The notes under the pieces were generated by a model, which was given only the letters and a program-made list of their open reading frames with translations, had not been told where the DNA came from and made no database searches. A stretch of 30,830 nt of DNA from a virus: positions 1-30,830 of IMG/VR virus record IMGVR_UViG_3300025168_000396, one strand, 5' to 3'. Shown here in pieces: positions 1-30,830 of the stretch (the first letter of the stretch is position 1; every line of letters starts with the position of its first letter). The translations under genes were made by a program, and so were the position numbers.

Positions 1-1736
1 GTTTCCCATACATCGGTTCTATAAGTTAAAAACTTCTTACGAATTTGAAGTCTTCTAACTAAGCTTCCGTCTGCTCCGAATATTTGGTCTACTACCCCAT
101 GGGGGTTACTACTTTTAGACTCGGCCCAACGAGCACTATCATATCGGGTGGTATAAAATCTATCCAGATAGTTTCTTACACAAGGAATAAATTGACCTCG
201 ATGAAAGTATAAGCCTTGATTATAACTAACACCACCGCCGTACTCAGCACCATCATTCAATATTGGCCCAGCTCCCCATATTTGCCCCCAATCCGGAACC
301 CCTTGATAACTTGTAGGGTATGAAGGGCTAAGGCTTGGAGTGGGAAGGTCACCATGTCTAGAATATGTAGGAGCAGCTTGAAGTAATGGCCTGTCAATAC
401 AATTCTCCATGGCTCGCAATCTACCTTCATGATTTCCAAGACTAATATCCCGTTGGCCTCGAAGTTCGTATCTATTCCACTGGTCTTCCTGAAGAATATA
501 ATTAACGAGGTATTGGTATTCTGAGTCCCTTATAGTAAAATACCTGTTAGTTGCTCTAGCTCTATAACCGTTAGATATTGATTGTCGTTCAGACAATGTT
601 AGCTCAGCGGACCGAAACAAAGGTCTAATGTCTTGAATCCAAGAACTCTCGATTGGAGTTCTAGCGTACCCTTTAGGGATTTTTACATATGCGACAGGGA
701 CCGTAAACAAACCTACACCAGCATCATGACCTGTGTTTACATCTGTAACATTTAAAGTACTTGATAAAATTGCTTGAAAGGTATCATCTAACCCAGGAGG
801 AATATGGTAAGAACTATTCACAACATCATCGGGAGCGGGAACTGTACCATATGTTCTGGTGGGAGACATCTCCTCTACGGAAGTTTTACCCATACCGTAA
901 GTTCTAGCAGTTCTTAATCCCTGAGTAAGGTCATTACGAAGATTTGTTCTGTACTTAGAAACACCTGTGTCAGCATAAAAGTCGAAGTCGGGGTCAATAT
1001 TAGGACTTATAGGACGGGACATTGTAATTTTAATGTCCTCATCCTTGTACATTCCAGTGTGAAGTACGTTAGCAAACACAGGCTCACCATCGGCACCAAA
1101 TAGAGGAGTGTTTCTAAACCCAGCACCTTTAACAACAACCAGCCAAGAAGTTCCGTCTTGTCCTAAAACTGTGTTGTGGCGACCAAATTGGTCACTAGCA
1201 GGAAAACCTTGAACACAAACCAAGTCCATCCGATGGTCAGGTGCGTCAGGGTCTTGGGAAAGGGGGGCTGTCCAGTTAAAGTCATCGTCGCTCCACTCAT
1301 CAAAAGTAACTCCACCTCCACCAAAAAACACAACGGAGGTTCTTTGTGATTCCCCCATTTCGTGAAATTCGTTGGATGCGGTTGTGTCGGCTAACCCTCT
1401 ATCTTCTTCACTTCCTCCTCTAGAAGTATTAATGCCGGACCCTTTCGATTTAGGCACATCCATCGGACCTGACCTTGTAGGCATTCTGCAAATGAAAGAG
1501 CCAGGTTCAACATACAACTCACTCTCAATATCTCCCGTACGAGGTTTTAAAGAGAAAAAGTCTTTTCTTGTATAGTTTGCGTCTCCTTCTTCTTTTAATT
1601 TTTCGTACAAGGTGTCAACCTGTTTTTGAAGAAGTACGTCATTTTTAGCAAGTGCTTCTAAAGGAGCGTTGTCATCCCTATAGTCGTAAGTGCCTATAGG
1701 TCCGTGCATCCTTACTTTGTTTACTTTATTAACCAT
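1..1736 (-). CDS. Virion structural / peripheral baseplate or fibre protein, 3' end cut by window edge
   Basis: I translated this frame by hand. It is open from ATG at 1736 to the window edge: 578 codons, with the C-terminus missing. The start follows the TAA of the upstream gene by one base. Residues about 17-43 hold the peptide YDYRDDNAPLEALAKND, seen in related form in the two genes upstream. Residues about 160-420 match the neighbouring 630-aa protein: APDHRMDL, GTVPAPDDVVNSSY, VPVAYVKIPKGY, RSAELTLSERQ and NHEGRL all have counterparts there. After about residue 430 the two diverge; this one continues with a Pro/Tyr/Gly-rich segment and then an Arg/Lys-rich stretch (RRLQIRKKF) near the edge. 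I know no catalytic motif in it. Its position after the wedge genes and its paralogy suggest an adhesin-type virion component with a conserved base and a variable distal part. The structural role is likely; the exact function is unknown. Confidence 0.82.
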   Translation of the reverse strand, partial: MVNKVNKVRMHGPIGTYDYRDDNAPLEALAKNDVLLQKQVDTLYEKLKEEGDANYTRKDFFSLKPRTGDIESELYVEPGSFICRMPTRSGPMDVPKSKGSGINTSRGGSEEDRGLADTTASNEFHEMGESQRTSVVFFGGGGVTFDEWSDDDFNWTAPLSQDPDAPDHRMDLVCVQGFPASDQFGRHNTVLGQDGTSWLVVVKGAGFRNTPLFGADGEPVFANVLHTGMYKDEDIKITMSRPISPNIDPDFDFYADTGVSKYRTNLRNDLTQGLRTARTYGMGKTSVEEMSPTRTYGTVPAPDDVVNSSYHIPPGLDDTFQAILSSTLNVTDVNTGHDAGVGLFTVPVAYVKIPKGYARTPIESSWIQDIRPLFRSAELTLSERQSISNGYRARATNRYFTIRDSEYQYLVNYILQEDQWNRYELRGQRDISLGNHEGRLRAMENCIDRPLLQAAPTYSRHGDLPTPSLSPSYPTSYQGVPDWGQIWGAGPILNDGAEYGGGVSYNQGLYFHRGQFIPCVRNYLDRFYTTRYDSARWAESKSSNPHGVVDQIFGADGSLVRRLQIRKKFLTYRTDVWE

Positions 1737-1737
1737 T

Positions 1738-3630
1738 TTAGAAAATGTGGTCGCTTGCTAATTCAGCTCCAGAGTATAAGTCAGGGGTCGCGGATAAACC
1801 AATAAGAGTTACAGATACTTGCATCTGACCTTCAGTCCAAAAAGTGGTATATCTGTCATTCATCCAAAACTTCCAGCTAGGGTAGTCCGTGGTTTTAATT
1901 CTTTTGCTGGTGTCCGTACAACCAAAATCAAAGTCTATATACCCAGGATTTAGGTCTCCAATTGGATTGCCATCAGCATCTACAGTTTGGTAATCTGATT
2001 GGCGGAAAATATCGTAAGCCCAAGCGTCTCCCCCCCACTTCATTTCCATATTAGGAGTACATATAATACCGTCTACTCCCCCTCCAGTATAACCTAATTC
2101 AGTAGTATTAAGTCTGTAGAACCCGGAAGGCATCGATAAATGTGGGTCGTTATAATTAGCACCATCTCGCGTTGCTGCACCATGTGCTTCGTCTGCGATA
2201 TGAAACATAATTTGTGTATACAACATCCATTGACCAGGGCCTGCTTCATACCTTATAGCTCGAACAGTCTTTTTATAGGTTCCGTGATTCCGCCTGAAAT
2301 GTCCGGAACCTCCTGGCATAAAACCGTCCTCAAATTCAAAACGTCCACTAAGTCTATCCGGGTCGGTTTCGGTTGAGTCTAAGTAGAAAGGGGCTTCTTC
2401 TTGACCATCCATGCATGCAATATTGACAGGTTGGAATACTTCCACGTTAGCCTGCGCTCGCATTTTACTTTCTAAAGTTTGTATTCTTCCTTCATGGTCT
2501 TGCTGCTCCAGATTACCCATACCTTGAACCGTTACCTTTTTAAGGTGGACATAATCAGGGTCTTCGACCGTCATAAATCGGTTATTTAAACTAGGAGCAT
2601 GAGAGGTCGCGATTGCTTGTCGTTCAGATAAGGTTAACTCTGCAGAGCGGAAGAAAGGTCTTATATCCACTAACCCAGTTATAGGGAGCGTGGTGCCGGC
2701 CAAGTACCCTCTAGGGACTTTAATATATGCGACGGGTAAACAAAACACACCAAGATTGTTTCTCTGTTCTTCGGCCCAAACATCTAGAGCTAGTGTAGAG
2801 ATTCCAGGAGTGTGGGAAATGTATCCTGCAGGTTCGGTATTACTTTTATAAGAGCTATTTACGATATCATCGGGTGCGGGTATAGTCCCTTCTTCTCTAC
2901 CGAGAACATCTACTTGCGACAAGCCAAGAAGTTTACCTTCCAAGCCGTCCACACTTATAATGTCTCCTTGTTGTCTAGCGGGTATTGTACTGTCTACTCT
3001 AAAGTAGCCCCCTCTTACATAACCTAATCTTGCAGTGTCCTCCGCGTTGCCAAACCTTTGCATAGTTTCGTTAGACTCATCCATTCCAGGGGAAGCCTGG
3101 ATGTATAGTAAATCTATTCTGTAGTCCGGGGCGTCACTGTCTGTGAAGTCCTCATCGTTAAAAGATGGAATTTCAATCTCGTGGGTATCGACGTACTGTA
3201 TGACAGCGTTTCTTACCGCTGACTTAGCTTCGAACTGTTCGGCCATACTTCTTCCGGCATCCAAGGTTCTTGCTTGGCTTGAACCACCAGGGTCAGATAA
3301 GGACACAGTTTCGGAGTCGACGTCAGACCCGAACTTTCTTTCCATTAGACCATTTTCAAAGTTCGCCTTAGTATTTACACGAGCAATAAAATTACCATCC
3401 TTTACACGCACCACTCCATCTCTATTAAAATAAGGAAGAAGTTCAGAAAAAACTCCCCGGTCAGGAGTGTTCAAAACATTATCAATTCTTGTATTTAAAT
3501 TATCGATTTGCTCCTGTAAAGACATATCGTTAGCTTCTAAATCCTGAAGAGGGAGATTGTCTACTTGATAGTAGTAAGGGTCCCCCGGGAGGTAATATCT
3601 AATATTTGGATTAATTCGTTCTCTAGCCAT
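1738..3630 (-). CDS. Virion structural / peripheral baseplate or fibre protein (630 aa), tandem paralogue of the next gene
   Basis: Starts at ATG 3630 in a TAATG overlap with the stop of the upstream beta-helix gene. The N-terminus contains YYYQVDNLPLQDLEAND (residues 19-35), the putative docking peptide, followed by a Gln/Asn/Asp-rich heptad-like stretch (QEQIDNLNTRIDNVL) that could form a short coiled coil. The middle carries APDYRIDLLYIQ, GTIPAPDDIVNSSY (about 247), LPVAYIKVPRGY and RSAELTLSERQ (about 325-336), all matched in the downstream gene. Residues about 395-630 are unrelated to that gene and rich in Trp, Tyr, Gly and Asp, as in a beta-rich receptor-binding head. No signal peptide, membrane segment or catalytic motif is seen. 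I infer a peripheral tail protein with a conserved base and an exchangeable tip. I do not recognise a named family. Confidence 0.88.
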   Translation of the reverse strand: MARERINPNIRYYLPGDPYYYQVDNLPLQDLEANDMSLQEQIDNLNTRIDNVLNTPDRGVFSELLPYFNRDGVVRVKDGNFIARVNTKANFENGLMERKFGSDVDSETVSLSDPGGSSQARTLDAGRSMAEQFEAKSAVRNAVIQYVDTHEIEIPSFNDEDFTDSDAPDYRIDLLYIQASPGMDESNETMQRFGNAEDTARLGYVRGGYFRVDSTIPARQQGDIISVDGLEGKLLGLSQVDVLGREEGTIPAPDDIVNSSYKSNTEPAGYISHTPGISTLALDVWAEEQRNNLGVFCLPVAYIKVPRGYLAGTTLPITGLVDIRPFFRSAELTLSERQAIATSHAPSLNNRFMTVEDPDYVHLKKVTVQGMGNLEQQDHEGRIQTLESKMRAQANVEVFQPVNIACMDGQEEAPFYLDSTETDPDRLSGRFEFEDGFMPGGSGHFRRNHGTYKKTVRAIRYEAGPGQWMLYTQIMFHIADEAHGAATRDGANYNDPHLSMPSGFYRLNTTELGYTGGGVDGIICTPNMEMKWGGDAWAYDIFRQSDYQTVDADGNPIGDLNPGYIDFDFGCTDTSKRIKTTDYPSWKFWMNDRYTTFWTEGQMQVSVTLIGLSATPDLYSGAELASDHIF

Positions 3631-6600
3631 TATAATAACCTATCTAAGTCGAAGAGATTTAAAGAGCGACAACCTACACCATAAGTGGCGTCAGCTGTAT
3701 CTGCGTCTCTCCCCTCACCACCGACGCCAAGAGCGTTTGTAGTTGAGTGGTAAATTGAAAGCGCGTTAACTTTTTTACTAGAAGCATGTTTAGCGTTCGT
3801 AAACAAGTTAGCGCCGGATTCATCTAAGAAATTTCTCATGTAACCTTGCCAATCCATATGCAATGGAGGTATAGGCATACCAGGTACATTCCTTCGAGTA
3901 ACCCCGCGTGCGTCAACGTATTCATTAATCATGCCTTGTATTCCAGCAGGATGGTTAGTTGCTGAAGCAGCCCAACCTTGACCAAAAACGTCTTCGGTTC
4001 CAGAAAAACCTCCAATCGCATTAACAGCGCTGGCTCCTTCTAGACCGGTAGACATCAACAACTCATCAGAACCAGACAAACTCATAGCATGCCGGGACCA
4101 AGTTTGGTATCCTGCGCCATTAATTTGGTCTATAGCTCCGCCGAATTGGAACCCTGGACTGATTACGTTGGCTCCTAAAGTACCACCACTAACCTCTACT
4201 AGAGATTTTAGGTGACCTCTATGCCCGAGAAGCAATCGGAAAATACCGTAATTCTCAAAACCTCTATCTAAATCCGCAACGCGAAGTTTAGGGTTGTATG
4301 TTGTCGCCAAACCTCCAGCTCCGTAATAATCTAAAGCAACACCATTAGCCCACTTACCTCTAGGTCCGTGAGCATTGTTTGCTTCACACCAAGAGCTTGG
4401 GTCTAACGTGTTAACCTTACAGTTTGCGACGTGAATACGTGAAGTGTCAGCGATATTCCACATCATTAAATTAGATGCATATGCCGGATATACTACTGAA
4501 GGTAATGCACCATCGGTATACCCATTCTGTTCAGAGTTTGGTTCGGGCATAAACGAACTTGCATTATACAAAGTTGCCGCATTGCCGTTGTTGAACCTAA
4601 CTTTAGTAATTCCTGAAGCGTTGAAAGCTGAACTGTCCATCATGTAACCTCCTGGTTCATGAGAAGCTAATGTGGTTGGCGCCGTACGAGACCACCAGTT
4701 TGCACCGTTGGCCAAGTAAGGGTCATGGTTTCCCATAAGTCGGTGTGACCCTTTGTAATCGTAAAATACTCCTGAACAGCTAGAGGCGTCTCCTTCAAAT
4801 TTGAAGTTAACTCCGTTTACATCCACAGTACTATTTCCAATTGCTCTAACGCACATCCCACCTACAGACATTATAAGCCTTCTCTCAGGATTAGAAATGC
4901 CTTGGCTTAAGGAAACGTCTCTTTTATGACGAGCAGGGGTGGCTGCCAGTTTTACAGATTCTAAACCAATCATACCACTTGTAAATCCGTTAGGGAAAAA
5001 TCTAAAGTATCCGGCAGACGTACATGCGGACAACTGTCTGTCCATCTGTGATGGGTGATTGTTGTTCATTAAAGGGTCTGTTGAGTAGTTGGATAAGTGA
5101 TTTGAATCGCTTGCCCATCCACCAATATGATATATTCTAATATTTGAATTTTTATTTACAACTAAGCCCGCACGGGTTGAATGTATTTCCACAGAAGTTT
5201 GTTCAGCGTCGTTCGTGCTATCCGTTTGAATAGAACTACAGTTAAACCGGTCGACATCTACCTTAGTCTCACTCCCGTCAATAGTCGGAGGACCAAACAG
5301 CATAGTAGAACCATCCTCAGCAAGAACAGGAACTCCAAATCTTGATAATTTAGTAGGTCCTGTAAACTCGACTACAGAATTTCTACCTGAGTACACGCCA
5401 GCTGTTTGCCAGTTATGGCTTAGTTCATCTACTGCCATAGCGGCTTGAGGTACAGTGGTTAAAGATGTACGTGCTTTGCTTGTACCTCTAAATATAACTT
5501 TTGAGTTATCAGTTACAGATACACAAGCCCCTTTAATACTAGAAAATTGGGACTTTGAGGCACAGGCTAAACCTACAAACTCAGCACGAGAACCGTTCTT
5601 TACCACAATAGCAGGAAGGTCACAAGTGTCGGTTGCGGTCGTAATCGTTTTACTTGCACCTACTGCAAACATGTAATCATAAAGCAAGGATTTAGCGCCG
5701 CCGTTAATATTTGCGCCTGCACCACCCCAGCACCCAAGATTCTTTCTGACCTCGTCACACTTATACGGGTTTACTTGGCTACTATTATCAAGTATTAAGT
5801 TCTGTCCATTTCGTGAACATGTGTAGGACCGTTTGTAAGAAACGGAACTATCTCCATTGTGGCCATTCGTATCGCCTCCTAACTTATCTCCGAAATAACC
5901 ATAAACTAGTCTTGAGTTATCTAAAGCAAACCCCGTTAACCCGTTGTCTTCAACAGTGAATTGAGTAAGATTTAAAGTAGAATTATTGGCTTCGACTCCG
6001 TGATTATGATTTAAAAAAGAATCAAAAATACCAAGCCATGTTATTTGAGAACCTTCTAACTTTAAGCCGGTTTTGTTTCCGTAAGTTTGTAAAAAGGAAG
6101 TTACGTTATCATTTCCAGCACCTCGTGTTCTTGGTAAAAGGTTATTTGTTTCAGTCCACAAAGTTCCTCCATGTAATTTAGAAGATTCTAGTAAAATTCC
6201 AATTTCGTTTTTAGTGAAGTTGTAAAGATTACGTCGGTCATTTGGTTGCGCGGCAAGGGTTAAAGCATCAGTGCTTTCGTCTACCGAGGCAAAAAAGATT
6301 TCAGAATTTACTGCGTACAAACCAACACCGTAGTTGTCATGGTTGGAAGTTCTAGCTACTGTTCCGCCGTCATGCTCATAGTTGCGATAGCAAACTAAAC
6401 CACTGGCTATGCTTACACTTGAGTTCTTAACATATACCCCAGCTTTGGAACATCTCATTACGGCACAATCTTCCAGAATAATCTCTGAGTCTACAATTTC
6501 AATACCGTGAGTTCGTACATGCTTTAGGGTAGCTCCCGTTCCGTAGTTTGAACCATCGACGCATAGACCTGTTAATTTAATATCACCGCGGCAACCTCTA

Positions 6601-7463
6601 ATTGAAATGCCATGATATACATTACCGTAAACACTTCCTGTTGCAATATGAGAGGTTGTGTCTACTCCTCTAGCGGTTCCTAGGTATGTCTTTCGATTAC
6701 TCATAGAAGATGGAGAAGGGTCTAAAGTTGCAATAGACAAATCGTTAGTAGCAGCATAAGGTAACCCAGAAACTCCGTTGGCAACAGCATGTGCAGACAC
6801 TCCTTCTGTCCAAACAGAAAGATTTAAAGTTTCATCTACTAAGTCGGGACCTCTCTGAAAGAATCCTCTAGAACCACTAGTTTGCCAAGAGGTAGCATCA
6901 TAGATGCCGTAGTTAAACCTTGTAGATTTAACATTCGTTAAAGCAGTCCACAAATCAGTATCACTGCCATTACCAACCTGGCAAAGTGTGTTTACTGCTC
7001 CCTCGGCTCCGACATGGGATGACGAGACAGCCACTACTGTAGAGCTAGAGTCTTTAGCGAATAGCCTGTTTCTAATTTCTAATTGACCGTCACCTTCAGT
7101 TACAACATTTGCTAGGTCCCAAGTTCCTAATGCTCCGTACTTACAAACCTCAACTAAAACTTTGTATGTTAGTTTTTTAGGAATAAGGTCTAGGATTTTA
7201 TTCATATCAGAGTAAATTCCGTATTCCGCGTTTTCAGCAGACGATAACGTATAAGTTACTGCTGTTGCGCCTGTAGGACGCGATGACTCATTAAAACCAG
7301 CATGGCGAAGAAGGGTATCAGTCCTGTCTTTAAGTTGCTGAAGTGGGATGTTGTCTTGTTCCCAGTTATAAAAAGTACTCGCATCAAACATGGTGATGCT
7401 AGGGAACACCTCAGTATGAGAGGTGGTTCCTTGTGTAAGAGATGTGAAATTTTGGTATGCCAT
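3630..7463 (-). CDS. Tail-spike-like protein with right-handed beta-helix region (1277 aa)
   Basis: The start is ATG 7463 in a TAATG overlap with the preceding gene. Residues 31-57 (YNWEQDNIPLQQLKDRTD, then a short helix) carry the docking peptide also found in the next two genes. From roughly residue 270 to 750 the sequence shows short repeating strand-turn units typical of pectate-lyase-type beta-helices: HGIEIVDSEIILEDC, AGVYVKNSSVSI, YGVGLYAVNSEIFF, IGILLESSKLHGG, TGLKLEGSQITW, HGVEANNSTLNL and TGFALDNSRLVYG. Each rung pairs a Gly-aliphatic strand with an Asn/Ser turn. Phage beta-helix proteins of this type are often trimeric spikes that bind or cut surface polysaccharide. I see no assignable catalytic residues, so depolymerase activity is possible but unproven. 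The remaining C-terminal 500 residues are Ser/Asn/Gly-rich and end in NLFDLDRLL. Confidence 0.88.
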   Translation of the reverse strand: MAYQNFTSLTQGTTSHTEVFPSITMFDASTFYNWEQDNIPLQQLKDRTDTLLRHAGFNESSRPTGATAVTYTLSSAENAEYGIYSDMNKILDLIPKKLTYKVLVEVCKYGALGTWDLANVVTEGDGQLEIRNRLFAKDSSSTVVAVSSSHVGAEGAVNTLCQVGNGSDTDLWTALTNVKSTRFNYGIYDATSWQTSGSRGFFQRGPDLVDETLNLSVWTEGVSAHAVANGVSGLPYAATNDLSIATLDPSPSSMSNRKTYLGTARGVDTTSHIATGSVYGNVYHGISIRGCRGDIKLTGLCVDGSNYGTGATLKHVRTHGIEIVDSEIILEDCAVMRCSKAGVYVKNSSVSIASGLVCYRNYEHDGGTVARTSNHDNYGVGLYAVNSEIFFASVDESTDALTLAAQPNDRRNLYNFTKNEIGILLESSKLHGGTLWTETNNLLPRTRGAGNDNVTSFLQTYGNKTGLKLEGSQITWLGIFDSFLNHNHGVEANNSTLNLTQFTVEDNGLTGFALDNSRLVYGYFGDKLGGDTNGHNGDSSVSYKRSYTCSRNGQNLILDNSSQVNPYKCDEVRKNLGCWGGAGANINGGAKSLLYDYMFAVGASKTITTATDTCDLPAIVVKNGSRAEFVGLACASKSQFSSIKGACVSVTDNSKVIFRGTSKARTSLTTVPQAAMAVDELSHNWQTAGVYSGRNSVVEFTGPTKLSRFGVPVLAEDGSTMLFGPPTIDGSETKVDVDRFNCSSIQTDSTNDAEQTSVEIHSTRAGLVVNKNSNIRIYHIGGWASDSNHLSNYSTDPLMNNNHPSQMDRQLSACTSAGYFRFFPNGFTSGMIGLESVKLAATPARHKRDVSLSQGISNPERRLIMSVGGMCVRAIGNSTVDVNGVNFKFEGDASSCSGVFYDYKGSHRLMGNHDPYLANGANWWSRTAPTTLASHEPGGYMMDSSAFNASGITKVRFNNGNAATLYNASSFMPEPNSEQNGYTDGALPSVVYPAYASNLMMWNIADTSRIHVANCKVNTLDPSSWCEANNAHGPRGKWANGVALDYYGAGGLATTYNPKLRVADLDRGFENYGIFRLLLGHRGHLKSLVEVSGGTLGANVISPGFQFGGAIDQINGAGYQTWSRHAMSLSGSDELLMSTGLEGASAVNAIGGFSGTEDVFGQGWAASATNHPAGIQGMINEYVDARGVTRRNVPGMPIPPLHMDWQGYMRNFLDESGANLFTNAKHASSKKVNALSIYHSTTNALGVGGEGRDADTADATYGVGCRSLNLFDLDRLL

Positions 7464-8086
7464 TAGAATTCAATTGTCCACCTAAAATCTAAGGTGAATT
7501 CGTTTGTTTTAACTATGTTAGCAAAAGCTCGATAGGCAATCATATGCAAAACCGGGGGGGATACTTCCCTTGGGTTGTTCGCGAAGATTGCAACCTCGCA
7601 TAGTGCTCCACCGTTGGTAATATGGTCAGGAACGTTGCAAGCACTATCGTTTAAAATAAGCCTCCACATAACTTTCCTGTCAGATACTCGGTGTACAAAT
7701 GCATTAGGGATTTTTACAAAGTCGTTGTTTATTAATGTCCCTGCTGAAGTTAAGTACTTCATAGAAGATACTGTAAGCCCTATAGTATTTTCACTTCCGT
7801 ACTCAATGGCAGGGATGGCTGACAAGAGGTCGGCTCTCCCTGAAACTTGTACGTTGTCACGGTTTCGAATTACTACGGACGAGGCGCCGGTACCAATCTG
7901 CATCCAATTAGCTTGAAAGGAGCTTACGTTAGAGTCCGCGTCTGCGGCAAAGGCGTGAGCTAGATTAACGCCCATACCGCTGGTAATGACGTTGTGCTCA
8001 CTGTAATGCAGCTCTTCAGCTCCATTAGGATACACCTTGTAAACTTCAAGGTGTCCATTAATACTGTTTAAGTCGGATAATCTCAT
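7463..8086 (-). CDS. Small tail/fibre protein (207 aa), compact relative of the 1558-aa protein upstream
   Basis: Start ATG 8086 lies one base after the TAA of the upstream gene. The N-terminal part reads GHLEVYKVYPNGAEELHYSE, then NVITSGMGVNLAHAF and MQIGTGAS (62-69), followed by RNRDN. This pattern (a strand with 'NG', then 'N.V..G' and a 'IGTG' turn) occurs in many phage tail proteins. The C-terminus ends LDFRWTIEF. Both ends resemble the 1558-aa protein encoded just before it (GIVEVFQVKNG, DNMVVHGG, LTLGAGQ with KRDSR, and a final IIWSLKF). It is therefore probably a compact, all-beta domain that caps or docks a peripheral fibre or baseplate assembly, in a form without the large insertion of its neighbour. 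No enzymatic motif is visible. The structural role is likely and the precise place in the virion unknown. Confidence 0.85.
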   Translation of the reverse strand: MRLSDLNSINGHLEVYKVYPNGAEELHYSEHNVITSGMGVNLAHAFAADADSNVSSFQANWMQIGTGASSVVIRNRDNVQVSGRADLLSAIPAIEYGSENTIGLTVSSMKYLTSAGTLINNDFVKIPNAFVHRVSDRKVMWRLILNDSACNVPDHITNGGALCEVAIFANNPREVSPPVLHMIAYRAFANIVKTNEFTLDFRWTIEF

Positions 8087-8087
8087 T

Positions 8088-11000
8088 TTAAAACTTCAAG
8101 CTCCATATTATAGTCAGATATTCAGAATCTGCATGCATTTTTAACCCTCCAGCTAAAAATACTTTCTTTGCAAACAAACTCCAATCAGGCTCTTCATAAT
8201 CTTTCAAATTATATAGGCTGCCATCGTAAGGTACGCCGGTTCCTGAAACTAAGAAAGGGGGGCTCCCATATTTGTAATGTTTCTTCTTTGCTGACTCGGC
8301 GTAATTTACAGTCCATAATCCTGCTGTCTCAATACCTCCGGAGTAATATGTAAGGTATTCAACCTCAGCTCTGGTTAAGGTTAAAGCGTATTTAACAACT
8401 CTACCTGAGTTTGCGGGAAGGTCTGTTGCTCCCGTATCGTCAAAAGGTCCTGAGACGGTTAATCCTGCGCTGCTGTCTAACAACCAATTACCGTGAGTAT
8501 TTAAACCTGTGTGTCTTAGGATATGTCCTTTGGGAGTGACGGAACTAAACTTGTTTAACGTTCCAGAAAAAGTATTTGTCGGGTTGTTCCAGTTGTCCGC
8601 GTGGTTTCCTACGATTCCAAACGCTCCTGAGGAAAAATCAAGACCACTACCAGGAAGGTAAGCCCCTAAATGTACAGCTTTTTCATATGTAGGTATGTGT
8701 GCAGTAGTACTAGCATGGTAATCCCAGGCAGTACCAGAGGCAGGATAAAACTCAAGTGCATTTTGAAAGTGGCCAAACTCTCCGGGAGTACTTGCCTCAG
8801 TAAGAGGTTGTACAGTGTAGTCCTGTTCTTCAGGGAAGTGAGGAATTATGGAACTTGTTTCAATCGCATTACACACTCTATATGCTCTAAAGTTATTTTT
8901 TATAGAGTTCCAGTTGTTTACATGTAGAGGACGTTCTTTTATTTTAATACCTATTAACGCATGAGCAGGAATGTTCGTCGGCAATACAAACTCAGGGGTA
9001 ACATAATCTCTTGTTAGTTTTTCTTTATATTGACCTACGCCAAGAGTAAAAGTATCCATAGTTCTAAACGCGGCACTGTTAGGAGTTTGGTTATTAAAAC
9101 GGTTAGGTACCCACTCTGTTTTATTACCCGTTCCTGACAATGTGTATACTGTATTGTCCCACTGTGCTATAACAGCTTCACTCATCTGATTTTGAACTGA
9201 AGCATGGTCAAAGGCAAAAGCGTATCTGGCTCCTGGAATCATTCCAAAGTTTTCTATAGTGTCACAGTAATTTGTATATGTGGTGTGGTAATTATCTATT
9301 GGTGGGCTGCCAGTATCATTATTTGTTATCCGTAAATAAGTGTCGGAATCTAGTAACCCACTAGTGAAGGTTACTACTCCAGGGGGAGTGTCCGAGGTAA
9401 TCCCACCAGCGGTGTGGGTTTTAAAGTTTACAGACCAGCCGCCAGGGTGGGATAAATAGTGAGACTCGACAAAAGGCTCGGAGGTAAATTTAGTTTTCTT
9501 ATGGGATGAGGGGCCATCAAAGAATGTAGTAGCAGCATCAGTAAGGGTAACGTTGTGAATTTCTAAATCACTTCCTACTGTATGAAAAAGCATTAGTTCG
9601 TAAACGCTTTCTTTTTCAGCCGACCACATAGAGGAAACCATAGAACCGTCAACACCCGCGTACACTTCAGTATTTCCGTACGGAGCATCTTTATTAAAAA
9701 ATTTATCCATACCAAAAATAGAAAAAGATTGTTGAGCATCATTTAGAAGAATATTTTGCGCAAATGATGAACCTATTTCATTCCAAGTTGTAGTTCCCGC
9801 GCTCGCGTCCCTCCTTGGTCTGTGACCTGATATAGGAGTGTCTACTGAAGACAGTGACGAGGTGGCAGCCCAAACACCATTACCCTTATACACGTGGTAA
9901 GTGTTTAAAGGTTCTCTAGGTGTTGGAGGTCCAACAATTTTCGCGTTCTTTATATACACAGTACCAGAGGGGTCATGAAGCCCTGGTACCGCAGTCGTTT
10001 GGTCAGTATAAAAGTGGAACTCCACGGGCCTAGTACTCCACTCTGTGTGTAGTATATCGCTCTCAAGTTCGTTCCTCTTTCGACTCGAGGCGTTACCAAA
10101 ATCGGACTCCCTAAGGTCAAAGTCTACTGACGCGTTGTGCCAACCATTAGGGTCTCCTTTAAGTTGTTGTAATGCGAATGTAGATTTGGCGACATTGGGA
10201 TATCCTACGTGTTCTAGTTCCTCTAATGCATGGGAACCAGGAAGAATAATTTTTCTATAATCAGCCAGGTTGTTAAACGCAACAGCATCATCCTTACCTA
10301 CCCATACCCGGGTTCTAAAATTATACCAGTAACTGGAAAAAACCGAGCCTGGGTTATTAGCCGCGACTTTTAGAGATACTTGGACTGGGTAGTAGTATTC
10401 GTAAGGGTCGGTAACATCTTGTATGTGTCTGAGGTCGAGTTTAAAACTAAATCTACCGTTTGGCAAGTTTACATATTGATTATGTAGAAAGTTAACGGTT
10501 TCATTTGATATAAACTTGTACTGATTCGTTGTTTCAATTGAACTGCGTTGCCACTTTACACATTTTTGATGTTCTTCATAATCAGTATCAGCCACATCAC
10601 TACTTGGAGGTCCTTTAGGACCAGGCATAGTAAAGCCCATACCGGAGACAGCAGTGTCAGGATTGAAGTAATTTTGAAAGGCGTTACCTGTGTTAGAAAG
10701 GTCTCCAATCGTAAAGTACTTAGCGTGGTTCATGGTGTAGGGGTCAGAGTATCCTTTGTGAATTAACGCTACCCCTACCTTACTTGTACCAGTATTACTT
10801 TTGCCTTCAATTATTAAATTGTATATTTTCTTAGGGTCCAGACCTGTAATAGTTTGTGATATAAATGTGTTCCTGTGCGAAGAGGATACTTCGTACCAAT
10901 TAGGCGCAGGGGATTGGCCCGTATCGGTTATAATCCTTAGCCCTGATACCGGGGTTCCTGCGCAAGAAGATACCGTAACTCCTGACGCGTAGCCTTCATT

Positions 11001-12764
11001 AATATTCCAACCTTCTAACTGGCCTATATCTAAATTTCTAATAGTTAGTCTTCCTGCATCATCTTCAGCGCGACCTGCGTGACCTATAATATCTAACTTG
11101 AACTCGTCATTGTAAAACTCTAAAGGCATTGAAATGTTTGCCTGTAAAGTGGTTGTGGTGTTCATAGCTAACCCAGCGCCTAGTACTTGAGGAGTGCCAC
11201 TTCCTCCCCAGGATTTGGATTCATATAAATCTCCTGAGACGAAGTTGTAGTGCAAGCCCTTAGTTACGTTAACGCAACGTATTTTTACACCATTTGCAGG
11301 TGCTCCACCGGCACCATTGAGTACGGAGGATACAGGGTTACAGTCAAATGATATAACAAGATTTCTCTTGGAGTAAGGGTCGTTTAAATACCCCTGCTCG
11401 AATCTGGAGCCTGTCTGGGTATAGAAGTCTGTCCATTTTTTAGGAAACTTAAATCTTTTAGTAAGTGTGGCAGCTCCTACATTATCAAAAAGGAATGACT
11501 TAGAATTAAAAGAAACACCTATATTAGACTCATTTCCATCGGAAGCTTTAGGAGGCCTCGAAGAGGTACCGTAAGCATCAACATTGTCTACTGAAATCCA
11601 ACCTACAGAAGGAGTTTCTTCCAAGCTTGCATCTAAAGCATTAGAAGAAGCATATATGGCAGAGTGGTGTTCGAACCCCCCTATCTGGTACACGCCCATA
11701 ATTCTCAAGTCTTCTGAGTTTCCGCCTGTAAAGTTGGTAAGGTCGTAGGGGGTTAAATCCTTAAAGCTTGTATTGTCTACTAAGGATTCAACTTTATTAA
11801 AATTTGGGTTTTTTAGAATGAGTTCGTTTAACGACTCTAATTTAAAGTTGTAAAGTCTTACTTTACCTTTTTCAAAATCTGTAGCCATAGGAGCGGTAAT
11901 CTTAACGGAGTAATCAAACAGTTCTACTCTCGCACCCTGGTCTATCTTATCGAAGGCTGTATCGAAGAAAATTTCATGAAGCTCGCCGGTAATAACACCA
12001 GAAGTATGTAGGGTTTTTTCTAACCTGCTTTTATCAGCAACAGTTAGACCTTCAACAAACCCAGCTTGTGTAAAATCCCAAACATGCTCTCTCAAGTTTA
12101 CGTTGAGCGAGTTTGCTCTCGTAATCTTATCTACTCGAATAAGTTCAATTTTTACAGGCAAGTTACCGTCAACACCTAAACTTAGCTTGTAGTTCGTTGC
12201 TAAATCTAAAGGAATTGGAATGTTTACTTCTGCGAAGTCCTGACCTCGTATCTTTTCGAAAGTTAAAGAACCTCCGTCTTCCTCGGTTGAAGTAACTTCA
12301 ATACTAGAATGTTTAAAAACGGTAGCATCGTGCAAGGAAGGTCCTTTGTATTTTTTAGAGAGGGCACTGTTGGCTGGGTTCTTATGGTTTCCTCTATTTG
12401 CAAACTGCTGAAATTTGAAGTTCTCTCTGTACGGAAGAAGGGCATAGTAGTTTCCGGATATATCCAGGTATTGCGCCGTGTTGGCCCCCCATAAATCATT
12501 CAGGTACTTTACTCCGTGTCGTGAGTCTCTCTTGCTTAAAGTTTTTTGTCCCGCTCCTAAGGTTAAAGAATTGATGGTGTAGTTGGATACGGACTCAACC
12601 GCGGTATCCGTTAACGGGTAAGTGCCATCCTCTCTTTCTAAAGGGAGGTGTGTGAAAATATCAGCGCAGGAGGTTTTACCTCCATGAACAACCATGTTAT
12701 CATCTTCGTATGTCTTATCCCAACATCCGTTCTTAACTTGAAAAACTTCTACAATTCCTTTCAT
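8088..12764 (-). CDS. Giant tail/adhesin structural protein with carbohydrate-binding-like beta-sandwich modules (1558 aa)
   Basis: Start ATG 12764, eight bases after the stop of the gpI/gp7-like gene. Residues 1-90 and about 1470-1558 match the two halves of the 207-aa protein encoded next; the roughly 1,350 residues between them are extra. That middle part looks like a chain of beta-sandwich modules: 'LILKNPNFNKVESL' near 315, ISQTITGLDPKKIYNLIIEG near 650, and several FKFPKKW / FKLDIIGHAG / FSFKLDLRHI-type strand pairs. The 'asymmetric T.(T)GL.P...Y.L...' pattern is common in CBM4/9-like and related jelly-roll domains, but I cannot assign a family. Tyr, Trp, Asn and Gly are abundant, as in glycan-binding surfaces. 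There is no signal peptide, membrane segment or recognised catalytic motif. I infer a host-surface adhesin on the baseplate periphery; a purely structural fibre is the alternative. Confidence 0.85.
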   Translation of the reverse strand: MKGIVEVFQVKNGCWDKTYEDDNMVVHGGKTSCADIFTHLPLEREDGTYPLTDTAVESVSNYTINSLTLGAGQKTLSKRDSRHGVKYLNDLWGANTAQYLDISGNYYALLPYRENFKFQQFANRGNHKNPANSALSKKYKGPSLHDATVFKHSSIEVTSTEEDGGSLTFEKIRGQDFAEVNIPIPLDLATNYKLSLGVDGNLPVKIELIRVDKITRANSLNVNLREHVWDFTQAGFVEGLTVADKSRLEKTLHTSGVITGELHEIFFDTAFDKIDQGARVELFDYSVKITAPMATDFEKGKVRLYNFKLESLNELILKNPNFNKVESLVDNTSFKDLTPYDLTNFTGGNSEDLRIMGVYQIGGFEHHSAIYASSNALDASLEETPSVGWISVDNVDAYGTSSRPPKASDGNESNIGVSFNSKSFLFDNVGAATLTKRFKFPKKWTDFYTQTGSRFEQGYLNDPYSKRNLVISFDCNPVSSVLNGAGGAPANGVKIRCVNVTKGLHYNFVSGDLYESKSWGGSGTPQVLGAGLAMNTTTTLQANISMPLEFYNDEFKLDIIGHAGRAEDDAGRLTIRNLDIGQLEGWNINEGYASGVTVSSCAGTPVSGLRIITDTGQSPAPNWYEVSSSHRNTFISQTITGLDPKKIYNLIIEGKSNTGTSKVGVALIHKGYSDPYTMNHAKYFTIGDLSNTGNAFQNYFNPDTAVSGMGFTMPGPKGPPSSDVADTDYEEHQKCVKWQRSSIETTNQYKFISNETVNFLHNQYVNLPNGRFSFKLDLRHIQDVTDPYEYYYPVQVSLKVAANNPGSVFSSYWYNFRTRVWVGKDDAVAFNNLADYRKIILPGSHALEELEHVGYPNVAKSTFALQQLKGDPNGWHNASVDFDLRESDFGNASSRKRNELESDILHTEWSTRPVEFHFYTDQTTAVPGLHDPSGTVYIKNAKIVGPPTPREPLNTYHVYKGNGVWAATSSLSSVDTPISGHRPRRDASAGTTTWNEIGSSFAQNILLNDAQQSFSIFGMDKFFNKDAPYGNTEVYAGVDGSMVSSMWSAEKESVYELMLFHTVGSDLEIHNVTLTDAATTFFDGPSSHKKTKFTSEPFVESHYLSHPGGWSVNFKTHTAGGITSDTPPGVVTFTSGLLDSDTYLRITNNDTGSPPIDNYHTTYTNYCDTIENFGMIPGARYAFAFDHASVQNQMSEAVIAQWDNTVYTLSGTGNKTEWVPNRFNNQTPNSAAFRTMDTFTLGVGQYKEKLTRDYVTPEFVLPTNIPAHALIGIKIKERPLHVNNWNSIKNNFRAYRVCNAIETSSIIPHFPEEQDYTVQPLTEASTPGEFGHFQNALEFYPASGTAWDYHASTTAHIPTYEKAVHLGAYLPGSGLDFSSGAFGIVGNHADNWNNPTNTFSGTLNKFSSVTPKGHILRHTGLNTHGNWLLDSSAGLTVSGPFDDTGATDLPANSGRVVKYALTLTRAEVEYLTYYSGGIETAGLWTVNYAESAKKKHYKYGSPPFLVSGTGVPYDGSLYNLKDYEEPDWSLFAKKVFLAGGLKMHADSEYLTIIWSLKF

Positions 12765-12769
12765 ATCTT

Positions 12770-12777
12770 TATTTATA
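12770..12777 (-). promoter_or_regulatory. TATAAATA string before the 1558-aa adhesin gene (possible T4-type late promoter)
   Basis: A second exact TATAAATA lies at a gene junction, overlapping the stop of the gpI/gp7-like gene and five bases before ATG 12764. It would sit at the start of the adhesin block, a sensible place for a separate late transcript, but the chance expectation noted for 22927-22934 applies here too. Confidence 0.22.
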
Positions 12778-15700
12778 TCTCATACAGAGTAGTGGACTCA
12801 TTTCCAGTTCCGAAGGTGGCTTCTCCGTCGTCAGCGTTAGTTCGATAACCACCCCCGTAAGGGGTTATCATTTCAGACCTTCCTCCACCGTTAGGACCTG
12901 CTAACTGTGCAGAGTCGTCTGGGTTTCTAGAATTTAGTTTATAAGTAGTTACAATACTCTGGAAGTACCGAAGAATGGATGCCGTATCATCCTTATCATA
13001 GTCGGCTACGTTAAATAGTTTTGTGGTAAGTTCTCTTAATCCAAGGCTGTATCCAGCAATAGTATGGATGTCAACCCTAGTTTCAGCCGCTGGTCTTTCT
13101 GGGTTTGGTCCTTGCACTCTGAAAAATTCTACATAGTATCCTGTACTTGAGGTGTGGATGTGAGGTTGTCCGATAGTGTGAATATCGAACTCTAATTTTT
13201 GAGTATGTTCAGTGGAAGCGGGTATGCTAAACAACACCCCGTCTTCCATAAGGTCCTTTTGGCAGTGATTATCAGAGACTGGAATTAACACACCTTGTGC
13301 GCCGTAATTGTGAAAGGCTCCTTCCATATAACTAACGATTCCGTTGTTATTCATTGTATGATACATGCCTATAAAAGGTGAACCGCTTCCCTTTCTTTTG
13401 AATTCTCCGCCGGAAGTAAATAAACTATTTTCTGCTTTGAGGAATTCCACACCTGAGGTTAGGTCTCTAACGTAGTGGTTGACATTCAGGTCAATCCACG
13501 TTTTATCTATAAAGTTGTATACATAGCGTCGGTTCCTTCCGAACGCATCCGGCACTACATCAGTAGTAACCCGAGCACCTAGCACCCCAAACTTTCGAGG
13601 TATCTCGAGATTCTCAAACTTAACACCTCCTGCCTGTGCCTCTATGGTAAATCTGTATTTAGAATCCGTTAGTAGGCAGTTAGACTCAGAGCTTATAACT
13701 TCTTTGAGGGAGGCATTAAACAAGGCAGACCATTTGCCTGCTGTGGTTCCCGTTCCCGTGCCGTAAGATAAGAATAATTGGTAATCATCTCCAGGTTCAA
13801 AGTTGTCCGGTATTAAAATAGTATCTTCGAGAATTTCTCTAGTCGCGGTACTAGTGGCAGGCAAAGTAACGTTCACAGCATTAATTGAAGACGCTCCCCA
13901 ACCCCAAGTACTGTAGTACTCGTTTTTAGTAACGTTTGCTAAAACATAAGTCCAGGCACCAGTATCAACCTGTGACACAGTGTCGAGAGATAGTTTATAA
14001 GTCTTACCTGGAACTAGTCCAGTTCTAAGTGATTTTAAATCGGTGCTTGAAGTATCAGAGAAAGTGTTTGTTGAAGTTCTAATAGTCGGGGCGGCTTTGT
14101 TTTTAAAAGGGTTGCCAGCTATCGTGTTTGATAGTTTAGATACAATTACTATGTAATTGTTATTACCCGCCAGGTCGTTTAAAGTGTTGTAGTTTGAAAA
14201 CGGCCCATTACTTCCATCCTCATACGTAAGAGTTCCGGTATTGGAACCTGTATTGTTCCATACGGGGTCCCTGGCTAGGTCAGCTAAGTCCCATCCTTTT
14301 ATATCTAAACTGTACAAAGGCAAATCAGTTCTTAGCGTAGGATTTGGTTTAAAGTCCGGATTGGTGAGAAAATTCTTGTTCTGCAGTAAGGGGTATCTAA
14401 ACTTCAAACAGTCTTCATACTTTCTATGTGCTCCTCTTCCAAACAGCGACATCATGTCAATATTTTCGTCTGTAACTCTTAGTGGGGAATAAACATCATT
14501 AAGCACTGCAAAGGATTTTGAAGTAGGGCTTGCTACCACCTCTACTGCCGAAAGCAAAGATATGTTACTATACTGCTTAATCCCAAACATGGAATCTATG
14601 TCAGGCTTATACGCATGTAAACCACCTTCGGACGCAAGTCCATAATTTTCGATTAACTTTACATGACCACTTGAGTTATACAGTAAATTACCGTGGATAC
14701 CTTCGCCCCCTAAAACAGCCTTATACTCGTGTCGAGTTATAATGGTATCATCTACTCCTGGGGCTTTTCCTGGGGTATGAGCTTGAGTATTATCTAAATC
14801 CCCGTTAAGGACCTTCCCTCTAAGAGGTATGTCATGCCCTATCACAAATGGCCCGAAAATGTGGTTTATTATGCTGAACGGGTCGTTCTCTATTCTGTTG
14901 AAGAACACATCAGTGCACGTCCTGAAAAGTTGGTGAATACCTGTGCCGAATTCTTTATTTAATAAATCTTCATGATTAAAGTTTAGAAGTGCTCTGTCTT
15001 CATACACTTCGTTATTTTTCAGAATGACATCAATGATTGTTCTTGTTATTTCAAACACTCGATGTCGCTCCTCAGCTCCCATAGCGCTACAGTCTACAGA
15101 ATACTTCTCAGGAGACCTAAAAGGAAAGCAAGAATTAGCAGACAAGCCCGTCTCGGAAGATTGCCATTTTGGCCGTGCATGCCCGTCTCGATTTGCTCGA
15201 ATAGAATTGGAGGTGTCAAACTCTCTTGAAGATACATCAAGATAACTTTGAGAAGAAAAGTTCCACCCTTTCGGTTGGTACGAGGAAGCCTCTAACGCAC
15301 TAAAGGCAAATCCAAAACCTTCCTTTGACAAGGTATCAATAAAATGTCCCGCGGACGCCATAGTTGCAGGAGTATCTCCCCAAAAATACGTGTTCATAAA
15401 GTCCATCGTATGTGGAGTATTTCTTCCATTTCTTGAAAAGAATCTGCCTGGGAGGTTGTATCTTAAATTTCTAGCTCTAGCTACATTTCTAGCGGGTACA
15501 GCCCCTACGGTCTCCCAATAAGTTGTGTTTACATCAGGAACGTATCGGCCTTCTTGGAAACTGCCTGCACTAGCATCTCCACTTTGCGCTCCTTGAAAAC
15601 CAGAGGCAAATGTTTGGTTAACAACGTCTAGTGCGGAATCCTGTTTTGAGTAATCCCCTTGAATACAGAATATGCCAGAAGGCAACAATCCTCCAGTACC

Positions 15701-17734
15701 CCAACCGTAACCATCAAAAATTCCATCGTTTTGCTGTTGGCTTCCTCCCCCGTCTGCTAGATTATTTGTAATGACCGTATTAATCATAACCCTAAGAGGA
15801 ACAAAATCTCTAAACACTTGGTGTAGCATTCTAAGGTTTTTCAAGTTGAGTTTGGAGTTTCCTTTTTGGCGGAAGTCGGCGTCTAAGGCATTAATATCTA
15901 AAACCATTACTGACGACTTTCTGTTCCAGTAATCGCTTAAGTTAGTAGTATCTTCAAACCTGTCACTTTGCAAAGGCAAGGAACTTGTATTAGGTGCTAC
16001 AGCTAAAGAAGATGTGAGAAACTTAAATCTCGGTCTATCTCCAGGCAATGGAGGAAGTTGGTCTAATCCAAGATTAGCTTTACAGAAATCGGTTATATAT
16101 TGACTGGCTTCGTGGGTGACGCCGAGTCCTCCTTGGTCGGATGCTCTTACTAAAACAGAAGAGAGCGTTCCTAAGGCTTCCAAAGTAACGTATGAATCAG
16201 AGTAAAATCTATCGTTTTCCCAGGGTGGGATGTCAACAATTTTACCACGGTGGTTGAAACCATTTGCTGAATTAGGATTATTAAGTATCCCTTTCCACAT
16301 ATCACTGTCTTTCCAATGTTCACCTTTGATGTGTATTAACTTATGTACGTTGTCTAAGTGTTGTAAAAGCACATCAACCGCAAATCGAATATTATTGTCT
16401 TCACTTTCCGAGTCATAATTAACTTTTATATTTTCAGTACGTCTCCAGAATTTACCCCATTCGCCAATATCAGCAGCGGTAGCCGATGCCATAAAAGACT
16501 CAGTCTTAAGAACGTAGTAAAGAAGGTTTGGAAAATATGACTCCCATGTCTCCGTAAGCCCACTAGTAGGAAAGAATACATCTCTATCAAAAATATGCTC
16601 GACTACAGCGTCTAACCCTGAAGCAGTTCCCTTCATTTTGTATGCCGTAACGGCATTTCTTAGCTGTTGTCTCCACTCAGTGGCATTAGTTCCAATTAAC
16701 TTCCACCCAATTAAAGTTGCTAAATAGTCTAAAAACTCAGGCGGACAGTTGTTAATATCAATAAGGTCACTTAACGAATCTACTGCGTGATGGATGTCAT
16801 ATGAAGCGTATCCAAGGGCTCTTAAAAATTTACTAAGAGAACCACTATTGGCAAACTTTGTAGGTATTAAGGTTGACGATAGATAAACATCCAAGCTGTT
16901 TTGTACCATGGGAGAGGAGTCCATGTCCTTGTTCAACCACAAGGATAACGATGTCTTGTATGCGTCTAATAGTTGTGTGCCTGAGAGATATGTCTCTCCT
17001 GAAACCTGTGCTGTGGAGGATAGGAACTCATGGGGAATAAACTTCTCAGCATCTAGATTTACATAAGCGTACTCTCTGTTTTTCCAAATATACTCGGATA
17101 GAACGTGAAGGCAAGCTTCTTCGTCCACAGAGCTTCCACCGTATAAGTTTTCAGTCCACAGACTAGAGGCTAAAGAACTTAGCTCAGTATGTTGTGCGTG
17201 TTTAGATACTATAGTCGCGCCCGAGCTATTCAGAATATGAAGTAGTCCAAACTTTTCAAGCAGTTTGTCTTGAGCTAACCCAACAGTACTTACCTCAGGG
17301 TACAGTGATGAGACACCAGGAATAGCACCTTCGTTTCCAGAAAACCATAGAGCAAACATTTGATTCGTACTATAGCTAGGACTTAAGGTTATGGAGGATA
17401 ACCCACTAGCCTCCATGAAGGTTACAAATTCAGAGGATGCCGAAAAGTCTTCCCACTGTTTGCCTAAAGGGGCTAAAAGATAATTATTAACAATCTCAGG
17501 CGTTACTCGGGTTAGTTTGTTTCCAGGTACGAATTTAGATTGAAGTTGAGCGACGCTGTTAATGGAGCTAGACTCAAATAGAGAACTAGCATCCCCAACC
17601 AACTTTAAAAAATACGAGAGGGTTTTATAACTTAGTTCTTCTGTTGAACCATAGCTTACACTCTCCCTATCTATGTACATGGAAGGTACTAGAGGGGTAA
17701 TCGAATCTATGTAGTTAAACTTTTGATTTGCCAT
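12773..17734 (-). CDS. Baseplate wedge protein, P2 gpI / T4 gp7-like, with large C-terminal extension (1653 aa)
   Basis: Start ATG 17734 in a TAATG overlap with the gp6/J-like gene, the usual J-then-I order of contractile tails. Residues about 313-382 match the tail protein I signature: IDINNCPPEFLDYLATLIGW, then WRQQLRNAVTAYKMKGT and an amphipathic helix (SGLDAVVEHIF). In P2 gpI and T4 gp7 this region helps hold wedges to the inner baseplate ring. P2 gpI is under 200 residues and T4 gp7 about 1,000, so this protein is unusually long. Residues about 1115-1355 look like an inserted carbohydrate-binding-like jelly roll (NFLTNPDF, a conserved Trp, GLVPGKTYKLSLDTVS, LFLSYGTG). Residues 540-1100 contain large Ser/Asn/Gly-rich segments of unknown fold. 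The wedge assignment rests on the gpI motif and the neighbours; the lectin-like module is inferred from pattern only. Confidence 0.87.
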   Translation of the reverse strand: MANQKFNYIDSITPLVPSMYIDRESVSYGSTEELSYKTLSYFLKLVGDASSLFESSSINSVAQLQSKFVPGNKLTRVTPEIVNNYLLAPLGKQWEDFSASSEFVTFMEASGLSSITLSPSYSTNQMFALWFSGNEGAIPGVSSLYPEVSTVGLAQDKLLEKFGLLHILNSSGATIVSKHAQHTELSSLASSLWTENLYGGSSVDEEACLHVLSEYIWKNREYAYVNLDAEKFIPHEFLSSTAQVSGETYLSGTQLLDAYKTSLSLWLNKDMDSSPMVQNSLDVYLSSTLIPTKFANSGSLSKFLRALGYASYDIHHAVDSLSDLIDINNCPPEFLDYLATLIGWKLIGTNATEWRQQLRNAVTAYKMKGTASGLDAVVEHIFDRDVFFPTSGLTETWESYFPNLLYYVLKTESFMASATAADIGEWGKFWRRTENIKVNYDSESEDNNIRFAVDVLLQHLDNVHKLIHIKGEHWKDSDMWKGILNNPNSANGFNHRGKIVDIPPWENDRFYSDSYVTLEALGTLSSVLVRASDQGGLGVTHEASQYITDFCKANLGLDQLPPLPGDRPRFKFLTSSLAVAPNTSSLPLQSDRFEDTTNLSDYWNRKSSVMVLDINALDADFRQKGNSKLNLKNLRMLHQVFRDFVPLRVMINTVITNNLADGGGSQQQNDGIFDGYGWGTGGLLPSGIFCIQGDYSKQDSALDVVNQTFASGFQGAQSGDASAGSFQEGRYVPDVNTTYWETVGAVPARNVARARNLRYNLPGRFFSRNGRNTPHTMDFMNTYFWGDTPATMASAGHFIDTLSKEGFGFAFSALEASSYQPKGWNFSSQSYLDVSSREFDTSNSIRANRDGHARPKWQSSETGLSANSCFPFRSPEKYSVDCSAMGAEERHRVFEITRTIIDVILKNNEVYEDRALLNFNHEDLLNKEFGTGIHQLFRTCTDVFFNRIENDPFSIINHIFGPFVIGHDIPLRGKVLNGDLDNTQAHTPGKAPGVDDTIITRHEYKAVLGGEGIHGNLLYNSSGHVKLIENYGLASEGGLHAYKPDIDSMFGIKQYSNISLLSAVEVVASPTSKSFAVLNDVYSPLRVTDENIDMMSLFGRGAHRKYEDCLKFRYPLLQNKNFLTNPDFKPNPTLRTDLPLYSLDIKGWDLADLARDPVWNNTGSNTGTLTYEDGSNGPFSNYNTLNDLAGNNNYIVIVSKLSNTIAGNPFKNKAAPTIRTSTNTFSDTSSTDLKSLRTGLVPGKTYKLSLDTVSQVDTGAWTYVLANVTKNEYYSTWGWGASSINAVNVTLPATSTATREILEDTILIPDNFEPGDDYQLFLSYGTGTGTTAGKWSALFNASLKEVISSESNCLLTDSKYRFTIEAQAGGVKFENLEIPRKFGVLGARVTTDVVPDAFGRNRRYVYNFIDKTWIDLNVNHYVRDLTSGVEFLKAENSLFTSGGEFKRKGSGSPFIGMYHTMNNNGIVSYMEGAFHNYGAQGVLIPVSDNHCQKDLMEDGVLFSIPASTEHTQKLEFDIHTIGQPHIHTSSTGYYVEFFRVQGPNPERPAAETRVDIHTIAGYSLGLRELTTKLFNVADYDKDDTASILRYFQSIVTTYKLNSRNPDDSAQLAGPNGGGRSEMITPYGGGYRTNADDGEATFGTGNESTTLYEI

Positions 17735-19341
17735 TAAACTATGTCTACTGTAATCTCAAAGTTGTTGAGCTGTATAATTTCGTTGAGGTTTGCGTAGATA
17801 TCGCCTGGAAAGTTATCAACTTTAAAGTATCGAACTCCAGGAATATCATTCATATAATTTTGTAACTTAGACAGAGACAGTGCTTCTCCAAACTCTCTAT
17901 TGTCTACATCGAAGTATTTTAAAAGACCATCCGCAGCCTCTTGTTTAATCGCATTTCTTCGGTACGTGTCAGACTCATCTACAAGAAGGGTACAGTTTAA
18001 ATCCAAAGTTCGAATAACTCCGTCCACAATAGTTAATTCATCTGTCATCATTTTCAAATTATTAAGGTGGTCTAGCAGCTCGGCTTTAAGAAGTAAAGAA
18101 CATCTCTCTAATTGAAGTTGGGATGCTTTAGCTAAGCAATAAATATCAATGTTATTTGCACCTGCTCCGTTATTCCGTAGAACTGCCATTGCTTTACCTA
18201 TGGTTCCGTTTGTGGAAGAATAGTCATTCGCTGCCGCGGTATAATCCTCTCCTGTAACGCACCTATGTTGAGCTTTAAAAACGTGTGGGTAGTACTTCTT
18301 AGCGTGTTCTACACTTTCACTATCCCGACCTCCAGTAGCTTTAGAGGTGTTAAATACTGTGACGTTGCCTGTATTACCAGTATTTTTAGTAGTTGTTACA
18401 GACATGTTTATAACATTTCTAGAAATGTTTCCTCTTTCGCCGCCTCCAACTCTATAAAACACTTTAGCATCTACACCGGGAGTAGGTTTCTTTCCTTTTG
18501 TACCATTTCCAAACAGTAAGGTAGCTCTATACTGCTCATCGTACGTCTTTTCAAACACAGCTTGTGTAGAAGACGCTAAATATAACGAATTTATCTCTTG
18601 CCATAAAGTACCATCGGCAGAAGAAACTGTAATGCTGCCTTCTACGACAGGGGATACACTAAGGTTCATTTTAAACTCCTCATCAGTTGTACTAAAAGTG
18701 TGAACCTCTTCTTGTAAAGTCCCTTCTAATAAATAGAAGTTACTTTGTGTTAAGTTAGTCGAGTCAACATCGAAATCTAAATCCTCTACACTACTTACAT
18801 CAAATATAATATTTCCATCTGCATTCCCTTTATATAAAACAAAAGATACAGGTTTTCCATCTTTATCAGAGGCTCCCTGTAACGTTCTATTGGCTTTGGA
18901 GATAGTAGTTCTATTTGCACCGTCAGTAAAGAAATCGGTAGCAAAAGATATGGAAGCCTCAGCTTTAGCTGAAGTTGGGCCTTTTATTTTTACACCAATT
19001 AATTGTAAAAGTTTATCAAGGTTAGCGGTGGTTTTCACAGTGCTTAAATAACTTTCATTCGCAAGAAAATCTGCTTTCAAAGAAATAACACTAGCCAAAT
19101 AAGCGAATAGCTCAGTAAACATTATACCCATGTCAGACTCTACAAAGTTTGTGAACTCGTCAGGGTAAACGGCCATCATGTAATCAAGCAAGGCCGATTT
19201 ATAAGACGCAAAGTCTGTTAGAGAGTAATCAATATACTCTGGCTTATCCTTTTCAAGAATAGCTGCATATCTTAAGTAATCAGATTCGATGGTTCCATCA
19301 AAAGATGAAACGTTGTACAAAGGGTTAGAGGGAAAAGACAT
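17734..19341 (-). CDS. Baseplate wedge protein, gpJ / T4 gp6-like (535 aa)
   Basis: Start ATG 19341, three bases after the stop of the gp25-like gene. The N-terminal region (residues about 20-120) has the family pattern: YLRYAAILEKDKPEYIDYSL, DEFTNFVESDMGIMFTELFA with YLASVISLKADFLANESYL, then an LDKLLQLIGVKIKG helix-turn before a beta domain. Near residue 360 is RCVTGEDYTAAA, equivalent to the 'R.VT..DY' motif of baseplate J-like proteins. The C-terminus has a plait-like region with DLNCTLLVDES and ends in NNFEITVDIV. T4 gp6 (about 660 aa) and P2 gpJ (about 300 aa) dimerise to join neighbouring wedges into the inner ring that drives sheath contraction. The length and the gp25 / J / I order make this one of the firmest assignments in the window. 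Confidence 0.92.
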   Translation of the reverse strand: MSFPSNPLYNVSSFDGTIESDYLRYAAILEKDKPEYIDYSLTDFASYKSALLDYMMAVYPDEFTNFVESDMGIMFTELFAYLASVISLKADFLANESYLSTVKTTANLDKLLQLIGVKIKGPTSAKAEASISFATDFFTDGANRTTISKANRTLQGASDKDGKPVSFVLYKGNADGNIIFDVSSVEDLDFDVDSTNLTQSNFYLLEGTLQEEVHTFSTTDEEFKMNLSVSPVVEGSITVSSADGTLWQEINSLYLASSTQAVFEKTYDEQYRATLLFGNGTKGKKPTPGVDAKVFYRVGGGERGNISRNVINMSVTTTKNTGNTGNVTVFNTSKATGGRDSESVEHAKKYYPHVFKAQHRCVTGEDYTAAANDYSSTNGTIGKAMAVLRNNGAGANNIDIYCLAKASQLQLERCSLLLKAELLDHLNNLKMMTDELTIVDGVIRTLDLNCTLLVDESDTYRRNAIKQEAADGLLKYFDVDNREFGEALSLSKLQNYMNDIPGVRYFKVDNFPGDIYANLNEIIQLNNFEITVDIV

Positions 19342-19344
19342 AAG

Positions 19345-19827
19345 TTAAAACGCTAGAGATATATTTTCGGTGGCCAAGGCATCGTCCTTTAAAGCTACGG
19401 TAAGTGAAACTGTAATTTTAGATTCAGTAGATAAAGCCAAGCCGGCCTTCTCGTCGGCCAACACAAGAGAGTAATCGTCTGAGGTTTCAGTTTCCTGTAC
19501 TATAAGGTTTAAAACATCTACTCTCGGTTCGTAAGTTGCAATAGCCGTTAAAATTTCATTTTGAATATCTCTCTTTAGAAATTCATCGAGAGGTTCAAAC
19601 ACAGCAAGATGTATGTTAGTACCATATTGAGGTAACATAACCCTATCGCCTTTTTTGGTCACAAGTAAATCAATTAAATTATTCTTAACAAGATGTATGC
19701 CGTATTGTTTGGAAAAGACACCTCCAGAACTTTTGCAGGAAAGGCTCGAGTTTAACCCGACAAGTGATTTCTCACTCCCCGTAGTTACGTATTTTACTTG
19801 ATATGCTTGTGAATTGCCTAATGCCAT
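19345..19827 (-). CDS. Baseplate wedge protein, T4 gp25-like (GPW/gp25 family), 160 aa
   Basis: Start ATG 19827 in a TAATG overlap with the LamG-protein gene. The core shows the gp25/TssE pattern: GDRVMLPQYGTNIHLAVFEP (residues 60-79), an amphipathic helix (FLKRDIQNEILTAIATY), then the hallmark EPRV at 100-103, where the EPR motif contacts the sheath initiator and gp6/J core. The C-terminus forms the expected final strands (ITVSLTVAL). T4 gp25 is 132 residues, so this is slightly longer, with an extra Ser/Gly-rich N-terminus. In contractile tails this protein nucleates sheath polymerisation at the inner baseplate. It is followed at once by the gp6/J-like and gpI-like genes, the canonical order. 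Lysozyme activity, once attributed to this family, is not expected. Confidence 0.93.
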   Translation of the reverse strand: MALGNSQAYQVKYVTTGSEKSLVGLNSSLSCKSSGGVFSKQYGIHLVKNNLIDLLVTKKGDRVMLPQYGTNIHLAVFEPLDEFLKRDIQNEILTAIATYEPRVDVLNLIVQETETSDDYSLVLADEKAGLALSTESKITVSLTVALKDDALATENISLAF

Positions 19828-22800
19828 TATGACCTATATGTTGCTATATTTTTAAAGAATCCCTTTTGGGCGTTGAAGTTGGTAGTCACCTCTGTTATAT
19901 CTAGAGGTTTTGAATACATTTTAAAACTTCCCAAGAACCCATCAAGACCACTTCTTGGTATTTTTCGAGTAGACCCAGTATTAACTTGTCCTCCTAACGA
20001 AGGTATGTGTTGACCGTAATAGCCACCAAACAAGTCCGTACTTAAACTTCGTCCAGTATGTACTTTGTATTGGTCGTTAGTATTGTACCCTAAAAATCCT
20101 AAAGGTGTGGTTGCTCCAGGTCTGTTTTGGGCTGGGCCTATCACATCTGAGAATCCTCCTCCCAAAATCCAAGGGGTGAAAATAGGATATTGTGGGTAAT
20201 CCGCATTTGAAAAACCTTCAGCTAAGTGCTCTACTGAATCTCCCTCACCAAGCATACTTTGACGACTCCCGTGCATAGAAACGATAGGGGATGGAACATT
20301 CAAAGGTATATATTTCTGGGTTGAGAAGGCGGTAGATATTGAAGACGAATCTAGCAGTTCCCCGTCTAGGAAGACGGATACCGTATCTTTTTCATAGTTG
20401 AAAGATACATTATAATGTGAGAACTCCGTATCACAGCTTGAACAGTTCTTTCCAGAAGTGGTCTGCTTCGTAACCGGAATTTTAACACCTAACTCAGTTC
20501 CAGAGGTTGCGTTTCCGTGTCTGGCTGGGTCGATGAGGATGGTTTGGTGTGTGTGGTCTTTAGCGTCTTTTTCTTGAATCGCTATACTATGGTTCCACTC
20601 CCACCCATCTTGTTCGCCTACTACAGAGTTTTGCCCTACTGTAGGGAGGATTACGAATTCAAGCTCACCTAAGCTGGATGCCGTGTTTGTGGCTGCTCCG
20701 GATACATCTTTATCTCTAAACCCTATCATCAAACCTCTTGTAGGTCCATCGTCGTCAGGGTTTACCACAGCAGTAATAAAATTTCCAGCTTCGGGGGTGT
20801 TACCAGAGTTTTCACAAGCGGCAACAATTCTATATCTGTGATGTCCAGTTAGCCCTGAGGACACTTCGGGAATGTGGGTCCAAAAATCCATAGACCATCC
20901 TTTAGTTCCATATGTTAATCCATTAACTCGTTCTCCTTCTGGGAACAGTTTTCCTTTTTTAACATTATTAGGAAGTCTTACGTAACAACCTCCTCTATTG
21001 TTATGAACGTCGACATCATCAATTGGCTTGTAGAATATACCGTATTGGTTTTCCGGGTCGTAAATCGTACCTCGAAGGAACGGTATAGAGAGACCAGAAG
21101 GGAAAGCGTGTTCAGTTGAGGATGCTACGAACTTTCCATTTAATGCTTTAGAACCTTCCGCATAATTATCTAAGTCGTACTTATTTCGATTTGGTGTCGT
21201 AATATCAGGCTTTAAGAAATTATAACAAACAACTAAACCTTCAGTAACTATAGAGTCTCCAAGACTCTTATACATTGGGTTGACTCCGGACACGGTGCCT
21301 TGAGATTTTACAAAATCGCCCGTAGATATTTCATCTACATTGAAATCTTTCAAATATATTGTACCTAGTAAAGGATTGCCTTTAACAAAAATAGGCTCCG
21401 AAGGAACAACAATATTCGCAACATCCTCAGCGATAACGATTTTCCTTTGAACTGTTACATCAGGAATAATCGCTGAGCCTTTCAAGTAGGAAAAATCGTT
21501 TAGTGGCGCCCTTTCGAGTCTTTTTCGGACTCTAATCTTATTCACTTCGGTATCATAGTCAACGACAATATCTCCTAGTTGCTTAATACCATCAACTCCA
21601 GGTCTGAACGGGAAATTAGAGCCATCTGCTTTATATCCATTAGATGCTAAAAGATGCCTCCTTTCAGAGTTCGTTAAAGTTTTAATAATAATGTCTTGAC
21701 CTAATGGGCTATCGGAGTTTGTAATTTGTATGCCTCCAAATAAACCGAAAAGCTGAAGTTGTTTTTTACGTTTTTTAATTTTAGATTCGTATGCGTCACT
21801 ATGTGCAGATTGGCTTCGACGGTAGTTTAACACAGTAGGGCTAGTCCTTTCAAATCCAGTGGATACGAGCTCTGTAATATAAGCTTCGATTTGGGTGTGG
21901 TGTATATTCCTGTCTCTGACATACGCTTGCAGGATTTCATCAATCTCAAGTAAACGGTCAACGTTACCTTGAGGGTCATCCGCTTCAAAGTCGTCACTAA
22001 AAATTGTATTAGATACAAATCTCAACTTGTCTTCAGTAATTTCCTGTCCTCTGCCTCCCTCCCACGGATGACCTCCTAAGCTCCAAGACTTGGAAGAATA
22101 TATCATGTCTTCCGTTACTGGAATTCCCCCATTTCGAGAATCGTAATATAGACCATCTTGAGAAAGAACAAACTTTCCATCAGTTGAAATAGGAGGACCG
22201 TACACCAAATCAAAACGGGCTACTTCTTCTTCATCCATGGTGTCAGCTTTTAGTTGAGCAGCAAGAGCTTGCTTATAAGCCTTGTTGTGTCGGAAAGGTT
22301 TAACTACTGAATTCTCTACGAGAGTTTCATATTGAGAAACTAATTGAAGCTGTTGTTCTGATAACTGACCTGAGGATAGCAATGCTCCGTAGTTAAGCCT
22401 TGGTTCTTCGGTCAATCCTTCGGCTCTCTCTTTTAAAATTGAATAAATTAGGTCTACCGTACTATTCATATCGGCAAGCTCTTGACGAATCCTTATGTAT
22501 CCGTTATAAATTCTACGTACTTTATTATTAGCATACGCCTTTGTGTTTCCAGTAGGTTGTGGAAATTGCGTATACAGTTCATTTCTGGCTTGTTGAATCA
22601 TATCCCCTAGATTACCTCCTGGTCTTCCAGAAGAAAACACCTCATACCCGGAATTCAAAAGAATAGACATTGTATCAATAGAACTTTTTAAAGTAGAAAG
22701 TTTATTATTTGCGTGCTCCGCACCTCTATTACCTGAGTTAGGAGACGAGTAAAGTCTTGGATTACCATTAGAGTTATACTGCTGGTGCTGGCCAGTAAGT

Positions 22801-22925
22801 CTTGTTAGTCTAGCACGTGCGTTAGATACACGACGATTTATACGTCCTATATTTGTAGTTATAACATTAGACATTGCAGTAAGTGCAGTGCTGTTTAAAA
22901 GTCTTAAGGTTGTTTCAGAAAGCAT
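19827..22925 (-). CDS. Structural protein with C-terminal LamG / concanavalin-A-like lectin domain (1032 aa)
   Basis: Start ATG 22925, four bases after the PAAR gene stop; no Shine-Dalgarno match is seen, but a TATAAATA string sits just upstream. Residues 1-250 are helix-rich and hydrophilic with possible coiled coils (RINRRVSNARARLTRLTG; ELADMNSTVDLIYSILKE). A basic stretch KIKKRKKQLQ lies near residue 383. From about 555 the sequence follows a LamG-type lectin fold: GLVVCYNFLKP opens it, GWSMDFWTHIP is near 680, VSVFLDGELLDSSSIS near 850, and LDGFLGSFKMYSKPLDITEV closes it near 1000-1020. LamG/concanavalin-like domains bind glycans and occur in many large phage virion proteins. The gene lies between the PAAR tip and gp25 genes, so a baseplate-attached lectin is plausible. 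No catalytic glutamates could be assigned by eye, so binding is more likely than hydrolysis. Confidence 0.87.
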   Translation of the reverse strand: MLSETTLRLLNSTALTAMSNVITTNIGRINRRVSNARARLTRLTGQHQQYNSNGNPRLYSSPNSGNRGAEHANNKLSTLKSSIDTMSILLNSGYEVFSSGRPGGNLGDMIQQARNELYTQFPQPTGNTKAYANNKVRRIYNGYIRIRQELADMNSTVDLIYSILKERAEGLTEEPRLNYGALLSSGQLSEQQLQLVSQYETLVENSVVKPFRHNKAYKQALAAQLKADTMDEEEVARFDLVYGPPISTDGKFVLSQDGLYYDSRNGGIPVTEDMIYSSKSWSLGGHPWEGGRGQEITEDKLRFVSNTIFSDDFEADDPQGNVDRLLEIDEILQAYVRDRNIHHTQIEAYITELVSTGFERTSPTVLNYRRSQSAHSDAYESKIKKRKKQLQLFGLFGGIQITNSDSPLGQDIIIKTLTNSERRHLLASNGYKADGSNFPFRPGVDGIKQLGDIVVDYDTEVNKIRVRKRLERAPLNDFSYLKGSAIIPDVTVQRKIVIAEDVANIVVPSEPIFVKGNPLLGTIYLKDFNVDEISTGDFVKSQGTVSGVNPMYKSLGDSIVTEGLVVCYNFLKPDITTPNRNKYDLDNYAEGSKALNGKFVASSTEHAFPSGLSIPFLRGTIYDPENQYGIFYKPIDDVDVHNNRGGCYVRLPNNVKKGKLFPEGERVNGLTYGTKGWSMDFWTHIPEVSSGLTGHHRYRIVAACENSGNTPEAGNFITAVVNPDDDGPTRGLMIGFRDKDVSGAATNTASSLGELEFVILPTVGQNSVVGEQDGWEWNHSIAIQEKDAKDHTHQTILIDPARHGNATSGTELGVKIPVTKQTTSGKNCSSCDTEFSHYNVSFNYEKDTVSVFLDGELLDSSSISTAFSTQKYIPLNVPSPIVSMHGSRQSMLGEGDSVEHLAEGFSNADYPQYPIFTPWILGGGFSDVIGPAQNRPGATTPLGFLGYNTNDQYKVHTGRSLSTDLFGGYYGQHIPSLGGQVNTGSTRKIPRSGLDGFLGSFKMYSKPLDITEVTTNFNAQKGFFKNIATYRS

Positions 22926-22926
22926 T

Positions 22927-22934
22927 TATTTATA
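22927..22934 (-). promoter_or_regulatory. TATAAATA string before the LamG-protein gene (possible T4-type late promoter)
   Basis: An exact match to the T4 late-promoter core TATAAATA lies at the junction of the PAAR and LamG genes, overlapping the PAAR stop codon and one base before ATG 22925. A transcript from it would leave almost no leader. The octamer is expected about twice per strand by chance at this AT content, and one exact copy lies inside a coding region (24936-24943). Weak call. Confidence 0.2.
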
Positions 22935-23334
22935 ATATTTGTACGAAGTCTTCGCCGTCAATGATTTTGTGGTTACAGTCACACATGCTGCCTACGAAAG
23001 CAACCTCTAAACCGTTAATCGTAATGTAAGATTTCCCTTCAGAAACTCTCCATTGATATTCCAGGTGTACATCTGGTGCGCGAGTTTCATCATCATCCTC
23101 CTCATCTTCGACACCTGGAGTAGTGGGTGAGTTGGGTATAAAATCTCCAGGTCCAGCGTATCCTCCTCCTGTTGCTGGTCCCCCATTGCCTTCATGAGTT
23201 GTTCCTTGGTCTCCCACAACAACAACTTCTTGTCCATTAACAGTGACAAATTCTTGCTGCACGTGTGTGACTACACCAACACCTCCTGTTCCGGCGGCGT
23301 CTAACAGGCTCATTTTTCTTGCGATACTAGGCAT
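22930..23334 (-). CDS. PAAR-type spike-tip protein with internal disordered linker (134 aa)
   Basis: Start ATG 23334, overlapping the previous gene by 8 bp; a weak TAAGG lies upstream. The N-terminus MPSIARKMSLLDAAG resembles the opening of PAAR proteins. There are two PAAR-like halves: FVTVNGQEVVVVGDQGTTHEG (residues 29-49, with a likely metal-ligand His at 47) and SYITINGLEVAFVGS with MCDCNHKI (residues 102-124, candidate ligands Cys118, Cys120, His122). PAAR proteins fold as a small sharp cone with a bound metal ion and cap the gp5/VgrG spike (T4 gp5.4 is an example). Here residues about 50-90 form a Gly/Pro-rich then acidic linker (EDEEDDDE) between the halves, unlike the compact family. 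Which residues bind metal is inferred, not shown. The context downstream of the spike gene supports the role. Confidence 0.87.
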   Translation of the reverse strand: MPSIARKMSLLDAAGTGGVGVVTHVQQEFVTVNGQEVVVVGDQGTTHEGNGGPATGGGYAGPGDFIPNSPTTPGVEDEEDDDETRAPDVHLEYQWRVSEGKSYITINGLEVAFVGSMCDCNHKIIDGEDFVQIL

Positions 23335-23650
23335 ATAAACTTACCTTAGTTGTATCTAAGGCTACATTATTTAGTGGAGCCGAAGTAATTTCCATGGGTT
23401 CCTTGGGTTGGAGGTTTATTACCCCTCCGGAAAATAATGACCTATTAAGGTCAGTGCTTAATACTAAAGTTTTTATAAGAAGAGGAACTCCTGGTCCTAT
23501 CCCTGAGTTTCCATGAACTGAGGTAATTCCGCTGGCTTCAGTGGGAAGTCCAGGGGTTAATCTAAGTGCTACGTCTAAGGTGAGACTTTCATGTACCGAA
23601 GGCGTTAGGTCTCTGCCTGTAAAAGGAAATAAAAGAGGAACTAATACCAT
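23327..23650 (-). CDS. Small virion-associated protein of unknown function (107 aa)
   Basis: I place the start at ATG 23650, in a TAATG overlap with the stop of the 449-aa gene. The frame also allows a GTG at 23665, five codons earlier, but that start has no usable Shine-Dalgarno spacing. The protein is MVLVPLLFPFTGRDLTPS..., with HESLTLDVALRLTPG, VPLLIKTLVLSTDLN and INLQPKEPMEI: short beta-strand-like aliphatic stretches separated by Pro/Gly turns. The first hydrophobic residues could be a weak membrane segment but are short and more likely a buried strand. It ends in TAG, the only non-TAA stop in this window. It sits between the 449-aa protein and the PAAR tip, which suggests a spike- or hub-associated part. 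I do not recognise the family. Confidence 0.72.
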   Translation of the reverse strand: MVLVPLLFPFTGRDLTPSVHESLTLDVALRLTPGLPTEASGITSVHGNSGIGPGVPLLIKTLVLSTDLNRSLFSGGVINLQPKEPMEITSAPLNNVALDTTKVSLYA

Positions 23651-24999
23651 TAGATTTGGTCCCACCTTCCAGAAGAAGAGTCGTAACTGTAATTTCTCCC
23701 AGTTTGGGAGGTTATGTTATACCCACAATCTTGTTCATAAAAGCCTTCATATTGAAATGCAAGAACCTGTTTGCCTGTGCCTTCTAAAGAATTTTCTCTG
23801 CATATTGCAACAATAGATTCCCCATCGTTAGAAAAGTTGTCGGTTCTGTGTGACAGTCTTATAGTTTCATGCGCTCTAGAATCAAAAAATGCTTCTTCTA
23901 AATCTAAAGCTGAGGTTCCACTTAGAATACTTCTCATAGTGTTGCCTACGAATTCATTTGCACTAGCTGACACAGGTACTCTAGTAGCGATTGGGTCATA
24001 AGTACCATTACTTCTTAATTTGTAAAAATCATAAACTGCTTTACCTGATTTGTTGTATTCAGCAGCGTAAACTCGCAGCTTAGTTATTGTTAGATTTCCT
24101 TTGCCAGATGAATAAGGAAAACCTTCTACCATCATAGTTTTAGGAAACTCTTTGTTTTGTAACAACGTTATAAACTCACCAGAGGAGGTTGTAACCTCGC
24201 CAGAGCTAGGTGTGTAAGAGCTACCAGTTAAATTAACCCTACTGAATCCAGCCACCTCTGTAGGTCTTGAATTATAATACTCAAAGGTAATGGCTAAAAA
24301 AGCTTCTTCCGAGGTCTTTAAATCAAAGCTCGTACTTCCTATAGACGAGTTGTAAAACTCAAGAAACTGTGCGGCTCCATTTGTAAACTGTCCGGCATGG
24401 TAATAAACCTGTATGTCTTCTGTATAAGTAGGGTTATCAAGTACAAAAGAGGACACTACTGAAGATAAGGTGTTGAGGTCCGCTTGCGTGGAGGAAACAT
24501 CCATATAAAGTTGATGTCCTACTGGGAGCGCAAAAGGCTCTACGCTTGTTATTTTGTAAAGAGAATTTAAACCCGATTGGGAGTCTTGTTCTTCTCCCAC
24601 GGGAGGTATTCCCGAAGTAGTTTGGGTTGACGCCGTCGTTCCTAATTCCTTATGAAAATGGTAGTATTGAATATCATTAGACAAAGTACGGACACCTCGA
24701 GGTCCTCGGACTCCACGTAAAGGGATAACATTATCTGCGGACTCACCTACAAACAAATCTACATTAAACACAATAGGAAGAGAATAAACAGTCTCTTTAG
24801 TGCTTGGGCTGCCACCGCCAGTTGAACCCGAAACATACACAGTGTAGTAAGCTTGTGGTGCGATATTATGTACATCTGGACTTAAGCTGGGATAAAACTT
24901 AAAATTACTTATGTGGACAATTTCCGTTGAATTGTTATTTATAAGCTGTCTCCTAGAAGGGATAGCGTCATATGGGAAACCTAGGTCAAGAGTTGGCAT
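23650..24999 (-). CDS. Virion structural protein of unknown family near the spike (449 aa)
   Basis: Start ATG 24999 in a TAATG overlap with the spike gene. A strong AGGAGG lies nine bases upstream inside that gene's end, so initiation may be efficient and partly independent. The protein is beta-rich and polar: FNVDLFVGESADNVIPL near 80, DIQVYYHAGQF near 200, EAFLAITFEYYNSRPTEV near 230, LTITKLRVYAAEYNKSG near 305, then IVAICREN and VLAFQYEGFYEQDCGY near 400-425. A basic RGVRGPRGVR turn is at about 94-103. No catalytic, membrane or coiled-coil signal is visible. Its place between the gp5-like spike and PAAR genes suggests a hub- or spike-associated baseplate part, perhaps a sleeve or adaptor. 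I do not recognise the family and assign no function. Confidence 0.82.
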   Translation of the reverse strand: MPTLDLGFPYDAIPSRRQLINNNSTEIVHISNFKFYPSLSPDVHNIAPQAYYTVYVSGSTGGGSPSTKETVYSLPIVFNVDLFVGESADNVIPLRGVRGPRGVRTLSNDIQYYHFHKELGTTASTQTTSGIPPVGEEQDSQSGLNSLYKITSVEPFALPVGHQLYMDVSSTQADLNTLSSVVSSFVLDNPTYTEDIQVYYHAGQFTNGAAQFLEFYNSSIGSTSFDLKTSEEAFLAITFEYYNSRPTEVAGFSRVNLTGSSYTPSSGEVTTSSGEFITLLQNKEFPKTMMVEGFPYSSGKGNLTITKLRVYAAEYNKSGKAVYDFYKLRSNGTYDPIATRVPVSASANEFVGNTMRSILSGTSALDLEEAFFDSRAHETIRLSHRTDNFSNDGESIVAICRENSLEGTGKQVLAFQYEGFYEQDCGYNITSQTGRNYSYDSSSGRWDQI

Positions 25000-27581
25000 T
25001 ATGGCACTCCTCCTGCGTCACCTACTTCTCCTCCTCCAGGAGGGAGGTAATATTGAGTAGCCGTATACGTTGGGCCATTAGCACCCGTAGAAGTATTTGA
25101 GGCTCCTTGGGATGCGGTTGTTTCTCCCCCAGGAAGAGTTTGAGAGGTAATAGGGTTAGGGGTAATAGAAGCACCCCCTTGAGATTCTAAACCCTTATTT
25201 GTTTTTGAAGTCATAGCATCCCTATTGTAATCTTCAGTATCAAAAGTTCTAGCGGTTGTTTGGAACCAACCCACTTGAGCATTTAAGTCCTCACCTCCCC
25301 CTCTTTGGCGGTTGTGTCTTATACTGTCTGTAGAGTTGTAAGTGCCATCAATCTCAGTAGAGTCGAAAGTAACACCTCCACCACCAGTACCACCCCCACC
25401 GTCGACTCCAGGAGTATCGGCGCCGTAAACATTGTCACTCAGGTTAAGACCATCACCATCACCACCACCGCCTTCGCCAGCTCCAGGTCCACCTGGGGTT
25501 ATCCCATCATTAAAGCTTATATGTGTCATAGGTATATCGTTTTCGATTGCATACTCTACAATTGCTTGATTAATCCCAGGAGAGTTCGGGATGTTCGGAG
25601 CAGACGCAGCGGGAGTACCTGGGGTAGCCGGGGCGAGAGGTTTATCAGGACGCTTAGGTATACCTTCATTAGCGTTGAAGCGGTCAGTCCAACTAGAACC
25701 TGGCGTTGATGGGCTATAAGGGTCTTTACTTTTCGGATAGGGTGGTGTGTTCGGTACGGTCGGTGTACTAGGTGTACTAGGTGTACTAGGTGTTGCTGGT
25801 GCGTACGGCGTGTTCGGTGTACTAGGTTGGCTAGGTGTTTGTGGTGTCGCAGGAGCAGCAGGGACACCGCCAGCGGGAACCGTCGCAGAAGGCGGTCCAG
25901 AGAAAGAAGGGAGTCCGCCTTGGCCAGGACCAGGGGGAGTACCCGGAAGAGGACGGAAGTCCCAGGTGAACTCGCCATATACGCCAGAACTAGGACCCTC
26001 TGCTCCTTCGAAGTTCCATACAGGAGGTTCTGCTGTTCTACCTTCTCCATCCGTTCCTTCTTCTCCTTCCTCGCCTCCACCTCCGCCGGCACCTCCACCG
26101 CCGCCAGTCTGAGCGGAGAAGCCAGTATCAGTTTCAATCTCGCGACAAGGGGATAGGGAGTCTGGGACAGCATTGTTATATTCTGCGTCGAACTCTCTAG
26201 ATGGCATAGTGACATTCTCGGATATTGAAATGGTCTTTCCATTTATAGTAATCTTATTAGCCTCTAAATGCAAATGGTCTTTCGCCGTTACATAAACATC
26301 GGTACCCATTAAATGGGCTCTCTTTACTGCTCCGGTTACTACACCTCCGGGCTGGCCAAATAAGGCCAAACCTTGTTTACCGGAGTTCAATGTCACCCAA
26401 CCCTTCTTGTGGCTCATTTGGAGATTTTGATTCACGCTTCCCATCCCATTGCGAACGGTAAACGCACCTTTCGACCTTATACCTACTGACCCTAGAATTT
26501 TAGGGATACCTGTTTCGGGGTCAACACTTTCGTCTTCATTCCAAGCATTTAAACATATTCTATATCTGGCGACTGCGGCTATATCACCTTCCTCTATATC
26601 TATTTCTAGGTTTCCCTTAGCTAGGTTTGTAATTAAGATATGAGCGTCTTCTGCTTCTTGGTCTAAAATAGAAAGATTAATATTCCCTTCTCTAGTTTCA
26701 AGGAACAAAGCGTTTTTAGCATATACTTGAATTGAATCTTCTACCCCATCTTCTCCTGCGGATGTCTGAATCCAAATACGGTTCGGACCTCCGTCAACAT
26801 CAAAATCCTCACCGTCGGCAATTATAATTCTATCTCCAGTTGCTCCCATAGGCACGCTAGGCTCTGTACCTATATCGGTCCTTGGGTCAGCGTCATCTAG
26901 CAAAATCATCTTACCCATTGCAGACTTAATAGTAATGTGTTTTTCTTCGGCTTCCTCCGTGTGCTTTTCAGACATTACGATTTTATTCCCCTTTGGGCTT
27001 TTCCATATGTATTGCTCAGGTTGGTGGTTGTCTTTGTAATTAACAAAGCCTTCGGGAACACCATGTGTCAGCATTTTAGGGTCTCCGTCTTGCTGACCAT
27101 ATTTTGCATAAGGGACTGGTGATTCTACCTTTTTAGCCTCGTCATCCGAGCCTTTAGGTTGTGTGATAGTGTTTTCACCTCCAGGTTCAAGTTCTAAATT
27201 CGCAAGGCAGGCGAACCAAACCCAACCTTCACCTTCAACTTCCGTAATTAAAACCATTGCCCCTATCCCAGGAACATTAAAAAACCCATATCCTGCGCCG
27301 CCAAATGAGGTGGCCATTTTACAGTCAAACGGTTCTTCTCCCATGATTGCATTGCAAATAACTTTAACCCTACCACTTTTATAAACATCATCTACTTGTT
27401 CTATTCTAGCAGAGAATGTTTTACCATAAGTTGGGTTGCCTCCTGCAATAGATGTTAAGTAATCAGCGCCTGCGGCTGCTGCTGTAGATGTCTGTTTCTT
27501 GGCAATGCCTGTATCTAACAAGGCTTGCGTTATCATTTTTGAGTGTGACTCAAGAGCTTTTAATCTACTAAATATTCCCAT
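24999..27581 (-). CDS. Baseplate central spike, gp5 / gpV / VgrG-like, with long disordered X-Thr-Pro tail (860 aa)
   Basis: Start ATG 27581, with GAGGG eight bases upstream. After a short helical N-terminus comes an OB-fold region of the gp5/gpV type (residues about 45-135: ARIEQVDDVYKSGRVKVIC, GAGYGFFNVPGIGAMVLITE, WVWFACLANLE). The N-part is followed by WKSPKGNKIVMSEK and a long run of short alternating strands to about residue 460 (ITIKSAMGKMILLDD, IQVYAKNALFLETREGNIN, DVYVTAKDHLHLEANKITIN), the pattern of the trimeric VgrG/gp5 beta-helix needle. No lysozyme domain lies between OB fold and helix, unlike T4 gp5. Residues about 490-860 are low complexity: poly-Gly/Glu, then X-Thr-Pro triads near 575-613, then Gly/Asp and Ser/Thr-rich. 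Such a tail on a spike is unusual. In this family the trimer punctures the outer membrane with a PAAR cap. Confidence 0.9.
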   Translation of the reverse strand: MGIFSRLKALESHSKMITQALLDTGIAKKQTSTAAAAGADYLTSIAGGNPTYGKTFSARIEQVDDVYKSGRVKVICNAIMGEEPFDCKMATSFGGAGYGFFNVPGIGAMVLITEVEGEGWVWFACLANLELEPGGENTITQPKGSDDEAKKVESPVPYAKYGQQDGDPKMLTHGVPEGFVNYKDNHQPEQYIWKSPKGNKIVMSEKHTEEAEEKHITIKSAMGKMILLDDADPRTDIGTEPSVPMGATGDRIIIADGEDFDVDGGPNRIWIQTSAGEDGVEDSIQVYAKNALFLETREGNINLSILDQEAEDAHILITNLAKGNLEIDIEEGDIAAVARYRICLNAWNEDESVDPETGIPKILGSVGIRSKGAFTVRNGMGSVNQNLQMSHKKGWVTLNSGKQGLALFGQPGGVVTGAVKRAHLMGTDVYVTAKDHLHLEANKITINGKTISISENVTMPSREFDAEYNNAVPDSLSPCREIETDTGFSAQTGGGGGAGGGGGEEGEEGTDGEGRTAEPPVWNFEGAEGPSSGVYGEFTWDFRPLPGTPPGPGQGGLPSFSGPPSATVPAGGVPAAPATPQTPSQPSTPNTPYAPATPSTPSTPSTPTVPNTPPYPKSKDPYSPSTPGSSWTDRFNANEGIPKRPDKPLAPATPGTPAASAPNIPNSPGINQAIVEYAIENDIPMTHISFNDGITPGGPGAGEGGGGDGDGLNLSDNVYGADTPGVDGGGGTGGGGVTFDSTEIDGTYNSTDSIRHNRQRGGGEDLNAQVGWFQTTARTFDTEDYNRDAMTSKTNKGLESQGGASITPNPITSQTLPGGETTASQGASNTSTGANGPTYTATQYYLPPGGGEVGDAGGVP
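25009..25014 (-). promoter_or_regulatory. Strong ribosome binding site for the 449-aa gene
   Basis: AGGAGG on the minus strand, nine bases before ATG 24999 and inside the last codons of the spike gene. It is the best Shine-Dalgarno match I found at any gene start here; most other starts have weak or no match and rely on overlap with the preceding stop. Confidence 0.75.
25744..25851 (-). repeat. Tandem 9-bp units encoding X-Thr-Pro triads in the spike tail
   Basis: Twelve consecutive 9-bp units of the form ggtgtacta (+ strand) lie in register. Three at 25762-25788 are identical and another perfect copy is at 25816-25824; the rest are diverged. On the coding strand each gives an X-Thr-Pro triad (STP, NTP, QTP, with YAP, TVP and SQP variants). 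The number of perfect units could change by replication slippage without breaking the frame. Confidence 0.93.
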
Positions 27582-27583
27582 TG

Positions 27584-30343
27584 TTAATACCCTCTCTTTG
27601 CATCGTTTGCTTTATTGCGTGCGGCAATCCTCTCGGAAGCATTTTTGCCGTCAATTACGTTTGCGCCTGTTTTTTCAGACTCTCCACCTTCCCCATCTCC
27701 ACCTTCTCCACCTTCATCATCTAAGAAGTTGGGTTCTACAGGGATTAAATCAAGAGTAGTAGTAAATCCAGCTTCTACAGATATAGTGTGTTCCCATCCT
27801 ATAATTTTATATGTTCCACCTATGGAGTGTCCTATGTCACCCCCTCCACCTCTCATATCAGGTACTACTAGTTGAACGGTTCTAGTTAACTCATGTCCAG
27901 TACATATTTCTGGTAGTCCTACTGTAACAACCTGAGGTGTGAAGAAAGTTAAACCCCAGTTTACGGCAGCTTGACCTGCTTTGGCTACAACAGCATCGGG
28001 TTTCTTCTCTAGCTTCTTAGCTTCTTGAGTTTTAGGAGATACAGCTATAGTCTTTATTTTATTTTTAGGCTTATTAGTAACTGAGTCGGGTTCTAGATAC
28101 TTCTTTAAAACTGTCCACATATTACCTATCATAATCCCTTCATGACGCTGATTCATATACTCCTCGTATTTCTCGAGCGCCACTTTCTTTAAGTTTGCTA
28201 TTTTCTCGACAATTCCTTTATTAACATCATCCTCAGTACGTTGCACTTTCACATCGGAATGATTAAAAGGAATCGCTTGAATAGTTTCAACGGAAGCTTT
28301 TACACCTTTGACGATGCTTTGCCAACCTCCAACCCAAAGTGTTATGTCAATACCGTCCGGGGATATCCAAGGATAAGATTTAATCTTACGTAAAAGGTCG
28401 GGGGCTGACTTGTCTATAGCTCCAGGTAAGTCCTGAGGGTTAGCTATATAGACAACTAAATCTTCTGGGTCGACATCCATGGCCTTCCCTTCTTCCTGTA
28501 GTTCAGCGGCATGAATAAGTTTCCAACCTACCTGAGGGCCATTATCACCAATAATTTCATTCTGCCATACGACATACCTGTTTAAGAAGTCGGAAAGAGT
28601 ATCTCCCTCTTTAACGCTTAACATAAGTTGAGCGTCCTTGGACGTGTCAGTGCCTCCTTTATCGCCTCCCTCACCACCACCTTCACCACCACCTTCACCT
28701 CCGCCAGGTGCTCCATCAGCATAACCAACCATGGTATTAACACTAAAGGGGTCGTCGCTAAACAAAAAGTTTAGGGGGTCGTATTGAGAATCTTCGCTGG
28801 CTAAGCCTCCAGGTGGAGGGTAAAATTGAGCAGTGTTTAGGTCGTTGATTTGGTCAGCCCTTGCCTGCATTTTACATGTCTCGACGATTATTTTAGCGAC
28901 CTCTGTTTTAGTTAATCGAAAAAACCAGGTACCTTGTCCATGCTCATCTTCAACAGCAACATCTTGCGTAGGAACTTCAAACATTGAGTCGCTCCATATA
29001 GATTCCTGGTCAAGGCCTATCAGGGTTAGATTTCTTAAGGCATAATCTAAAGTAGGTGCTAGGGTTATCCAACCAAAGCCGTCATCTCTATCCCAAAGGG
29101 CAAGATTCCTTTGTCCCGTATCCAGTATTATTTGTTGTTGTCCTTGTACCCAGAATTCATACCGACCAGAGTATTGCTCCTCCCACTTAGGAAGGGTTGC
29201 AGTTTTATTAAAAATAAGTTTAGCCTCACTAAGCTTATGGAGATATTCACTAGGTCCTTTTATTAAAGGGGAAAAATTTTTATTATCAAATTGTGCGGGT
29301 ATATTTGGAGTTTTTGGGGGACGACCTAACAGTATGGAGGTATTGCTTCTTTGGGGGGTAGAGAGTTGTGATAATTGGCCAGTATCGTCTTGCGTGTTAT
29401 CTCTTACTTCATAGTCTTCCCCCCAACCCTTGTGTTTTGTATACAGTTGTCCTTCGAGGTCCTCAGGGTTTGAAACCTCGTCCGCGTCAGGTAATTTTAT
29501 AATAAAAGGGCTCTCCTCGAAAAATTGAAAAATAGCTTGGTCTTGAGCGTAATTCTCATCCATAGTTTCTAATCCTACTTCTAAATCTGTATATTCCCCT
29601 TTTCCCGTAAACGGGCCCATCTTATCGCCACTTCCACCATCTTCCTGTGGTGTAAATCCCTTCATTATTGATTTTTTAAGTTTACCTATCGAAAAAGCTG
29701 TTTGAGGTTTTATACTGGTAGATTCTACAATACAGGAGACAGATTCAAAAGAAAGAGCTTTCTTAAGTAGTTCTTCTATACCTTCGGCAGCACCAAATTC
29801 CTTTAGGCTAACCTTGCCAGCGAGGATAGCTTTCGAGTCTTTGTCGAATACAAGATTATCCACTTTTGCTAAACCGTCGTCAGGGGAGGCGAACATCATC
29901 TTAATAACAACCTCCTGACCTAAATTCATAGAATAATTAGCACTGATAAGAGTGGCTTTTAGTATCTTTGATTTACCTATTGCGTTATCCCAGCCAAAAA
30001 CAAACTCGTACCTCTGACCACCCTTTGCTATGTTACTAAAAATTGACCTCTCTACAGCAAGAGAAGGTAATGCAATCGTTAGCTCTATGTATTTATGAGG
30101 TCCGTTCTTTTGGCTTTTAAAGCCCGCCTTAAAACTTCTCATACCTTCTCGAAGATTAAAAGGGTCAGAATCTTCCCCTTCAGGCCGGACAGCAACAAAC
30201 GCTATGCCATTATTTGTAGCTACAAATGGTCTTTCTTGTAAACCACTACCACCGCCGCCTTTAGCATCATTTGCTGCATTACGGTCTGCTATCCTCTCGG
30301 AAGCATTTTTGCCGTCGATGACGTTTGCGCCTGTTTTAACCAT
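27584..30343 (-). CDS. Baseplate hub protein, gp27 / gpD-like, with repeated terminal peptide (919 aa)
   Basis: Start ATG 30343, six bases after the gp53-like stop, with no clear Shine-Dalgarno. The segment near residues 839-869 (GTYKIIGWEHTISVEAGFTT, then LDLIPVEPN) is the closing motif of gp27/gpD/late-control-D hub proteins, which form the trimeric platform for the spike; the spike gene is next, as expected. Residues about 60-170 contain an early strand-rich domain (FKAGFKSQKNGPHKYIELTI, YEFVFGWDNAIGKSKILKAT). A LysM-like or gp53-like stretch, SVKEGDTLSDFLNRY, lies near 573, after a Gly-rich linker (about 545-562). The N-terminus (residues 3-28) and C-terminus carry nearly the same peptide, KTGANVIDGKNASERIA..., each joined by a Gly-rich linker. 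T4 gp27 is 391 residues, so this is greatly enlarged. Hub identity is likely; the role of the terminal repeats is unknown. Confidence 0.84.
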   Translation of the reverse strand: MVKTGANVIDGKNASERIADRNAANDAKGGGGSGLQERPFVATNNGIAFVAVRPEGEDSDPFNLREGMRSFKAGFKSQKNGPHKYIELTIALPSLAVERSIFSNIAKGGQRYEFVFGWDNAIGKSKILKATLISANYSMNLGQEVVIKMMFASPDDGLAKVDNLVFDKDSKAILAGKVSLKEFGAAEGIEELLKKALSFESVSCIVESTSIKPQTAFSIGKLKKSIMKGFTPQEDGGSGDKMGPFTGKGEYTDLEVGLETMDENYAQDQAIFQFFEESPFIIKLPDADEVSNPEDLEGQLYTKHKGWGEDYEVRDNTQDDTGQLSQLSTPQRSNTSILLGRPPKTPNIPAQFDNKNFSPLIKGPSEYLHKLSEAKLIFNKTATLPKWEEQYSGRYEFWVQGQQQIILDTGQRNLALWDRDDGFGWITLAPTLDYALRNLTLIGLDQESIWSDSMFEVPTQDVAVEDEHGQGTWFFRLTKTEVAKIIVETCKMQARADQINDLNTAQFYPPPGGLASEDSQYDPLNFLFSDDPFSVNTMVGYADGAPGGGEGGGEGGGEGGDKGGTDTSKDAQLMLSVKEGDTLSDFLNRYVVWQNEIIGDNGPQVGWKLIHAAELQEEGKAMDVDPEDLVVYIANPQDLPGAIDKSAPDLLRKIKSYPWISPDGIDITLWVGGWQSIVKGVKASVETIQAIPFNHSDVKVQRTEDDVNKGIVEKIANLKKVALEKYEEYMNQRHEGIMIGNMWTVLKKYLEPDSVTNKPKNKIKTIAVSPKTQEAKKLEKKPDAVVAKAGQAAVNWGLTFFTPQVVTVGLPEICTGHELTRTVQLVVPDMRGGGGDIGHSIGGTYKIIGWEHTISVEAGFTTTLDLIPVEPNFLDDEGGEGGDGEGGESEKTGANVIDGKNASERIAARNKANDAKRGY
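27590..27597 (-). promoter_or_regulatory. Ribosome binding site for the spike gene
   Basis: AGAGAGGG on the minus strand, eight bases before ATG 27581. It overlaps the end of the hub coding sequence, so the KRGY C-terminal codons double as the ribosome binding site. It supports ATG 27581 as the start. Confidence 0.65.
27627..27673 (-). repeat. Terminal direct repeat of the hub gene, C-terminal copy
   Basis: Second copy of the repeat at 30291-30337, two mismatches in 47 bases, encoding the last part of the hub protein. Counting the weaker flank (27596-27626), the encoded peptides agree at 24 of 26 residues. It is preceded in the protein by a Gly/Glu-rich linker; the N-terminal copy is followed by GGGGSG. 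Confidence 0.95.
28671..28706 (-). repeat. 12-bp tandem repeat encoding Gly-Gly-Glu linker in the hub
   Basis: Two perfect units tcaccaccacct (28671-28682, 28683-28694) and one diverged unit encode a GGGEGGGEGGGEGG linker. It separates the N-terminal part of the hub from the GDTLSDFL (LysM/gp53-like) segment, as expected for a flexible interdomain tether. Confidence 0.88.
30291..30337 (-). repeat. Terminal direct repeat of the hub gene, N-terminal copy
   Basis: This 47-base segment encodes the N-terminal peptide beginning KTGANVIDGKNASERI. It matches 27627-27673 at 45 of 47 positions, counted by eye, in the same orientation and frame, 2,664 bases apart (888 codons). Similarity continues more weakly for about 31 bases on the low-coordinate side (30260-30290). 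Confidence 0.95.
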
Positions 30344-30349
30344 GAATAA

Positions 30350-30658
30350 TTAATCAACAAATGGGGTACCAGGAATTTCCGGAAGAAAAATCTTCTTACC
30401 TGTCGTTAGTTCAGTTTTAGCGTCTTGGATTCTATTGGCGAGCATTATAACCCACCACAATTCTTCCGTGTCGTAAACCTGTAAGGCTAAAAGGTCAGGA
30501 CGACCATTAACTCCTTCAGGTATAATAGCAACCCTAAAATTAGAATTTCCCATATTCTCAATAAAATTAGAAAACTCAATAGAAGGGGAAAGTACCGAAA
30601 GGGGTTTGTCTCGGTGTGTAACAGAAACAGCTTTAAATATTTTGTGAGGATTCGTCAT
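30350..30658 (-). CDS. Baseplate wedge protein, T4 gp53-like (102 aa)
   Basis: Start ATG 30658, three bases after the stop of the partial upstream gene. Near residues 65-95 it shows DTEELWWVIMLANRIQDAKT, then GKKIFLPEI. This matches the gp53/LysM-related pattern 'Y.V..TE.LW.IILLANNI.DP...... G..L.IP' found in T4 gp53 and small baseplate proteins of many contractile phages. Gp53 locks adjacent wedges round the hub late in baseplate assembly. T4 gp53 is about 196 residues; this form keeps mainly the C-terminal core. It has no membrane or signal segment. It lies just before the hub gene, in the usual baseplate order. A general LysM-domain 'tail assembly' protein is the alternative. Confidence 0.85.
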   Translation of the reverse strand: MTNPHKIFKAVSVTHRDKPLSVLSPSIEFSNFIENMGNSNFRVAIIPEGVNGRPDLLALQVYDTEELWWVIMLANRIQDAKTELTTGKKIFLPEIPGTPFVD

Positions 30659-30661
30659 AGT

Positions 30662-30830
30662 TTATAAGTAAGTTGTGGTGTTTGGCGCGTATCCCCAGAA
30701 CTCCTCAAGAGTTAAACGTATTATAATTACGCGAGAATCATTCCCGAAAGCACCATTTTCATATTCACTTGCTATTTCATAGGAAGTAACGATACACGGA
30801 GGATAAGTTAACATGCTCCCCTCTATAACT
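30662..30830 (-). CDS. Partial CDS, C-terminus of tail-tube or tube-initiator-like protein
   Basis: Read by hand: the frame is open from the window edge to TAA at 30664-30662, giving about 55 residues. The segment MLTYPPCIVTSYEIASEYEN, then GAFGNDSRVIIIRLTLEEF, follows the pattern that closes T4 gp19/gp54/gp48-type tube proteins ('YPP..V..F...Y......F.DG.P..I.L.L.F.E'), and ends in WGYAPNTTTYL. The other two minus-strand frames here are broken by several stops. In T4-like phages gp48 and gp54 cap the hub and start the tail tube, and their genes lie close to gp53, so the context fits. With only the C-terminus visible, tail tube versus initiator cannot be told apart. Confidence 0.6.
   Translation of the reverse strand, partial: VIEGSMLTYPPCIVTSYEIASEYENGAFGNDSRVIIIRLTLEEFWGYAPNTTTYL

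Follow-up and report, generated by a model that had tools for sequence, protein, structure and literature searches.

The window analysed here, the whole stretch of 30,830 nucleotides of viral DNA (IMG/VR record IMGVR_UViG_3300025168_000396), encodes a 919-residue protein, very probably the baseplate hub of a contractile-tailed phage, that carries the same peptide at both of its ends. The feature is real, statistically solid, apparently undescribed, and confined to one phage lineage. The most likely reading of its function, judged from constraint, architecture, and position, is that the two peptides are docking tags, by which the protein would be fastened to another part of the tail.

Identification of the hub

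The gene (27584..30343, minus strand) was recognised from its surroundings and from the predicted fold of one domain. Directly downstream lies a gene for an 860-residue spike-like protein with a Phage_base_V OB domain, in the position of gp5/VgrG (24999..27581, minus strand; PF04717, E 5e-6), and upstream lies one for a gp53-like baseplate wedge protein of 102 residues (30350..30658, minus strand; phrog_7145, E 1e-9). The full order is gp53-like, hub, OB-fold spike, further genes, PAAR, gp25, gp6/J, and Tail_P2_I, and Streptomyces phage BRock has a 'late control D' gene at the position equivalent to that of the hub. The 131-residue domain behind the N-terminal peptide (residues 35-165; 29849..30241, minus strand) was modelled with AlphaFold2 at moderate confidence (pLDDT 65.5, pTM 0.58) as a tail-tube/hub barrel. 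Its best Foldseek matches are almost all tube, hub, and VgrG proteins, among them the SPP1 tube, a contractile injection system, a phage baseplate hub, T4 gp27 (2z6b and 1k28), and VgrG, with E between 8e-4 and 6e-2 and probabilities of 0.9-1.0 for the top matches, and a viral model library returned COG3500 protein D, XkdQ, and late control D. The full-length model was poor (pLDDT 39.8) and too weak for a fold search. A PDB profile search with the hub was discarded, since the 60 matches listed were antibody fragments, mostly scFv, probably found through a Gly-rich linker.

The name 'hub' given in the initial annotation thus fits the gene order and the N-terminal fold, but no family in Pfam or PHROGs assigns it: the protein had no significant match in either, and no phage in INPHARED has a detectable relative of it. 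The assignment as a gp27/gpD-type hub stands on gene order and on the fold match of the N-terminal domain, not on family libraries. Sequence comparison detects no similarity between T4 gp27 and Mu gp44, so a family match is not required of hubs (PMC3004832). With hubs of the T4 gp27, Mu gp44, and P2 gpD type the protein shares the place of its gene beside an OB-fold spike and the N-terminal tube-fold barrel; it differs from them by its 919 residues, its Gly-rich linkers, and its matching ends, and it has no sequence match to described hub families. An internal Gly/Glu-rich linker, GGGEGGGEGGGEGGDKGG (28658..28711, minus strand), recurs in the closest relative, L003. The C-terminal domain (residues 655-870; 27734..28381, minus strand) is strand-rich, with strands seen in the low-confidence model, and is kept in all relatives. 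We propose it as a second barrel with a helical insertion, although no sequence similarity between it and the first barrel was found.

Some neighbouring genes have features of their own. The spike gene contains Pro/Thr-rich 9-bp repeats (STPSTPSTP) at 25725-25860 and, further on, Gly-rich linkers and peptide inserts that are replaced in an 83%-identical relative (L041); the first 485 residues of the two spike proteins are 98.6% identical. The PAAR-motif protein (22930-23334) is separately encoded and adjoins a 112-residue ORF (23327-23665) that starts with GTG, overlaps its neighbours, and is kept in relatives. The gp6/J protein (17734-19341) has its nearest deposited relative, at 28% identity, in a 595-kb uncultured huge phage (LR756511) with a similar order of baseplate genes.

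Two copies of one peptide at the ends of the hub

The N-terminal copy (hereafter N-tag), KTGANVIDGKNASERIADRNAANDAK, occupies residues 3-28 (30260..30337, minus strand) and is joined to the core by the linker GGGGSGLQERP (residues 29-39; 30227..30259, minus strand), the hubs of L076 and L077 starting directly at the core that follows. The C-terminal copy (C-tag), KTGANVIDGKNASERIAARNKANDAK, occupies residues 891-916 (27596..27673, minus strand) behind the linker PNFLDDEGGEGGDGEGGESE (residues 871-890; 27674..27733, minus strand). Residues 14-27 and 902-917 are helical in the low-confidence model. The copies agree at 24 of 26 residues and 66 of 78 bases and appear as a direct DNA repeat of 77 nt with 86% identity and a spacing of 2,664. 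The Gly-rich stretch expected beside each of them was seen (GGGGSG after the N-tag, DDEGGEGGDGEGGESE ahead of the C-tag), and the near-identical DNA core noted earlier corresponds to the first 15 codons, 45 bp that differ at two silent positions only.

Chance does not account for the matching ends. When the first 70 residues were compared with the last 70 in 335 distinct ORFs of at least 150 residues, from the window and all fetched loci, the hub had a local score of 120 and the next ORF 50, and no other ORF had clearly matching ends. An error or echo of contig assembly, raised in the initial annotation for the second copy, is unlikely and was rejected: 12 of the 78 bases differ between the copies, each of which is in frame and placed at a normal gene junction. 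A literature search found no description of a hub with matching terminal peptides, in agreement with the earlier impression that the design lacks a known precedent.

Divergence and selection between the copies

Ten of the 26 codons differ between the tags, eight silently and two by replacement (D to A, A to K). The Nei-Gojobori estimates are a dN of 0.060 and a dS of 0.77, the latter taken from a short sequence with about 18 silent sites, and when 12 changes were placed at random in a neutral simulation, two or fewer replacements had a P of 5e-5. Since silent changes far exceed replacements, both copies are translated and constrained as protein, which bears out the suggestion that selection acts on both ends. 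This pattern tells against a role at the level of DNA, in which homologous recombination between the direct repeats could exchange or remove the whole hub gene. The repeats do bracket the gene exactly, and the 45-bp core is long enough for recombination, but conservation tracks codons rather than bases, the hubs of relatives are collinear, and close relatives give no sign of whole-gene exchange; we regard such a role as very improbable.

The silent divergence also bears on the age of the pair. A recent duplication had been one of the explanations offered, but the dS between the tags exceeds that between the hub and its closest, 90%-identical relative (0.19, against 0.10-0.31 for neighbouring genes), and at least eight silent differences in about 18 sites would have a P of 0.006 at a dS of 0.19 and of 0.05 at 0.30. 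A very recent origin of the copies is therefore not the best reading of these sequences: either the pair predates the split from L003, which then lost its C-tag, or the tags arrived already diverged. The hub as a whole is replaced at about twice the rate of its neighbours or more (dN 0.048 against 0.006-0.025; 27584-30343 compared with L041 1-1170).

The differences are unevenly spread, with two in the first 15 codons and eight in the last 11 (Fisher P = 0.004). The 45-bp core may owe its greater likeness to partial gene conversion or to chance; the gene conversion proposed earlier is possible for this core. Such clustering would also suit a functionless product of chance recombination, in which one end was copied across, or the pair came from another phage, the core being kept similar by gene conversion. 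Relatives that differ at both ends fit this account too, as does a tag codon usage near the low edge of the window range (5.6th and 13th percentile), even if a foreign origin was not accepted from codon use, in which the tags are weakly unusual only. However, silent changes outnumber replacements outside the core as well (six against two in the last 11 codons), and we consider a functionless pair improbable.

Ends of related hubs

The tag peptide, sought at the ends of related hubs, is absent from every relative compared. First, the hub of L003 is 90% identical across the part that was sequenced (residues 485-874). It retains a modified Gly/Glu-rich linker ahead of the C-terminus, and past (S/P)EK its tail is exchanged for the unrelated EKKELTRKEKEELKQSSRDAGIWP; the N-terminus of this hub lies off the contig. 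The possibility that close relatives carry a single copy, which would speak against a shared role of both, is thus half borne out, at the C-terminal end. Second, the hubs of L046, L058, and L073 (37-39% identity) start with MSNKISETLKTPYW and end with FEALKSGFGDLFNQINPFGGSSEGGPPQ, extensions that both differ from the tags of the window, and in L046 and L058 the two ends show no likeness to one another (P = 0.64). Third, the hub of L048 and L060 (27-30%) has no C-terminal extension. Fourth, those of L076 and L077 (31%) have neither extension, their core opening with MVIAATNDG and stopping after the last conserved strand. Searches with gp53 and with the hub N-terminus found no more close relatives.

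The core is collinear across all these hubs, which rules out a circular permutation following a tandem duplication. Because the relatives have other extensions or none around this conserved core, and because none shows the peptide, the tags are late additions, specific to the lineage of the window and placed at the exact ends of the hub, and not a feature of the hub family.

Searches for the peptide elsewhere

The tag was found in no other protein of the window. Among viral contigs, the query GKNASERIA returned only GKNARERIA, in an unrelated family of conserved proteins of 60-100 residues present in many contigs (L004-L040), and NVIDGKNA returned only unrelated ORFs; among genome contigs, DGKNASERI gave three chance-like matches. 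These collections may omit records of the window's own genome. A tblastn search of phages and plasmids found nothing, with low power at 26 residues. Comparisons with Pfam (best YqbF_HeH, E 0.18, below the cut-off) and the PDB (best E 1.1) gave no significant match, and no known docking or targeting peptide, HeH/SAP-like or other, matched the tag significantly. A group of small, helical-looking, coiled-coil-like phage ORFs of about 118 residues (L061, L063-L065, L067, L068, and L070) carries NVIDGKNAExRxAQxR, which resembles the first half of the tag and shares with it the eight residues NVIDGKNA. The motif is internal in these small proteins, unlike in the hub, and they have no further similarity to it; the likeness is probably a coincidence.

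Docking at both ends as a candidate function

Our preferred reading, to which we give somewhat less than an even chance, is that the lineage added the same linker-borne helical docking peptide to both ends of a gp27/gpD-type hub. The idea of an assembly tag had been voiced in the initial annotation; it stays plausible, but no partner was identified. The N-tag would immediately precede the N-terminal tube-fold barrel, and the C-tag would directly follow the C-terminal domain, taken as a second barrel, so that a hub trimer would present six near-equivalent linker-borne helices to a sixfold or multi-copy partner. Tube initiator, wedge, sheath, and the end of the tape measure are candidates for this partner, which may be encoded upstream, beyond the contig end, as could be the case for the tube initiator, the sheath, or the tape measure. 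With six such handles, it would make sense that one peptide is required at both termini and that selection constrains each copy. In the trimer of T4 gp27, a turn of about 60 degrees relates the two barrels (residues 2-111 and 207-239 plus 307-368), which form a pseudo-sixfold torus that adjusts the threefold spike to the sixfold baseplate (PMC3004832).

A number of observations favour docking: each end combines a flexible linker with a helix seen in the low-confidence model, and the core, by the boundaries of the L076 and L077 hubs, lies between the two tags. Against it stand the lack of a partner and a C-terminal barrel that the full model (pLDDT 39.8) does not confirm structurally. The sixfold part is the least secure step. 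The C-tag is not essential to hub function generally, because L003 does without it, and tagging in six copies is not a rule, because the two extensions of L046 and L058 do not match each other. The different tails of different relatives suggest exchangeable docking modules. A broader version, that a phage hub copes with the change from threefold to sixfold symmetry by one and the same docking peptide per barrel, six identical handles in a trimer, with a lock-and-key sequence swapped between lineages, seems to us rather unlikely, if a little less so than the alternatives to docking discussed below.

The tags might instead bind each other, the N-tag of one subunit pairing with the C-tag of its neighbour to close the hub ring or trimer. 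The same peptide on both ends, predicted to be helical in each copy, would suit such head-to-tail pairing, and in phage XM1 the N-terminus of one sheath subunit pairs with the C-terminus of an adjacent one in a 'handshake' (PMC10457771). However, a charged, Ala-rich helix with a single Ile in each copy is weak as a coiled coil, the handshake arms of other systems consist of complementary strands and not of one peptide copied, and most relatives manage without such a belt, so that self-association has in our judgement a low probability. The terminal arms of the E217 and XM1 sheath and terminator proteins likewise fasten neighbouring tail subunits, but they do so by strand augmentation and not through a helical peptide present twice (PMC10329688, PMC10457771).

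The two tags could also have separate jobs, or serve a protease, chaperone, or degradation adaptor that cleaves or binds them only during assembly. The linkers would expose both ends to such factors. The short AAND of the N-tag resembles ssrA tags, but it reads KAND in the C-tag. Neither a protease gene nor a cleavage motif was identified in this connection, the known families are unmatched, and nothing supports cleavage, so that the processing signal once suggested has become less likely. We think it doubtful that either use accounts for the tags, even though a linker of T4 gp5, part of the same complex, undergoes cleavage (PMC3004832). For docking itself, the closest working likeness is the cargo-loading peptide of encapsulins, a short terminal peptide, carried on a flexible Ala/Pro/Gly-rich linker, by which a protein docks to an assembly (PMC8229669); it differs in sequence and system and stands at one end only, and docking by the hub is our own proposal.

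How a trimeric hub meets the sixfold parts of the tail is a basic question of assembly. If identical, constrained, lineage-specific tags serve for docking, they offer a simple and testable solution and would suggest that the baseplate contains swappable modules of specificity. At a minimum, this hub offers a clear example of a structural protein in which selection maintains a repeated peptide at the termini.
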